Shown: positions 1 through 64,000 of the stretch, piece after piece | How the letters are laid out: every line of letters starts with the position of its first letter | How positions within the stretch are numbered: position 1 is the stretch's first letter | NCBI RefSeq assembly: GCF_000422945.1 | Contig: NZ_KE383964.1 | Span: 1 to 64,000 of the forward strand | DNA: 64,000 nucleotides | Reading direction: 5' to 3' | Origin: Daejeonella oryzae DSM 19973 | GTDB taxonomy: Bacteria; Bacteroidota; Bacteroidia; Sphingobacteriales; Sphingobacteriaceae | The notes under the pieces: generated by a model | The model's input: the letters and a program-made list of their open reading frames with translations, nothing else | The model's database searches: none | What the model was told of the DNA's origin: nothing | Program-made: the position numbers and the translations under genes

Positions 1-22
1 CTAATTACCCGAAGCTTTCTTC
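1..22 (+). rRNA. 23S rRNA, 3' end (partial)
   Basis: The window opens with a stretch matching the conserved 3' end of Bacteroidota 23S rRNA (ctaattacccgaagctt). The gene runs in from before the window, so only its last bases are seen. The 5S gene about 165 bp downstream on the same strand supports the end of an rRNA operon. The exact 3' end is uncertain by a few bases. Confidence 0.7.
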
Positions 23-184
23 ATGCACCCAAACCCTTGCGGCTTGGCATGCATAAGGCAGATAGAATATATTGTTGTTTTCTTATTCAAGTACTTTTTC
101 CAGTGTGTTAAGATATTAGTAGTGAAATTCAGAAGTGAGTAGTTCCAAGGAACTTCAAACGGATGAACGGAAGCTCAAAAGCTT
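23..184 (+). other. 23S-5S rRNA internal spacer
   Basis: This non-coding spacer lies between the 23S end and the 5S gene. It holds two short hairpins, AGTTCC-aa-GGAACT at 141-154 and AAGCT-caaa-AGCTT just before the 5S gene, which could be processing stems. No tRNA is present in it. Confidence 0.6.
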
Positions 185-294
<110 letters not shown>

Positions 295-304
295 TTTTAT
301 AATC

Positions 305-338
305 AAAGCCTTGTCCCTTAAAGACAAGGCTTTTTTTT
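305..338 (+). terminator. Rho-independent terminator of the rRNA operon
   Basis: A nine-base-pair stem, AGCCTTGTC with GACAAGGCT, closes a short loop and is followed by eight T residues. It sits about 12 bp after the 5S gene, as expected for the end of an rRNA transcript. Confidence 0.92.
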
Positions 339-452
339 GTAAAAAAAAAATCGGTTTAGGGACTAAATACTTGATTTTGGGACACTCAAATTGCAAATAG
401 CTTCTAAGCAAATCAAGGTTAATGCTTATCTTTACCCACTTAATTTATACAT

Positions 453-1433
453 ATGAATTTCAGTATTGGATCCCGTAGAGAAGTATTAATGCATATTGAA
501 AAATATATGCTCGAAAAAATGCACGAATACCTCAAGCCTATTGATACTAACTGGCAGCCTTCTGATTTTTTACCTGATTCAACCAAACCTGATTTTTTTA
601 ATGAAATCAGAGATCTGAAAGAAAATGCAAAAGATCTTTCCTACGATCTGGTCGCAGTTTTAATTGGCGATACTATTACTGAAGAAGCACTTCCTACATA
701 TGAATCCTGGTTAACAATGGTTGACGGGATTTCGAAAGATGAGCAGGGCGGATGGATGAAATGGGTTCGTCATTGGACTGCTGAAGAAAATCGTCATGGA
801 GACCTGTTAAATAAATATTTATATCTTTCCGGGAGAGTTGATATGCGCCAGATGGAAATATCTACGCAATATCTTATTGCCGATGGCTTTGATATTGGTA
901 CCGGACACGATCCGTACCGTAATTTCATATATACCAGTTTCCAGGAATTGGCTACAAATGTTTCTCACCGAAGAGTTGCTTCTCTGGCTAAACGTGATGG
1001 AGATACCTTACTTTCTAAAATGTGCGGAGTGATAGCTTCAGATGAAGCCCGTCATGCCAAGGCTTATAAAGACTTCATGATGCGAATTTTTGAAGTTGAT
1101 CCCAATGAAGCAATGATTGCTTTTGAAGATATGATGCGTAATAAAATTGTTATGCCAGCACATTTTCTTCGCGAAGTTGGTTTGAAGATGGGGCAAACTT
1201 TTGGCCATTTCACAGATGCTGCTCAACGATTAGGAGTGTACACAGCTATTGATTATGTGGATATCATGAAGCAACTAATCGATGACTGGCAAATTGAAGG
1301 ATTAAAAGATTTGAATGATGCAGGTGAAAAAGCCCGTGACTATGTTGTAAACTTGCCTTCGAGGCTAATGAGAGTGGCTGAACGAATGAAGAATCCTTCT
1401 TTAGAATATAAATTTAGCTGGATAGCTGGATAA
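453..1433 (+). CDS. Acyl-[acyl-carrier-protein] desaturase (soluble di-iron)
   Basis: This 326-residue soluble desaturase introduces a cis double bond into ACP-bound saturated fatty acids, as in the plant stearoyl-ACP desaturase (FA_desaturase_2) family. Both di-iron motifs are visible: EENRH at 111-115 and DEARH at 197-201. Further candidate ligands are E77/E78 and E165 in the four-helix bundle. The start gives an N-terminus typical of the family; Met13 is an alternative. A near-consensus -7 element (TATCTTTAC, 427-435) lies 18 bp before the ATG. The gene stands alone and ends at a terminator shared with the convergent mutase gene. Its likely role is adjusting membrane fluidity. The fold and motifs are clear; the position of desaturation is not known. 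Confidence 0.93.
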   Translation: MNFSIGSRREVLMHIEKYMLEKMHEYLKPIDTNWQPSDFLPDSTKPDFFNEIRDLKENAKDLSYDLVAVLIGDTITEEALPTYESWLTMVDGISKDEQGGWMKWVRHWTAEENRHGDLLNKYLYLSGRVDMRQMEISTQYLIADGFDIGTGHDPYRNFIYTSFQELATNVSHRRVASLAKRDGDTLLSKMCGVIASDEARHAKAYKDFMMRIFEVDPNEAMIAFEDMMRNKIVMPAHFLREVGLKMGQTFGHFTDAAQRLGVYTAIDYVDIMKQLIDDWQIEGLKDLNDAGEKARDYVVNLPSRLMRVAERMKNPSLEYKFSWIAG

Positions 1434-1435
1434 TA

Positions 1436-1465
1436 AAAATGCCCTGATTAACAGGGCATTTTTGT
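1436..1465. terminator. Bidirectional terminator between convergent genes
   Basis: The stem GCCCTG-attaa-CAGGGC is flanked by A-rich sequence on the left and a T run on the right, so it can end transcription from both sides. It lies between the stop of the desaturase gene and the stop of the minus-strand mutase gene. Confidence 0.88.
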
Positions 1466-1475
1466 TTAATAATAT

Positions 1476-4400
1476 TTACATATTTCGCCTGTATTGCCCG
1501 CCTACCTGATAAAGAGCATTTGAAATTTGTCCCAAAGAACAAACTTTACAAACTTCCATTAAATCTTCAAAGATATTTTCACCATTCACTGCTCTCTTTT
1601 GAAGGTTTTTCAGGAGATCAGAAGAAACATCCTGATTTCTTGCTTGATAAGATTTCAAAGCTGTGATTTGAAATTCCTTTTCTTCTTCAGTCGCCCTGAT
1701 TACTTCTGATGGAACAATTGTAGGCGATCCATTTTTATTAAGAAAAGTGTTTACACCAATAATAGGGAATTCACCCGAATGCTTCAACGTTTCATAATAC
1801 AGCGATTCTTCCTGTATTTTTCCCCGCTGATACATGGTTTCCATCGCACCTAAAACTCCGCCACGATCATTAATCCGTTTAAACTCGGTTAACACTGCCT
1901 CTTCCACCAAATCTGTAAGATCCTCAATTATGAAAGATCCCTGTAGCGGATTCTCATTTTTTGCTAATCCTAATTCACGGTTTATAATTAATTGAATAGC
2001 CATTGCCCTGCGTACAGATTCTTCTGTAGGAGTAGTTATGGCTTCGTCATACGCATTTGTATGAAGCGAATTGCAATTGTCATAGATCGCGTAAAGCGCC
2101 TGCAATGTTGTACGTATATCATTAAAGTCAATTTCCTGTGCATGCAATGACCTGCCTGAAGTTTGAATATGATATTTTAATTTTTGAGAACGATCATTTC
2201 CCTTATATTTATACTTAATCGCTTTGGCCCAAATCCGGCGGGCAACCCGACCGATTACTGAATATTCTGGATCAATTCCGTTGGAAAAAAAGAAGGATAG
2301 GTTTGGTGCAAAATCATCAATGTTCATTCCGCGGCTTAAGTAATATTCCACGAAAGTGAAACCATTACTAAGGGTAAAGGCCAGCTGAGAAATTGGATTT
2401 GCTCCTGCTTCTGCAATATGATATCCTGAAATAGAAACAGAATAGAAGTTCCTAACCTGGTGATCAATAAAATATTTCTGAATATCTCCCATCATTCTCA
2501 ATGCAAATTCGGTAGAGAAGATGCAGGTGTTTTGTGCCTGATCTTCTTTTAAAATATCTGCCTGAACTGTTCCCCGAACACTTGCAATGGCGTAAGCCTT
2601 AATTTTTTGATAAACATCTGCCGGTAAAACCTGGTCGCCCGTTACTCCTAAAAGCATTAAACCAAGTCCGTTATTTCCTGCCGGCAAATCGCCGTTATAT
2701 TTGGGACGCTCTATTCCTTTAGATTGGTAAATGGAATTTATTTTATCCTGAACCTGTTCTTCAATACCCTCTTTAATAATGTATTTCTCGCACTGCTGAT
2801 CAATTGCCGCGTTCATGAAAAAACCCAGGAGCATTGGTGCCGGACCATTAATGGTCATGGATACCGAGGTGGATGCATGACACAGATCAAAACCAGAATA
2901 TAATTTCTTAGCATCATCCAGAGTAGCTATGCTTACTCCAGAATTTCCGATCTTCCCGTAAATATCAGGGCGTATATGCGGATCTTCCCCGTAAAGGGTA
3001 ACTGAATCGAAAGCCGTAGAGAGACGATGAGCAGGCTGATCTAAAGATACATAATGAAAACGTTTATTGGTACGCTCAGGGCCGCCTTCTCCGGCAAACA
3101 TCCGGGTTGGATCTTCTCCTTCACGTTTTAAAGGAAATACACCAGCTGCATATGGAAATTCTCCCGGTACATTTTCAGTTAATATCCATCGTAAAATATC
3201 GCCCCATGCCTCATAGCGTGGGAGAGAAATTTTCGGAATACGCAGTTTAGATAAGGATTCATAATATAGGGATTGTTTAATTTCCTTATCACGAACCCTG
3301 AATATAAATTCATCTGCTTTATAACGCTTAATGGTTTCTGGCCAGTCACGAAGTAACCTGCGGCATTCACCATCCAGGTTTTCTTCCAACCTTGAATAGG
3401 CCTCACTCAAACCTTCTCCAATGTTAAGATCTTTATTCTCCCCTGCTAAATCTAAAACCCCCTTTATCTGGAATAATTGCTGTGCAATTTTGCACTGCTT
3501 GTTAACCCATTCATTATAATCCTTATTTGCTTCCGCAATTTCAGCTAAATAGCGGGTACGATCTGGGGGAATAATGTATATTTTCTCAGATTGGGCATCG
3601 CTCAATTCCATTCGGGTAGTAAAATCTAATCCGGTTTTTTTACTAATGGCGTTCATTAGGGATAAAAACAAATTATTCATTCCCGGATCATTGAACTGAG
3701 ATGCCATTGTTCCAAAAATCGGCAGGTCTTCATCATTTGCACTAAATAGGTGATGATTTCTCTTATACTGCTTTCTGACATCGCGTAAAGCATCTAATGC
3801 TCCGCGTTTATCAAATTTGTTTATTGCTACCAAATCAGCAAAATCAAGCATGTCAATTTTTTCCAGTTGAGTGGCAGCGCCAAATTCCGGAGTCATGACA
3901 TATAATGACACATCGCAATGCTCGGTAATTTCTGTGTCCGACTGCCCGATTCCTGATGTTTCTACAATGATCAGATCATAACCTGCAGCTTTACAAATAT
4001 CAATTGACTCCTGAACATATTTGGACAACGCTAAATTTGCTTGCCGGGTTGCCAGTGATCGCATGTAAACCCTTGGATCGTTTATGGAATTCATCCGGAT
4101 ACGATCTCCAAGCAAAGCGCCGCCGGTTTTACGTTTAGATGGATCTACTGAAATAATTGCTAAAGATTTGTCGGTTTCAACCAGAAATCTCCTTACAAGC
4201 TCATCTACTAAAGATGATTTGCCTGCACCGCCGGTACCGGTTATACCAAGTACGGGAATTGTTTTTTGGCCAATAAGTTTTTTAACTTCTTTCAGGAATT
4301 CTTCAGCTTCCTGCGGATGATTTTCTGCAACTGTAATTGCAGAAGCAATGAACTTAACCTCTTTATTTATAATGCCTTTAAATTCACCGTTCAGTTTGGT

Positions 4401-4844
4401 CTTTGTTAAAAAATCACATTGCTTCATCATATCATTAATCATTCCCTGCAAACCCATTTTGCGGCCGTCATCAGGTGAATAAATTTGAGTGATACCGTAT
4501 TGCTTAAGTTCTTCAATTTCAAAGGGAAGAATTACTCCTCCGCCGCCTCCGAAAATTTTAATATGACCAGCACCTCTTTCTTTTAAAAGATCATACATGT
4601 ATTTGAAATATTCTATATGTCCACCCTGGTAGGATGTCATGGCAATTCCCTGAACATCTTCCTGAATTGCACAGTTAACTACTTCATCTACAGAACGGTT
4701 GTGACCTAAATGTATAACTTCAGCACCCGATGATTGCAGGATTCGGCGCATGATATTAATTGTAGCATCATGTCCGTCAAATAATGCGGCGGCTGTAACA
4801 AAACGTATTTTATGTTTTGGCTTGTAAATTTCGATAGTTTCCAT
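1476..4844 (-). CDS. icmF: Fused isobutyryl-CoA mutase (IcmF)
   Basis: This 1122-residue fusion interconverts isobutyryl-CoA and n-butyryl-CoA with adenosylcobalamin. The domains in order are: a B12-binding domain with the DGHDA cobalt-ligand motif at 23-27 (His25); a MeaB-type G3E GTPase chaperone with P-loop GTGGAGKS at 203-210 and NKFD at 342-345; a linker; and the mutase barrel from about 560. Two residues separate it from methylmalonyl-CoA mutase: Phe596 (in KRFHY) where that enzyme has Tyr, and Gln771 (in AQNTCIF) where it has the carboxylate-binding Arg. This matches the Phe/Gln pair known for isobutyryl-CoA mutases. It is transcribed alone. Branched-chain acyl-CoA from valine breakdown is a plausible substrate source. 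The family call is firm; the physiological substrate is inferred. Confidence 0.93.
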
Positions 4845-4932
4845 GTTTCTAAAATCTGCGTAAATGTAATCATTTATACGCTTTTGAGTGTTTTTTGAAA
4901 GTGCAGGCTAAGGCCTGTAAGAGGATAGTAAT

Positions 4933-5886
4933 TTACAGCCAGCTTTTCTTTTTGAAATAAATTAAAGTGAAAGCAGATGACAGAATCATCAACAGAACGG
5001 CAATAATATATCCATACTCCCATTGCAGTTCCGGCATAAATTTAAAATTCATTCCATAAATACTGGCAATAAGAGTTGGAGGCATAAAAGCTACGGTAGC
5101 TACCGTGAATATTTTAATAATACGGTTTTGTTCAATATTAACAAGACCCATAAATGTATCCTGAAGATATTCCAGCCTTTCAAAAGCAAATTTATTGTGC
5201 TCAATTAAAGAGCTTATATCTTTAATCATAATTCGTAAAACGCTCATATATTCTTCGGGAAATAAACTGCTTTTCATTAATGCAGAAATGAGTCGTTGCT
5301 TATCTATTATATTTTCACGCAGAAGCATATTGCTGTTTTGGAAGGATGAAATCTTTAAAAGGATTTCTTCATCAGAGCGGTTTCTGCTTAAAGTTAGCTT
5401 CTGGTTAAGTTCGGCAATTTCCTTTGCCAGACTTTCTATTACATCAGCATCTTGGTCAATTGCTGTTTCCAGGATGGTTAATAAAACCTGGTAGCCGTTT
5501 GTAAATATGGAAGCATTTGAGCGAATCTTCTTCACTGATTCCATAAAGGTCTTCAAATCATCATCCCGGTAGGTGAATAAAATACCTTTTTCTAAAACTA
5601 TTGAAGCTGTTGAATATTCAAAACCATTTGGCTTAAACGAAATGAAATTGGTATTAATAATCAGTTCATCTTCTACCTCATTAAAACGCGACGAACTTTC
5701 AATCTCTGATGATTTTTCTTCCGAGGAGTATTTAATGTCAAAGTAAGTTTCAATAGTGATTTTTTCCTCAACGGTTGGGTTCTGTAAATCCACCCACACT
5801 AAATCCTGAAGCGGAATGCCTCTTAGCATTTCCAGCTCATTTTCTTTGGCTAAACGCTGGTCTTTCTTGTAGTAAATTCTTAGCAT
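4933..5886 (-). CDS. corA: CorA-family magnesium/divalent cation transporter
   Basis: This 317-residue inner-membrane channel takes up Mg2+ and possibly other divalent cations. A long acidic and helical cytoplasmic part comes first, then two C-terminal membrane helices (about 257-277 and 292-310) joined by the loop that carries the family's GMN signature (YGMN, Gly278-Asn280). The protein ends with the usual positively charged tail (FKKKSWL). The length is normal for CorA. The gene follows icmF in the same direction but is separated by 88 bp, with no sign of joint function. No regulatory leader was recognised. Confidence 0.92.
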   Translation of the reverse strand: MLRIYYKKDQRLAKENELEMLRGIPLQDLVWVDLQNPTVEEKITIETYFDIKYSSEEKSSEIESSSRFNEVEDELIINTNFISFKPNGFEYSTASIVLEKGILFTYRDDDLKTFMESVKKIRSNASIFTNGYQVLLTILETAIDQDADVIESLAKEIAELNQKLTLSRNRSDEEILLKISSFQNSNMLLRENIIDKQRLISALMKSSLFPEEYMSVLRIMIKDISSLIEHNKFAFERLEYLQDTFMGLVNIEQNRIIKIFTVATVAFMPPTLIASIYGMNFKFMPELQWEYGYIIAVLLMILSSAFTLIYFKKKSWL

Positions 5887-5919
5887 AGAATGGATTTTAT
5901 GGTTGTGAACCTGAATATG

Positions 5920-5927
5920 TATCTTTG
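5920..5927 (+). promoter_or_regulatory. Possible -7 promoter element before the radical SAM gene
   Basis: TATCTTTG fits the Bacteroidota -7 consensus TAnnTTTG exactly. It lies about 75 bp before the TTG start at 6003. No convincing TTTG -33 box is found at the usual spacing, so support is weak. Confidence 0.35.
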
Positions 5928-6002
5928 AAAAATCTGCAAGTATGGTTTTCCTATTATCAAAGGATTAGAAAACGTTAGCAAGCAATCACAAAAATATAAG
6001 TT

Positions 6003-6968
6003 TTGAGCACTCCATTAGATTTCGGACACAAGAATTACAACCATTACGGTGCATATCTTAAAAAAAAGTATGACGGTCAGCGTGTATATAAAATTATAGC
6101 TGATGGTGGTTTCACCTGTCCAAACCGCGATGGAAGTAAAGGTTATGGTGGTTGTACCTATTGCAATGTAGATTCTTTTACTCCTGAGCTTTCACGCCGG
6201 CTTCCCACAATTCGCGAACAAATTGAACAGGGAATGGAACGAGCAATAAAAAACTACCGGGCTGAAAAATTTATAGTTTACTTTCAGCCTAATACAAATA
6301 CTTATTCGCCAACCCATTATTTAAAGATGATGTATGACGAGGCCTTAAGTATTAACACGGAAAATATAGTAGGATTGTCAGTAGGAACACGCCCGGATTG
6401 CATTGATCCGGAAAAAATAGATTTGCTGGAAAGTTATTCAGATCGCTTTGATGTGGATCTGGAAATGGGAATGGAATCTATATATGATGATACACTGTTA
6501 AAAATTAACCGGGGTTGTACTCATCAGGAATTAGAAAATGCCCTGATTTTAGCCGATAAAAGAAAAATTGATATTTGTGTTCATACAATTTTTGGATTTC
6601 CCTGGGAGACTCAGGATATGATGCTGAAATACGCCCATGAAATTAACCGCTTCCCTCAAATAAAATTTGTAAAATTACACCATCTGCATATAGTTAAAGG
6701 CTCTATAATGGGCTCAAGGTTCGCAAAAGAACCTTTTAAACTATTTACTATTGATGAGTATACCGATTTTCTTGCCGAGTTTATTCCGCTATTAAGACCT
6801 GATATTGTACTTCAGAGAATATTTGGTTTATCAGATTATGAATTGCTGATCGCACCCAATTGGGGCATGAAAAAATCTCAGATTCAGTCTTATATTGATA
6901 AAGGTTTGGAAAGCAGGGGAGTAGTTCAGGGAAGCAAATATATTCCTGAAATTATTTCAGTGCTGTAA
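6003..6968 (+). CDS. YhcC-type radical SAM protein (TIGR01212 family)
   Basis: This 321-residue radical S-adenosylmethionine protein belongs to the YhcC family. The N-terminal block (DFGHKN..YG) and the iron-sulfur cysteines C39, C51 and C54 (TCPNRDG...GGCTYC) are typical of it. The rest forms the radical SAM barrel, with the PNTNTYS and VGTRPDC segments. The reaction of the family is not established. The start is a TTG codon: an in-frame TAA lies directly upstream at 5997-5999, and the next ATG would cut off the cluster motif. It is divergent from corA, and its 3' end overlaps the convergent SRPBCC gene by 17 bp. Confidence 0.88.
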   Translation: MSTPLDFGHKNYNHYGAYLKKKYDGQRVYKIIADGGFTCPNRDGSKGYGGCTYCNVDSFTPELSRRLPTIREQIEQGMERAIKNYRAEKFIVYFQPNTNTYSPTHYLKMMYDEALSINTENIVGLSVGTRPDCIDPEKIDLLESYSDRFDVDLEMGMESIYDDTLLKINRGCTHQELENALILADKRKIDICVHTIFGFPWETQDMMLKYAHEINRFPQIKFVKLHHLHIVKGSIMGSRFAKEPFKLFTIDEYTDFLAEFIPLLRPDIVLQRIFGLSDYELLIAPNWGMKKSQIQSYIDKGLESRGVVQGSKYIPEIISVL

Positions 6969-7446
6969 TTGCTTCCTCATTATATTTTCCAAACAGTTCC
7001 TCGACTTTAGTTTCCCTGAAGCTGAATATTTTCCGGATTTCTTTTTCTACAATTAGCCTATTGGCAATTCTCCCGGCAAAACTGTATGGAATAGCATAGT
7101 TTACTATATCAATCATATTCACTCCTCCGGTAATCTCTTTAAAATGATGCTGATGATGCCACATGGCATAAGGACCGAATCGTTGTTCATCTACAAAATA
7201 TTCTCCCTCCTTTACATGGGTAATCTCGGTCATCCAATCCATTTTGATTCCAAGCAATGGACTTACTTTATAAGTAATGATCATTCCCGGATACATCTTT
7301 TGTTCCTGTTTAAATTCTGAAGTAATAACAAAGCCCATTTCTGCCGGAGTTATTTTAGCAAGGTTCACAGGAGATGAAAAGAAATTCCAGGCTTCTGAAA
7401 GACTGATAGGAAGATTTTGCTCGAAAGTAAATGAATATGTTTTCAA
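6952..7446 (-). CDS. SRPBCC-family ligand-binding protein
   Basis: This 164-residue protein has the START/Bet v 1-like (SRPBCC) fold: an N-terminal strand (YSFTFEQNLPISLSEAWNFF) of the kind in which a helix follows the first strand, a central antiparallel sheet with GPYAMWHHQHHF at about 91-102, and a long C-terminal helix. Proteins of this type bind hydrophobic ligands in a deep cavity; some are annotated as cyclase/dehydrase-like. There is no signal peptide, so it should be cytoplasmic. The gene is convergent with the radical SAM gene and overlaps its end by 17 bp. Ligand and role are unknown. Confidence 0.78.
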   Translation of the reverse strand: MKTYSFTFEQNLPISLSEAWNFFSSPVNLAKITPAEMGFVITSEFKQEQKMYPGMIITYKVSPLLGIKMDWMTEITHVKEGEYFVDEQRFGPYAMWHHQHHFKEITGGVNMIDIVNYAIPYSFAGRIANRLIVEKEIRKIFSFRETKVEELFGKYNEEAITALK

Positions 7447-7913
7447 TTGAGAGTTTTTTGTAAATCTATCATGATTTAAGACACAGATATGAAGTATTGT
7501 AAATAGTGATTTCGCAATGACAATTTTAGGAATCTCTTAATCTGCTAAATATATCATGCATTATTTCTGAATTCATATTTAAATAGAAGGTCTTTTGCTC
7601 TGTTTGTATCATTTGATGTGATTTTATTCTATTAATTCTCTATATGTTCTTCTTTTCAATTGATATATAGTCTTTAATTGTTTATTGAAGTAAATTTGTT
7701 TGAATAATATATACTTAATAAAATAATTAAATCAGTTTTCTATTTAATTCTCTGTAATCTGTACTGATATTATAATATTTTTTAAATTTTATCTATTTAA
7801 ATATTGATTTTAATAAAATTTTTATTGAAAAATTTTAAATAATGCAATTATTTTGTATGTTTATAATAATATTATCAATTCATTTAGTTTTTGATCCATT
7901 AATTATAATTAAG
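7447..7913. other. Very AT-rich intergenic region upstream of amt
   Basis: About 470 bp between the divergent SRPBCC and ammonium transporter genes contains no convincing gene. It is exceptionally rich in A and T, mostly oligo-A/T tracts, as in long promoter regions of regulated genes. No exact TTTG/TAnnTTTG promoter pair was found. An in-frame ATG at 7842 lies within it and would extend the transporter by 24 residues. Confidence 0.5.
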
Positions 7914-9293
7914 ATGAACAAAATTCAGTTAAAACAAGTAGTTCCTTTTGCAGTTTTGTCTGCAATTGCTTTGTCTTCATTATTTATTCCTGCTTTGCCT
8001 AATTTTAATGATGACGGAAAGTATAATAGTGCAGATATTGTCTGGATTTTAGTAGCAACCGCTCTGGTTTTTTTAATGACTCCAGGTCTTGCATTTTTTT
8101 ATGGCGGAATGGTTCATCGTAAAAATGTAATTTCTACTATGATCAAAAGTGTGGTTGCCGCAGGAATTGTAAGCGTGCTTTGGATTACAGTTGGCTTTAG
8201 CTTAGCCTTTGGAGATTCAATTAACGGGATCATTGGAAATCCTTCAACTTACTTTTTCTTTAAGGGAGTAAATTCCGGCCCCTCCTGGAGTTTAGCTCCA
8301 ACAATACCGCTCACCTTATTTGCTCTGTTTCAGCTCATGTTTGCTATTATCACGCCGGGTCTGGTTGTGGGAGCAGTTGCCGAGCGAATCCGATTCACAT
8401 CCTATATTTCTTTTATTGTATTGTTTGGTTTGTTTGTATATGCCCCCCTGGCTCACTGGACCTGGCATCCGGAAGGTTTTCTGTTTAAACTCGGAGTATT
8501 TGATTTTGCAGGTGGTACGGTAGTACATATTTCTGCAGGTATGGCAGCATTGGCCGGGGCTTTAGTACTTAAAAGAAGAAAAGTGCATCAGGAACGCCAG
8601 GAAATTCCACCGGCAAATATTCCATATGTATTAATAGGTACTGGTTTACTGTGGTTTGGATGGTTTGGTTTTAATGCCGGATCTGCACTTGGAGCTAACG
8701 CCCTTGCAGTTTCTGCTTTTGCAACCACTAATATAGCCGCAGCAGCAGCTGGGTTGTCATGGATGTTTTTTGATGTATTAAGAGGTAAAAAACCATCTGT
8801 ATTAGGCTTTTGTATCGGTGCCGTAGTTGGACTTGTGGCAATAACACCCGGAGCCGGTCTGGTAGCAATTCCTCAAAGTATTTTTATTGGAGTATTAGCG
8901 GCAATAATTTCTAATTACGCGGTGCATCTTAAGTCAAAAACATCATTAGATGATACATTGGATGTATTTCCATGTCATGGTGTAGGAGGTATTGTTGGAA
9001 TGTTGCTGACAGGTATTTTCGCAACCAAAACTGTGAATGCTGCAGGTGCAGATGGCTGGTTTTATGGAGATGCTGCATTCTTTTTTACCCAATTAAAAGG
9101 TGTTGCAATAGTTGTTGCCTACAGTTTCATAGTTTCTTATGTAATTTTTAAATTCATTAACCTCATTGAACCTATCCGGGTTAGTTCTGAAGATGAAGAA
9201 GAAGGCCTTGATGCAAGTCAGCATAATGAAAAATATTCTCAGGGTACCTTAATTGTTAATGGGCACGAGGTTCATGAAAAAGTAACCTATTAA
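7914..9293 (+). CDS. amt: Ammonium transporter (Amt/MEP/Rh family)
   Basis: This inner-membrane channel for ammonium/ammonia is about 459 residues long from the ATG at 7914. The start at 7842 would add 24 mostly hydrophobic residues encoded by AT-rich leader-like DNA. The chosen start gives MNKIQLKQ followed by a hydrophobic signal-like helix, as is common in Amt proteins. The twin pore histidines are visible: His205 in FAGGTVVHISAG and His355 in DVFPCHGVGG. The signature GLAFFYGGMV lies near the N-terminus, and a hydrophilic tail with SQHNE closes the protein. About eleven membrane helices follow the signal region. The next gene is an outer-membrane barrel 72 bp downstream, so the two may form a nitrogen-uptake operon. 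No glnB/glnK gene is adjacent. Confidence 0.93.
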   Translation: MNKIQLKQVVPFAVLSAIALSSLFIPALPNFNDDGKYNSADIVWILVATALVFLMTPGLAFFYGGMVHRKNVISTMIKSVVAAGIVSVLWITVGFSLAFGDSINGIIGNPSTYFFFKGVNSGPSWSLAPTIPLTLFALFQLMFAIITPGLVVGAVAERIRFTSYISFIVLFGLFVYAPLAHWTWHPEGFLFKLGVFDFAGGTVVHISAGMAALAGALVLKRRKVHQERQEIPPANIPYVLIGTGLLWFGWFGFNAGSALGANALAVSAFATTNIAAAAAGLSWMFFDVLRGKKPSVLGFCIGAVVGLVAITPGAGLVAIPQSIFIGVLAAIISNYAVHLKSKTSLDDTLDVFPCHGVGGIVGMLLTGIFATKTVNAAGADGWFYGDAAFFFTQLKGVAIVVAYSFIVSYVIFKFINLIEPIRVSSEDEEEGLDASQHNEKYSQGTLIVNGHEVHEKVTY

Positions 9294-9365
9294 GTTTCTC
9301 TATGCAGTTCAGAACTAATTATTAACAATTGATCTAATTTTTTACAGCAATTAAATTTCAACGTT

Positions 9366-10433
9366 ATGTTTAAAAAAATTACCGGTATCAGCATGTTTTT
9401 GGCAAGTGCCACAACACTTGTGATGGCTCAGGTAGCTCAGGAAGAGCCAACCTCAGAACCTTTACAAATTTCGGGTTCTGTAGATACATATTACAAATAC
9501 GATTTTGAAAACGTTCCGAATAATATCTTAACCTATTTTGCAGATGAGCATAATTCCATTTCAATTGGGATGATTGATATCGCATTAAAGAAAAACTCCG
9601 GAAAAGCATCTTTTGTTGGTGAGCTCTCATTCGGGCCCAGAGGAACTTTTCAATCAATCCCTAATGCGGCTCCGGTTACCAGCGAAAATGGTGTGGAAGG
9701 ATTTTCAAGTTTTAATATTCAGAACTTATACGTGAACTATGCTTTTACAGACAAATTTTCTATGACAGCAGGCTATATGGGCACTTTCGTAGGATATGAA
9801 GTAATTTCACCAGTCGCCAATTTTAATTATTCAACCTCTTATTTATTTGGTGCCGGACCTTTCCAAAATGCAGGTATAAAAGCCACTTATTCATTTTCTC
9901 CAAAAGCAAGCCTGATGGTTGGATTGTTTAATGACTGGAATATTTACCAGGACTTTAATGGAGTTTCTCATGTAGGAGCTCAATTAATGCTGGCCCCTGC
10001 CGAAGGCTGGTCAGCGTATTTAAATGTTTTATCAGGATACTCTAACCAGGCCGATGGAACCGGAACTATTCTTGATCTGACGACATCTTACCAAATTACT
10101 GAAAAATTTAAGCTGGGTTTAAATGCTGCTGATTACAGCGTTTCCAATGATAATGGAGGGTATAGCGGTGTTGCATTGTATCCTCAGTATTCAATAACTC
10201 CCGGCTTTAGTTTAGGCGCCAGAGGCGAGTATTTTAAAGTGAAAGATGCTGGCTCAACAATAGGGAATGATTTTACATCGCTTACATTATCCGGAAATTT
10301 GAAATCAGGATCATTTACTTTTATTCCGGAAGTTAGATTTGATAATGGCGATGCCGGATCTTTTACCAAAAACAACTTAATACCTACAGAAAATGCGTCT
10401 CAATTTTCTTTAGCTGCAGTTTTTGCTTTTTAA
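9366..10433 (+). CDS. Outer-membrane beta-barrel protein (BBP2/OmpL-like porin)
   Basis: This 355-residue protein has a signal peptide of about 21 residues (cleavage near VMAQ) and then repeated amphipathic strands rich in Gly, Tyr and Phe, ending in Phe (AAVFAF), the usual C-terminal signal of outer-membrane barrels. The N-terminal pattern ISGSVDTYYKYDF and the GYMGTFVGYEVI segment resemble the BBP2 putative beta-barrel porin family. It lies 72 bp after amt in the same direction, which suggests that it passes ammonium or small nitrogenous solutes across the outer membrane. Substrate and exact family are inferred. Confidence 0.8.
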   Translation: MFKKITGISMFLASATTLVMAQVAQEEPTSEPLQISGSVDTYYKYDFENVPNNILTYFADEHNSISIGMIDIALKKNSGKASFVGELSFGPRGTFQSIPNAAPVTSENGVEGFSSFNIQNLYVNYAFTDKFSMTAGYMGTFVGYEVISPVANFNYSTSYLFGAGPFQNAGIKATYSFSPKASLMVGLFNDWNIYQDFNGVSHVGAQLMLAPAEGWSAYLNVLSGYSNQADGTGTILDLTTSYQITEKFKLGLNAADYSVSNDNGGYSGVALYPQYSITPGFSLGARGEYFKVKDAGSTIGNDFTSLTLSGNLKSGSFTFIPEVRFDNGDAGSFTKNNLIPTENASQFSLAAVFAF

Positions 10434-10476
10434 TCCTGATAATTTATTACACCTACAATAAGAGTCAGGATCTTTT
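10433..10476 (+). terminator. Weak candidate terminator after the porin gene
   Basis: ATCCTGA at 10433-10439 can pair with TCAGGAT at 10465-10471, followed by CTTTT. The loop is long (25 nt) and the T run short, so this is only a possible terminator for the amt-porin unit. Confidence 0.3.
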
Positions 10477-10507
10477 AGAATAATTCATCAACTTTCAATT
10501 TACTACG

Positions 10508-11098
10508 ATGAAAATAATATTTATAGTCCTGCTATCTTTTTTTATACCTGCTTATAGTTATTCTCAGCCATTTGAAAATGACCTTCTATTGGATGAGCGG
10601 GGAAAATATATTTATTACGAAGTAGTTGATGTTCCGCAAATTTCAAAGGATAGTTTAAGCAAGCGCTCTCTTTATTTTTTCAAAAAGAAGAATTTAAAAC
10701 TTAAAACATCCTTCTTACAGGCAGATAGTTTGCTAAACGGAGCGGGAAAATTTATTTTAAACAAGGAGGCTTTGGTTCTAAGTCATCCGAAAGGAGAAAT
10801 GGTATTTACTTTTACATGCGAAATTAAAGAAGGAAAATATCGCTATTGGTTAACCGATTTTAAATTTCTGCCATACCAGCGGGACCGTTATGGGAATTTT
10901 GTTCCTTTAATCACAAATTATACTCCTCTGGAAAAAGATCCCGGAAAACTTAATGCTCTGGAATGGAAAAATACTATCGGAACAACTGCAGAGCAGTCTA
11001 AAAAAATCGGCGAAAGCTTTAAAAAATATCTCGCTGGCGAATATAGCACTTCTGAAAATACAAATAAATCTAAAACACTTATCGGGAAGGATTGGTGA
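10508..11098 (+). CDS. Secreted DUF4468-like protein
   Basis: This 196-residue protein starts with a clear signal peptide (about 19 residues, ending YSYSQ). The mature part has a short basic/hydrophobic segment and a domain with FTCEIKEGKYRYWLTDFKFLPY, like the DUF4468 (TBP-like fold) domain common in secreted Bacteroidota proteins. Function is unknown. It follows the porin gene by 74 bp in the same direction and ends 6 bp from the convergent YkuK-like gene, with no terminator in the gap. Confidence 0.7.
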   Translation: MKIIFIVLLSFFIPAYSYSQPFENDLLLDERGKYIYYEVVDVPQISKDSLSKRSLYFFKKKNLKLKTSFLQADSLLNGAGKFILNKEALVLSHPKGEMVFTFTCEIKEGKYRYWLTDFKFLPYQRDRYGNFVPLITNYTPLEKDPGKLNALEWKNTIGTTAEQSKKIGESFKKYLAGEYSTSENTNKSKTLIGKDW

Positions 11099-11104
11099 AG
11101 CAGA

Positions 11105-11578
11105 TTACTGAACAATTTTATTAGCACAGGTTGAACTGGCAAAAGCCTCTGGCTTTGCTTTAAATACAAATCCCATACTCAGAATATATCCCATAGCTTC
11201 ATGCAGGGCCTGGTTAGATTTAAACATTGGGTTTGTATTAATATCTGCATGCACTTCTAAATCTACATCATAAAGATCCAGTAAGTCGCATAGAGAATAG
11301 GCGCATTCAATAGATTTTGCAACTTCCATCAGCATCCGTTCTTTTATACTCATTTTCTGAGTGCTTTTTTCCTGATGAATAAACATAAAACCGCCCTTTT
11401 GCTCTCTGATAAAAACAATAACCGTCGCAAAGTCGGTTGTTGAACCTTTTACCTGAGAATCTGTTCCGATGCAAACTTTCAGTTTGTGACCAAGATTGAT
11501 TTCTCGTTCAATTACCTGTTCAACTTCTTCATAAATGGGAATTTGTATTTTTTCTCCGTTAAATTTTTTCCAGATCAT
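11105..11578 (-). CDS. YkuK-family protein with RNase H-like fold (DUF458)
   Basis: This 157-residue cytoplasmic protein matches the YkuK/DUF458 family, which has an RNase H-like fold. The family pattern is visible: CIGTDSQV at about 36-43 (acidic residue in the first strand), a second strand FATVIVFIRE, and HADINTNP near 109, which could give further acidic residues. The activity is unproven. The gene stands alone on the minus strand between two plus-strand genes; no promoter element was recognised. Confidence 0.82.
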   Translation of the reverse strand: MIWKKFNGEKIQIPIYEEVEQVIEREINLGHKLKVCIGTDSQVKGSTTDFATVIVFIREQKGGFMFIHQEKSTQKMSIKERMLMEVAKSIECAYSLCDLLDLYDVDLEVHADINTNPMFKSNQALHEAMGYILSMGFVFKAKPEAFASSTCANKIVQ

Positions 11579-11726
11579 ACGAATTAAATAAAAAGATGAG
11601 TTAATGATTTTAATTTTCCATAGTCTATTAATAAAGATAAAGCATTTGTTTACAAATAGTTATATATTGAATTAAAATATTCTGAAGGAGTATAATAGGG
11701 TGTAGTAATTTTTATTATTATTAAGT

Positions 11727-12587
11727 ATGAAGAATTTATTTTTAAGATATGTTAGAATGGGAGCTCTTTTATTGCTTCTGATTAATATAAGTTGCAAGGA
11801 AACTAATGACACGATACCTGCCTTAAGCAAGCAAGATTTAATTAATGTTAAGTATGCGGATCATTCACAAAATAATATGGATATCTATCTGCCTGCCTCA
11901 CGGAATTCCCTAACTCCGGTAATCTTATTTATTCATGGTGGTTTTTGGTCGGGTGGAGATAAAGCAATGCTGACAGAATTAGCAGAATATATGCGAGATC
12001 AGGGTTACGCTTCGGTGAATATGAATTACCGTTTAACCAATACTGCGGAGAATAATATTCATCCCGCCCAGGTCAATGATATTAAAAAAGTATTTGACTT
12101 TCTGGAAGCCAATTCTTCAAATTATAAAATATCTTCCTCAGCTTACGCGATTGTTGGAGCTAGTTCCGGAGCTCATTTATCACTTTTATATTCTTATCAG
12201 AATAACGCTAACAACAAAATTAAAACGGTTGTGTCCATGGCTGGCCCAACTAATTTCAGCGATTTCCGAAATTCAAATTTATTACAGAGCAGGGTTCTGG
12301 AAGGATTTCTTGGTACCAGTTTTAATGCAAATCCCAATTTGTATATACAGGCAAGTCCGGTTACGCATGTGTCCGGCTCGTCAGCACCAACACTTATATT
12401 TCACGGAAAGCTTGATGCAATTGTTCCATTTCAGCAATCTGCCGAACTTAAAACCAGGCTTGATCAATTTAATGTTTCAAACAAACTGATAGTGTATGAT
12501 GATTTGGGACATGAGTTTGCAGGCATTGATAAAACCCCCGATTTTTTAAATGAAATTAATTCCTGGATTTCTTTATATCTGAAATAG
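11727..12587 (+). CDS. Lipoprotein alpha/beta hydrolase (esterase/acetylesterase type)
   Basis: This 286-residue enzyme has a type II signal peptide with lipobox INISC, so Cys23 should be lipidated and the enzyme membrane-anchored. Hydrolase motifs follow: the oxyanion-hole HGGFW at 70-73, the nucleophile elbow GASSG with Ser146, and probable triad partners Asp230 (GKLDAIVPF) and His262 (DLGHEF). The HGG form places it with the BD-FAE/hormone-sensitive-lipase-like carboxylesterases that deacylate small esters or sugar acetates. It ends 7 bp from the convergent ilvA gene. The natural substrate is unknown. Confidence 0.85.
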   Translation: MKNLFLRYVRMGALLLLLINISCKETNDTIPALSKQDLINVKYADHSQNNMDIYLPASRNSLTPVILFIHGGFWSGGDKAMLTELAEYMRDQGYASVNMNYRLTNTAENNIHPAQVNDIKKVFDFLEANSSNYKISSSAYAIVGASSGAHLSLLYSYQNNANNKIKTVVSMAGPTNFSDFRNSNLLQSRVLEGFLGTSFNANPNLYIQASPVTHVSGSSAPTLIFHGKLDAIVPFQQSAELKTRLDQFNVSNKLIVYDDLGHEFAGIDKTPDFLNEINSWISLYLK

Positions 12588-12594
12588 GATCCCA

Positions 12595-13842
12595 TCAGAC
12601 TAAGAATTCAAACAGAGTTTTATTTCCGTTGATTGCTTTGTAATCGAAATGATGCAATTCCATACGATGAACCAGCGGAAGATAATCCTGTGGAGAACCT
12701 AATTCAATACCCACTAAAGCAGGCCCGCGTTCGCGGTTGGTTTTTTTGATGAACTCAAAACGGGTGATGTCATCATCTCTTCCTAAGACTAAATTTACAA
12801 AATCTTTTAATGCACCCGGCCGCTGTGGAAAACTGATAATAAAGTAGTGCTTTAAGCCTTCATATAATAATGATCGCTCTTTAATTTCCTGCATACGTTC
12901 TATATCATTATTGCCCCCGCTGATAATGCAAACTACGTTTTTGCCTGAAATGCTATCCTTTAACTGATCAAGTGCTGCCACAGATAAAGCACCTGCAGGT
13001 TCTGCAACAATTGCATTTTCATTGTAGAGTTCAAGAATCACAGAGCAGACTTTTCCTTCCGGAACTAAAATCATTTTATCCAGAACTTCTTTGCAAATTG
13101 GGAATGTGAAAGTCCCGGCACGCTTAACGGCGGCACCATCAATAAAACGGTCTATTTGTTTTAATAAAACCGGTTTATCGGCTAAAAATGCTTCCGACAT
13201 AGATGGTGCGCCTTCTGGTTCAACGCCAATTAATGTACATAAAGGAGAAATATCTCTGATATAAGAACCAACGCCGGCGGCTAATCCACCGCCACCAACA
13301 GGCATAATAATTACATCGGTTTCGGGGAGGTCTTTCAAAATTTCCATTCCTACAGTTGCCTGTCCTTCCACTATGCCGGGATGATCAAAAGGAGGGATAA
13401 ACACCTGCTGATGCTTTTCGCTAAACTTTAATGCTTCTTTCAGGCAATCATCAAACGTGTCGCCGGTCAGAACAATTTCTATCCACTCCGCACCGAACAT
13501 CCGGGTTTGCTTTATTTTCTGTTTTGGCGTTATTTCGGGCATAAAAATAGTTCCCTTAATTCCCAGTTTTTGGCAACTGTAAGCTACGCCCTGCGCATGA
13601 TTTCCCGCACTTGCACAAACTACTCCTTTAAATGCTTCTTCAAAAGTTAAAGCAGAAATCATGTTGAACGCTCCACGCAATTTGTAGGAACGTACTACCT
13701 GAAGATCTTCGCGTTTCAAATAAATATTACAATTGTATTTAGCTGATAAGCCTGCATGGAATTCTAAAGGTGTGTGCTTTACAATATCCTTTAATCGCTC
13801 CGCTGCTGCTTGTACATTAAAAACTTGGGTGTCATTTTCCAT
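12595..13842 (-). CDS. ilvA: Threonine ammonia-lyase (threonine deaminase)
   Basis: This 415-residue enzyme deaminates threonine to 2-oxobutanoate, the entry step of isoleucine synthesis. The PLP lysine is Lys54 in RSYKLRGAF, and the glycine-rich phosphate loop is VGGGGLAAG. The C-terminal part (about 330-415) is a single ACT-like regulatory domain (YFIISFPQRPGALKDFVN), so this is the shorter form rather than the 514-residue enterobacterial one. It is the last gene of the branched-chain operon, 2 bp after leuA. No terminator was seen in the 7 bp before the convergent esterase gene. Confidence 0.94.
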   Translation of the reverse strand: MENDTQVFNVQAAAERLKDIVKHTPLEFHAGLSAKYNCNIYLKREDLQVVRSYKLRGAFNMISALTFEEAFKGVVCASAGNHAQGVAYSCQKLGIKGTIFMPEITPKQKIKQTRMFGAEWIEIVLTGDTFDDCLKEALKFSEKHQQVFIPPFDHPGIVEGQATVGMEILKDLPETDVIIMPVGGGGLAAGVGSYIRDISPLCTLIGVEPEGAPSMSEAFLADKPVLLKQIDRFIDGAAVKRAGTFTFPICKEVLDKMILVPEGKVCSVILELYNENAIVAEPAGALSVAALDQLKDSISGKNVVCIISGGNNDIERMQEIKERSLLYEGLKHYFIISFPQRPGALKDFVNLVLGRDDDITRFEFIKKTNRERGPALVGIELGSPQDYLPLVHRMELHHFDYKAINGNKTLFEFLV

Positions 13843-13844
13843 TA

Positions 13845-15359
13845 TCAGGTAATTTTATTTAAAGCGTCCAGGTATGCATTGGCCGATGCTTTTACAATAT
13901 CTGTACTAAATCCATATCCATCATAATTTCTGTTATTGAAACTTACACGCATATTTACCCGACTTATATCGTCACTTCCGCCATGCATTGCCTGGATCTG
14001 GAACTCGTTAAGGGAAATATCTTTTCCGATGATCTGATGAATTGCTTTGATAGTAGCATCAACCGGACCGTTGCCGGTTGCACTGGCTTCCTGCTCTTGT
14101 CCATTTACATCCAGTTTAACCGTAGCCATAGGATTGAATGGATCTCCACAAATCACCTGAAGGAGTTTTATTTTTACGCCATCGATGTAATTTTTTTCAC
14201 AGCCATCACCCATTAATAAAAGAATGTCTTCATCATTTAAATCCTTTTTGAGATCAGCCATTTCTAAAAAGCGATGATATACTTCCTCCAGATCAATACG
14301 CTCCAGAATATATCCCAATCTTTCTAAATGATGCTTTAATGCATGGCGGCCGCTGCGGGCAGTCAGAATAATATCCGATCGCGGAATTCCAACATCTTCG
14401 GGATTAATGATTTCGTAGTTTTCACGATGCTTTAATACACCATCCTGATGAATGCCTGAACTGTGAGCGAACGCATTTTTCCCAACAATAGCTTTGTTTG
14501 GCTGCACTGGCATATTCATCATCCGGCTAACCATCCGGCTGATATCATAGAATTTTTTGCTGTTGATATTCGTATGCAATCCAAGGGAGTGATGGGTTTT
14601 CAGGATCATCGCAACTTCTTCAATAGATGTGTTTCCGGCCCTTTCGCCAATTCCATTGATCGTGCATTCTACCTGCCTTGCACCGTTCTGTATCCCTGCA
14701 ATGGTATTCGCGGTAGCCAAACCGAGGTCATTATGGCAATGTACAGCCAGAATAGCCCGGTCAATATTTTTGACGTTTTCCATAAGAAAGCGGATTTTTT
14801 GTCCATACTGATCAGGAAGACAATATCCGTTAGTATCCGGTATGTTCACTACGGTAGCACCGGCTGCAATAACCGCCTCAACCATTTGGGCCAGAAAAAT
14901 CGGGTCAGCACGACCCGCATCCTCGGCATAAAACTCGATGTCTTCTACAAATTTTTTGGCATATTTCACGGCTGATACAGCCCTTTCTAAAATTTCCTCC
15001 CGTGTGCTGTTGAATTTATATTTGATATGCATGTCGGAAGCGCCAATGCCGGTGTGTATCCGGGCGTGTTTAGCAAATTTTAAAGATTCAGCTGCAATAT
15101 CAATATCCTGTTTATTTGCTCTGGTTAGAGCACATATGATTGGCCCGCGAATGGCTTTTGAAAGCTCAACCACGCTGTTAAAATCTCCCGGACTCGACAC
15201 CGGAAATCCTGCTTCAATAATATCTACCCCCAGTTCCTCCAGAGCTTTCCCGATCTCTATTTTTTCAATGCTGCTTAGCTGGCAGCCGGGCACCTGTTCT
15301 CCATCCCGAAGGGTGGTATCAAATACGTAAATTCGTTTCGGATCATGTAACATGGTCAT
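13845..15359 (-). CDS. leuA: 2-isopropylmalate synthase
   Basis: This 504-residue enzyme condenses acetyl-CoA with 2-oxoisovalerate in the first committed step of leucine synthesis. The catalytic TIM barrel starts with the signature [12 protein letters not shown] at about 14-25. The metal-binding [12 protein letters not shown] follows near 204, and NGIGERAGN lies just beyond it. The C-terminal regulatory domain (from about 390) should sense leucine. The first codons overlap the end of leuB by 17 bp; a start at Met3 (15353) would reduce this to 11 bp. The overlap suggests translational coupling. Confidence 0.95.
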
Positions 15360-16449
15360 AAGGTTTAGGGAACAGTTCTTTTAATTTATCTATAATGAGT
15401 TCGCCCATCTCGGAAGTTCCTAAAATGTTTTTCGCTAAGGTTTCCGGTGTGGATATATCCAGAGTACGGTATCCCTCTTTCAGCAAATCAGAGATTGTAT
15501 TAGTCAATATATCCGCTTCTTTTTTGAGTCCGAATCCAATGTTAAGCAGCAATGCTGCCGATAAAACCGAGGCGAAAGGATTGGCAATATTTTTTCCCGC
15601 GATATCATGGGCAGAACCATGAATGGGTTCAAAAAAACCCATTTTGTCGCCAACAGATGCGGATGCAAGCATGCCCATGGAGCCGGCAATTTGCGAAGCT
15701 TCATCCGTTAAGATATCGCCAAACAAATTCCCTGTTAATATCACATCAAATTGCTTTGGATCCCTGATCAGCTGCATGGCTGCATTGTCAATAAATAAAT
15801 GCTGAGTTTGCACATCCGGATATCGGAGCGCAACTTCCTGTATCACCTCACGCCAGAGTCTGGAACTCTCCAAAACATTGGCTTTATCTACTGAACATAC
15901 TTTTCCACGGCGATTTCGGGCTGCTTCAAAAGCTTTAACTGCTATTCGCTCGATCTCATACCGATGGTAGATCATCAGATCGGAAGCTGTGTTTCTGTCG
16001 GCACTTAGTTGCTTCTCACCAAAATATACATCGCCCGTTAACTCTCTGAAAAAAAGAATATCTGTTCCTTTCAGTATTTCGGGTTTTAAACTCGAAGCGC
16101 CCAGTAACTCATCAAAGACTAAAATGGGACGCAGATTGGCAAATAGCCCAAGCTCCTTACGGATTTTTAATAATCCCTGCTCCGGGCGAACGGTAAGGGA
16201 AGGATCTAAATCATATTTAATATGACCAACTGCACCAAAAAGAATAGCATCACTTAATTTCGCTTTATCAAGCGTTTCATCGGGGAGGGGATTTCCGCAG
16301 TTTTCAATGGCTTCATGACCCATTTGGGCTGTATCGAAGCTAAAGTCATGATCAAATTTTAATGCGATCTGCTCCAGCGCTTTTCTGCCCCAAACAGTTA
16401 CTTCTGCTCCGATTCCATCTCCCGGAATAACTAAAATATGCTTTTTCAT
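15343..16449 (-). CDS. leuB: 3-isopropylmalate dehydrogenase
   Basis: This 368-residue NAD+-dependent enzyme oxidises and decarboxylates 3-isopropylmalate in leucine synthesis. Family features are [10 protein letters not shown] at the N-terminus, the substrate-binding [21 protein letters not shown] block, [13 protein letters not shown], and the cofactor and metal segment [13 protein letters not shown]. The C-terminal [16 protein letters not shown] is also typical. It starts 1 bp after leuD and overlaps leuA, so the three genes are tightly packed. Confidence 0.96.
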
Positions 16450-16450
16450 A

Positions 16451-17053
16451 TTAGTATGAATAATTCCTGCCCGATTCGTAAGTTGCTATCTGGCTGGTTT
16501 GGGCCAGTATAAAGTCTATATCATCATAACCATTTAAAAGACAGGTTTTTTTATACGGATCAATCTCAAACTTCTCTGTTAAACCCAGTTTTTCTATTTT
16601 TACCGTTTGGGTTTCCAGGTCTGCTTCAAGTAACGTTTCCGGGTTTTGATCGATGAGAGAAAATAAGGTCTGTAAAAAATCTTCCGAAACCTGGATTGGC
16701 AATAATCCGTTGTTCAGTGCATTCCCTTTAAATATATCTGCAAAAAAGCTGCTGATCACTACTTCAAAACCATAATCTGCCAGGGCCCAGGCAGCATGTT
16801 CCCGACTGCTGCCGCATCCAAAATTTTTGCCGGCTACCAGAATTTTTCCCTTATAAAGAGGATTATTCAGTGGAAATTCTTCACGCATTTCGCCAGTTTC
16901 AGTAAATCTCCAATCCCTGAATAAATTTTCCCCAAATCCTTCTCTAATGGTCGATTTGAGGAAACGGGCAGGGATAATCTGATCCGTATCAATATTCTCC
17001 ATATTAATGGGAACCATAGTGGAACTGAGATTTTTAAATATTTTTTTTGCCAT
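16451..17053 (-). CDS. leuD: 3-isopropylmalate dehydratase small subunit
   Basis: This 200-residue small subunit pairs with LeuC to isomerise 2-isopropylmalate to 3-isopropylmalate. Family features are [14 protein letters not shown] at about 19-32 and the swivelling-domain motif [17 protein letters not shown]. It lies 4 bp after leuC, the usual arrangement for the two subunits. The length is normal. Confidence 0.96.
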
Positions 17054-17057
17054 CTGA

Positions 17058-18458
17058 TCAGTCTATAAATTCACGCACATCAACTATTTTTCCTGAAATC
17101 GCAGCTGCTGCAGCAGTTAGCGGACTGGCTAAAAAAGTTCTGGAATTGGGACCCTGACGTCCTTCAAAATTTCGGTTCGAAGTTGAAACGCAATATTTTC
17201 CTGGAGGGATTTTATCTTCATTCATTGCCAAGCATGCGCTGCATCCCGGTTCCCGAAGTTCAAATCCGGCACTTGCCAGAATACTGTCTAATCCCTCGGC
17301 TATTGCCTGTTCCATAACCTGTTTTGATCCAGGTACAATCCAGGCCGTTACATGCTCAGATTTTGTTTTGCCTTTTACAAATTCTGCAACCAGGCGCAGA
17401 TCTTCAATTCTGGAATTGGTGCAGCTCCCGATAAATACATAATCAATGGATTTCCCTGATAAAGATTTTCCTGCTTCTAATCCCATATAATTCAGAGATT
17501 TTTGAAACGAGTAGTGTTCTTTTTCAGGAATACCGGAAAAATCGGGTATGGATTCTGAAATTGCTGTGCCCATTCCCGGATTGGTTCCGTAGGTGATCAT
17601 GGGTGCTATATCTTCAGCATTAAACTGTAAAACTTTATCATAATGGGCGTCATTATCGCTTTGTAAGCTGTTTATATGATCCAGCAACTGAGTCCATTTA
17701 TTGCCTGTTGGTGTAAATTCACGATCTTTAATATACGTGATAGTAGTTTCATCAGGTGCAATTAACCCGCCGCGGGCACCCATTTCTATGCTCATATTGC
17801 AAATGGTCATGCGAGCTTCCATACTTAAATTTTTAATAGTATCACCGGCATATTCCACAAAATAACCGGTTCCTCCCGCAGAGCCAATTTTGCTGATGAT
17901 GTGCAGAATGATATCTTTTGAAAGAACTCCTTTTTGCAATTTGCCATTCACCTCAATCTTCATGCAAGGCGGTTTTTGCTGAAGCAGGCATTGGGTCGCC
18001 AAAACTTCTTCTACCTCAGAAGTGCCAATTCCGAAAGCGATACAGCCGAAAGCGCCATGAGTAGAGGTGTGGCTGTCTCCGCAAACAATGGTCATTCCCG
18101 GAAGTGTTAAACCAAGTTCCGGTCCGATAACATGCACTATTCCCTGAAAAGGGTGACCCAATCCATAAAGATCAATGCCAAATTCAGTGCAATTTTTAGT
18201 AAGCATTTCAACCTGCAAACGCGACAGGTTTTCTTTTATAGGCAAATGCTGATTGATAGTTGGAACGTTGTGGTCTGCAGTAGCCTTCGTTTGCCCGGGC
18301 CTGAAAACCGGGATGTTGCGTTTTCTTAAGCCCTCAAAAGCCTGCGGACTGGTTACCTCATGAATAAAATGAGTATCTATATAAAGCACATCCGGGAAAC
18401 CGGATTTTTGGCTAACCACATGCGCATCCCAGATCTTATCAAACAGTGTTTTTGCCAT
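17058..18458 (-). CDS. leuC: 3-isopropylmalate dehydratase large subunit
   Basis: This 466-residue aconitase-like large subunit holds the [4Fe-4S] cluster of isopropylmalate isomerase. The cluster cysteines are visible in GSCTNSR and in [10 protein letters not shown]. The N-terminus ([12 protein letters not shown]) and the [12 protein letters not shown] block are typical of LeuC rather than aconitase. It starts 7 bp after ilvC and is followed after 4 bp by leuD. Confidence 0.96.
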
Positions 18459-18465
18459 TGTTTTT

Positions 18466-19539
18466 TTATTTGACGAATTCTTCTGTTTTTACAGACTGAT
18501 TTTCCGGCCGAAGGCTTCGAACGGTTTTTCCTGCCTGCCATAATTCGCTTTCGCGAAGTTCTTGTAATTCCATATTCAGCTTTTCGCGATAATCATGCTG
18601 AGAGTTAGAATCAATGGATCGTTGTGATTCTTTGCCTGCAGCTACACTTTCATACAGTTCTTCAAAAACAGGTTTTGTGGCATCTCTGAATCTTTTCCAC
18701 CAGTCAAGCGCACCGCGTTGTGCTGTTGTTGAGCAATTGGCATACATCCAGTCCATTCCGTTCTCAGCTACCAAAGGCATTAAAGATTGGGTGAGTTCTT
18801 CAACGGTTTCATTAAAAGCTTCGGAAGGAGAGTGGCCCTTACTACGCAAAACATCGTATTGAGCAGCAAAAATTCCCTGGATACAGCCCATCAGCGTTCC
18901 GCGTTCTCCGGTGAGATCGCTAAAAACTTCTTTCCTGAAATCTGTTTCAAAAAGGTAACCGCTTCCTACAGCTATGCCCAAAGCCACCACCCGTTCAAAT
19001 GCCCGCCCGGTGGCATCCTGGAATATGGCATAACTGGAATTTAACCCGCGTCCCTGTAAGAACATGCGGCGAAGAGATGTACCGGAGCCTTTTGGTGCAA
19101 CCAGAAATACATCCACATCCGGAGGCGGTATGATGCCGGTTTGTTCATTAAATGTGATGCCGAAACCGTGAGAGAAATAAAGTGCTTTGCCGGGAGTTAA
19201 ATGTTTTTTAACGGTTGGCCAAAGTTCAATTTGAGCGGCATCACTCAGAAGATAACATATTATGGTTCCTTTTTCTAAAGCTTCTTCTATTTCAAAAAGA
19301 GTCTCTCCGGGAACAAATCCATCTTTTACAGCTTTATCCCAGCTACCGGAATTTTTCCGCTGACCCACTATGACATTGATGCCGTTATCCTTTTGATTCA
19401 AAGCCTGTCCCGGTCCCTGAACGCCATAGCCGATAACTGCTACCACTTCATCTTTTAAAACTTCCTGAGCTTTGCTAAGTGGAAATTCCTCGCGGGTTAC
19501 TACCTGCTCTTCTGTACCGCCAAAATTTAATTTTGCCAT
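18466..19539 (-). CDS. ilvC: Ketol-acid reductoisomerase
   Basis: This 357-residue NADPH-dependent enzyme converts acetolactate or acetohydroxybutyrate to the dihydroxy acids of the valine and isoleucine routes. The nucleotide-binding turn reads [11 protein letters not shown], and the following RKNSGSW loop has the basic and serine residues expected for NADPH. The catalytic all-helical region includes [11 protein letters not shown] and [10 protein letters not shown]. The GPGQALN form and the long N-terminus suit the variant found in Bacteroidota rather than the E. coli enzyme. It lies between ilvN (12 bp) and leuC (7 bp). Confidence 0.95.
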
Positions 19540-19551
19540 GATTATTTATTT

Positions 19552-19815
19552 TTATGCTTGATGATTTAGGTTCATTTCCCTGACGTCTGTACGCTCTACT
19601 TCAATTAGCTTTTCAAGCTGAAGCCGCACACGTTCCATATTTTCTTCGGTGGCATGTACAATAAAACTAGCCATCCCATTTTTATAATCGCCGGGCATTT
19701 CTGTAGCCAGTAATCTTTTAATGCGTACACGGCGGCGGTTAAAAATATTGATCATCCGGTTGAGAACTGAAAAACCATTCTCCGAATGAACTTCTAATAC
19801 AAAGTCTTTTTTCAT
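19552..19815 (-). CDS. ilvN: Acetolactate synthase small (regulatory) subunit, short ACT form
   Basis: This 87-residue protein is one ACT domain (FVLEVHSENGFSVLNRMINIFNRRRVRIKRL), which binds the large subunit and would carry valine feedback control. It is about half the length of the usual 160-residue IlvH/IlvN and closer in size to IlvM. The context between ilvB and ilvC supports the call. A 73-bp gap with repeat-like sequence separates it from ilvB, wider than elsewhere in the operon. Confidence 0.88.
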   Translation of the reverse strand: MKKDFVLEVHSENGFSVLNRMINIFNRRRVRIKRLLATEMPGDYKNGMASFIVHATEENMERVRLQLEKLIEVERTDVREMNLNHQA

Positions 19816-19888
19816 TATATGATATTTGAGATCTTGGAATTGAGATATTAGATATGAGTTTTTTCCCTGCTCCTTATTCCTTGTTTCA
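19816..19888. repeat. Degenerate TTGAGAT-type repeat in the ilvB-ilvN gap
   Basis: The gap holds ATATTTGAGATC and AATTGAGATATTAGATATGAG, degenerate copies of the AGATTTGAGA motif that occurs four times in the atpD-atpC gap. No gene is present. Confidence 0.4.
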
Positions 19889-21619
19889 TTATGTAAGTCT
19901 CATTTCTGCTACTCCGGCACCTGTGGGTACCATCGGAAATACATTTTCTTCTTTTTCTACCACAACTTCGAGCAGATACGGGCCTTTGTGATTCATCATA
20001 TCCATAAGGGCCTGATCCAAATAATCCCTTGACTCTACTTTTTGAGATTCAATCCGGTAGGCTTTTGCTATCGCTACAAAATCGGGATTGTCCATCTCTG
20101 TAAAGGAGTAGCGCTTATCGAAAAACAGCTGTTGCCATTGCCTCACCATTCCCAGAAAATTATTATTAAGAATGATGATTTTAACAGGAATCTGGTATTG
20201 CATAATTGTTCCCAATTCCTGGATAGTCATCTGAAATCCTCCGTCACCAATAATGGCAATCACATCTTTTTCGGGAGCGCCGCATTTAGCACCCATTGCA
20301 GCCGGAAGACAGAAACCCATCGTTCCTAATCCACCGGAACTGATGCAACTTCTTAAATCATTAAAGGAATAATATCTCGAAGTTACCATCTGATGCTGAC
20401 CAACATCCGTGCAAACCACCGAATTTCCCTGGGTAATCTGGTTTAATCTTCGAACCACTTCGCCCATTTTTAAACCTTCACACTCAGGATGACAATCCTG
20501 CTGAATAATTGCCTTCTCCAGTTCATCCAGTTTTTTAAATGAGGCAAGCCATTCGGGATGCTCAGTTTTTTTGAGGTGTGGAAGCAACAGCGTTAATGCG
20601 TGCTTAGCATCCGCATGAATTCCTACCTCTGTTTTGATAATCTTCCCGATTTCCGATTCATCAATATCAATATGAATCACCTTCGCATTGGGTGCATATT
20701 TCGCTACATTCCCCGTTACACGATCATCAAAGCGCATTCCTATCGCAATAAGCACGTCGCACTCGTTGGTATTTACATTCGGACTGTAATTTCCGTGCAT
20801 TCCCAGATAGCCCACATATAAAGGATGACTGGCCGGAAATCCGGATAAGCCCAATAGGGTAGAAGCAACCGGGATGCCTGCTTTTTCAGCACAGTCAATT
20901 AATTCGGTTTGTGCACCGGATAAAATAATTCCCTGCCCTGAAAGTATATACGGCCTGCTGGCTTCATTGATTAATTTCGCCGCTTCCGCAATGCTTCGCT
21001 GATCCGGGTTGGGAATGGGTTTATAGGTTTTAAGCTGATGGCAAATTTCGTAATGAAAATCAGCCATTTCAAATTGCGCATCTTTGGTAATATCAATCAG
21101 TACTGGTCCGGGGCGACCGCTTTTAGCTATAAAAAATGCTCTGGCTACTGCCGAAGCTACATCTGCGGCTCTGGTTACCTGGATATTCCATTTTGTAACA
21201 GGCAATGAAATATTGATAATATCAGTTTCCTGGAAAGCATCTGTGCCCAGTAAATGCGAAGCGACTTGTCCGGTAATGCAAACCAGAGGGGTAGAATCGA
21301 TCATCGCGTCAGCTAAACCGGTAATTAAATTAGTGGCACCCGGCCCCGAGGTTGCTAAAACTACTCCGGTTTTTCCGCTTACACGGGCAAAACCCTGAGC
21401 AGCGTGAATGGCTCCCTGTTCATGTCTTACCAGAATGTGTTTAAGCTGATCAGAGAAAGAATAAAGGGAATCATAAACCGGCATTATAGCTCCGCCCGGA
21501 TAGCCAAACAATGTTTGCACTTCTTCTGCGATTAATGAGCGCAGCAGAATTTCTGATCCTGTGATCTGTTGATTTATTCCGGAACTGTCTTTTTGTGTAG
21601 CAATTGCTTCTGTTTTCAT
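19889..21619 (-). CDS. ilvB: Acetolactate synthase large subunit
   Basis: This 576-residue thiamine-diphosphate enzyme joins pyruvate with pyruvate or 2-oxobutanoate at the branch of valine, leucine and isoleucine synthesis. The N-terminal domain has FGYPGGAIMPVYD and RHEQGAIHAAQG, with the catalytic Glu in HEQ. The C-terminal domain has the ThDP/Mg2+ motif starting IGDGGFQMT and ending ILNNN. The HATSGPGATN-like block (LATSGPGATNLITG) is also present. It is catalytic in complex with the short IlvN subunit and lies 16 bp after ilvD. Confidence 0.96.
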   Translation of the reverse strand: MKTEAIATQKDSSGINQQITGSEILLRSLIAEEVQTLFGYPGGAIMPVYDSLYSFSDQLKHILVRHEQGAIHAAQGFARVSGKTGVVLATSGPGATNLITGLADAMIDSTPLVCITGQVASHLLGTDAFQETDIINISLPVTKWNIQVTRAADVASAVARAFFIAKSGRPGPVLIDITKDAQFEMADFHYEICHQLKTYKPIPNPDQRSIAEAAKLINEASRPYILSGQGIILSGAQTELIDCAEKAGIPVASTLLGLSGFPASHPLYVGYLGMHGNYSPNVNTNECDVLIAIGMRFDDRVTGNVAKYAPNAKVIHIDIDESEIGKIIKTEVGIHADAKHALTLLLPHLKKTEHPEWLASFKKLDELEKAIIQQDCHPECEGLKMGEVVRRLNQITQGNSVVCTDVGQHQMVTSRYYSFNDLRSCISSGGLGTMGFCLPAAMGAKCGAPEKDVIAIIGDGGFQMTIQELGTIMQYQIPVKIIILNNNFLGMVRQWQQLFFDKRYSFTEMDNPDFVAIAKAYRIESQKVESRDYLDQALMDMMNHKGPYLLEVVVEKEENVFPMVPTGAGVAEMRLT

Positions 21620-21635
21620 GATCTCATCCCTTTCT

Positions 21636-23309
21636 TTAATCTGTTACACAACCTTCAGTTGCATTTTTAACTTGCCGCATATATTTAAGCAATACGCCCT
21701 TGGTTACTTTAGAAACCGGTTGAACCCAATTGCTTTTCCTTTTATCCCATTCCTGGTCTGTTAAGCGGACGTTTATAGTTTTAGCTTCAGCATTAATTTC
21801 AATAATATCATTATCCTCTACAAGGGCAATTCCTCCGCCCTCGTAAGCTTCAGGAGTAATATGACCGACCACAAATCCATGTGTGCCACCTGAGAAACGA
21901 CCGTCGGTAATTAATGCTACCGAACTTCCTAAACCGGCTCCGATAATAGCTGAAGTGGGTTTTAACATTTCGGGCATTCCCGGAGCGCCTCTGGGCCCAA
22001 CCTGCCGGATAACTACTACATCTCCTGCTTTTACTTTTCCGCTGCTGATACCATGTATCAGTTCAAATTCGCCGTTGAAAACCCGTGCTGGTCCTACAAA
22101 ATGATCACCCTCTTTGCCGGATATTTTGGCCACAGAACCCTGAGAAGCAAGGTTTCCGTAAAGCATTTGCAAATGACCTGTCTTTTTTATAGGATCTGTC
22201 AAGGGCCTGATAATGTCCTGACTAGTAAAATCAAGATCTTTTGCCTCCGCTACATTTTCTGAGAGCGTTTTTCCTGTAACAGTCAGGCAATTTCCATTTA
22301 TAACACCTTCATTGATCAGGTATTTTAGAATAGAAGGCAATCCACCAATTTCATGCACATCTTCCATCAGATATTTTCCGCTGGGTTTCATGTCGGCTAA
22401 AACCGGGGTTTGATCACTGATCTCCTGAAAATCTTGTAAGGTCAGCGTAATATCTACTGATCTTGCCATGGCAATCAAATGCAGAACTGCATTGGTTGAA
22501 CCTCCCAGAACCATTACAATTTTAATAGCATTCAAGAAGGCTTCCTTCGTCATGATATCGGAAGGTTTTATATCTTTTTCAAGCAAAATCCGGATGGCTT
22601 TTCCAGCAGCTTTACACTCTTCTTTTTTTTCCTCACTCAAAGCAGGATATGATGAACTGTATGGAAGACTCATACCCAATGCTTCAATTGCCGAAGCCAT
22701 GGTATTTGCGGTATACATTCCGCCGCAAGCTCCGGCTCCGGGACAGGCATTTTGAATGATGCCTTCAAAATCTTCCTGCTTTAGTTGGCCCGAAAGTTTC
22801 TCTCCAAGAGCTTCAAAGGCAGAAACGATATTTAGTGACCTTCCTTTGTATTTTCCGGAATGAATGCTGCCGCCATATACCATAATCGCCGGACGGTTTA
22901 ATCTGCCCATGGCGATAATGGAGCCGGGCATATTTTTATCACATCCGGGGATTGCGATTAAACCATCATAATATTGGGCACCGCAAACAGTTTCGATTGA
23001 ATCGGCAATAATGTCTCTGGACACCAGCGAATAGCGCATTCCTTCAGTACCATTAGAAATGCCATCACTTACGCCAATTGTATTAAAGATGAGGCCAACC
23101 AAATCATTTTGCCAAACTCCGCTTTTTACATGCGTTGCCAGATCATTCAGGTGCATGTTGCAGGTATTGCCTTCATATCCCATGCTTACAATACCAACCT
23201 GTGCTTTTTTAAGATCGTCTGTAGTCAGTCCGATGCCATAAAGCATAGCCTGGGCAGCCGGCTGTGTTTCGTCCGAAGTAATGGTTTTGCTGTAGCGGTT
23301 TAATTCCAT
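21636..23309 (-). CDS. ilvD: Dihydroxy-acid dehydratase
   Basis: This 557-residue iron-sulfur enzyme dehydrates the dihydroxy acids to the 2-oxo acids of valine and isoleucine. Cluster cysteines are visible in [15 protein letters not shown] and [16 protein letters not shown]. The C-terminal [15 protein letters not shown] block is characteristic. The length fits the family. It starts 5 bp after ilvE and ends 16 bp before ilvB. Confidence 0.96.
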
Positions 23310-23314
23310 TTTTT

Positions 23315-24205
23315 TTAGATGATTACTCCGAAATTGTCTTTTTCTATTACCAGATTTTTGTAATGCTGCTGAATTACAGATCCCAATGATTCATGCCAGC
23401 TCAAAGGATAAATTTCATCATCAATTGATGCGATGCCTATTATTTCGGCTGCAGTTCCGCATAAAAAAGCGCTGTCGGCGGATTTCAGATCTTCAGCGGT
23501 AAAATGCTGTTCAGCAACTTCAATTTCAAGCGAACGGCAGATTTCAAAAACAGTTTCTCTGGTAATACCCGGTAAAATATTGCCTTTTGGTGGAGTTAAT
23601 AAGCGACCATCTTTCTCAATAAAAATATTTGCTCCCGGCGCTTCTGCCACAAAGCCTTTCATATCCAACAGGATAGCTTCATCAAATCCTTTGGATTTGG
23701 CTTCGCTTGTAGCCATTATAGAATTTACATAGTGACCTGATACTTTGGCCTCTACCATAATTGATTTTGGGTTTGGCCGCTCAAATGATGAGACGCATGC
23801 CCGGATTTGTTTATCACCTAAATAGGCTCCCCATTCCCATGCACAAATCATAATATTAACCTGCTCTGCCCTGGTTAATGACATATTCGGACCGCAATAC
23901 ACTAAAGGACGTATGTATGCATCTTTTAATTTATTTTTAGAGAGTATGGAGTAGGTAGCATCAATTAGTTCTTCCTTAATGAAAGGATAGGGAATGTGCA
24001 CCAGTTCGCAGGATTTTTTTAATCTTTCATAATGCTCATCAGCTTTAAATATTCGCGGGCCGTTTTGCGTATTGTAGGCCCGGATTCCTTCAAAAACCGC
24101 GTATCCGTAATGCAGGGATTGACCATACAGATCTGTGGTCGCTTTAGCAGCTTTTACGAATTCTCCATTCAGATAAATAAGCGTTTGGTCGTTGTAATAG
24201 TTCAT
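23315..24205 (-). CDS. ilvE: Branched-chain amino acid aminotransferase
   Basis: This 296-residue PLP enzyme does the last (and first catabolic) step for valine, leucine and isoleucine. The PLP lysine is Lys154 in [12 protein letters not shown]. The fold-type IV markers [14 protein letters not shown] and [13 protein letters not shown] are present. It is the first structural gene of the ten-gene operon. Its ATG comes 16 bp after an intrinsic terminator in the leader, so its expression probably depends on read-through. Confidence 0.95.
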
Positions 24206-24221
24206 GATTTCTGTGTTCTAT

Positions 24222-24245
24222 AAAAAAAAGCCTCTGCATAGAGGC
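24222..24245 (-). terminator. Leader terminator (candidate attenuator) before ilvE
   Basis: On the minus strand the six-base-pair stem GCCTCT/AGAGGC with a four-base loop is followed by eight U residues. It lies 11 nt after the stop codon of a short leader ORF and 16 nt before the ilvE start. A terminator inside the 5' leader of a biosynthetic operon is the hallmark of attenuation. A competing antiterminator could not be drawn with confidence. Confidence 0.78.
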
Positions 24246-24256
24246 CCCGTATTAAT

Positions 24257-24361
24257 TTATTTCTTTAATTGCTGATTTTTAGACGTAAACCAATCTTCAT
24301 TCATCTGTTTGCAGTTGAAAGTCAATGTGTTGTGATGAGTGAAATGGCTCGTCTGTTTCAT
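24257..24361 (-). CDS. Putative 34-residue leader peptide of the ilv-leu operon
   Basis: A 34-codon reading frame starts at 24361 and stops at 24257, just ahead of the terminator before ilvE. The peptide begins MKQTSHFTHHNT and is rich in Thr (5), His (3), Phe (3), Asn and Gln. It has only two Leu and no Ile or Val, so it lacks the run of control codons expected in a classical branched-chain leader. The position suggests attenuation by translation of the leader; the composition argues for a different signal or a non-translated RNA. No ribosome-binding site is visible. Confidence 0.4.
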   Translation of the reverse strand: MKQTSHFTHHNTLTFNCKQMNEDWFTSKNQQLKK

Positions 24362-24769
24362 TGTTGTTTGTAGGTATTTGCCGTATTCCAATATGACTAT
24401 TTCAAAATACGCTGTCAATACAATTAATATGCTTTGTGAAAAAAAGTGTAAAATTCTATGATACAGGTATTACCAGAGAATTTAATTTGGCGCAAGGAAA
24501 ATAAGCCTTTACATAATTTGTAAAAGACTGTTCTGACAACTTCTAAACAAGTGCTAAAACCGTATACCGAAATGGTAATTGGTCTAAAAAAATCTAATTT
24601 TCTGCTTAAAACAGATTATTTTTTAAAAAAGTTGATTTTTCAATGATCAAATTTTTGGGAAAGTTTTTATAAGAATTTGTTATGATTTTGCGAACAAGAA
24701 TTTATTCTTTTCCCGGAGATGTATTGAGGAGATATTCTCCTGTAAATGTATTTTGAAAAATCACGGGCA
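24362..24769. other. Non-coding region upstream of the ilv-leu leader
   Basis: This roughly 400-bp AT-rich stretch holds no convincing gene. On the minus strand TATTTTG at about 24400 resembles a -7 element and could serve the operon, but no -33 TTTG is at the right distance. A small palindrome, AGGAGA-tat-TCTCCT, lies at 24726-24741 next to the atpDC terminator. Confidence 0.4.
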
Positions 24770-24806
24770 AAAAAAAACCTCCTGAAATCTCAGGAGGTTT
24801 TTTTTA
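24770..24806. terminator. Terminator of the atpD-atpC operon
   Basis: A nine-base-pair stem, ACCTCCTGA with TCAGGAGGT, has a four-base loop and is flanked by eight A residues on one side and a T run on the other. It lies just beyond the atpC stop on the minus strand. The symmetrical tracts would allow termination in both directions. Confidence 0.92.
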
Positions 24807-24817
24807 AAATGTAAATA

Positions 24818-25069
24818 TTATTTCTGAATTACACCTTCGGCCAACACAATAATTTTATTGTTAAGCACCTCTACAGCACCGCCTGTGATAAAAAATATTT
24901 CCTCGGCTTTAGCTCCGGTTCTGATAATTACTTTTCCATCTTCAAGAGTAGAAATAATGGGAGCGTGATCCTTCAAAACTTCGAATGAACCCATTGTTCC
25001 CGGTACAGTAACCGAAACAACTTCGCCCTGGTAAACAGTATTATCTGGAGTTAAAATTTCTAATGTCAT
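24818..25069 (-). CDS. atpC: ATP synthase F1 epsilon subunit, short form
   Basis: This 83-residue subunit is the N-terminal beta-sandwich of epsilon alone (MTLEILTPDNTVYQGEVVSVTVPGTMGSFEVL, with HAPIISTLEDG). It connects the gamma stalk to the c-ring. The C-terminal helical hairpin of the usual 135-residue protein, which inhibits ATP hydrolysis, is absent; short versions are known in Bacteroidota. It follows atpD after 86 bp and is followed by a strong terminator. Confidence 0.93.
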   Translation of the reverse strand: MTLEILTPDNTVYQGEVVSVTVPGTMGSFEVLKDHAPIISTLEDGKVIIRTGAKAEEIFFITGGAVEVLNNKIIVLAEGVIQK

Positions 25070-25091
25070 GTTTGTTTAGATATAAAATTAA

Positions 25092-25152
25092 AGATTTGAG
25101 ATTGCAGACATAATGTCCTTCTCTCAAATCTCAAATCTAATGTCTCAAATCT
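25092..25152. repeat. TCTCAAATCT repeat cluster in the atpD-atpC gap
   Basis: Three perfect direct copies of the ten-mer TCTCAAATCT (25122-25131, 25129-25138, 25143-25152; the first two overlap) and one perfect inverted copy (25092-25101) lie within 61 bp. The inverted copy can pair with any of the others to form a hairpin in the atpD-atpC transcript. Confidence 0.65.
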
Positions 25153-25155
25153 CTC

Positions 25156-26688
<1,533 letters not shown>

Positions 26689-26726
26689 TCAAAATTTAGC
26701 CCAATATGGGCGCTGTTTTTTGGTCT

Positions 26727-26757
26727 GCAAAAATACTCTTTATCCGCGGAAATCAAA
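26727..26757 (-). promoter_or_regulatory. Bacteroidota housekeeping promoter of atpD-atpC
   Basis: On the minus strand TTTG (26757-26754) is followed after 18 bp by TATTTTTGC (26735-26727), an exact match to the TTTG/TAnnTTTG promoter of the Bacteroidota primary sigma factor. Transcription would begin near 26720, giving a leader of about 60 nt. Confidence 0.75.
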
Positions 26758-26910
26758 TACTTATTCAAAAGATTTTTACAGTGATTTTTTACCCTAAAAA
26801 TCAATGCTCCGGTAATTGATGCAGTTATGTTTATTTCGTTTAGAAACTTATCGGCAGATTATTTGTAATGTTTATGTAAATTAAATTAATAACCAATTAA
26901 ACCTAGTATC

Positions 26911-27165
26911 ATGAAGAATTCAACAACTGTTTCAAAAATGAACAAGCCTGAAAAATATTTTATGGCTTTAGCTGTATTATTAACCTCATTATTTGCATCA
27001 ATAACATCTTTCGCTCAGGATGTTCCTGAAAAAGTAGATGTAGATATTAATACAGATGGCGGAAGTGTATGGTATGGCCAGCCTTGGGTTTGGGCAGTAG
27101 GTGTGGCAATATTTATTGTAATTATTGTAGCAATTACAAGAGGCAACAGTAAAAATAATGGCTAA
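26911..27165 (+). CDS. Small membrane protein of unknown function
   Basis: This 84-residue protein was not assigned to a named family. It has an N-terminal hydrophobic segment of signal-peptide type (about 17-36, ending SFAQ), a short acidic stretch (VPEKVDVDINTDGG), the segment WYGQPWVWAVG leading into a second membrane helix (about 57-75), and a short basic tail. The mature form would be a small inner-membrane protein with its acidic part outside. Similar short proteins occur in Bacteroidota. It stands alone and has its own terminator. Confidence 0.72.
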   Translation: MKNSTTVSKMNKPEKYFMALAVLLTSLFASITSFAQDVPEKVDVDINTDGGSVWYGQPWVWAVGVAIFIVIIVAITRGNSKNNG

Positions 27166-27177
27166 TTAAATGGTCAG

Positions 27178-27207
27178 AAAAGGATCGGTTTAAACCGGTC
27201 CTTTTTG
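27178..27207 (+). terminator. Terminator after the small membrane protein gene
   Basis: AGGATCGGTT pairs with AACCGGTCCT (one G-U pair) and is followed by TTTTT. It lies 13 bp after the stop codon. Confidence 0.85.
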
Positions 27208-27415
27208 TTTATCTCAATTTTTTCTATTCCCTGATCTTTTAGCATTAATTCTCGAAAATCTGCCTTGATTTTTTCTTCTTACTCTCCATTCTTGCTGTAG
27301 TTCTATCACCTATATATAGATTGTTCCCCATCGTAATCCACTTTTTTCTTTTTATTAATTGCCAGAAAATTGATTTTTTATTGTTTACTACCTCAGAATA
27401 TAAGTTCTTTGAGAC

Positions 27416-28333
27416 ATGAAAAGAATTTTGGTAACCGGCAGTAATGGTTTGCTTGGACAGAAATTAACTGATGCGATTCTGAAGAATCCAGAAATGGAAT
27501 TAATTGCTACTTCTATAGGTGCCGACCGGTATCCGGGCGAAGGAGATTATACTTATTCAGAGCTCGATGTTTGCAATGCTGAAAATGTAAAACAGGTCTT
27601 GCATCAATTCCGCCCGGATGTAATCATACATACCGCCGCCATGACTAATGTGGATATTTGTGAAATTGAAAAAGAAAAGTGCTGGACCTTAAATGTAGAG
27701 GCCGTTAAAAATCTGATTCATGAATGTGAGCTTCTTGATATTCATTTAATACATATATCTACAGATTTTATTTTCGATGGGGAAAACGGACCGTACACAG
27801 AAGATGCTGAACCGCATCCTTTAAGCTATTACGGACTTACTAAACTGGAAGGTGAAAAAATCCTGCAAACTGCTAAATGTCCCTGGACTATTTTGCGTAC
27901 CATTATAGTCTACGGAATTGTTAATGATATGAGCCGGAGTAATATTGTTTTATGGGCCAAAGGCGCTTTAGAAAAAGGAGATCCTATTAATGTTGTGAAC
28001 GACCAGTGGCGTATGCCTACCCTGGCTGAAGATTTGGCAGACTGTTGCTTATTAGCAGCAAAGAGCGGAGCAACAGGTATTTATAATGCATCAGGAAAGG
28101 ACATGATGAGTATTATTGAATTGGTAGAGCAGGTTGCAGAGTATTGGAATTTAAATAAAAATCTGATTAACGAGATTTCCTCAGATAGTTTAAATCAGGC
28201 GGCTAAAAGACCAGCCAGAACAGGCTTTGTATTAAATAAAACAATAGACGAATTGGGCTACAGGCCACATTCATTTAAGGAAGGTCTTGCAATTGTAGAT
28301 AAACAACTGCAAAGCAGAATAAACAAGAAATAA
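27416..28333 (+). CDS. RmlD-like NAD(P)-dependent sugar-nucleotide reductase
   Basis: This 305-residue short-chain dehydrogenase of the extended type begins with the Rossmann motif VTGSNGLLG at 6-14 and has the catalytic YGLTK tetrad segment near 139. The pattern (HTAAMTNVDICE, STDFIFDG, WTILRTIIVYG) is that of dTDP-4-dehydrorhamnose reductases. No other rhamnose-pathway gene is nearby, so the substrate is uncertain. The next gene, a peroxiredoxin, starts 7 bp downstream and is probably co-transcribed. Confidence 0.85.
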   Translation: MKRILVTGSNGLLGQKLTDAILKNPEMELIATSIGADRYPGEGDYTYSELDVCNAENVKQVLHQFRPDVIIHTAAMTNVDICEIEKEKCWTLNVEAVKNLIHECELLDIHLIHISTDFIFDGENGPYTEDAEPHPLSYYGLTKLEGEKILQTAKCPWTILRTIIVYGIVNDMSRSNIVLWAKGALEKGDPINVVNDQWRMPTLAEDLADCCLLAAKSGATGIYNASGKDMMSIIELVEQVAEYWNLNKNLINEISSDSLNQAAKRPARTGFVLNKTIDELGYRPHSFKEGLAIVDKQLQSRINKK

Positions 28334-28340
28334 TCATACC

Positions 28341-28805
28341 ATGCGATTAGAAATAGGACAGCAAGCTCCGGAATTTAAATTAGTAAGTTCTGAGCTTAAG
28401 GAAGTTTCATTGTCAGATTATACAGGCCGAAATCTGGTGATCCATTTTTTTCCTTTGGCTTTCACCGGAACCTGCACAACACAATTGTGTACCATGAGAG
28501 ATTCATTCGAAGATTATCAAACAATCGATGCGGATATGATTGCTGTATCAATAGATTCACCTTTTGTACTTGCAAAATATAAATCAGAAAACAATTATCA
28601 GTTCAATTTGCTTTCTGATTTTAATAAAGAAGTTTCACCGGCATACGGAGCTTTTTATGAAGATTTTATTTACGGTCTAAAGGGCGTTTCAAAAAGAGCG
28701 GTATTTGTTCTGGATAGTGATCATAAAATTATTTATATTGAAATACTGGAAGATGCAAATGACCTTCCATCATTTACAGCAATAAAAGAATGTTTAATTA
28801 AGTAA
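28341..28805 (+). CDS. Peroxiredoxin (AhpC/TSA family, BCP/AhpE-like)
   Basis: This 154-residue thiol peroxidase has the thioredoxin fold. The active site PLAFTGTC fits PxxxTxxC, with peroxidatic Cys45. Cys50, five residues later, is a candidate resolving cysteine, as in atypical two-Cys BCP-type enzymes. The start MRLEIGQQAPEF is typical. It removes hydrogen peroxide or organic peroxides in the cytoplasm. It lies 7 bp after the reductase gene; the functional link is unclear. Confidence 0.9.
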   Translation: MRLEIGQQAPEFKLVSSELKEVSLSDYTGRNLVIHFFPLAFTGTCTTQLCTMRDSFEDYQTIDADMIAVSIDSPFVLAKYKSENNYQFNLLSDFNKEVSPAYGAFYEDFIYGLKGVSKRAVFVLDSDHKIIYIEILEDANDLPSFTAIKECLIK

Positions 28806-28905
28806 AACAGTTGATTTATTTAATTATAAACACTTAAAAATTAATGAGATGCAGGTTATTTTAAAAATTTCTTGTAAAATATTATTCTAAATGGAATACA
28901 AATCC

Positions 28906-28914
28906 TATTTTTGC
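28906..28914 (+). promoter_or_regulatory. -7 promoter element of the tRNA-Arg gene
   Basis: TATTTTTGC matches the Bacteroidota -7 consensus TAnnTTTG exactly and lies 15 bp before the mature tRNA start. No clear TTTG -33 box is found at the usual spacing. Confidence 0.6.
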
Positions 28915-28928
28915 ACTCCGTTTAAAAG

Positions 28929-29002
28929 GCACCTGTAGCTTAATTGGATAGAGCACCTGACTACGGATCAGGAGGTTAGGGGTTCGACTCCCTTCAGGTG
29001 CA
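28929..29002 (+). tRNA. tRNA-Arg (anticodon ACG)
   Basis: The cloverleaf is complete: acceptor stem GCACCTG with CAGGTGC, D-arm with TAGCTTAATTGGATAGAGC, anticodon stem CCTGA/TCAGG with loop CTACGGA (anticodon ACG), and T-arm AGGGG-TTCGACT-CCCTT. The discriminator base is A. The CCA end is not encoded. ACG would be read as ICG after deamination and decode CGN arginine codons. Confidence 0.96.
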
Positions 29003-29008
29003 CATTGC

Positions 29009-29048
29009 ACAAAAAGCCTTTTCGTCCTTTTCGGAAAGGCTTTTTAAA
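29009..29048 (+). terminator. Terminator of the tRNA-Arg gene
   Basis: AAAAAGCCTTT pairs with AAAGGCTTTTT around a loop containing TCGTCCTTTTCGG, followed by a T run. It ends the tRNA transcript 6 bp after the gene. Because it lies inside the longest adk reading frame, it argues against an adk start at 29005. Confidence 0.85.
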
Positions 29049-29103
29049 GTTTATAGCAGTCCGAGCTGCTCGTTACTACCTAAAACATTTAAGATTAATT
29101 CGA

Positions 29104-29676
29104 ATGCTGAACTTAGTATTGTTTGGCCCTCCGGGTGCCGGTAAAGGAACACAATCCCAAAAACTTATTGAGAAATATAAGCTGGTTCATTTATCTACCG
29201 GCGATATTCTCAGAAACGAAATTGTGCAGGGCACTGAACTGGGACTGGAAGCTAAGAAACTTATGGATGAGGGAATGCTTGTTCCCGATGAAGTGGTTAT
29301 TGGCATGATCAGTAATAAACTTGATTCTAATAAAGACGCTCCAGGATTTATTTTTGATGGTTTTCCGCGTACTGTAGCTCAGGCTAAGGCTTTGGATAGT
29401 TTATTAGAAACTAAAAATTCTGAAATCTCCTGCATGATTGCTTTAGATGTACGGAATACAGAACTTGAAAATCGTCTTTTACTTCGCGGTAAAGATTCCG
29501 GTCGTCCGGATGATGCCAATGTTGAGGTAATCAGAAAACGTATTGAAGAATACAACAGTAAAACCGCCCCGGTAGCCAACTACTACAGAGAGCAGGATAA
29601 ATTTTCAACAATTAACGGTGTAGGAGGAGTTGATCAGATTTTCTCAACCATTTGCCGTGTTATTAATGATCTTTAA
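29104..29676 (+). CDS. adk: Adenylate kinase
   Basis: This 190-residue enzyme interconverts AMP, ADP and ATP. The P-loop GPPGAGKGT is at 8-16, the AMP-binding STGDILR follows at about 32-38, and DGFPRTVAQA and RLLLRGKDSGRPDD (with the short form of the LID) come later. The reading frame is open from 29005, but those 33 codons would encode the tRNA terminator as a basic, non-conserved extension; starting at 29104 gives the usual MLNLVLFGPPGAGKGT N-terminus and length. It precedes obgE by 111 bp. Confidence 0.95.
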   Translation: MLNLVLFGPPGAGKGTQSQKLIEKYKLVHLSTGDILRNEIVQGTELGLEAKKLMDEGMLVPDEVVIGMISNKLDSNKDAPGFIFDGFPRTVAQAKALDSLLETKNSEISCMIALDVRNTELENRLLLRGKDSGRPDDANVEVIRKRIEEYNSKTAPVANYYREQDKFSTINGVGGVDQIFSTICRVINDL

Positions 29677-29787
29677 GACTTGGTTCAAATTCCAGAATTT
29701 TCCGGATCTGATTCATCCTTAATCTTAATCACCTGCCTGATTGAGGATTGATTATACATTCCATTCAAATTTTTTAAATTTACCTAT

Positions 29788-30789
29788 ATGTCCCAGGGCT
29801 CAAATTTTGTCGATTATGTGAAGATATGCTGCCGGTCCGGTCACGGCGGGGCAGGTTCTTCTCATCTTCACCGGGATATTTTAACCTCCAAGGGCGGCCC
29901 TGATGGTGGTGACGGTGGTCGCGGAGGTCATGTAATTCTGAAAGGCAACAGCCAGCTCTGGACCTTACTTCACTTAAAATATCGCAAGCATGTAATAGCC
30001 GAAAATGGTTTTCCGGGTTCCAGCGGTAAATCATCCGGCCGTATGGGTAAAGATGATGTGCTCGAAGTTCCTTTGGGTACAATTGCCCGGAACGCAGAAA
30101 CCGGAGAAGTAATGTTTGAAATTACCAGCGAAGGCGAAACTAAAATTTTAACTCAGGGCGGAAGAGGGGGCTTAGGAAACTGGCATTTTAAAACCGCCAC
30201 GGCACAAACACCACGTTATTCCCAGCCGGGAGAGCCCGGTAAAGAAGAGTGGATGGTTCTGGAACTGAAGATTTTGGCAGATGTAGGCCTTGTTGGATTT
30301 CCAAATGCCGGAAAATCAACTTTATTATCTGTAGTTTCTGCAGCCAAGCCCGAGATTGCAGATTACGCTTTTACCACCCTTGTTCCTAACCTTGGTATTG
30401 TTTCCTACCGGGATAACAAATCTTTTGTAATGGCTGATATTCCGGGAATTATAGAAGGAGCTTCAAAAGGCAAAGGACTTGGTATCCGGTTCTTACGTCA
30501 TATAGAACGAAATTCAGTATTGCTATTTATGGTTCCGGCTGATACCAGCAGAACCATTAAAGAAGAATATCAGATTTTATTAAATGAATTGCAGGATTAC
30601 AATCCTGAATTAATGCAAAAGCCAAGAATTCTTGCTATCAGTAAATCAGATATGCTGGATGAAGAATTGGTTAATGAAATGAAACAGGATCTTCCGAATA
30701 TACCCTCCGTATTTATTTCTTCCGTAGCTCAAAAAGGACTTCTTGAACTAAAAGATATGCTTTGGAAAACAATTAATTCCCCGGCTTAA
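29788..30789 (+). CDS. obgE: GTPase ObgE/CgtA
   Basis: This 333-residue GTPase acts in late assembly of the 50S ribosomal subunit and in stress control. The glycine-rich Obg fold fills residues 1-160 ([15 protein letters not shown]), followed by the G domain with G1 GFPNAGKST at 170-178, DIPGIIEGA (G3) and SKSD (G4). The C-terminal OCT domain of some homologues is absent, as in many Bacteroidota. A weak -7-like TAAATTTAC lies at 29775. It is downstream of adk in the same direction. Confidence 0.95.
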
Positions 30790-30913
30790 TTCCTGATTCT
30801 TATTTAAGAACCTGGTACTCCACTGGTTACTTTCAGTAATTCATTTTTACTTAATTTTTCCTCATTATGCGATTTTGTTCCCGTTCTGGGGATTTAAATT
30901 CTCGCCACACTTA

Positions 30914-30947
30914 TGTGAAATAATTCACAGTTTTTTGTGAATTATTT
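30914..30947 (+). promoter_or_regulatory. CRP-type palindrome and hairpin upstream of the DUF4402/usher cluster
   Basis: TGTGA-AATAAT-TCACA at 30914-30929 matches the CRP-family half-sites TGTGA-N6-TCACA exactly. It overlaps a perfect 11-bp inverted repeat (AAATAATTCAC at 30918-30928 with GTGAATTATTT at 30937-30947), which adds a third half-site. It lies about 105-140 bp before the first pilin-like gene. It could be a regulator site or a weak hairpin after obgE. Confidence 0.5.
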
Positions 30948-31052
30948 ATATTGGGTTAATTGTCAGCGACTTGCGTTGCAATTCTCATTTCTTATCAGCA
31001 GGGTATAGAAGTTGTCTAAGCATGTTCAATCTAAATCATATATAAAAAGAAC

Positions 31053-31547
31053 ATGAAAAAAATTTACTTATTAGCTCTTGCAGTTCTTGGATTTTCAGCG
31101 AACTCTTTTGCACAGGCAACTGCTACAGCTTCTTCATCAGCTACTATTATCAGCCCGATTGCAATTACTAAAACTGCAGATTTGAACTTCGGTCAGATTT
31201 TTACAAACCCGGCAGCCGGTACGGTTGTTCTTGATGTTGCAGGTGTTCGTACTGCATCTGTTCATACATTATTTGGAAGTGCGCAAACAAGAGCACAGTT
31301 TGATGTAACGGGTTCTAATGCCTCAACGTTTTCAATTACATTGCCAGCTTCTCCTATCACCCTTAATGGATCTGTATCCGGAATTATGACTGTTGATAAT
31401 TTTGTTTCTGATCTTGGTGCTACAGGTACTTTGGTTGCCGGTGCTAAAACTATTATTGTTGGTGCTACATTAAATATTCCTGCAGCAGTTCCTACTGGAG
31501 TATATACAAACGCATCCGGTTTAGCCGTAACTGTTAACTACAACTAA
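31053..31547 (+). CDS. DUF4402 protein, pilin-like (candidate major subunit)
   Basis: This 164-residue exported protein has a signal peptide of about 20 residues (ending SFAQ) and a mature all-beta domain of DUF4402 type: TKTADLNFGQIF near 43-54, FDVTGSNASTFSITLP, and a C-terminal strand TGVYTNASGLAVTVNYN. The N-terminal stretch of the mature form (ATATASSSATIISPIAIT) alternates small and hydrophobic residues, as a donor strand in fibre subunits would. It is first in the cluster and is followed by a terminator, then chaperone, adhesin, second DUF4402 and usher-like genes. A role as the most abundant subunit is inferred from this order. Confidence 0.85.
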   Translation: MKKIYLLALAVLGFSANSFAQATATASSSATIISPIAITKTADLNFGQIFTNPAAGTVVLDVAGVRTASVHTLFGSAQTRAQFDVTGSNASTFSITLPASPITLNGSVSGIMTVDNFVSDLGATGTLVAGAKTIIVGATLNIPAAVPTGVYTNASGLAVTVNYN

Positions 31548-31577
31548 CATATCCTATTTAATAAATAATGCTCTCTC

Positions 31578-31607
31578 AAAAAAGCTGCTTAGGCAGCTTT
31601 TTTTTTG
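31578..31607 (+). terminator. Terminator between the first DUF4402 gene and the chaperone gene
   Basis: AGCTGC-ttag-GCAGCT is preceded by six A and followed by nine T residues. It lies about 30 bp after the first DUF4402 stop. Partial read-through would give much more subunit than chaperone or usher mRNA. Confidence 0.9.
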
Positions 31608-31667
31608 AAACATCAAGGTGAATTATAACCCTGATTATACTCCATTATATATTTTAATAAAAACAAA

Positions 31668-32507
31668 GTGTCTGCCTCCTTTAAATTTATCATCCGGTTC
31701 CTATTTAGCTTTTTCTGTTTCGTTTTTACTTCTTTAGGCTTAATGGCCCAGGGAAATTTATTGATTAATCCTAAAAGAGTTGTTTTTGAGGGCTCTCAGA
31801 GAATAGTACAACTTAACCTGGCAAATACCGGAAGTGATTCAGCAAAGTACAATATTACTTTCCTCCAGTACCGGATGAAAGAAGATGGAAATTTCGAGGA
31901 AATTACCCAGCCGGATTCACTGCAAAACTTTGCTGATAAATATTTGCGGATTTTTCCGCGTTCGGTGGTTTTGGGCCCCAATGAAGCGCAGGTAGTAAAA
32001 GTTCAGTTAACCCGCACCAATTTGTTGCAACCCGGAGAATACCGTTCACATTTATATTTCAGAGCGGTGCCGGATGAAAAGCCATTGGGAGAAATTAAAA
32101 AAGATACTTCAAAAACGATCTCTGTAAAGTTAATTCCGATTTTCGGGATCAGTATTCCTATAATCATCCGCTCCGGTGAATCAACGGCCAAAGTGAATAT
32201 TACTAATTTATCATATCAGTTGCTGGAAGGTAATATTCCTCAACTAAAATTGCAGTTTAACCGTACGGGGAATATGTCGGTATACGGTGATTTAACTGTA
32301 AATCATATTTCTCCCAAAGGCATATCAACTCAGGTGGGCACTGCAAAAGGAGTATCGGTATATACTCCTAATTTGAAAAGAAAATTTATACTCAATCTGG
32401 AGAAAAACAAAGTGAATTTCAGCGAAGGAAAGCTGGAAGTAATATATACTACTCAATCTGATGCAAAATCAGAATTAATAACTAAAAGCGTATTTCAGTT
32501 AAATTAA
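31668..32507 (+). CDS. PapD-like periplasmic fimbrial chaperone
   Basis: This 279-residue protein has a signal peptide (hydrophobic run FLFSFFCFVFTSLGLMAQ) and two immunoglobulin-like domains. The N-terminal domain shows the chaperone pattern: INPKRVVFEGSQRIVQLNLANTG, then RIFPRSVVLGPNEAQVVKVQLTR, GEYRSHLYFRAVPDEKP (F1 strand) and a G1-type strand ISVKLIPIFGISIPIIIR with alternating hydrophobic residues that could fill a subunit groove. The start is GTG; the only later Met before the mature protein lies at the cleavage site, so the signal peptide requires the GTG. It lies 34 bp before the adhesin gene. Similarity is to the fold, so specificity is inferred. Confidence 0.8.
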   Translation: MSASFKFIIRFLFSFFCFVFTSLGLMAQGNLLINPKRVVFEGSQRIVQLNLANTGSDSAKYNITFLQYRMKEDGNFEEITQPDSLQNFADKYLRIFPRSVVLGPNEAQVVKVQLTRTNLLQPGEYRSHLYFRAVPDEKPLGEIKKDTSKTISVKLIPIFGISIPIIIRSGESTAKVNITNLSYQLLEGNIPQLKLQFNRTGNMSVYGDLTVNHISPKGISTQVGTAKGVSVYTPNLKRKFILNLEKNKVNFSEGKLEVIYTTQSDAKSELITKSVFQLN

Positions 32508-32541
32508 AACAACATTTCAGATTGTTTTAGATGATCTAAAA

Positions 32542-35130
32542 ATGTCAGTAATAGATATAAAGTATTTCTCTTTAAAATTTATTCTTTTTGGGATACTCTT
32601 ATTTGCTGGATTAGAAAGTCGGTCTCAGAGTATTACTGTAACTAATGTTGCTGTTACTCCTGTTTGTGCAGGCTCTGAAGTTACTGTAACTTTTACCGCC
32701 AGAAATGGCAATGTTAACAATAGATATTCAAATTCTTCAAATTACACTATTTATTTAAGCAATAGTACGGGAACAAATTTTTCAGCAATGTCCACTTTCC
32801 AGCTAAATTGGGCCTATGAAACAAAAAATAATCAGCCAACAACTGGTTTAACACGCACTTTTCTGATTCCTGCTACAGCTCTTACAGGTAATGGTTATAA
32901 AATTTCAATAGGTTCTACAAGCCCAACTTTTAATGGGAGCGGAGGAAATGGCGCCTCGTTATCATTCATTATAAACGCGGTTTTAACCCCGGGATCAATA
33001 GGATCTAATCAGGTAGTGTGCTTTAATGCTGTTCCTGCTGCTTTAACCAGTACCCTAAGCCCAACAGGAGGTAATGGTACTTACTTATATCAATGGCAAT
33101 CCTCGCTTGATAATGTTAACTTCTTGAATATACCGGGAGCGACAACCTCTACCTACGCTCCGCCAATGTTAAGTCAAACCACTTATTTTCGCCGGATAGT
33201 TAGTTCCGGACCATGTGCCAGTCAGGTGTCTAATGTTATTAATATTACTGTTAATTTTGCCGGGAGATGGACAGGGGCTTTAAGTACTGACTATTTAAAT
33301 TCGGCAAACTGGCAATGCGGAGTTATTCCGGTTCCGGCCACAAATGTAATAATCCCTTCGGGCCTGGCCAGATACCCCGTTTTGAATTCTGGAATTGGTT
33401 ACGCTAATAACCTGACTATTGAGTCGGGAGCTTCAATAATAATTTCTGGAGGGAATTTAAAAATCGCAGGAACCATCAGCAATAGCGGGACATTTAATGC
33501 AATTAATGGCGCTGTTGAATTAGGAGGATCTGTTCCCAGAATTATTGCTGCAGGTTTATTTACCAGCAATCAGATCAAAGATCTGGTAATTAATAATTCA
33601 ACAGGTACCACAATGGGCGGCACAATAAACCTGACCGGAATACTGAAAGTGACTAGCGGTAATTTTAACAGCAATGGCTTTCTGACACTTGTTTCTAATT
33701 CCACGCAAAGTGCCGTGATTGATGGGAGCGGAGCGGGTCAGATTTTAGGAAACGTTACCATTCAGGGATATTTAACATCCGGGTTTGGATATAAATATCT
33801 AAGCTCTCCTTTCCAGGGAGCCACCGTTAATGAATTAGCTGATGATCTGAACCTGGCAGCTACTTTTCCATCTGTATATGCCAACAATGAAAATATGCTT
33901 ACTGCAGGCTGGATTAATTATACAAATCCCGCTGGGATATTAAATCCCATGCAGGGCTATGCGTTTAACTTTGGAACGTCCGCTACTCCAAAAACATTCA
34001 GCATAAGCGGTGTAGTAAATAACGCAACCGTTTCTCGCACACTGTTCAATCACGACCATACTTTTACGCAGGGATTTAATCTGGTAGGAAATCCCTATCC
34101 TTCTCCGGTAAATTGGAATAATGCCTCCGGATGGATAAAAACGAATATTGATAATGCCCTGTATTTTTTTAAGGCAGGCAGTACCGATCAGTACGACGGA
34201 TTATATAGCAGCTATGTCAACGGTGTTTCCAGTGATGGAGGTATCAGCAGCAATATTATTCCGGCAATGCAGGGTTTTTTCGTACACGTTTCGAACGGGG
34301 TTTTTCCTGTTTCCGGAAGTCTTACAATAAATAATTCGGCCCGGATTACAAGTAATGCCTCCGCCAAAATCCTTAAGGGAAAAGGAGAGATACTCAGCAG
34401 TTTAGCAGAAAATTTTAATCAATCTGATTTAACCGAGAGCAAAATAATGCTGCGTTTGCAGGCAGCTTATTCTAATAATGATTTTATTTCAGATCCTACC
34501 GTGATCTATTTTGAAGATGAATCAAGTAGCAAATTTGACAGGCAAACGGATGCGCTTAAACTGATGAATACGGACAGGAAAGTTCCTAATTTATATTCCA
34601 TTTCTTCAGATGAATTTAATCTTTCAATCAATGCGCTTCCGCGGACGTATGATTCTTTGATCACAGTTCCTCTGGGATTAAAAACTGAAGAGAGCGGACA
34701 GGTTGATTTCGTGGCATCAAACCTAAGCAGTATTCCTGCCGGCTGGAACATTTACTTGAGAGATGCTCAAAATAATAAGCTTCATAATTTACGCCGGGAT
34801 CAGAAATATAGCTTACAGCTTAATGCCGGAAAATTTGAAAACCGATTTTCAGTTTTATTCAGTTTGAAAGATCTTAGCTTACAATCCCATTCGCTTAATT
34901 CTCTAAATGCGTATTACTCTAATGGTAAATTAATTTATCAGTTATCCGGAATAGCCGAAAGCACGAAAGGCCAAATCATGATCAGCAATATGAAAGGCCA
35001 GGTTTTAAACCGCCAGGATTTTATGGGTTTTGCAAACCATGAACTTAAGATTGAATTAGGGCCGGGAATATATATTGTCAATTCCTATACAGAAAAGGGA
35101 ATGTTCTATAAAAAGATAGTCGTCAATTAA
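32542..35130 (+). CDS. Large secreted adhesin-like protein with T9SS type A sorting domain
   Basis: This 862-residue exported protein has an N-terminal signal peptide (ending ESRSQS). Ig-like beta domains follow: a first one from about 30, then one from 150 with the pattern YLYQWQSSLDNVNF...TYFRRIVSSGPC. A beta-helix-like region rich in Asn, Gly and Ser comes next (about 240-410), then a block with NLVGNPYPSPVNW and PAMQGFFVHV. The last 80 residues form a type A T9SS C-terminal domain (MISNMKGQVLNRQDF, GPGIYIVNSYTEKG, KKIVVN). It should be secreted and anchored by the Por machinery. Its stop overlaps the next start by one base, so it belongs to the cluster. A tip adhesin or surface partner role is inferred. 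Confidence 0.8.
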   Translation: MSVIDIKYFSLKFILFGILLFAGLESRSQSITVTNVAVTPVCAGSEVTVTFTARNGNVNNRYSNSSNYTIYLSNSTGTNFSAMSTFQLNWAYETKNNQPTTGLTRTFLIPATALTGNGYKISIGSTSPTFNGSGGNGASLSFIINAVLTPGSIGSNQVVCFNAVPAALTSTLSPTGGNGTYLYQWQSSLDNVNFLNIPGATTSTYAPPMLSQTTYFRRIVSSGPCASQVSNVINITVNFAGRWTGALSTDYLNSANWQCGVIPVPATNVIIPSGLARYPVLNSGIGYANNLTIESGASIIISGGNLKIAGTISNSGTFNAINGAVELGGSVPRIIAAGLFTSNQIKDLVINNSTGTTMGGTINLTGILKVTSGNFNSNGFLTLVSNSTQSAVIDGSGAGQILGNVTIQGYLTSGFGYKYLSSPFQGATVNELADDLNLAATFPSVYANNENMLTAGWINYTNPAGILNPMQGYAFNFGTSATPKTFSISGVVNNATVSRTLFNHDHTFTQGFNLVGNPYPSPVNWNNASGWIKTNIDNALYFFKAGSTDQYDGLYSSYVNGVSSDGGISSNIIPAMQGFFVHVSNGVFPVSGSLTINNSARITSNASAKILKGKGEILSSLAENFNQSDLTESKIMLRLQAAYSNNDFISDPTVIYFEDESSSKFDRQTDALKLMNTDRKVPNLYSISSDEFNLSINALPRTYDSLITVPLGLKTEESGQVDFVASNLSSIPAGWNIYLRDAQNNKLHNLRRDQKYSLQLNAGKFENRFSVLFSLKDLSLQSHSLNSLNAYYSNGKLIYQLSGIAESTKGQIMISNMKGQVLNRQDFMGFANHELKIELGPGIYIVNSYTEKGMFYKKIVVN

Positions 35131-35654
35131 TGATACTTATTAACCACATATCATTTAAGTCGGCTGTTATTTTCATAACGGTTTTTCTTGCGCTTGCAAG
35201 TTTTCGCAAAGACGCAATGGCCCAGCAAAAACCGCCGCGGCCCTTGTCTGTGGTGGTTAATCCGTTAAATGGGTTAAATTTCGGGGCTTTTTACCAGGGC
35301 ATTTCCGGCGGCAGCGTAATTGTATATGCCAATGGTTCCAGGTCTGTAAGCGGTGACGTAATTCTGGCCAATCTGGGCTACCTGTTTTCGCCCGCGATAT
35401 TTGAAGTGCAGGCTCTTCCGGGAACCTTAATTCATATTTTGAACGGCCCGGACATCACCTTAACCGGAAGTAACGGAGGCTCAATGACTATGAAAATAGG
35501 CGAAGCCAGCACAGGCAGTACTTTTATTTCAACACTTAATTTTCCTTCCAGTCATCAGGTAAGAATCGGTGCGATTTTAACCGTTGGAAATCCGGTGGCA
35601 AATCCTCCCGGTGCTTATAGTGGAACGTTCTCAGTTACATTTATACAGGAATAG
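35130..35654 (+). CDS. Second DUF4402 protein, pilin-like (candidate minor subunit)
   Basis: This 174-residue exported protein has a hydrophobic signal segment (SAVIFITVFLALASF) cleaved near AMAQQ, followed by a DUF4402 domain with NPLNGLNFGAFYQG, VYANGSRSVSGDVIL and PPGAYSGTFSVTFIQE. The domain pattern matches the first DUF4402 gene, though the sequences differ widely, as expected for different subunits of one fibre. The start overlaps the adhesin stop (TAATG), which implies translational coupling. The usher-like frame follows directly. Confidence 0.83.
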   Translation: MILINHISFKSAVIFITVFLALASFRKDAMAQQKPPRPLSVVVNPLNGLNFGAFYQGISGGSVIVYANGSRSVSGDVILANLGYLFSPAIFEVQALPGTLIHILNGPDITLTGSNGGSMTMKIGEASTGSTFISTLNFPSSHQVRIGAILTVGNPVANPPGAYSGTFSVTFIQE

Positions 35655-35725
35655 CCATCAAATTACTTGTCTCACATATCTCACAGTGGATTAAGTACAG
35701 ATATACTGCTTTTTGTAAAAACCTG

Positions 35726-38440
35726 TTGCTTGCTGTTGCCATACTTGTTCTTATAAATCCTCATGATGCAATTGCCGATGATGAAGATGGAGAGTTGCCT
35801 TTTGATGAAATATCTGTATTTCTGAATGTGCAGGGAATTGGCGGAACCGAACTTCCAGCCCTCATAAAAGGCCAGGCGGTGTACCTCTCGGTAACCGATA
35901 TTTTCAATTTTTTAAAGATCAGGAATACATCAAACTCAGATAATGAAACCATATCCGGTTTTTTTATAGATCAGCAGGCCAATTACCTGATTGATAATCT
36001 TCATAATTTGATTGAATACCAGGAAAAGATATTTCCCTTGTCAAAGGATGATATAATTCGTGTACAGGATAATCTGTATTTAAAGTCGGGTGTTTTCGGT
36101 AAAATATTTGGACTCAATTGCACTTTTAATTTCAGAAATTTATCAGTTGATTTAAATACGAAACTCGAATTACCCCTTATTCGTGAACTCCGCCAGGAGT
36201 CAATGCGGCAAAACGTACGCTCACTGAAAGGAGAGTTAAAAGCGGACTCGCTGATTAACCGCGATCATCCTGCATTTCATCTTGGGATGGCAGATTGGTC
36301 GGTGACCAATGCTACTGAAACTTTAACCGGACAGGATACCCGTTTGAATTTAAATCTGGGCGCAATTATAGCTGGCGGAGAGACCAATATTTCACTTAAT
36401 TACTCAAGCAGAGAACCTTTTGAAGAAAGACAACAATACTACCTCTGGCGTTATGCGGATAATGAAAATAAGTTTTTGAAACAAACTTCAGTTGGCAAGA
36501 TTTTTTCACAATCTACTTCTTCGATTTTTGCACCCATTGTAGGGTTTCAGCTCAGCAACACACCTACAACTTACCGCAGATCATTCGGTACTTATAACCT
36601 GAGCAACAGAACTGAACCGGGCTGGATGGTTGAGCTCTATGTAAATAATGTGTTGGTGGATTATAAAAAAGCCGATCCTTCCGGCTTTTACGCTTTCGAA
36701 GTTCCGCTGGTTTATGGAAATTCTGAAGTTAAACTTCGCTTTTACGGCCCTTTCGGTGAAGAACGGTTCAGTCAGCAAAACATCAGTATTCCTTTTAATT
36801 TCCTCCCTGAAAAAGAGTTTGAATACAGCATTAGTGCAGGTATTGTAGAAGATGGTCTGAATACCAAATATTCTCGATTAGCAATGAACTATGGCCTCAG
36901 TAAACGGATAACTTTGGGCGGAGGAATGGAATATCTTTCATCTCTGGCAAACACTAAGAATATTCCCTTCATCAGCACGTCTTTAAGGCTTTCTTCAAAC
37001 TTATTAGTAAGCAGTCAGTATGACCATGGGATAAGGTTTAAAAATATTCTTACCTACAGGCTTCCTGCTAATATGCAGTTAGAGCTGAATTATAACCTTT
37101 ATAAAAAAGGGCAGCAGGCCATAAATCATAATTTTCTGGAAGAACGTAAAGTAATGCTTTCCATGCCTTTAAAGGCAGCAGGCATATCTTTCTTTTCCCG
37201 CATGTCATTCAATCAGATCCTTTTGCCGGGAAGTAAATTCTCAACTGCCGAGTGGCTGGTGTCTGGCGTGATAAAAGGGGTAAGTACAACCATCAACACG
37301 TATGCTTTACTGAATGATTTTTTTACACCATATGTTTACAGCAATATTTCCATGTCAGTAAAATTACCCGCGGGATTTATATTCACTCCTTCAGCTCAAT
37401 ATTGGTATCAGAAAAATGATCTTATTTCCATGAGGGTTGGTCTGGAAAAACTGGTGATGAAACATGGATTTTTGAATTTAAATTACGAGGAAAATTTTCA
37501 AAGCCGCTTCAATAACCTGAGTTTGGGTTTCAGGTATGATTTTTCTTTTGCACAGACTGCTTTTGTAACCCGGAAAGGAAACACCGGCACGTCCTTGCTT
37601 CAGTCAGCCCGCGGAAGTTTAATGTATAATCAAAAGTCCAGTTTCCTGGGAGTAAATAATCGAAGCAGCGTGGGTAGAGGAGGAATGATTATTAGTTCTT
37701 TTCTGGATTTGAACAGAAACGGAATACGTGATGAATCTGAACCTAAAGTGAGTGGTCTGAAAATTCGCTTAAATGGCGGCCGGATTGAAAGCAGCGTTAA
37801 GGATACCACTTTGCGGGTGTTTGATCTGGAACCTTATGTAAGTTATTTGCTTGAATTGGACCCAAACAGCCTCGATAATATTTCATGGAATCTGGAGAAA
37901 AAGATACTGAAGGTCGCGATTAATCCAAACCAGTTAAAACTGGTTGAAATTCCGGTATCGGTTATTGGTGAAGTGAGCGGTACTGTATTCATTACAGACA
38001 AGGAAAGTACAAAAGGACTTGGAAGGATTCTGGTTTGTATTTATAATGCCAAAGGCGTAATGGTAGCCCGCACGCTCACAGAATCTGACGGCTATTTCAA
38101 TTATCTGGGCTTGTCTTCCGGGAAATATACAGCCGCATTGGATAGCGCTCAGCTTCATAAATTAAATATGACGGCTGCTCCGGAAAAAATCAGTTTTGAA
38201 ATTATAAATACACGGGAGGGTGATGTAGAAGATGCGATAGATTTCACTCTTCAAGGCTCTATAGATATTCAAGCAAAACCAACACTTAAAGTGGCTAAAA
38301 AGCCTGTAATTGTTCCCCGCAAAAAAGTTCAAAAAACCTTCAGGAAAAAACCTGTTAAAGCAAAATCAGGAATTAGCCCTGCGAAAAAGCTCTATCCAAA
38401 AGGCAATATTATTCCTGCAAAATCCCCGGCAAAAAAATAA
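35726..38440 (+). CDS. Outer-membrane usher-like protein of the DUF4402 cluster
   Basis: This protein of about 904 residues resembles fimbrial ushers of the TcfC/FimD type. An N-terminal domain (VYLSVTDIFNFLKI at 52-65) precedes the first strands. An usher-like middle segment at 280-350 has YRRSFGTYNLS, EPGWMVELYVNNVLV and FYAFEVPLVYGNSEV, ending RFYGPFGEERF. Barrel strands continue to about 640. A domain with an EF-hand-like LDLNRNGIRDESEP (near 655), a carboxypeptidase-regulatory-like domain and a lysine-rich tail end the protein. No ATG or GTG start exists; the frame is open back to 35651, and TTG at 35726 gives a signal peptide without a charged n-region, so translation may start upstream. 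The family assignment rests on pattern, not a search. Confidence 0.72.
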   Translation: MLAVAILVLINPHDAIADDEDGELPFDEISVFLNVQGIGGTELPALIKGQAVYLSVTDIFNFLKIRNTSNSDNETISGFFIDQQANYLIDNLHNLIEYQEKIFPLSKDDIIRVQDNLYLKSGVFGKIFGLNCTFNFRNLSVDLNTKLELPLIRELRQESMRQNVRSLKGELKADSLINRDHPAFHLGMADWSVTNATETLTGQDTRLNLNLGAIIAGGETNISLNYSSREPFEERQQYYLWRYADNENKFLKQTSVGKIFSQSTSSIFAPIVGFQLSNTPTTYRRSFGTYNLSNRTEPGWMVELYVNNVLVDYKKADPSGFYAFEVPLVYGNSEVKLRFYGPFGEERFSQQNISIPFNFLPEKEFEYSISAGIVEDGLNTKYSRLAMNYGLSKRITLGGGMEYLSSLANTKNIPFISTSLRLSSNLLVSSQYDHGIRFKNILTYRLPANMQLELNYNLYKKGQQAINHNFLEERKVMLSMPLKAAGISFFSRMSFNQILLPGSKFSTAEWLVSGVIKGVSTTINTYALLNDFFTPYVYSNISMSVKLPAGFIFTPSAQYWYQKNDLISMRVGLEKLVMKHGFLNLNYEENFQSRFNNLSLGFRYDFSFAQTAFVTRKGNTGTSLLQSARGSLMYNQKSSFLGVNNRSSVGRGGMIISSFLDLNRNGIRDESEPKVSGLKIRLNGGRIESSVKDTTLRVFDLEPYVSYLLELDPNSLDNISWNLEKKILKVAINPNQLKLVEIPVSVIGEVSGTVFITDKESTKGLGRILVCIYNAKGVMVARTLTESDGYFNYLGLSSGKYTAALDSAQLHKLNMTAAPEKISFEIINTREGDVEDAIDFTLQGSIDIQAKPTLKVAKKPVIVPRKKVQKTFRKKPVKAKSGISPAKKLYPKGNIIPAKSPAKK

Positions 38441-38505
38441 AACCGAAATAGATCATCAGCTACATATCTGTAAGGCACATCAGGAAATTTTACACCGATT
38501 TACTT

Positions 38506-39060
38506 TTATTCAATAGTTCTGATACGAACTTTAACCGCGGGGTTTCCCTGATAAATTGTATAAGCCTCCAGGTTTTGAGTGGCTATGGAGCCTACTGTAA
38601 GAATTGCATGCGAAAAAACTCTTATCCCCGGGCAAACTACTGATTTTGCACCTATCCATGCACCTTCTTCAATATAAACTTCACGGGTGATAAGGTCAAA
38701 GTAGGGTGATTTGTAATCGTGATTGCCGGTTAATATCATGCATCCCTGCGAAAGACACACATTTTTTTCTAAACTTACCCGGGCCAGGTTTTCTATACAG
38801 CAGTTTTCCCCAATCCAGGTATGATCATCAATACTTAGTTTCCAGGGATATTTTATATTTACGAAAGGTTTGATTCGTACATCACGACCAATTTTTGCTC
38901 CGAATAAGCGTAATATCATGACCAGAATTACGCTGAATGGAATAAGCCCCGAACGGAAAAAAAGAGTACTTATAAAATACCAGATAAAAATTTTGAGAGA
39001 AGAAGCTCCGGCATCAAAATCTTTTTTATCGAAACGTTTTTTAAGTTGAGTTTTGTTCAC
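38506..39060 (-). CDS. WcaF-like hexapeptide-repeat acetyltransferase
   Basis: This 184-residue enzyme is of the left-handed beta-helix acyltransferase family and resembles the colanic-acid acetyltransferase WcaF. Hexapeptide turns run through about 66-175 (VNIKYPWKLSIDDHTWIGENC, then VSLEKNVCLSQGC), with the likely catalytic His in TGNHDY. An N-terminal stretch includes a hydrophobic helix (IFIWYFISTLFFRSGLIPFSV). It should acetylate a surface sugar. It is last in a three-gene operon after the exosortase gene (18 bp gap) and converges on the usher gene. Confidence 0.88.
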   Translation of the reverse strand: MNKTQLKKRFDKKDFDAGASSLKIFIWYFISTLFFRSGLIPFSVILVMILRLFGAKIGRDVRIKPFVNIKYPWKLSIDDHTWIGENCCIENLARVSLEKNVCLSQGCMILTGNHDYKSPYFDLITREVYIEEGAWIGAKSVVCPGIRVFSHAILTVGSIATQNLEAYTIYQGNPAVKVRIRTIE

Positions 39061-39078
39061 GTTAGTCGGCTGGATATT

Positions 39079-39657
39079 TTAATTAAGGCTTTTACGCTGA
39101 TTCTGATATGTATTGGTCCATATAAAAATGCTTCCCAGCAAAATGATATACAATACCCAGTTAAACAAAGTATGGTGGTCCAGTTTAAATGGCAATGATG
39201 AGCTTCTCCAGAAAAGAGTTATCAAAATAAACCGGGCAATATTTAATACCTGAATTCCGATTATGCCGCCAATTAAAAAAATAATTTTGTTTTGAAAGGA
39301 TTTGCCCGGCCATGCAATTATAAATGCGGTAAAAAAGCTCATCACTCCAAATCCCAGGCAGGAATATACCACATTAATGCCTCCAATTCCGTATGCATGC
39401 AAAGTATATTCGGATGTATAAATGGTATAATTCAGGCTCTTTAATATAAGGGCTGAAGCCCAGATCAGAAAAGTTCTTAAAGCCCTGATGTAATTTAGAT
39501 GCTCATCCAGAAAAGGGCTGTAATAATTTCCGGGAGCTGTAATGCCCATAAAAAAAATATTGAAGTAATAGAACAACACAAAAAAAACAGTGAACAGAAA
39601 TACAAATCGGAAAGATGGATTATCCCATAATTTTTTAAGGCCGGCACTATTGCTCAT
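39079..39657 (-). CDS. Exosortase-family transmembrane protein (short Bacteroidota type)
   Basis: This 192-residue protein has about five membrane helices and the full catalytic set of the exosortase/archaeosortase family: Cys100 (VVYSCLGFG), Arg142 (NIARFIL) and His161/His162 (LDHHTLFN). The residues are spaced as in XrtF/XrtX/XrtY-type short exosortases; the subtype was not fixed. Such enzymes cleave a C-terminal sorting signal or take part in exopolysaccharide export. No protein with a clear PEP-CTERM-like tail was seen nearby. It overlaps the glycosyltransferase gene by 11 bp and is followed by the WcaF-like gene. Confidence 0.85.
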   Translation of the reverse strand: MSNSAGLKKLWDNPSFRFVFLFTVFFVLFYYFNIFFMGITAPGNYYSPFLDEHLNYIRALRTFLIWASALILKSLNYTIYTSEYTLHAYGIGGINVVYSCLGFGVMSFFTAFIIAWPGKSFQNKIIFLIGGIIGIQVLNIARFILITLFWRSSSLPFKLDHHTLFNWVLYIILLGSIFIWTNTYQNQRKSLN

Positions 39658-40507
39658 TCTTTTTTTCTTTTAAAATCTCTGAAATTTTAACGTCAACAAT
39701 TATACGGAACCAAAATCCCTGTAAAAAATGAAACAGGATACCGGTTCTTCCATCCAGAATTCCCAATTGAAAAATCATCCGGTATGTAAAATATAAAAAA
39801 GGACGCAGAAAAAGCGGAAGCTTCCACCATAAATTCTTCAGTGAAGCGATCCGCTCATCGGGACTTCCCCAAAAATTAGGCTTTATGGTTTGAAAACGAA
39901 GTTTGTTCATCCGTTCAATTTCTTCGTTTGCCAGCAAATCGCTGTAATGATTATGCTTGCTGATCCAAAAACTTATGCGGTTTTCTTTGAGGTTTTCTTC
40001 AATGAGATGCCCCTGTTTCCAGATGATAGATTTTCCGGATACGATAAACCGGTGATCCATATTTTCGTTGAGATCAGAATAGCCGGTCCCGAACCTGAAC
40101 ATTTTTAAAAGATATCTCGGATAATATCCGCCATGCCGGATCCATTTTCCTTTGAAAAAATTTTTTCGGTTGAAATAGATTCCGCTCACATCGGTAAAAT
40201 CTGCATCTCTGAATTGGGAAAGCTGTTGAAGTAATTCTGGGCTTACAATATGGTCGGCATCCAGTCCAATAATCCATGGAGTTTGAACAGGGAAAGTTTT
40301 CAATGCTTTATCCCATTGCCTGGGATGATTTTCAAAGGGATTGGTTTCAACACTTACGCCGTAATTCCGGCATATTTGCAGCGTTGAATCGGTGCTGCCC
40401 GAATCAAGTACAAATGTTGGAGCACCTAAACTTTTTATAGATTCAAGTAATCTGGGAATGTGTAATTCCTCATTAAAAGTTAAAATAATGAAAGAGAAAT
40501 CAGGCAT
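39647..40507 (-). CDS. Family 2 glycosyltransferase
   Basis: This 286-residue GT-A enzyme has the family 2 pattern: FIILTFNEELHIPRLLES at 6-23, LDSGSTDST at 34-42 and the metal-binding DxD (Asp83-Ala-Asp85 in GLDADHIVSP). The N-terminal part resembles the WaaE/KdtX type that adds a sugar to LPS core or oligosaccharide. It has no signal peptide. It is first in a three-gene operon, overlaps the exosortase gene by 11 bp and has a consensus promoter 30 bp upstream. It probably builds part of a surface glycan that the WcaF-like enzyme acetylates. Confidence 0.88.
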   Translation of the reverse strand: MPDFSFIILTFNEELHIPRLLESIKSLGAPTFVLDSGSTDSTLQICRNYGVSVETNPFENHPRQWDKALKTFPVQTPWIIGLDADHIVSPELLQQLSQFRDADFTDVSGIYFNRKNFFKGKWIRHGGYYPRYLLKMFRFGTGYSDLNENMDHRFIVSGKSIIWKQGHLIEENLKENRISFWISKHNHYSDLLANEEIERMNKLRFQTIKPNFWGSPDERIASLKNLWWKLPLFLRPFLYFTYRMIFQLGILDGRTGILFHFLQGFWFRIIVDVKISEILKEKKNEQ

Positions 40508-40536
40508 TCTTCTAAATCTGGGACATTATAAAGTGC

Positions 40537-40566
40537 CAAAGATAATGGAATACCTGAGTTTGCAAA
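40537..40566 (-). promoter_or_regulatory. Bacteroidota promoter of the exosortase operon
   Basis: On the minus strand TTTG (40566-40563) is followed after 18 bp by TATCTTTG (40544-40537), an exact match to TTTG/TAnnTTTG. Transcription would begin near 40530, about 23 nt before the glycosyltransferase start. Confidence 0.75.
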
Positions 40567-40663
40567 TGGGAATTTTTTGCAGAAACAGAGTTTAAAACTG
40601 TCGATAATCTGCAGCTTTTTTTTAATTAGGCTGTTTAAGGTATAGGGTCAAAATCCGGCTACC

Positions 40664-41641
40664 TTATTGCTGATTTGCTTCTTCTTTTGCTTTCTTTTTG
40701 AAAAATCCTCTTAAGAGAAAATTACTCTGCAGCGCTTCCATATTTTCATCCAGTTTTTTACTGCTGCCTTCCAGGTTTTTCATAATCATTTTAACCTGTT
40801 CTGCAGTTTTCTGGTCGTTTAATAATAAGCCTGCGGCATTATCCGACTGATTTAATTTGGAAGATGCTTCATTTAAGTTTTCTGTAAGCGCAGCAGCGGA
40901 TTTAGTGGTTTTCTGAAGTTCGTTAACAGAAGTTTGAAGTTTTGCAAAAACCGCGGTATCAGTCAGTAGATTATCTGCTAGTCCGCCTTTTGTATTTAAC
41001 GTACGGGTAAAAGCATCCAATTCTAAAGCCATTTTATTGGCTGCAGCGGTAGTGTTTTTAAGATTCAAAACAATAGTTCTAAAGTTCTGGGCAATTTGTT
41101 CATCGGCAAGTAAAGCGCCTGCGGCACCTTTTCCGTCAACCAGATTTCTGGAAAGAACTTTAAAATCTGAAGTGATATCGAGCAGGTTTTTATTGTTAAC
41201 CTGTAAAGTTTTCATGATTTCATCTGTAGAAAGGGTGGTGTTAACACGCAATCTGTCTCCATCTTCAACAAATGGAAATTTAGGCGTTCCTCCTGTAATT
41301 ACGATAATTTTATTTCCGATCAAACCGTCAGAACCAATGCTGGCCATCGCATCTTTATGAATATATTGATGAGCTTCTTCTTCAATGTTCATGAATACTT
41401 GTACCTGCGAAGTTCCGTAAAACTGAATTTTCTTAATGGTCCCGATCTTGACTCCTGAGAACCAGACGTTATTTCCTGTTTTTATTCCCTGAATATCGTC
41501 AAACACCACATTGATGCTAAAACTTTTTACAAATACTTTTTTTTGACTTCCAAGGGTAAATATCCCGATGATGAAAATCACAAGGCCAAGAAAAATGAAT
41601 ATTCCAACCGTAATTTTACGGCGATTGTCTGTTACCTGCAT
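40664..41641 (-). CDS. mlaD: MlaD-family (MCE domain) lipid-transport protein
   Basis: This 325-residue periplasmic protein is anchored by one N-terminal membrane helix (about 10-28, TVGIFIFLGLVIFIIGIFTL) and has a single MCE domain (FSINVVFDDIQGIKTGNNVWFSGVKIGTIKKI, about 37-115). A long helical tail follows, which may form the tunnel to the outer membrane. MCE rings carry phospholipids between the membranes. It is the last gene of an mlaE-mlaF-mlaD operon, 3 bp after the ATPase gene. Outer components (MlaA, MlaB, MlaC) are not nearby. Confidence 0.92.
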   Translation of the reverse strand: MQVTDNRRKITVGIFIFLGLVIFIIGIFTLGSQKKVFVKSFSINVVFDDIQGIKTGNNVWFSGVKIGTIKKIQFYGTSQVQVFMNIEEEAHQYIHKDAMASIGSDGLIGNKIIVITGGTPKFPFVEDGDRLRVNTTLSTDEIMKTLQVNNKNLLDITSDFKVLSRNLVDGKGAAGALLADEQIAQNFRTIVLNLKNTTAAANKMALELDAFTRTLNTKGGLADNLLTDTAVFAKLQTSVNELQKTTKSAAALTENLNEASSKLNQSDNAAGLLLNDQKTAEQVKMIMKNLEGSSKKLDENMEALQSNFLLRGFFKKKAKEEANQQ

Positions 41642-41644
41642 TGT

Positions 41645-42418
41645 TTATTGAATAAAATTATAATCGTAAAAAGGTTTAACCCGTTCATCTTCTGTAATAA
41701 AAACTTCATCAAAAGTTCCCTGGCGTTCAAATTTTCCGTCTAACAAAATGGTAACCCGATTGCCGACAGCTTTTGCACACGTCAAATCGTGGGTTATAAT
41801 AATAGAACTTGTATGAAAACGCTCCTGAACTTCGTTTATCAGGTTATTGATTTCGAGGCAGGTAATTGGATCGAGTCCGGCGGTGGGTTCATCATAAAGC
41901 ATGATTTCCGGCTGTAAGATCAGGGTGCGGGCAATGCCGATCCTTTTTCTTTGTCCGCCGGATAATTCGGAAGGCATTTGATTAATGGTTTGCAATAAAC
42001 CTACCGAATCCAAAACTTCCTCAACAGCTCTGTTCACTTCGCCCTTGCTTAAATTCCGCTGGTTACGCACCAATGGAAATTTCAGATTTTCAGCCACAGT
42101 CATACTGTCGTATAAAGCACTGTTTTGGAAAGAAAATCCAACTTTTAATCTCAGTTCCAGTAATTCGCGGTAGCTGATGCGCTCCACATACTTATTCAGT
42201 ACCAATACTTCGCCTGCGTCGGGAGTTAATAATCCCGAGATTATTTTGATGAGTACAGATTTACCGGTTCCGGATTTGCCCAGAACGACCAGATTTTCGC
42301 CCTTAAATAAGTCCAGTTCAACTCCCTTTAATACATCAAAACTTCCAAAAGATTTATATAATCCTTTAATTTCAATTACTTTTTCAAGGCCGCTATCCGT
42401 AAGTTTTTTTTGTTTCAT
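41645..42418 (-). CDS. mlaF: ABC transporter ATP-binding protein of the Mla system
   Basis: This 257-residue ATPase drives MCE lipid transport at the inner membrane. It has Walker A GKSGTGKS near 53-60, the signature LSGGQRKR, Walker B IMLYDEPTAGLD and the switch His in IITHD. It sits between the permease (5 bp) and the MCE gene (3 bp), and its similarity to the MlaF/TtgA2/Ycf63-linked type agrees with that position. Confidence 0.93.
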   Translation of the reverse strand: MKQKKLTDSGLEKVIEIKGLYKSFGSFDVLKGVELDLFKGENLVVLGKSGTGKSVLIKIISGLLTPDAGEVLVLNKYVERISYRELLELRLKVGFSFQNSALYDSMTVAENLKFPLVRNQRNLSKGEVNRAVEEVLDSVGLLQTINQMPSELSGGQRKRIGIARTLILQPEIMLYDEPTAGLDPITCLEINNLINEVQERFHTSSIIITHDLTCAKAVGNRVTILLDGKFERQGTFDEVFITEDERVKPFYDYNFIQ

Positions 42419-42423
42419 ATAGA

Positions 42424-43233
42424 TTAGGTCCTGAATAAGCCAAAGAATTGTACAGATACCACTTCCTCTATGAAGATCAGGAACATGCCGATAACCACCG
42501 ATGAATTCGCCGCTTTACCTACGCCCTCTGTTCCTTTAGAAGAATTGTATCCCTGGTAACAACCCACAATACCAATTGTAAAGCCAAAAAGAATAGCTTT
42601 TATTGTAGAAGCAGTTATATCCAAAAAGGTAATGGATTCCAGAGCAGTCTGAAAAAAGGCTGTCGGACTGGTCCCCTCACTTAAAGAAACATTAAGCAAT
42701 GCGCCAAGCATGCCAATCATGGCCGTATAAAAAGTAAGAATTGGAATGGTGATAGTTGAAGCCAGAACACGGGTTGTAACTAAAAATTTAAACGGGTTGG
42801 TGGCCGAAACCTCCATCGCATCAATCTGTTCGGTTACTCTCATAGAACCTAATTCTGCCCCAATACTCGAACCCACTTTTCCGGCAGCAATTAAGGCGGT
42901 TAACAGGGGAGCCAGTGTTCTGAGCAACGCAATGGCAACTAAAGAAGGCAGCCAGGAAGTAGCCCCAAATTCGGCAAGCGATGGTCTGGACTGCTTGGTG
43001 AAAACCATTCCGGTAATAAATCCGGTAGTGGATATGAGAAGTAAAGAGCGGTAGCCAATATCATAACATTGACGCAATAATTCTTTTCCTTCATAGGGCG
43101 GCAGAAATCCTTCCCTGAAAAATCGAACTATAAATTGAAATACATCGTACAGAGTTAAAAACATCCTGGTCAGTTTTCCCGGATTTTTTGCCTCTTTTTT
43201 TAACACGGTTGAAGTGTCAGCTTTATTCTCCAT
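42424..43233 (-). CDS. mlaE: MlaE-family ABC transporter permease
   Basis: This inner-membrane permease of the MCE lipid transporter has about 269 residues from the ATG at 43233. An ORF extends to 43317, but a -7 promoter element lies between the two starts, so the upstream ATG would precede the transcript start. Five or so membrane helices and the family blocks SRPSLAEFGA, GKVGSSIGAELGSMRVTEQIDAMEV and GFTIGIVGCYQGYNSSKGTEGVG are seen. It is the first gene of the mlaE-mlaF-mlaD operon. Confidence 0.92.
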   Translation of the reverse strand: MENKADTSTVLKKEAKNPGKLTRMFLTLYDVFQFIVRFFREGFLPPYEGKELLRQCYDIGYRSLLLISTTGFITGMVFTKQSRPSLAEFGATSWLPSLVAIALLRTLAPLLTALIAAGKVGSSIGAELGSMRVTEQIDAMEVSATNPFKFLVTTRVLASTITIPILTFYTAMIGMLGALLNVSLSEGTSPTAFFQTALESITFLDITASTIKAILFGFTIGIVGCYQGYNSSKGTEGVGKAANSSVVIGMFLIFIEEVVSVQFFGLFRT

Positions 43234-43301
43234 TAATTTTGTTGATATTGACGATGTTAATCGCTGAACCTCCCATGCAATTTTCGTGCATTTAATTTTT
43301 T

Positions 43302-43310
43302 GCAAAGATA
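43302..43310 (-). promoter_or_regulatory. -7 promoter element of the mlaE operon
   Basis: The minus strand reads TATCTTTGC, an exact -7 match (TAnnTTTG). Transcription would start near 43295, giving a leader of about 60 nt to the ATG at 43233. The -33 position shows only TCTG at a slightly long spacing. Confidence 0.6.
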
Positions 43311-43659
43311 ATATCAAATTTTAAAGTCTGCCAGATTTCTGGTTTCATTTGATATTATTACAGAAAACCTATAATTGACGGTTATTTGGTCTAAGTGAAT
43401 CAAATACAGTCCGCAAATTTTATTTGCTGGCTATGGATATATTTAAAATTCAAATCTGGATTTTCGACTTTAACAGAATATTGTTTAGAACAGATGAGAT
43501 GACATTCAGGATTTTATAAACTGATTAAAACCGGCATTCATCACATTTTTAGGGTGATTCAGCACATTTATTTATTCTTTGGCTTTAGGCAGTCTATACT
43601 TGTCAGGTCAGTTCAATAATAAAGTTTTAAAGCTGTCGAAGAAGTAACGTAAATTAAAT
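43311..43659. other. Divergent intergenic region between mlaE and the LytS gene
   Basis: About 350 bp with no convincing gene separates the divergent mlaE and histidine kinase genes. It contains a 12-bp palindrome, CCAGA-TT-TCTGG, at 43331-43342 near the mlaE promoter. No exact promoter pair for the kinase gene was found; ATTCTTTGGC near 43574 is the nearest -7-like sequence. Confidence 0.4.
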
Positions 43660-45198
43660 ATGAACGATTTAACAAAAAAGCCTCTAAATTTAAACAGAAT
43701 AGAATTTTGGGCAGCAACTACAATGTATGTATTCGCTGTTTTTTTCCTGGTAGCCAAGGGCACACAAAGCAATATTAATATTGATGGCATACCTACACCA
43801 TTTAAATATGGATTTGAAGAGAACAGATCTGAATACTCTTTTTACAGCAATTATTTTTTCCCTCAAATTGTAAGATATACCACATTCTACGGTAGTTTTT
43901 TACTTTTAAATTTTCTTATTATTCCGGCTTTTATAAAAAGGCAGTCGCTCCTCACTAATATTTTACTAAGCATTCTTTTATTTTTTGCAATAGGCTTAAC
44001 GCTGGGCGTGGCCGACACATATTTAAAAACCTATCTGCTTGCCGAATTAAAGAGCGATCAGGCAGGCTATAATTATATTTTTCAGCAGTCATTTGCCTAT
44101 TCATGCTGGCTGATGCTGATGTTTGGCTTTTATACGGTAATTAAATATGCAGCTCAATATCTGCTAATGAACTCTGAACTGATACAGGCTAAATATGAAA
44201 TTGTAACCCGCGAAGGTTTAATTGCATTTGTGCTATGGATGATCAGTGTTTTCCTGTTACTGATTGGAAATGCAGCCGATGAAATTATTGCCGTTTGGGC
44301 AGTTGTTTTTCCGTTTGCAATTGGTTTATACTGGTATTCATTTCATGTTTTTATACCCCGTGCGCTTGAAAAGAAAAATCCGTTCCGAAATTATTTGGGG
44401 AAGATATTTTTGGTCGTACTGTTATCGGTACTGCCGGTTTCCCTCCTCTCTTTAATTATGTTTAATCATAGCGGTGAGGTAGCCGTAGTTAATCTTTTTA
44501 ACGCCGGCTTCCAGTTGTTAATTACCGCTCCTGTGGGATGGGTAATTTATAAGCGCAGAATCGCAGGCAATCAGGAAGTATTTACACTTCAGACGGCATT
44601 GGGACATTCAAATGCGAACCTGGACTTTCTGCGATCTCAAATAAATCCGCATTTTTTGTTTAATGCACTCAATACCCTGTACGGAACGGCTCTTCATGAA
44701 AATGCCGATCGGACCGGGGAGGGCATTCAAAAATTAGGAGAAATGATGCGTTTTATGCTTCAGGAAAATATCCAGGAAAAAATATCCTTAGCCCGTGAAG
44801 TTGAATATCTTAATAATTATATCGGACTACAAAAACTCCGAACCGATATATCTTCGAATATTCAAATAGAATCCATCATTGAAGAACAGGTTTCCAATTT
44901 GCAAATCTCACCAATGATGCTGATCCCTTTTGTTGAAAATGCTTTTAAGCATGGCATCAGCCTAAGGGAGCCTTCCCATATCCGGATCACACTTCAGACA
45001 AAAGGGGATACCTTATTTTTTGATGTCCAGAACAGCATTCATCTCAAGCCGGATAATGACCCAGAAAAAAATAAAAGTGGAATTGGCCTGAATAATATAA
45101 AACAGCGGCTGCAATTGCTATATCCTAAAAAGCATGAATTAATGATCAGGGAAACCGGTAGCGAGTTTTTTGTCCATTTAACTCTTCAATTAAACTGA
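43660..45198 (+). CDS. LytS-type sensor histidine kinase
   Basis: This 512-residue membrane kinase has an N-terminal part of about eight hydrophobic segments (to about residue 300) and a C-terminal His_kinase (PF06580) domain. The phosphorylated histidine is His331 in RSQINPHFLFNALNTL, and the ATPase domain has the N box (MLIPFVENAFKHGI) and GIGLNNIKQRL. It has no periplasmic sensor domain, so it may sense within the membrane. The LytTR regulator starts 102 bp downstream. The signal and targets are unknown. Confidence 0.9.
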   Translation: MNDLTKKPLNLNRIEFWAATTMYVFAVFFLVAKGTQSNINIDGIPTPFKYGFEENRSEYSFYSNYFFPQIVRYTTFYGSFLLLNFLIIPAFIKRQSLLTNILLSILLFFAIGLTLGVADTYLKTYLLAELKSDQAGYNYIFQQSFAYSCWLMLMFGFYTVIKYAAQYLLMNSELIQAKYEIVTREGLIAFVLWMISVFLLLIGNAADEIIAVWAVVFPFAIGLYWYSFHVFIPRALEKKNPFRNYLGKIFLVVLLSVLPVSLLSLIMFNHSGEVAVVNLFNAGFQLLITAPVGWVIYKRRIAGNQEVFTLQTALGHSNANLDFLRSQINPHFLFNALNTLYGTALHENADRTGEGIQKLGEMMRFMLQENIQEKISLAREVEYLNNYIGLQKLRTDISSNIQIESIIEEQVSNLQISPMMLIPFVENAFKHGISLREPSHIRITLQTKGDTLFFDVQNSIHLKPDNDPEKNKSGIGLNNIKQRLQLLYPKKHELMIRETGSEFFVHLTLQLN

Positions 45199-45300
45199 AT
45201 GGAGTTGGTTAATAAATCTGATTTAACAGGTCCATTGTCCGTAAAGGAAGTAAATTAGCTTCCTGAAAATCTTCGGTCATTGAGGGAATATTAGAAATAA

Positions 45301-45981
45301 ATGAGAGCCATAGCTATAGATGATGAACCCATTGCTTTAGAAATTGTAAAGTCGCATGCTTCAAAAGTGCCTTTTCTAAAACTGGATGCTGTTTTTACGG
45401 ATGCTTTTAAAGCAATGGAATATTTGCAGAATGAGCCCGTGGACCTGATTTTTTTGGATATTAAAATGCCCGACATTTCGGGCATTGATTTTCTAAACAG
45501 CTTAAGTAAAAAGCCTTTGGCGATTTTTACCACTGCCTACACCGAGCATGCCGTAACCAGCTTTGAACTTGACGCAGTAGATTACCTGCTTAAGCCATTC
45601 TCTCTGGCTCGTTTTATAAAAAGCTGCAATAAAGCTTTTGAACTTTATAACTTTAGAAATACGGGCGATGCCCGGAATTTTCTGTTTGTGAAAAATGGCT
45701 ATGAACAAGTAAAAGTCTGCTTTGAGGATATCCGCTATCTTGAGGCAGCCGGCAATTATGTTACTTTCGTTCTGGAGGGAAAAAGTATTCTTTCACGCAT
45801 TACCTTTAATGAAGTAATCAATCTCCTTCCTTCCGGGAAATTTATTCGGGTTCATCGGTCATACATCGCTTCAGCAAATAAAATAGACAAAATTGAGCGC
45901 CATCAATTAACCATCATGGGTTTGAAAATTCCCGTTGGTGATGCATACGTTCAGAACCTGTCCGTTCTGGGGAGCAGGTAA
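45301..45981 (+). CDS. LytTR-family response regulator
   Basis: This 226-residue regulator has a receiver domain with acidic residues Asp7 and Asp8 and the phosphoacceptor Asp53 (IFLDIKMPD), plus the conserved Lys in LLKPF. The C-terminal LytTR DNA-binding domain runs from about 125 (FVKNGYEQVKVCFEDIRYLEAAGNYVTF, then RVHRSYIASANKID). It partners the kinase upstream. Its target sites cannot be named from this sequence. Confidence 0.92.
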   Translation: MRAIAIDDEPIALEIVKSHASKVPFLKLDAVFTDAFKAMEYLQNEPVDLIFLDIKMPDISGIDFLNSLSKKPLAIFTTAYTEHAVTSFELDAVDYLLKPFSLARFIKSCNKAFELYNFRNTGDARNFLFVKNGYEQVKVCFEDIRYLEAAGNYVTFVLEGKSILSRITFNEVINLLPSGKFIRVHRSYIASANKIDKIERHQLTIMGLKIPVGDAYVQNLSVLGSR

Positions 45982-46090
45982 CCGGGAGTTTTTTTTTTAT
46001 TCCTCTACTTTCTACCTGCAAATTCCTGCAATAAACTTTTCTCCTTCATCTGCTGTTTAAGTTTAATAGCCAAACAAATTATCAGATCTG

Positions 46091-48766
46091 ATGAGCCTGG
46101 AAAAATACGCCCGGAAGCGGGATTTTACGAAAACTTCTGAACCTAAAGCCGGAAAGAGTAAAGCCGGTAAACTCGTGTTTGTTATACAAAAGCATGCCGC
46201 CTCCCGCCTGCATTATGATTTCCGGCTGGAGATGGACGGCGTGCTAAAAAGCTGGGCAGTTCCAAAAGGCCCGTCTACCGACCCTAAAACAAAGCGTTTG
46301 GCAATGATGGTAGAAGATCATCCATTTGATTACCGCAGTTTTGAAGGAATTATTCCCAAAGGAGAATATGGCGGTGGTACCGTGATTGTTTGGGATGAAG
46401 GAACTTATGAGCCCCTGGAAAAATTAAAAACCAAAAAAGCGCAGGAAAAGCATTTGCTCCAACAATTAAAAGAAGGCTCGCTCAAAATTCATCTTCACGG
46501 AAAAAAACTTCAGGGAGAATTCGCCCTCGTTCGCACAAACGGTATGGGAGAAAATGGCTGGCTTTTAATCAAACATAAAGATGAGTTTGCCTCTCCGGAG
46601 GATATTACTAAAAACGATAAATCTGTTCTTTCAGGCAAAACCCTTGAAACTGTTGAACAAACTGCTGATAAAGTTTGGAGCAGCAATCAGGAACAAAAAA
46701 TAAAAAAACCGGCTAAAACCAAAGAAGCAGTTTCTGTTGATGCTGATGAAGAGGACGGAGGAAATGTGGAGCGCTATCTGAAACAGGCGAAAAAATCAAA
46801 AATTCCTTCCGGGATGAAACCCATGCTGGCTACCCTGGTGGATAAACCATTTGATGATTCAGACTGGGTATACGAAGTTAAATGGGACGGCTACCGTTCA
46901 TTAGCATTCATAAATGAGGGTGAAGTAGAACTTGTATCCAGAAACAACAAAAATTTTGCTGAGAAATTTTATCCGGTTTATGAGATTTTAAAAAAATGGA
47001 AAATAAATGCGGTTTTGGACGGAGAAATTCTGGTGCTGAACGAACAGGGAATTTCCAATTTCGGGCATTTGCAAAACTGGAGGAGTGAAGCCGACGGAGA
47101 ACTGGTTTTCTATGTATTTGATTTGCTTTGGTATGAAGGTAAAAATCTGATGGATCTGCCGCTTTTGCAGCGGCAGGCAATTCTCAAAAAAATACTTCCT
47201 CAGGATGATGATCGAATCAGGCTCAGCAAAGTTTTCAGTGCCAGCGGTATTGATTTTTTTAATGCCGCAGAACGGATGGGATTGGAAGGGATAATTGCCA
47301 AAAAAGCACAAAGTACATATTCTCCCAATCTACGTTCCAGGGAATGGCTCAAAATTAAAGTAAGCAAGCGTCAGGAAGTGGTTATTGGAGGATTTACCCG
47401 AAATCAGGATACCTCAAGGCCTTTCAGCTCTTTGCTGCTGGGTGTATATGAAAACGGAAAGCTGCAGTATACCGGCAAAGTTGGAACCGGTTTTTCTGTC
47501 AGCCTTCAAAAGGAAATGATGGCGGCTTTTAAACCTTTAATTAGTGATAAAAGCCCTTTTGCTGCCGAACCGGATTATAATAAACCTTCGCGGTTCAGGC
47601 CCAATCCCCTTAACGCCAAAGCTACCTGGTTAAAGCCCAGTCTGGTATGCGAAGTAAGTTTTACTGAAGTTACAGATGACGGCGTGTTTCGCCATCCGTC
47701 TTTCCAGGGCATGCGGGAGGATAAAAATGCAAAAGATGTGATTAGGGAAACGCCCGTTCATACTAATGAATTGGTTGAAGAGGAAAGTGAATCTGTTCAT
47801 TCCGGGGCTGTAAAACCCCCGAAAAATAATAGCAGGAAAACATTTCTAAATCCTAAAGATGAAACTCAGGTAAGAAAAATTTGCGGGCATGATCTCAAGT
47901 TTACCAATCTGAGCAAAATCTACTGGCCCGAAGACGGCATTACCAAAAGGGATATGTTTAATTACTATTATCAGGTAGCCGAATATATTCTTCCTTATCT
48001 TAAAGACCGTCCTCTATCTCTTAATCGTTTCCCTAACGGCATACATGGTCCCAGTTTTTATCAGAAAGATGTAAAAGGAAAAGCTCCCGAATGGGTTAAA
48101 ACATTTCCGTATACTAATGGCGAGGGCGAAAAAAAGGAATATCTTGTCGGAACAGATGAGGCGGCTTTATTGTGGATGGCCTCTTTGGGTTGTATAGAAA
48201 TGAATCCCTGGTTCAGCAGAATAACTTCACCGGATAACCCGGATTATTGTGTGATAGACCTCGATCCTGATAAGCAGACATTTAACCAGGTAATAGAAGC
48301 TGCACAGCAAGTTAAAACAGTTTTGGACACCATAAATGTTCCTTCTTTTTGTAAAACTTCCGGTTCTACCGGAATTCATATCTATATCCCGCTGGATGCT
48401 CAATACACCTATGATCAGTCGCAAATGTTTGCTAAAATTATTGTGAGTATTGTGCAAAAGCAACTACCGGCTTTTACAAGTTTAGAACGTATGGTGGCAA
48501 AACGCAATGGAAAAATGTATCTCGACTTTCTGCAAAATCGTCCCGGTGCTACTATCGCATGTCCGTATTCTTTGCGTCCAAAACCGGGAGCAACCGTTTC
48601 AATGCCGCTTCATTGGGATGAAGTTAAACCGGGCTTAAAAATGAAGGACTTCACGATTAATAATTGCATAGATCGTCTGAAAACAGAAGGTGATTTGTTT
48701 AAAGGAGTGTTGGGTAAAGGGATAAATCTCGAAAAAACACTGGAAAAAGCACAAAGCATATTTTAA
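46091..48766 (+). CDS. ligD: DNA ligase D (phosphoesterase-ligase-polymerase)
   Basis: This 891-residue multifunctional enzyme of bacterial non-homologous end joining has all three modules in the order PE, LIG, POL. The 3'-phosphoesterase (about 1-165) has His35, His41, Asp43 and His77, the set known from Pseudomonas LigD. The ATP-dependent ligase (about 240-560) has the nucleotidyl Lys264 in EVKWDGYR. The primase-like polymerase (about 600-891) has LSLNRFPNG, KAPEWVKTF and the metal pair in VIDLDPD. It lies after the LytTR gene but separate from it. A Ku gene was not found in the window, though end joining by LigD normally needs Ku. Confidence 0.95.
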   Translation: MSLEKYARKRDFTKTSEPKAGKSKAGKLVFVIQKHAASRLHYDFRLEMDGVLKSWAVPKGPSTDPKTKRLAMMVEDHPFDYRSFEGIIPKGEYGGGTVIVWDEGTYEPLEKLKTKKAQEKHLLQQLKEGSLKIHLHGKKLQGEFALVRTNGMGENGWLLIKHKDEFASPEDITKNDKSVLSGKTLETVEQTADKVWSSNQEQKIKKPAKTKEAVSVDADEEDGGNVERYLKQAKKSKIPSGMKPMLATLVDKPFDDSDWVYEVKWDGYRSLAFINEGEVELVSRNNKNFAEKFYPVYEILKKWKINAVLDGEILVLNEQGISNFGHLQNWRSEADGELVFYVFDLLWYEGKNLMDLPLLQRQAILKKILPQDDDRIRLSKVFSASGIDFFNAAERMGLEGIIAKKAQSTYSPNLRSREWLKIKVSKRQEVVIGGFTRNQDTSRPFSSLLLGVYENGKLQYTGKVGTGFSVSLQKEMMAAFKPLISDKSPFAAEPDYNKPSRFRPNPLNAKATWLKPSLVCEVSFTEVTDDGVFRHPSFQGMREDKNAKDVIRETPVHTNELVEEESESVHSGAVKPPKNNSRKTFLNPKDETQVRKICGHDLKFTNLSKIYWPEDGITKRDMFNYYYQVAEYILPYLKDRPLSLNRFPNGIHGPSFYQKDVKGKAPEWVKTFPYTNGEGEKKEYLVGTDEAALLWMASLGCIEMNPWFSRITSPDNPDYCVIDLDPDKQTFNQVIEAAQQVKTVLDTINVPSFCKTSGSTGIHIYIPLDAQYTYDQSQMFAKIIVSIVQKQLPAFTSLERMVAKRNGKMYLDFLQNRPGATIACPYSLRPKPGATVSMPLHWDEVKPGLKMKDFTINNCIDRLKTEGDLFKGVLGKGINLEKTLEKAQSIF

Positions 48767-48882
48767 TTGCTGATGTAAATTTGGCTTACATGAATGATGG
48801 TCTTAGTGATGGATGTTTTACAAAACCTCGCCTCCGGCGGATATTTAAATGTTTATATATTTAGCATTAAAAAAAACCTGTC

Positions 48883-49347
48883 ATGATGAAAAAACTTCTG
48901 GTATTCTTTTTTATTTCAGCTGCTTCTTTATTCACTGCGAAGTCGCAAACTCAAAATCCAAAATACAATAAGGCTCTTGCCGACAGCCTGGGAGCTGATG
49001 AATATGGTATGAAAAAATATTATTTCGTCATCCTGAAAACAGGCTCAAATAAAACTCAGGATAAGGAAACCTTAAAAACTCTTTTCAAAGGGCATATGGA
49101 TAATATTACACGCCTGGCAAAAGAGGGTAAGCTGATAGTTGCCGGACCCATGGGGGAAAATGATAAGCAGTATAGGGGATTATTTATTTTTGCTGTGAAA
49201 ACTAAAAACGAAATTGAAGATTTGCTGCAAACCGATCCGGCTATAAAGGCAAATATATTCAGTTCAGAAATATACGAATGGTATGGTTCGGCCGCATTAC
49301 CGGCATATTTGGAATTTCACGAAAAAATCGAAAAAACGAAATTTTAA
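48883..49347 (+). CDS. Exported YciI-like protein
   Basis: This 154-residue protein has a signal peptide (about 21 residues, ending AKSQT) and a YciI-like domain: YYFVILKTGSN, then HMDNITRLAKEGKLIVAGPMGEND and LFIFAVKTKNEIEDLLQTDPAI. The domain forms a ferredoxin-like dimer; cytoplasmic relatives bind small molecules or act on chlorinated substrates. An exported version is unusual but occurs in Bacteroidota. It stands alone; role unknown. Confidence 0.83.
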   Translation: MMKKLLVFFFISAASLFTAKSQTQNPKYNKALADSLGADEYGMKKYYFVILKTGSNKTQDKETLKTLFKGHMDNITRLAKEGKLIVAGPMGENDKQYRGLFIFAVKTKNEIEDLLQTDPAIKANIFSSEIYEWYGSAALPAYLEFHEKIEKTKF

Positions 49348-49368
49348 AAGAGGGGCGAAATTGCAGAT

Positions 49369-50985
49369 CTAAACAGGAATGTTTTCGATAGAATCAATTA
49401 GCCCCGGCGGAGTATCAGCTACATATTCTGATAGCTGAATATCTTCCAGAAATGTATTTGAGAAAAGAGAGGCCGTTTGCCTGGAAAGTAAAGCGCTTCT
49501 GTATTCTTTCCATTTTACAGCATCAGTTCCATACATATGCTGAATAAGTCCAGGATATGACCATGCTGCATTTTTACCCCAATGCAGGGTAAATGGAATA
49601 TTATTGGATTTTAATACATCAATCATCCTTTCAGAAAACTGCTCCAGGCTAAGCATGTTTTTATTTCCTTTCCATAAAACGCCGTCTATTTCCAGCATGC
49701 AGGTAACCGGGAACCGGGTAAATGCCAGAGTAGCTTTTGAGGCTTTTACAAAGCGCATAGCATATATCCCCGGAATAGGGCCTTCTTCTCTGGCAAGTTT
49801 CACTAATAATTGAAGCGCTTTACCGGAATCCCGGTGGTCAATACCTACTGAACACGCAAATGCAGGTCCCTGGTGCGGAGCATCCCAGAAAATTTCGGCC
49901 AATGTGCCGGTAACATCATCATCCGGTTTGGGTAATACGTCTTTTTCCAAAAGCTTAATAAGTTTAGGAATACTGTTTTTATAACGCTCGGCTATCTTTC
50001 CAAATAAAATGATCAGATCTTTATACAAGGCTGTTTTTATTCTGGGAAAAGGATCCTCATAAACTTCCCGGTAGGGTTTTTTATACATTACTTCTACCAC
50101 ATAGTCGGAATCATTATTATAAGGGTTTATAAATACTTTGTAATGGAACGGCCGGTTTCCTTTTCCCTCAGCATCCACTTCTGTTGATATCCTGAAATTT
50201 GAATCTTTAAAATTGAGTGTTTCGGCAAGTTGTATAGCCTCCTCCTTACTGATTTTTCGTACATACCGGTTGAGCAAAAAGCGATCTTCGGTTTCAATAA
50301 GCACCGAATGCACAAATCCGAAAGCACCTAATCCTACAAGCGCCGCATTAAACAATCCATCATTTCTGATCACTCTGGCCCCGATACTGTCTGTAAATGT
50401 TTTATTTAATGCCGGCTGTGTATGACGTTCCAGGTAAACAATATCACTTTCGGCAGGGCCGGTAATCAGGTTTATCCCTACAACAAAATCCTGAACGGAT
50501 CCGAAATCTAGGGCCGAACCATGTATACCCGTTGAAATTGAACCGCCGATGGTCTGTCCGTTACTCGCACCGCTTGCCTTCAGAGACTGCCCCCGTCTGA
50601 ATACGAATTCAGAAATTTCCTTAATCGTATTTCCGCATTCAAATAAATAAAGGTTCTGATTTTTAAAGCTGGTATTCTGTTCAAGCATTTCAGCGGAAAC
50701 AGGAATTTTTATATTCATTTCCCCATTGTAATGCATGCGGTCTTTGTGATGGGCAATGTGCGACATAGACCAGGCGGAACCGTAGGCCCTGAAACCTTCG
50801 CCATGATCCAGCGCATCTTTCAGTAATCTCCTGATTTCTACCGAAGCATCGTTATAGCGCTCAATATCGGAAGGCATATTACCTTTTTCCTCCAATGTGG
50901 TTTTATAAAGCGTTTTAGTAGGAAAGGGACCATTGTTATGAAATGTATCCCATGTACCAATTGGATGAATACTGGTATGTGCCAT
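49369..50985 (-). CDS. FAD-linked lactone-oxidase-like flavoprotein
   Basis: This 538-residue protein has the FAD_binding_4 domain of vanillyl-alcohol oxidase-type enzymes: the loop SLKASGASNGQTIGGSISTGIHG (within about 131-155) binds the cofactor, and a C-terminal ALO-like part (WGKNAAWSYPG near 481) resembles sugar-lactone oxidases. No signal peptide is seen. The upstream gene, 1 bp away, encodes a small lipoprotein, so both are likely co-transcribed. Sugar or lactone oxidation is possible, but the substrate is unknown. Confidence 0.82.
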   Translation of the reverse strand: MAHTSIHPIGTWDTFHNNGPFPTKTLYKTTLEEKGNMPSDIERYNDASVEIRRLLKDALDHGEGFRAYGSAWSMSHIAHHKDRMHYNGEMNIKIPVSAEMLEQNTSFKNQNLYLFECGNTIKEISEFVFRRGQSLKASGASNGQTIGGSISTGIHGSALDFGSVQDFVVGINLITGPAESDIVYLERHTQPALNKTFTDSIGARVIRNDGLFNAALVGLGAFGFVHSVLIETEDRFLLNRYVRKISKEEAIQLAETLNFKDSNFRISTEVDAEGKGNRPFHYKVFINPYNNDSDYVVEVMYKKPYREVYEDPFPRIKTALYKDLIILFGKIAERYKNSIPKLIKLLEKDVLPKPDDDVTGTLAEIFWDAPHQGPAFACSVGIDHRDSGKALQLLVKLAREEGPIPGIYAMRFVKASKATLAFTRFPVTCMLEIDGVLWKGNKNMLSLEQFSERMIDVLKSNNIPFTLHWGKNAAWSYPGLIQHMYGTDAVKWKEYRSALLSRQTASLFSNTFLEDIQLSEYVADTPPGLIDSIENIPV

Positions 50986-50986
50986 T

Positions 50987-51346
50987 TTAGTTTGATTCCT
51001 TTAAACAAACGTATTTTATTTTTACTATCCGCTTTTTGCCAAAAGTAATTCCGCTAAGCAAAACCCCGCCAAATGTAACCCGGTATTCAAGTGAATGAAA
51101 TCCACCCTCATTGCATTTTTCCAGGAGGGTAAATTCACTTTGAAGCAGTTTAAGGGATATGGTCGTGTCAATTTCTATTACTTTTTTACCACGGTAAAAT
51201 CCTGATGAATTATTTAAAGGATCAGGCTCAGGAACACCTCTGGTATTGACAAGGCGAACTGAATAACAGGACTGAAGAACTAAAAAGAGTGCAGCTAACA
51301 GGGACAAAAGAAGCAGCCTTGGGCGAGTTGGCTTTTTTATATTCAT
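50987..51346 (-). CDS. Small Bor-like lipoprotein
   Basis: This 119-residue lipoprotein has a basic n-region, a hydrophobic run and the lipobox LVLQSC (Cys27). The mature part ends with a pattern like the phage Bor/Iss serum-resistance lipoprotein: CNEGGFHSLEYRVTFGG, then LLSGITFGKKRIVKIKYVC, with two spaced cysteines. This resemblance is by eye only. It is 1 bp upstream of the flavoprotein gene and probably translated with it. Function unknown. Confidence 0.7.
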   Translation of the reverse strand: MNIKKPTRPRLLLLSLLAALFLVLQSCYSVRLVNTRGVPEPDPLNNSSGFYRGKKVIEIDTTISLKLLQSEFTLLEKCNEGGFHSLEYRVTFGGVLLSGITFGKKRIVKIKYVCLKESN

Positions 51347-51541
51347 CGCATGGAGCAGCAGGTTTGTTAAGAAATATACTCGCCATATTAGAAAGTCTAC
51401 GTGATTTATAACCTGCTAAACCTTCATTTTAATGGGCTCGTATCAGAAATACTATTTCCTGAAGCCTTATAAATTTATTGAAAATAAAAGCGAACTGCAA
51501 GGAATTACCGTACAATATCAGCACATACTGTATCTCATAAT

Positions 51542-53095
51542 CTAGGCCTTCCTGTCCATTTTCTCTATGGCAACATGATAGGCCGGATCTTCTATAATAT
51601 TCACATCAATTATCTGATCTGCGTTTTTAAGTAATCTGCGGCAATCTTCACTCAGGTGCCTTAAATGTAGTTTTTTGCCTGCCTGGCGATATTTCTCAGT
51701 TAGTTTATTCAGTGCTTCAATCCCGGACATGTCGGCAACCCGGCTGTCTTTGAAATCGATTATAATTTCTTTGGGGTCGCTGGCCAGATCAAATTTTTCA
51801 TTAAAAGCAGCAACTGAACCGAAAAATAGTGGTCCGTAGATTTCGTAATGCTTTACGCCGCTCTCATCCAGATATTTTTTTGCCCGGATTCGTTTTGAAC
51901 TTTCCCAGGCAAAAACCAGTGCAGAAATAATCACTCCAATAAGTACGGCCAGGGCCAGATTATGTAAGTAAACGGTAATTATCGCTACCAAAATTCCAAC
52001 AAAAATATCCGGAAGGGGCATTTTATTGATGATTTTAAAACTTACCCACTCAAATGTGCCGATTGCAACCATAATCATTACTCCGGTTAAAGCTGCCATG
52101 GGAACCAGTTCTATTACAGGTGCGCCATACAATATAATTAAGAGAATAGTCAGCGAGGCAATTATTCCCGATAGGCGGGCTCTGGCTCCCGCAGAAAGGT
52201 TAACTAATGTTTGGGCAATCATCGGGCAGCCGCCCATTCCGGAAAATAAACCATTTAAAATATTCGCACTGCCCTGAGCAATACTTTCCCGGTTTCCGTT
52301 TCCCCGGGTTCCGGTAATCTCATCTACCAGATTGAGGGTTAGTAAACCTTCGGTTAAACCTACGCCCGCCATGATCAGAGAATATGGAAAGATAATTTTA
52401 AGGGTATCCAGGTTAAACGGAATTTGCGGAACATGAAAAGGAGGGAAGCCCCCGCTGACAGATGCAATGTCCCGGACAAGCCTGGTGTCGATATTAAATC
52501 CTAATACAATCAGGAAAATGACAATTATTGCTATTAAAGAAGCAGGAATAGCTTTTGTTAAGCGGGGAACAAATGTAATTATAGCAATTGTTAACGCAGT
52601 AAGTCCGGCCATAATCCATAAAGCTTCACCTCTCATCCAGATCGTTTGCCCATTTACAACCGTTTTAAACTGCCCCAGCTGTGACATGAAAATGATCACA
52701 GCCAGACCGTTAACAAATCCATACATAACAGACTGCGGAACCAGGCGGATAAACTTTCCCAATCTGAATAATCCGGTCAGGATTTGTAAAACACCCGCCA
52801 GGGCGACCGCGGCTAAAACGTATTCAATACCATTTGAATTCATCAAGGCAATTAAAACCACAACGGTTGCGCCGGCGCCTCCGGAAATCAAACCGGGCCG
52901 CCCTCCAAAAATAGAGGTAACCAAACCCATAATAAAGGCAGCATATAAACCCATCAGGGGAGGAAAACCGGCCAGAATTGCAAATGATAAAGATTCGGGC
53001 ATCATCGTCATGGCAACGGTTATTCCTGCAAGAATTTCAGTTTTGTAATTAACTTTTTGAGTGAAATCGAACAGATTAAACCATGACTTTTTCAT
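51542..53095 (-). CDS. SulP-family anion transporter with STAS domain
   Basis: This 517-residue inner-membrane transporter of the SulP/SLC26 type has some ten to twelve membrane helices, including AGITVAMTMMPESLSFAILAGFPPLMGLYAAF and the signature region around GAGATVVVLIAL. A C-terminal STAS domain (from about 420) has IIDFKDSRVADMSGIEAL. Family members carry sulfate, bicarbonate or other anions; the substrate here is not certain. It stands alone. TATTTTTG at 53243-53236 (minus) could be a distant promoter. Confidence 0.9.
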   Translation of the reverse strand: MKKSWFNLFDFTQKVNYKTEILAGITVAMTMMPESLSFAILAGFPPLMGLYAAFIMGLVTSIFGGRPGLISGGAGATVVVLIALMNSNGIEYVLAAVALAGVLQILTGLFRLGKFIRLVPQSVMYGFVNGLAVIIFMSQLGQFKTVVNGQTIWMRGEALWIMAGLTALTIAIITFVPRLTKAIPASLIAIIVIFLIVLGFNIDTRLVRDIASVSGGFPPFHVPQIPFNLDTLKIIFPYSLIMAGVGLTEGLLTLNLVDEITGTRGNGNRESIAQGSANILNGLFSGMGGCPMIAQTLVNLSAGARARLSGIIASLTILLIILYGAPVIELVPMAALTGVMIMVAIGTFEWVSFKIINKMPLPDIFVGILVAIITVYLHNLALAVLIGVIISALVFAWESSKRIRAKKYLDESGVKHYEIYGPLFFGSVAAFNEKFDLASDPKEIIIDFKDSRVADMSGIEALNKLTEKYRQAGKKLHLRHLSEDCRRLLKNADQIIDVNIIEDPAYHVAIEKMDRKA

Positions 53096-53311
53096 ATAAT
53101 ATCGCGGTATTGGATTAAGAATAGCTGAGAATTCTGGATAACTGCAAAAAAAAGATTCAAATTAGACAACCAGTTTTCATGATGCCTGATATTTTGCAAT
53201 CAAGCAGATCTATTAAAACAGGATAGTACAAATTCCAAAAATAGCTTTCACAATTTACTTGTATTGTGAAATTAGTACTGGATTTCAGGATCGATGCAAA
53301 ATCAACTAAGT

Positions 53312-53986
53312 TTAATCTTTAATCAAACTCCGGATATTTATAAGTTCACCAAATAATACCAGAATGTCATTCTCTTCCAAAACAGTTTGGGCAGTGGCAA
53401 TACCGGAGGCTTCTTTAGAGAGATTTTTATTTCCATCTATCATATTTTCCTTAATCAGGGTTAAAACCAACACCTTGTAAGAATTTATGAAATCGGCTTT
53501 TTCCACAGTTTTGCCAATATATCTTTTTGGAACTTTGGCTTCAACAATACTATATTTTTCACTGATCTTAAAGGAATCAACTACTTCTTCAAGGTCCAGC
53601 CGCATTGCCAGCCGCTCGGCAGATTCTTCTTCAGGAAGCACGTATTCCTGTATAGCCATCGCATCCAGAACCGTTTTTTGCAGGTCAGATACCACACGGC
53701 CAATAATCCGTTTAACATTCAGCTGTTTTAGCAAAGCGGTGGTTAACAAAGAGGCTGATTCATCCTCGCCAATGGCAACAATCACTGCATCAACATCCTT
53801 TAATGGTAAGGAACTCACTGCATCTCTGTCTGTAGAATTCATGCAAATAGTATGCGTAATTCCATCTTTCAGCTGTTCCACTTTCTTCATGCTGTTGTCA
53901 ACGCCAATCACTTCATGACCCATTTCTGTAAGGCGCACTGCCAGAGCTTCACCAAAATGACCTAAACCAAATACTATAAATTTCAT
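53312..53986 (-). CDS. TrkA/KtrA-type potassium channel regulatory subunit
   Basis: This 224-residue cytoplasmic protein gates the TrkH-type channel by binding nucleotides. The RCK_N domain begins with the Rossmann turn FGLGHFGEALA and contains VGVDNSMKKVEQLKD; the RCK_C domain (from about 140) has KISEKYSIVEAKVPKRYIG. It follows the channel gene by 51 bp in the same direction, as a KtrA-KtrB-like pair. Confidence 0.92.
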   Translation of the reverse strand: MKFIVFGLGHFGEALAVRLTEMGHEVIGVDNSMKKVEQLKDGITHTICMNSTDRDAVSSLPLKDVDAVIVAIGEDESASLLTTALLKQLNVKRIIGRVVSDLQKTVLDAMAIQEYVLPEEESAERLAMRLDLEEVVDSFKISEKYSIVEAKVPKRYIGKTVEKADFINSYKVLVLTLIKENMIDGNKNLSKEASGIATAQTVLEENDILVLFGELINIRSLIKD

Positions 53987-54037
53987 CCTTAATCTTGTTA
54001 AACTGCTGTCTTAATACTTGTTAAAATAGTTTTCCTG

Positions 54038-55426
54038 TTAAAATAACACATGTTCCTCCGGATATTGATAGGGTCGGGGATGAATATTTTTGATTAGTGC
54101 GATCAGCAAAGTTAATGTTCCGACTCTTCCAAGAAACATTGTACTTGCAAGTATATACTTTCCTGCTGTGCTGAGAGATGGAGTGATTCCTATACTTAAT
54201 CCCACGGTACTGTATGCCGAAAAACTTTCAAAAGCCAGGGCAATCAGACCTTTATCCCCGTCGGTTAAGGATAAAAGGAAAATAGATATCCCCAGCCATA
54301 TTAAAGACAGAGAAATGATTGCAAACGATTTTCTGACCGATTCGTCTGAGATTTCACGCTTATAAATATTTATATTCTGCTGATTTCTGCCGGTATTAAT
54401 TATGTTAAGCGTGGCTACCGCGATGGTAGAAGTTCGAATTCCTCCTCCTGTAGAACCTGGTGAGGCGCCAATCCACATCAATAACATGACGATCATAATT
54501 GCAGGAAACGACATAGCCGTCATGTCTACAGTGTTAAAACCTGCGGTCCGCGGAGTTGAACCGGCAAAAAATGCGGTAACCATTTTCCCGTATAAAGTAG
54601 GGTGTTCTGCCAGGGTATTATTATATTCTAAAAAGAAATAGGAAACAAACCCAAACACCAATAATATTAAGGTGGTATAAAAAATCAGTTTAGAATTAAA
54701 GGTCATAACCCAGGCTTTGTATTTGATGGCTTTACCATGCCGCACCCGATTATAAAGCAGAACCGCCCATCTTTTTAGGAAAACCTGCACATTTAAAATA
54801 ATGGCAAATCCCATTCCACCAAGAATAAAAAGGGCAGCAATTATTAATTGTAATGGATAATTAAAGCGGGTACTTTGATCATATAATCCGGCTGAAAGGG
54901 TAGAAAACCCGGCATTGCAAAAAGCCGAAATTGAATGAAATACAGAAAAGAATACATGTTCACCGTTAGTGCTGAATTGTTGTGGCGAGGTGCTGGCATA
55001 TATTAAAATAGCTCCCATAAGCTCAAAGAAGAAAGTCAGCAGGACTATCTTAATCAGTGAGCGAAGTACGTTACTCATGTTCTTCTCACTCATCAGTTCA
55101 GAAAACATGATCTGATTTTTGAAAGACGATCGTCCGGTTAAAAAGTATCCAAAGAAACCGGTAAAGGTCATTATTCCCAAACCACCCAGCTGGATAAGAA
55201 TTAAAATTACGTAATGCCCGAATAAACTTAATTGTTTACTGATGTCAAATACTGCTAATCCTGTTATGCAAACTGCACTGGTTGACATAAAAACCGCATC
55301 AGAAAACGCTATTGTACCGCCGCTTGATGCGTAAGGCAGTAACAAAAATCCTGTCCCGATACTTATAAGTAACAGAAAACTAAGCACAAAGAGATAGGTA
55401 GGATTAATATAGTATTTGGTGATCAT
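54038..55426 (-). CDS. TrkH/KtrB-family potassium uptake channel
   Basis: This 462-residue inner-membrane channel of the TrkH/KtrB family has the four repeated pore segments. The filter glycines show in STSAVCITGLAVFDIS, SAFCNAGFSTLSAG, GSTPRTAGFNTVDM and ESFSAYSTVGLSIGITP. The length fits KtrB more than TrkH. A -7 promoter element lies 35-42 bp upstream and would serve both genes. The RCK subunit follows downstream. It takes up K+, driven by ion gradients. Confidence 0.93.
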   Translation of the reverse strand: MITKYYINPTYLFVLSFLLLISIGTGFLLLPYASSGGTIAFSDAVFMSTSAVCITGLAVFDISKQLSLFGHYVILILIQLGGLGIMTFTGFFGYFLTGRSSFKNQIMFSELMSEKNMSNVLRSLIKIVLLTFFFELMGAILIYASTSPQQFSTNGEHVFFSVFHSISAFCNAGFSTLSAGLYDQSTRFNYPLQLIIAALFILGGMGFAIILNVQVFLKRWAVLLYNRVRHGKAIKYKAWVMTFNSKLIFYTTLILLVFGFVSYFFLEYNNTLAEHPTLYGKMVTAFFAGSTPRTAGFNTVDMTAMSFPAIMIVMLLMWIGASPGSTGGGIRTSTIAVATLNIINTGRNQQNINIYKREISDESVRKSFAIISLSLIWLGISIFLLSLTDGDKGLIALAFESFSAYSTVGLSIGITPSLSTAGKYILASTMFLGRVGTLTLLIALIKNIHPRPYQYPEEHVLF

Positions 55427-55460
55427 GCAGTTTACCTGAGGATATTTCTTTGGAAAGCCA

Positions 55461-55468
55461 CAAACATA
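55461..55468 (-). promoter_or_regulatory. -7 promoter element of the potassium-uptake operon
   Basis: The minus strand reads TATGTTTG, matching TAnnTTTG exactly, 35-42 bp before the channel start. Transcription would begin near 55454. A -33 TTTG at the usual distance is not seen. Confidence 0.45.
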
Positions 55469-55659
55469 GCAAAAGAATGAACTTTACGCCAACTGGGGCA
55501 GATTTAGAATTGCTGATTCTTTCAATCGTTGTTTTAAAATAAGGTCTTATTATCTGTAATGCATTTAATTTTTATGAATGAAGATTGCAGTCATATTTTA
55601 AATATGTATTTTGTTAGAGCAAAACCGTAGCGGTTTAAGATTTTTAAATAATATATACA

Positions 55660-57192
55660 ATGAAAAAAATTGCTTGTTTTTGTTTCTTCTTTATTTTCCT
55701 CCTTGTAAACAGAGAGGCGAATTCTCAACAGAAAAGTGGAATTATTGATTTCAAAGAAATTCATCGCCCTCAGTTTCATTTTACTCCCGTATCAAAATGG
55801 ATGAATGATCCAAACGGGATGGTTTTTTATAAAGGAGTTTTTCATTTGTTTTACCAGTATTATCCGGAAGCCAGCGTTTGGGGGCCAATGCATTGGGGAC
55901 ACGCAACCAGTAAAGATTTGATTCACTGGGAACACAAGCCGATTGCATTATTTCCCGATAGTTTAGGGTACATATTTTCTGGCAGTGCGGTGGTTGACGT
56001 AAACAATACCACCGGATTTGCAAACAATGGGGAAACCCCCTTAGTGGCCATATTTACACATCATGATCCTGCGGGAGAAAAAGAGAAAAGGATCGATTTT
56101 CAGAAACAAAGTTTGGCTTACAGCTTGGATGAGGGTAAAACCTGGGTGAAATATGAAGGAAACCCGGTGATTGAGAATCCGGGGATTATTGATTTTCGTG
56201 ATCCCAAAGTTATGTGGTACGAAAAAGATAAAAAATGGCTGATGACTTTAGCCACAAAAGACAAGATCACTTTTTATTCTTCCCCCAACCTCAAAACCTG
56301 GAAAAAGGAAAGTGATTTTGGAGAAAATGTGGGTGCACATGGAGGGGTCTGGGAATGTCCGGATTTGTTTCAGCTTGAGCTGAACGGAAAATCAGAATGG
56401 GTGTTGCTGGTAAGCATTAATCCGGGCGGCCCGAATGGTGGTTCGGCAACCCAGTATTTTACAGGAGATTTTGATGGATCAAAATTTACTCCGCACAGTA
56501 CAGAAACTAAATGGCTTGATTGGGGTACCGATAATTACGCAGGCGTTACCTGGTCAAATACAGCTAAAAGAAAAATTTTTATTGGATGGATGAGCAATTG
56601 GCAGTACGCTAATCTGGTACCAACAGATCCCTGGCGAAGTGCAATGACCATTCCCCGGGAATTAAGTTTAAAGAAGGTGAATAATTCATTTTATCTTGCA
56701 TCCGCTCCTGTAAAGGAGTTGGATAAAATCGTTTCTTCCGTTATAAAAGTTCCTGCCTCAACGCTACAGGAAAACATGAATTTATCTGAAGTTATAAAAG
56801 ATTTTAAAGGCCAGTTTCAGTTGAAACTGAGCAGCGATCAACCGGAAGATTTCTCTATCCTTATCGCAAATGATCTTGGTGAAGAACTGATTATTGGTTA
56901 TGACAAACAAGCCGGCCAGTATTTTATAGACCGGTCCAAAGCTGGGAAAAAAGATTTTGAAGCCGGATTTGCTAAAAAGCATACCGCACCCAGGTTAGCA
57001 GCAAGCAATTCAATGGATCTGACGGTGGTTTTTGATGCTGCATCTGTAGAGTTATTTGCTGATAAAGGCTTAACAGTTATGACCGATATTTTTTTTCCTG
57101 TACAAACCATGAATAAACTTTTTCTTAAATTTTCTCCGGGAATGAAACCGAACAATCTCAGCCTTTCTAAAATTGAAGGAATCTGGAAGTAA
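55660..57192 (+). CDS. Secreted glycoside hydrolase family 32 (levanase/fructanase type)
   Basis: This 510-residue enzyme has a signal peptide (about 22 residues, ending EANSQ) and the five-bladed GH32 propeller followed by a C-terminal beta-sandwich (from about 360). The catalytic residues are visible: nucleophile Asp50 in WMNDPNG, the transition-state Asp181 in FRDPKV and the acid/base Glu232 in WECPDLF. It hydrolyses fructans such as levan or inulin, or sucrose, outside the cytoplasm. No SusC/SusD pair, fructokinase or regulator is adjacent, so it is an isolated enzyme. The exact linkage specificity is unknown. Confidence 0.95.
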   Translation: MKKIACFCFFFIFLLVNREANSQQKSGIIDFKEIHRPQFHFTPVSKWMNDPNGMVFYKGVFHLFYQYYPEASVWGPMHWGHATSKDLIHWEHKPIALFPDSLGYIFSGSAVVDVNNTTGFANNGETPLVAIFTHHDPAGEKEKRIDFQKQSLAYSLDEGKTWVKYEGNPVIENPGIIDFRDPKVMWYEKDKKWLMTLATKDKITFYSSPNLKTWKKESDFGENVGAHGGVWECPDLFQLELNGKSEWVLLVSINPGGPNGGSATQYFTGDFDGSKFTPHSTETKWLDWGTDNYAGVTWSNTAKRKIFIGWMSNWQYANLVPTDPWRSAMTIPRELSLKKVNNSFYLASAPVKELDKIVSSVIKVPASTLQENMNLSEVIKDFKGQFQLKLSSDQPEDFSILIANDLGEELIIGYDKQAGQYFIDRSKAGKKDFEAGFAKKHTAPRLAASNSMDLTVVFDAASVELFADKGLTVMTDIFFPVQTMNKLFLKFSPGMKPNNLSLSKIEGIWK

Positions 57193-57241
57193 AAAATAAT
57201 CATCTAACTGAGCATAATTTTTAACATTAAATAAAAAACTC

Positions 57242-57679
57242 ATGGCACAAATTAATCCCTATCTGAATTTTAAAGGCAATTGCGAGGAAGCCTTCAATTT
57301 CTACAAATCTGTTTTCGGAACAGAATTTCTTCAGGTAAGCAGGTATAATGAAATGCCGCCATCTGAGGGGCAGCCTGCAATGGAAATAGACGGAGAAAAA
57401 ATCATGCACATTTCATTGCCCATCAGCAAAGAAACGGTTTTAATGGGCAGTGATGTTGGAGGGGAATGGCTAGAAAAAACTATTGATGGAAATAATATTC
57501 ACTTATCCGTTAATACAGATAGCGAGGAGGAGGCAAACAAAATTTTTGACGGTTTAAAAGATGGAGGAATTGTCAGTATGCCTTTAGAAAAAACTTTCTG
57601 GGGCGCATTATTTGGTATGATGACCGATAAATTCGGGATCAACTGGATGGTAAATTATGATTATCATACTGAAAAGTAG
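57242..57679 (+). CDS. VOC-family (glyoxalase/PhnB-like) protein
   Basis: This 145-residue cytoplasmic protein has the two-repeat fold of the VOC superfamily in the PhnB-like arrangement: INPYLNFKGNCEEAFNFYKSVFG at 4-26 and NIHLSVNTDSEEEANKIFDGL in the second half, with the closing WGALFGMMTDKFGINWMVNYD. Enzymes and antibiotic-binding proteins share this fold; the activity is unknown. It is followed by its own terminator. Confidence 0.88.
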   Translation: MAQINPYLNFKGNCEEAFNFYKSVFGTEFLQVSRYNEMPPSEGQPAMEIDGEKIMHISLPISKETVLMGSDVGGEWLEKTIDGNNIHLSVNTDSEEEANKIFDGLKDGGIVSMPLEKTFWGALFGMMTDKFGINWMVNYDYHTEK

Positions 57680-57696
57680 TTACGGTAAACTTCATG

Positions 57697-57726
57697 CACA
57701 AGCCTTATTAAAGGCTTGTGTTTTTA
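57697..57726. terminator. Terminator after the VOC gene
   Basis: CACAAGCC pairs with GGCTTGTG around an eight-base loop and is followed by TTTTT. It lies between the VOC stop and the convergent acetyltransferase stop. Confidence 0.85.
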
Positions 57727-57751
57727 TTGGTAGTAGCTAAAGCATCATTCA

Positions 57752-58204
57752 TTATTTCAACATCTTTTCGAAACAAAGACTATTGTTGATTCCGGCATAC
57801 TGACCATAATTTTGAATAAGCCTGTAACCGTTTTTTTGATAAAGAAGTATCGCTTCCGCTTGTCTTTTTCCGGTTTCTAATATGCATTTTTGGCAGGATA
57901 ATTCTATGGCCCATTTTTCCAAAGCGTTTAAAATCTGGCCAGCAATTCCCTTACCCCGCTCTCCAGGAGATGTATACATCCGTTTTATTTCCATAATACC
58001 CGGGTTATATTCTTTTATTGCTCCGCAAGCTACTGCCTTGCCGTTTTTATAGGCTATCACTACGGATTTTATTTTGTCTATTTTATTAAACTGATCATAA
58101 AACGAATGCTCATCGCCATCTTTTTCTGTTAAATACGCATCCAGGTATTTTACCAGTTCAATAAAATCTGGATTGCTGGAATCGGTTCTGATTATTTTAA
58201 GCAT
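57752..58204 (-). CDS. GNAT-family N-acetyltransferase
   Basis: This 150-residue acetyltransferase has the acetyl-CoA-binding pattern RMYTSPGERGKGIAGQILNALEKWA (about 83-107), with RGKGIA as the pyrophosphate loop, followed by LETGKRQAEAILLYQKNGY. The frame is open to 58345, but the 47 extra residues are Cys/Tyr/Phe-rich and overlap the MFS gene; MLKIIRTDSSN at 58204 gives the usual N-terminus. The acceptor substrate is unknown. The MFS transporter gene ends 65 bp upstream. Confidence 0.87.
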   Translation of the reverse strand: MLKIIRTDSSNPDFIELVKYLDAYLTEKDGDEHSFYDQFNKIDKIKSVVIAYKNGKAVACGAIKEYNPGIMEIKRMYTSPGERGKGIAGQILNALEKWAIELSCQKCILETGKRQAEAILLYQKNGYRLIQNYGQYAGINNSLCFEKMLK

Positions 58205-58269
58205 ATAATGGTTTTTACACAGAATTAGTGTGGCCCGGAAGAAAACAAAATATATAAAATTTAGCTGCT

Positions 58270-59454
58270 TTAAGCAGGAATATGACCAGGTTTGGTATTG
58301 CGAATCATCAGGTACATAAATGCAATAATAGTAATTGCAGAGCAAAGGTAAAAGGTTATTGGGATCATCGAAATATCATCTATGAAAAGCCATCCGGCTA
58401 ATAAAGCTCCTATGCCAATTCCTGCTTCCAGCGCTATATACATTGTGGCAACTGCTTTTCCGCGATGCTTTGGATCACTCAAATCAATAGTCCATGCATT
58501 TGCGGTGGGCGACAGCATGCCGGTAGCTACTCCGTATAATGCGGATGCAGCCATTAAAGTAAAAGAGGAATTTGCAAGTCCGATTAAGGATAATGAAACT
58601 GCCAGAAGACCCAGCGAGATTTTTAAAATCAGTATTCTGCCGTACCGGTCAGATGCTTTTCCGGCAACAAACCTGATCAATAGTGAGGATAACGTAAAAA
58701 CCATAAAGAACATCCCCTTATTACTGGTCCCCAGAAATTTACTCCAATCTCCAATAACGGTCAGGATTACACCATAGCTGATATAACTCAGAAAAGTAAT
58801 CATAGCGGCAGGTATTACTCTCCATTCAATGATATCTTTTCTGTTAATTTTTAAATGAGAAAAACGGAAGGATTGATTTTCCTTTAGCGTTTCCTTCATA
58901 TTTGCCAGTATTATGATGGATAGCAATGCAAATATAGAAGAGCAGTAAAATAATATATTAATGGAGAAGTGGTCTGTAATAGTACTTCCAATGGCCGGAC
59001 CGATTGCCAGACCCGTACTAAAACATACACCGTGAACACCCATTGCTTCTCCCCACCGGTTTTCTGGCACCAGATCAGCAACGTAAGCCGCAGTAGCTGT
59101 TGGTTTAAAACCTGTTGAAAAACCATGTATCAATCTGAGAAATAAAAACCCGGCCACTGTGGTTAATACCGGATACAGAAAGCCGCAGATAAAACAAACG
59201 ATAGACCCCACAGCCATAACGGGTATTCTGCCAATTGTATCGGTAAGCATCCCGCTAAAGGGTCTTGAAAACCCGGCTGTAAGTGTAAACAAAGCAATGA
59301 TAAGCCCCTTGTAAGAGGCGCCGCCCATAGAACTCAGGTAAGCCGGCAACTCCGGAATCAGCATATTAAAACTTGCCGAAAACAGGAAAGAACTCAGACA
59401 AACAAGTCCAAACTGAAAAGTATAAATGTTGCCTGAATCTTTAGAATTGGTCAT
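58270..59454 (-). CDS. MFS transporter (drug/metabolite exporter type)
   Basis: This 394-residue major facilitator has about twelve membrane helices. The loop 2-3 motif is SGMLTDTIGRIPVM (about 65-78), and GKASDRYGRILIL is its counterpart in the second half. The pattern in helix 5 (GVCFSTGLAIGPAIGS) is like the motif of drug:H+ antiporters. It precedes the acetyltransferase gene in the same direction, which suggests a shared resistance or export role, though the substrate is unknown. Confidence 0.9.
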   Translation of the reverse strand: MTNSKDSGNIYTFQFGLVCLSSFLFSASFNMLIPELPAYLSSMGGASYKGLIIALFTLTAGFSRPFSGMLTDTIGRIPVMAVGSIVCFICGFLYPVLTTVAGFLFLRLIHGFSTGFKPTATAAYVADLVPENRWGEAMGVHGVCFSTGLAIGPAIGSTITDHFSINILFYCSSIFALLSIIILANMKETLKENQSFRFSHLKINRKDIIEWRVIPAAMITFLSYISYGVILTVIGDWSKFLGTSNKGMFFMVFTLSSLLIRFVAGKASDRYGRILILKISLGLLAVSLSLIGLANSSFTLMAASALYGVATGMLSPTANAWTIDLSDPKHRGKAVATMYIALEAGIGIGALLAGWLFIDDISMIPITFYLCSAITIIAFMYLMIRNTKPGHIPA

Positions 59455-59746
59455 TAATTGATCCGTTTAAGATAGATGAGAAACGGTTTGCAATATTATT
59501 GTTAATTCAGGTAAAGGGAGAAAGTTTTCCTTTCTTTTAAAAAGAAGTTCATTGACAGGATGAAAATGCCTGATTCTGTTTAATAATATGAATTTTAATC
59601 CGGATGGTGCAGCGTTGGAATTTTTCTTAAGTGTAAATATTATATCGACATCGGGCAGAAATATATTAATTATTGATATTCTTACAGAAGTAATTTACGA
59701 AAGTTGATTATTAACCTTTATAAAGCGTAGAATTTTAAAAACTGAT

Positions 59747-60127
59747 ATGAACACCAAAATCTTAATGTCTGCAAGTGCGGTGGTCTTAGGCCTGGCGGGC
59801 ATATTCCTTTCTTTTTTTCCTCTCGAGGTTTCTGCTCATTTGGGATTGAATCAATCTGCAGTAATAGTTCTCCAGATTTTAGGGTCGCTTTACCTTGGGT
59901 TTGCCATGCTAAACTGGACTGCTAAAGCAAATTTAATAGGAGGAATTTACAGCAGGCCGGTGGCAATTGGAAACTTTACACATTTTATGATAAGTGCAAT
60001 AGCTCTGATTAAAATCTCATTTATCGGATCGGGGTTCACTTATATCTGGATTGCAGCATTACTTTATTCCATTTTTGCAATTCTTTTCGCATACGTACTT
60101 TTTACACATCCCGGCCCGGGAAAATAA
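59747..60127 (+). CDS. Small four-helix membrane protein
   Basis: This 126-residue protein was not recognised. It has four hydrophobic helices (about 7-27, 38-56, 70-92 and 98-120) with short polar loops and few charges, and ends with a short PGPGK tail. It is followed 70 bp later by the MG2/plug protein gene. It may be an inner-membrane component of unknown function. Confidence 0.7.
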   Translation: MNTKILMSASAVVLGLAGIFLSFFPLEVSAHLGLNQSAVIVLQILGSLYLGFAMLNWTAKANLIGGIYSRPVAIGNFTHFMISAIALIKISFIGSGFTYIWIAALLYSIFAILFAYVLFTHPGPGK

Positions 60128-60197
60128 CCCTGATCAGAAAATCTTTCAGAAAATATCTGCTGAACTACTATTGACCAATTCAAAAAACATTTTAAAA

Positions 60198-62648
60198 ATG
60201 ACTCACACCTTCCTGCCTAATCAGTTAAAATCCAAATGCCTGCTGATACTTCTTTTGTTTGTGGTTACTGCCGGTTACGGATTTCAATCTGATGACCCGC
60301 TGTTAAAAAAAATGGCTCAGTTTAAGGATCTGCTGGAAAAAAACCAGGTTGAAAAAATTCATATACATACCAATCAGCCTTTTTACAATACTCCGGATAC
60401 GATATGGTTCAAGTCATATATTGTAAACTCTTTCTACAACCGGCCTTCCGCGGCAAGCAAAATACTGAATGTCGATTTACTGAATAGTAGCGGAGCGGTG
60501 GTTTACCGCACAAAACTAAAATCAGAAGCAGGATTGGCATGGGGAAATATTCCGGTTACAGACAGCATCATGCCGGGCATGTATTATTTACGGGCATATA
60601 CACCCGGTATGAAAAATTTCGGTCAGGCTTTCTATTATGAACGCAGTATCCGGATTAAAAATAATACCGAAAAGGCTGCTGTTATTTCTGCCGCAGCGGC
60701 TAACAGTATTCAGTTTTTTCCCGAAGGAGGAGATTTGGTTTCAGGTATCCGCTCTAAAGTAGCATTCAAATCAATTGCTAAAAATGGTTTTGGTATTGAT
60801 GCAAGCGGGAGCATTGTAGATGATGCCGGCGAATTAATTGCAGAATTCAACTCAGAACATCTGGGAATGGGTGTTTTTGCCTTCACTCCCCAGCCCGGAA
60901 AAACTTATACCGCCCGAGTAAAATTTAAAGATGGATCTGAATTGCAGGAAAAAATTCCGGCCGCTAAATCTCAGGGATATACCATTTCGGTAACGGGTTT
61001 AGCAGATAGTGTACGTGTGCGGGTTGGAGTGAGTCCCGGTTTAAAGGAAACGGGTATACTTACACTGATTGCCTCGCAGGACGGAATAAGTAAATATGTG
61101 TCGCAGTTTAGCGTAAACAATCAGGCACAAAATACAGTTTGGATATCAAAAGACCTGCTCAGCAGTGGCACTGCTCAGTTTACCCTCTTTGATCCGGAAA
61201 AGAATCCGGTTTCCGAGCGCCTAATTTTTGTCAATAAATATGAAGAACTGCTTATTCTGGCAGATATTAAACCGAAGTTTAATAAAAGAGAAGCCGTAAA
61301 TTTTGTTTTGTACATGAAGAATAAGGCTGGTCAGCCCGAGATCGGAAATCTCTCTGTTTCGGTGTATAATGAAAGTGAACTTAGCGGAAATGATAATGAT
61401 GAGGTCAGCATATTTTCTGATCTGCTGCTCAGCTCAGATTTAAAAGGTTTTATAGAATCACCTAATTATTACTTTAACGATTTTAAGGATGAGAACAGGG
61501 CCCGTCATCTCGACCATCTTTTACTTACTCAGGGTTGGCGCAAATTTTCATGGAAGAATGTTCTCTCTAAAAGATTTCCGGAAATTAAGGAAAACCGGGA
61601 GGAGGGTATTGAATTGTCCGGAAAAATGACCCTGCCTTCGGGCAAACCCTTTGCTTTGGGTGAAGTAACTCTTTTTAAAGGGGGATTCCCTTCTACCATT
61701 CTTCAGAGCAAAACAGACGAAAACGGATATTTTAAATTTCCTGATATGAATGTGACAGATACCGCCCGCTTTGTTATTTCATCTATAAGTGCCGGTTTCC
61801 GCAAAAACATGAAAATTGAACTGTTTAATCAGGAAGATCAAAAAGCTGTTCTGAATAATTTTACATCATTTAAAATTGCCGGACAGGAGAAAAGTTTACC
61901 TGAGAATGCCCGCTTAAATGAACTTCAATACCGCAATAATGGTATTTTATTAAATGCTGTATCGGTAACGGCTAAAAAGATTCCGAAGGTACTTATTTCC
62001 GCAAATCTCAATGGGGCCGGCAGGGCCGATGCGGTGCTTACCGCCGCAGATCTGCTTAATCAGCATGATTTGTCCGTGTTTTTATCCAATCGCGTAAACG
62101 GGTTAAAGCTCGCCAATGGTAAAATATATAATCGCGATACGCCTGAAAGCGGAATGTTTGAAGGGCCGCAACCGATGCTTGTGATATTGGATGGGATAAG
62201 TTTAACGCAGGAATATTTTGACTTAAGTTCTGTCAATGCAGATGGAATTCAAAGTGTGGAAGTATTAAAAGGTGCCGCAACAACCGGACTCTATGGAATT
62301 GAGGGTTCATACGGAGTTTTGGTCATCACCTCTAAAACGGGAAGTGACCGGTATGGAAATACATTGAACGCCAGAACACCCGGGATGCTGCCGGTTACGG
62401 TAATCGGATATCAGCGAAACCGTGAGTTTTATTCTCCCAGATATGATTTGCAGAATGCCCCAACTTCCGGAAATGCAGATTTGCGTAAAGCAGTCTACTG
62501 GAATCCGAACGTTTCGGTTGGCATTAAAGATCAAACGGAAATAAAGTATTTTAACTCAGATTATATCGGAACTCACAAAATAGTTATAGAAGGCATCAAT
62601 GCCGATGGGCAGATCGGAAGGTTCGTTTTCCGATATGAAGTGAAGTAG
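60198..62648 (+). CDS. Exported protein with MG2-like and TonB-plug domains, no barrel
   Basis: This protein has 816 residues from the ATG at 60198; the longer frame to 60051 adds 49 residues ahead of the signal peptide and overlaps the upstream gene. A signal peptide (cleaved near GYGFQS) comes first. A macroglobulin-like region follows (KIHIHTNQPFYNTPDTIWFKSYIV, then GMYYLRAYTPGM near 130), then a carboxypeptidase-regulatory-like fold (LSGKMTLPSGKPFALGEVTLF) and a TonB plug (PMLVILDGISLTQEYF, VEVLKGAATTGLYGIEGSYGVLVITS). The protein ends about 110 residues after the plug, so the outer-membrane barrel is missing. Similar proteins occur widely in Bacteroidota; their function is unknown. Confidence 0.85.
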   Translation: MTHTFLPNQLKSKCLLILLLFVVTAGYGFQSDDPLLKKMAQFKDLLEKNQVEKIHIHTNQPFYNTPDTIWFKSYIVNSFYNRPSAASKILNVDLLNSSGAVVYRTKLKSEAGLAWGNIPVTDSIMPGMYYLRAYTPGMKNFGQAFYYERSIRIKNNTEKAAVISAAAANSIQFFPEGGDLVSGIRSKVAFKSIAKNGFGIDASGSIVDDAGELIAEFNSEHLGMGVFAFTPQPGKTYTARVKFKDGSELQEKIPAAKSQGYTISVTGLADSVRVRVGVSPGLKETGILTLIASQDGISKYVSQFSVNNQAQNTVWISKDLLSSGTAQFTLFDPEKNPVSERLIFVNKYEELLILADIKPKFNKREAVNFVLYMKNKAGQPEIGNLSVSVYNESELSGNDNDEVSIFSDLLLSSDLKGFIESPNYYFNDFKDENRARHLDHLLLTQGWRKFSWKNVLSKRFPEIKENREEGIELSGKMTLPSGKPFALGEVTLFKGGFPSTILQSKTDENGYFKFPDMNVTDTARFVISSISAGFRKNMKIELFNQEDQKAVLNNFTSFKIAGQEKSLPENARLNELQYRNNGILLNAVSVTAKKIPKVLISANLNGAGRADAVLTAADLLNQHDLSVFLSNRVNGLKLANGKIYNRDTPESGMFEGPQPMLVILDGISLTQEYFDLSSVNADGIQSVEVLKGAATTGLYGIEGSYGVLVITSKTGSDRYGNTLNARTPGMLPVTVIGYQRNREFYSPRYDLQNAPTSGNADLRKAVYWNPNVSVGIKDQTEIKYFNSDYIGTHKIVIEGINADGQIGRFVFRYEVK

Positions 62649-62727
62649 TATTTAATTTATATTATTCCTGACCTTTGTAATCTTATACCTTAAAAATTCA
62701 GGTATTTAGAAGTTTAAAAGCAATAAA

Positions 62728-63585
62728 ATGATGAGAATTGTAAAAACCATTCACAAAGCAGAATATGCTCCGATTGCAGATTTGCTGACTTATAGAGCAC
62801 TTCCAACCCAATCGGTTGAACAGATAGATCCTTTCCTGTTTTTAAACCATCACGGATTCCAGATTTATCCTGAAAATAACACAGGACTGCCTTTTGGCCC
62901 TCATCCGCACCGCGGCTTTGAAACAGTTACATTTATTCTGAAAGGAGATCTTTCTCATAAGGATAGCAGCGGAGCAGAAAGTGTTATAAATGAGGGCGGA
63001 GTTCAATGGATGACCGCAGGCAGAGGCCTTATTCATGCCGAAATCTCATCGGATGAATTTTTGAAAAAAGGAGGTGAGCTTGAGATATTGCAATTATGGG
63101 TAAATCTTCCGGCAAAATTTAAAATGGTTGAGCCTTCATATACAGGCCTTCAAAAAGAGAATATTCCGGTTGCGGAAGTTGACAATGGCCGCGTACGTAT
63201 TCAGGCAGTTTCAGGAAACTGGGAAGAAACAGAGGGTGCTTTCCAGCCAATGGCAGACATCCGGCTGGCAACCATTTATTTTGCGTCGGGCGGAAAGTAC
63301 CAGGTTTCCATTTCGGCAGACAGAAATATTTTTTTCTATGTTGTTAAAGGCACTGTGAACGTAAACGGACAGACAGCAAAAATCCATGAACTGGTGGAAT
63401 TTACTAATACAGGAGATGATCTGATCATAGAAGCTATTGAAGAGAGTATTATTTTGCTGGGACATGCGCTGCCTTTTAATGAACCGGTTGTGGCTCAGGG
63501 TCCTTTTGTAATGAATACAGAACTGGAGATCAGGCAGGCCTACCAGGATTATCAGCAGGGAAAGTTTGGCTCCTGGAAAGGATAA
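62728..63585 (+). CDS. Pirin-family protein
   Basis: This 285-residue protein of the bicupin pirin family has the metal-binding residues His59, His61, His103 and Glu105 (PHPHRGFETV and LIHAEIS), matching human pirin His56/His58/His101/Glu103. It has no signal peptide. Bacterial pirins show quercetin dioxygenase activity or bind metabolic enzymes; which applies here is not known. It stands 79 bp after the plug protein gene. Confidence 0.93.
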   Translation: MMRIVKTIHKAEYAPIADLLTYRALPTQSVEQIDPFLFLNHHGFQIYPENNTGLPFGPHPHRGFETVTFILKGDLSHKDSSGAESVINEGGVQWMTAGRGLIHAEISSDEFLKKGGELEILQLWVNLPAKFKMVEPSYTGLQKENIPVAEVDNGRVRIQAVSGNWEETEGAFQPMADIRLATIYFASGGKYQVSISADRNIFFYVVKGTVNVNGQTAKIHELVEFTNTGDDLIIEAIEESIILLGHALPFNEPVVAQGPFVMNTELEIRQAYQDYQQGKFGSWKG

Positions 63586-63681
63586 TGGGAAACTGATTTC
63601 TTTCAGGCCTTTTAATGATTAAAATTAATTATTCGCTCACAAACAGTTTTTTTAATTGTACTATCAGTAGAATAATTAAAA

Positions 63682-63900
63682 ATGGAGGTTAATATGGATC
63701 AACTCATTAAAATGGTTTCAGAAAAAACAGGTATTTCTGAGTCGCAGGCAACAACAGCAGTTCAAACGGTAGTATCTTTTTTGAAGGATAAAATGCCGGC
63801 AGGCATGGGTTCTCAATTAGATTCTTTAATTAAAGGAGACTCTGCAGCAGATCTGACCGGTGGTCTGAAAGACAAAATCGGCGGTATGTTTGGAAAGTAA
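63682..63900 (+). CDS. Small helical protein of unknown function
   Basis: This 68- or 72-residue protein was not recognised. Its first half is amphipathic helix (MDQLIKMVSEKTGISESQATTAVQTVVSFLKDKMP), followed by a Gly/Leu-rich stretch ending GGMFGK. It has no signal peptide or membrane helix. A GGAGG sequence 5 bp before the ATG at 63694 makes that the likelier start, giving 68 residues; ATG 63682 is the longer option. Similar short proteins with TGIS...A..AV patterns occur in bacteria. Confidence 0.7.
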   Translation: MEVNMDQLIKMVSEKTGISESQATTAVQTVVSFLKDKMPAGMGSQLDSLIKGDSAADLTGGLKDKIGGMFGK

Positions 63901-63908
63901 TTTGTCAT

Positions 63909-63947
63909 CAAAAGATCGTCATAATTGACTTTTGGCGGTCTTTTTTT
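63909..63947 (+). terminator. Candidate terminator after the small helical protein gene
   Basis: AAAAGATCG can pair with CGGTCTTTT (one G-U pair) across a loop that includes TCATAATTGACTTTTGG; a run of seven T follows. It lies just after the stop codon. Confidence 0.6.
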
Positions 63948-64000
63948 GCATTCAGAGATAATGTTTCAGATAGAATTTTTGATTGCCTTCTTTTTAGATT

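Follow-up and report, generated by a model that had tools for sequence, protein, structure and literature searches.

Classical chaperone-usher pili (type 1 Fim pili, P pili Pap) are built from pilins carrying a donor strand and a C-terminal zipper, which consists of alternating hydrophobic residues, a glycine about 14 residues from the end and a penultimate aromatic residue, and they employ a PapD-like chaperone and an usher with a plug and C-terminal domains. The tip subunits of Afa/Dr fibres (DraD, HdaB) are single-domain proteins with no donor strand, and the archaic (Csu-type) class, which includes Csu of Acinetobacter and CupE of Pseudomonas, is marked by usher phylogeny, SCPU subunits and a carboxylate anchor formed by chaperone Arg89/Tyr196. 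Type V fimbriae (FimA, Mfa1) are surface fibres of Bacteroidota that are made from lipoprotein precursors in a protease-triggered assembly, with no chaperone or usher. Chaperone-usher pili have been described for Proteobacteria, Cyanobacteria and Deinococcota, and a 13-residue donor strand has been reported for CupE (PMC10104325). Literature searches covering few subscription journals returned passing mentions only of chaperone-usher pili in Bacteroidota, and no paper naming DUF4402.

The window analysed here, a 64,000-nucleotide stretch of the Daejeonella oryzae DSM 19973 genome, contains a locus that is predicted to share with the classical pili each kind of component listed above, from the pilin with its donor strand and zipper to the usher. 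It differs from them in that the usher lies below Pfam detection, the subunits are of the DUF4402 rather than the Fimbrial family, no two-domain adhesin is encoded, and a type IX secretion system (T9SS) substrate is predicted in the operon. All five co-directional open reading frames described in the earlier note exist on the + strand at 31053-38440 (Table 1), and the four motifs it quoted were recovered as well, the 279-aa protein containing RIFPRSVVLGPNEAQ and GEYRSHLYFRAVP and the 904-aa protein containing EPGWMVELYVNNVLV and FYAFEVPLVYGNSEV. The 904-aa protein has 51 strong relatives in the 345 phylum genomes sampled; for 50 of these, a gene related to that of the 279-aa protein lies no more than 5 kb away (for 47 of them, no more than 1 kb), and the arrangement of chaperone and usher genes is therefore not due to chance. 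From its genes and predicted folds, the core of the locus is very likely a divergent chaperone-usher pilus operon. No match to TAnnTTTG, a promoter motif of Bacteroidota, was found upstream of pilA. Hairpins like the one 3' of pilA occur in just 7 of 38 homologous gaps, and conserved attenuation at this position was considered and set aside.

Table 1. Features of the locus, with positions in the window and the basis of each assignment.
Feature	Position	Strand	Basis
pilA: DUF4402, predicted donor-competent (probably major) pilin, 164 aa	31053..31547	+	Pfam DUF4402 87 bits (cut-off 25.2); AF2 model
Predicted donor strand of pilA, mature residues 1-13, QATATASSSATII	31113..31151	+	No secondary structure in model residues 1-16; alternating pattern
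Terminator-like hairpin and T run, between pilA and chaperone gene	31578..31608	+	RNA fold -14.2 kcal/mol, z -3.4
PapD-like periplasmic chaperone, 279 aa, GTG start	31668..32507	+	PapD_N E 4.7e-4; hhalign probability 92%
adh: large surface protein, 862 aa, predicted T9SS substrate	32542..35130	+	Cluster-linked family bits; TIGR04183
T9SS type A sorting domain of adh	34948..35127	+	TIGR04183 23.6-29.7 bits (cut-off 23)
pilB: second DUF4402 protein, 174 aa, predicted tip subunit	35130..35654	+	Pfam DUF4402 66.5 bits (cut-off 25.2); short mature N-terminus across family
Proline tag QQKPPRPL at predicted mature N-terminus of pilB	35223..35246	+	Present with adh, absent without adh
Usher-like outer-membrane protein, 904 aa, TTG start uncertain	35726..38440	+	AF2 model; Foldseek, VIA
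Predicted barrel of usher, residues 184-635	36275..37630	+	Model strand list; alignment to FimD/PapC pores
Predicted plug domain of usher, residues 296-356	36611..36793	+	Model has five short strands set between those of the barrel
C-terminal beta domains of usher, residues 651-845 (SdrD_B, carboxypeptidase-regulatory-like)	37676..38260	+	Pfam SdrD_B 38.2 bits; FimD alignment

The proposal that the 279-aa protein is a PapD-like chaperone gained support from its family, in which PapD_N matches 18 of 26 close relatives (best E 1e-7), and from profile-profile comparison with the chaperones of E. coli K-12 (hhalign, over 189 columns). These results describe a protein of two PapD-like Ig domains, the second of which is taken from the weak hhalign alignment alone. 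Matches to WxLIP, fn3_5 and Big_14 were also considered and attributed to the shared Ig-like fold, and a counterpart to the second basic residue with which classical chaperones anchor their subunits was not located in this protein. Sequence searches of the PDB, using single proteins as well as chaperone, usher and pilin profiles, retrieved no pilus protein apart from a marginal PapD match, and the link to pilus proteins came solely through structure comparison, Pfam and profile-profile comparison.

For the 904-aa protein, a structure model built from 35 relatives (AF2, pLDDT 80.7) shows about 7 barrel strands, an inserted plug domain and then 18 further strands, which is the predicted fold of an outer-membrane usher with its barrel of about 24 strands. 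FimD and PapC account for the first 18 Foldseek matches (E down to 1.1e-26), and in VIA, where they also rank first, fifteen usher entries reached Z 17.6-21.1 (FimD/PapC at the top, Z 20-21), and the best barrel of another kind reached 14.4. The structural alignment to FimD continues to residue 843; as the VIA alignments leave out the N-terminal 150 residues, the chaperone-binding domain lies outside this claim of homology. The usher-like assignment of the earlier note is thus borne out by fold, and of the two HMM matches it had proposed to look for, PapD_N was found in the chaperone but the Pfam usher family PF00577 misses the 904-aa protein. PF00577 exceeded its curated cut-off in none of the 345 sampled genomes of the phylum and had no match in the window, which is why these ushers go unnamed (‘carboxypeptidase regulatory-like’); below threshold, it matched 3 of 11 diverse relatives. 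When these ushers were compared profile to profile with six ushers of E. coli K-12, the result was not significant (probability 22%), and sequence similarity to classical ushers is weak. A search of genome contigs with the single usher sequence found no relatives, and a second, with an alignment, found 136. The start of the usher is uncertain: with initiation at the TTG codon the signal peptide lacks a basic n-region, and the reading frame stays open further upstream through ...IKYRYTAFCKNLL.

Two DUF4402 genes were found in the genome, pilA and pilB, and DUF4402 is the sole Pfam match of each. In its model (AF2, pLDDT 91), pilA is a pilin-type Ig fold left incomplete, with 12-13 residues extending freely at the N-terminus, and not the complete Ig domain, closed to a donor strand, that would have spoken against a pilin. 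Chaperone-usher pilins make up nearly all of its 50 best structural matches, in line with the pilin-like character first suggested for DUF4402; taken singly the matches are marginal (Foldseek E 5e-3 and Z 7.9 at best), but the set is coherent. FimG residues 13-144 align on model residues 13-144, and CsuA/B is among the matches at 20% identity. In 26 pilA-type sequences, mature positions 2, 4, 6, 8, 10 and 12 of the extension are hydrophobic in 73-100%, and positions 3, 5, 7, 9 and 11 in no more than 8%, the alternation predicted for a donor strand. At the other end of the protein, the zipper pattern of pilins was found in 118 DUF4402 proteins, with hydrophobic residues at -4, -6 and -8 in 97-100% and at -5, -7 and -9 in 10-14%, glycine at -14 in 73% or at -16 in 22%, and a penultimate aromatic in 36%, chiefly of the pilA type. 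Pfam confirms that both proteins belong to DUF4402, but they are not equivalent: of the two, only pilA has a donor strand. The mature N-terminus of pilB is short throughout the family (the distance from Q to FG is mostly 27 residues in pilA-like proteins and 12-14 in pilB proteins without adh). Having no donor strand, pilB could take one up but not offer one, which would place it at the far end of the fibre, so that it is probably the tip subunit.

The third gene product, adh, was described in the earlier note as a large adhesin; the large protein is real, but instead of a substrate of the usher it is predicted to be one of the T9SS. It has a conserved C-terminal module of about 600 aa, and the T9SS type A model TIGR04183 matches all 10 adh proteins tested, exceeding its cut-off in that of the window and in 6 of 9 relatives. 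The genome encodes SprA (2614 bits). Because adh carries this sorting domain, it probably leaves the cell by the T9SS and not through the usher. Domain content was rejected as a mark of adh, as its parts occur at about 30% identity in other T9SS-type proteins of the class; scores of about 400-670 bits, obtained in most loci, are reached only by the cluster-linked subfamily.

In the pilus that we favor, the PapD-like chaperone would cap DUF4402 subunits in the periplasm and hand them to the usher barrel, which would thread them outward. The 13-residue N-terminal strand of each pilA would fill the groove of the preceding subunit, giving polymerization by donor-strand exchange, and pilB would form the distal tip of a fibre that may serve in adhesion. 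A type V fimbria, the fimbrial type known in Bacteroidota, would fit the phylum and the Ig-like folds of surface-fibre subunits, yet this reading is hardly credible for a locus encoding an usher and a chaperone: mature pilA is predicted to begin with a glutamine, mature pilA and pilB contain no cysteine and thus do not derive from lipoprotein precursors, and no Pfam match to type V families was obtained. It is also improbable that the locus is a chaperone-usher-derived platform exporting single DUF4402 proteins, with no fibre and with the T9SS protein as the main surface product. That adh is the largest variable part and present in most clusters, and that some clusters have few DUF4402 genes, would suit such a platform, but clusters without adh persist, and pilA-like proteins keep the strictly alternating donor strand and the pilin C-terminus, fitting polymerization and chaperone capping. 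Membership of the archaic (Csu/CupE) class, in place of a separate line, is unlikely to a lesser degree. The predicted pili of this family and archaic pili are alike in subunit fold, in donor strand length and in wide phylogenetic spread, with archaic systems reaching several phyla (PMC10104325), and the structural matches of highest identity (20-21%) include subunits of Csu and CupE. However, classical FimG and PapG match equally well, SCPU is not among the Pfam matches, no archaic chaperone was matched among PDB sequences, and the subunits have no cysteines, in contrast to the conserved disulphide reported for CupE1 (PMC10104325).

The divergent chaperone-usher pilus may in addition have a partner in adh, which, exported separately by the T9SS, could engage the fibre tip through the N-terminal proline tag of pilB; we regard this link as tentative. 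The tag (QExPPRP) is present in 63 of 64 loci with adh and in none of 8 without. Tag and adh change together at three independent places, a number that gives a sign test p of 0.25, with some loci coded by hand. It is equally conceivable that the T9SS protein and the fibre are merely co-regulated, the proline tag serving another purpose and hitchhiking, as so few independent changes would allow; what speaks against this is the near-complete co-occurrence of tag and adh, the loss of the tag in L059 and L133, loci that lie within clades bearing adh, and the overlap of the adh and pilB genes by a few bases in most loci. More speculative still is an organelle of two machines, in which the proline tag of the donor-less tip pilin binds the giant T9SS-exported protein, or a T9SS sortase joins the two. 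The role proposed for pilB is that of the Afa/Dr tip subunits, which have neither a proline tag nor a T9SS partner.

The modelled family would give DUF4402 a function, identify as ushers a class of barrels now called ‘carboxypeptidase regulatory-like’ and credit many Bacteroidota of soil and water with pili so far hidden. If the T9SS link is true, separate machines would produce the adhesin and the fibre, and the two would come together outside the cell. Finally, a divergent chaperone-usher line had been proposed for Bacteroidota; its core is upheld, but it is not confined to that phylum, as plasmids of Polaromonas, Sphingopyxis and Pseudoalteromonas carry the same operon. The records examined carry no pilus annotation, and no T9SS protein lies in the neighbourhood of these operons. 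Their genes run DUF4402 - chaperone - ‘carboxypeptidase regulatory-like’, as in the window, and their products are 27-35% (chaperone) and 23-27% (usher) identical to those of the window.

Fold, sequence motif and gene linkage agree, and the operon is therefore well supported as a chaperone-usher system with DUF4402 pilins, belonging to a line not recognised by Pfam. The five open reading frames, their coordinates and the motifs quoted in the earlier note all matched the window, and Pfam identified the first and fourth products (pilA and pilB) as DUF4402 proteins; neither further DUF4402 genes nor a second PapD_N match besides the 279-residue chaperone were found in the genome. Across 80 named homologous loci, the genes usually run pilA (in one to three copies), chaperone, adh (the large surface protein), pilB and usher, with some loci reading pilA-chaperone-pilB-usher and lacking adh. 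Downstream of pilA lies a strong hairpin carrying a T run, which fits the first pilin being produced in excess, a reading that stays a suggestion because the hairpin is present in only part of the relatives.

The 904-residue protein had been proposed to be an usher-type barrel with a plug, and its model (pLDDT 80.7, pTM 0.63), built from a 35-sequence alignment whose relatives all came from the homologous-locus search, agrees. An N-terminal domain is followed by long barrel strands starting at residue 184, a plug-like five-strand insert (about 296-356), eighteen further barrel strands ending at residue 635 and beta domains up to residue 845. In a Foldseek search of the PDB the top 18 matches are all FimD or PapC, and VIA-align gave Z-scores of 17.6-21.1 for fifteen usher entries versus 14.4 for the next barrel. 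Sequence methods barely detect the usher kinship. The usher HMM suggested as a check, PF00577, exceeded its cut-off in 0 of 345 genomes of the phylum, Bacteroidota; 3 of 11 diverse usher relatives matched it below cut-off, and Pfam matches of the window protein are chiefly to SdrD_B, towards the C-terminus. Of the 345 genomes, 49 have strong relatives of this usher (over 300 bits). More distant usher families of the phylum, at loci L050, L051 and L052, bear additional domains that bring the proteins to about 1270-1500 residues. For the window's usher, no usual start codon at 35655-35730 yields a full signal peptide; its open frame extends upstream through a basic segment, IKYRYTAFCKN, which points to a sequence error or to an uncommon ATT start.

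The earlier note would also have counted a complete Ig fold of DUF4402, with no groove for a donor strand, as a refutation. Marginal Foldseek E-values (5e-3 and up) accompany the first-ranking Caf1 and FimA chains, and CsuA/B shares 20% identity with the pilA model (VIA). The model of mature pilA (38 sequences, pLDDT 91) has no strand in residues 1-16, chaperone-usher pilins make up nearly all of the 50 best VIA rows, with FimG 13-144 superposing on model residues 13-144, alternation is near-perfect across the first 12 mature residues, and the DUF4402 C-terminus shows alternation and a glycine as in pilins. Given these features, the pilA model does not show a complete Ig fold without a groove.

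The PapD_N search suggested as a check on the chaperone gave matches for 18 of 26 close relatives (best 1e-7), and the match of the window protein fell just under the Pfam cut-off. Profile-profile comparison with eight aligned E. coli K-12 fimbrial chaperones gave 92% probability, and the invariant Arg37 of the family aligns with the position of the FimC cleft arginine, whose role is general knowledge. The chaperone and its relatives also match, weakly, WxL-interacting protein domains of Gram-positive bacteria, perhaps reflecting a shared PapD-like fold. Anchor residues of archaic chaperones have been described (PMC4654587).

The C-terminal 600 residues of adh are conserved, and its N-terminal part varies, exceeding 1,700 residues at some loci. 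The C-terminus has a T9SS type A sorting-domain match in the window and in 9 of 9 relatives tested (six over cut-off), and SprA is present in the genome. Counted from the glutamine that follows the signal peptide up to the fold's first FG, the distance in pilA-like proteins is mostly 27 residues. This length is 12-14 in pilB from clusters without adh, which on sequence is predicted to be the fold only, without a donor strand, and about 21 in clusters with adh, starting QExPP[RK]P. Among 72 loci, this proline tag occurs in 63 of 64 with adh versus 0 of 8 without, the sole adh-bearing exception reading QEPTPRP. Locus L090 was scored as adh-bearing because adh sits downstream of the usher; L083 was coded by hand, having an extended yet different pilB N-terminus and, upstream, a protein whose C-terminus looked T9SS-like by eye; and L116 and L125 (short contig, broken gene) were left out. 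Tag and adh switch jointly at three independent places in the usher tree, too few for significance in a sign test. We infer that pilB would sit at a fibre tip linked to the T9SS through adh, which is the most interesting part of the system and has a clear test.

Features of the operon, its surroundings and related loci
Feature	Position	Strand	Remarks
pilA	31053-31547	+	164 aa
chaperone	31668-32507	+	279 aa
adh	32542-35130	+	862 aa
pilB	35130-35654	+	174 aa
usher	35726-38440	+	904 aa
WcaF-like acetyltransferase	38506-39060		flanks XrtY on one side
Exosortase Y (XrtY)	39079-39657	-	182.6 bits, over cut-off 160; downstream of operon, convergent
glycosyltransferase	39647-40507		flanks XrtY on other side
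distant ushers of other families in phylum	L050:10904-15088, L051:10065-13883, L052:2058-6575		extra SPOR, TPR, repeated Ig-like domains
plasmid operons	L148-L151		DUF4402-chaperone-usher; Alpha-, Beta- and Gammaproteobacteria

The operon is unevenly distributed among the window's own kin, where 3 of 59 further relatives have it. In tblastn searches, Polaromonas, Sphingopyxis, Novosphingobium and Pseudoalteromonas had plasmids carrying both the chaperone and the usher, and all four plasmid records opened show the order DUF4402, chaperone, "carboxypeptidase regulatory-like" protein, with IS6 transposases near the operon in both Polaromonas records. In the usher tree the plasmid ushers group with phylum members outside the window's class, and the family is therefore old or transferred. 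At the congener's locus, open reading frames of sizes similar to those of the XrtY region lie 3' of the usher.
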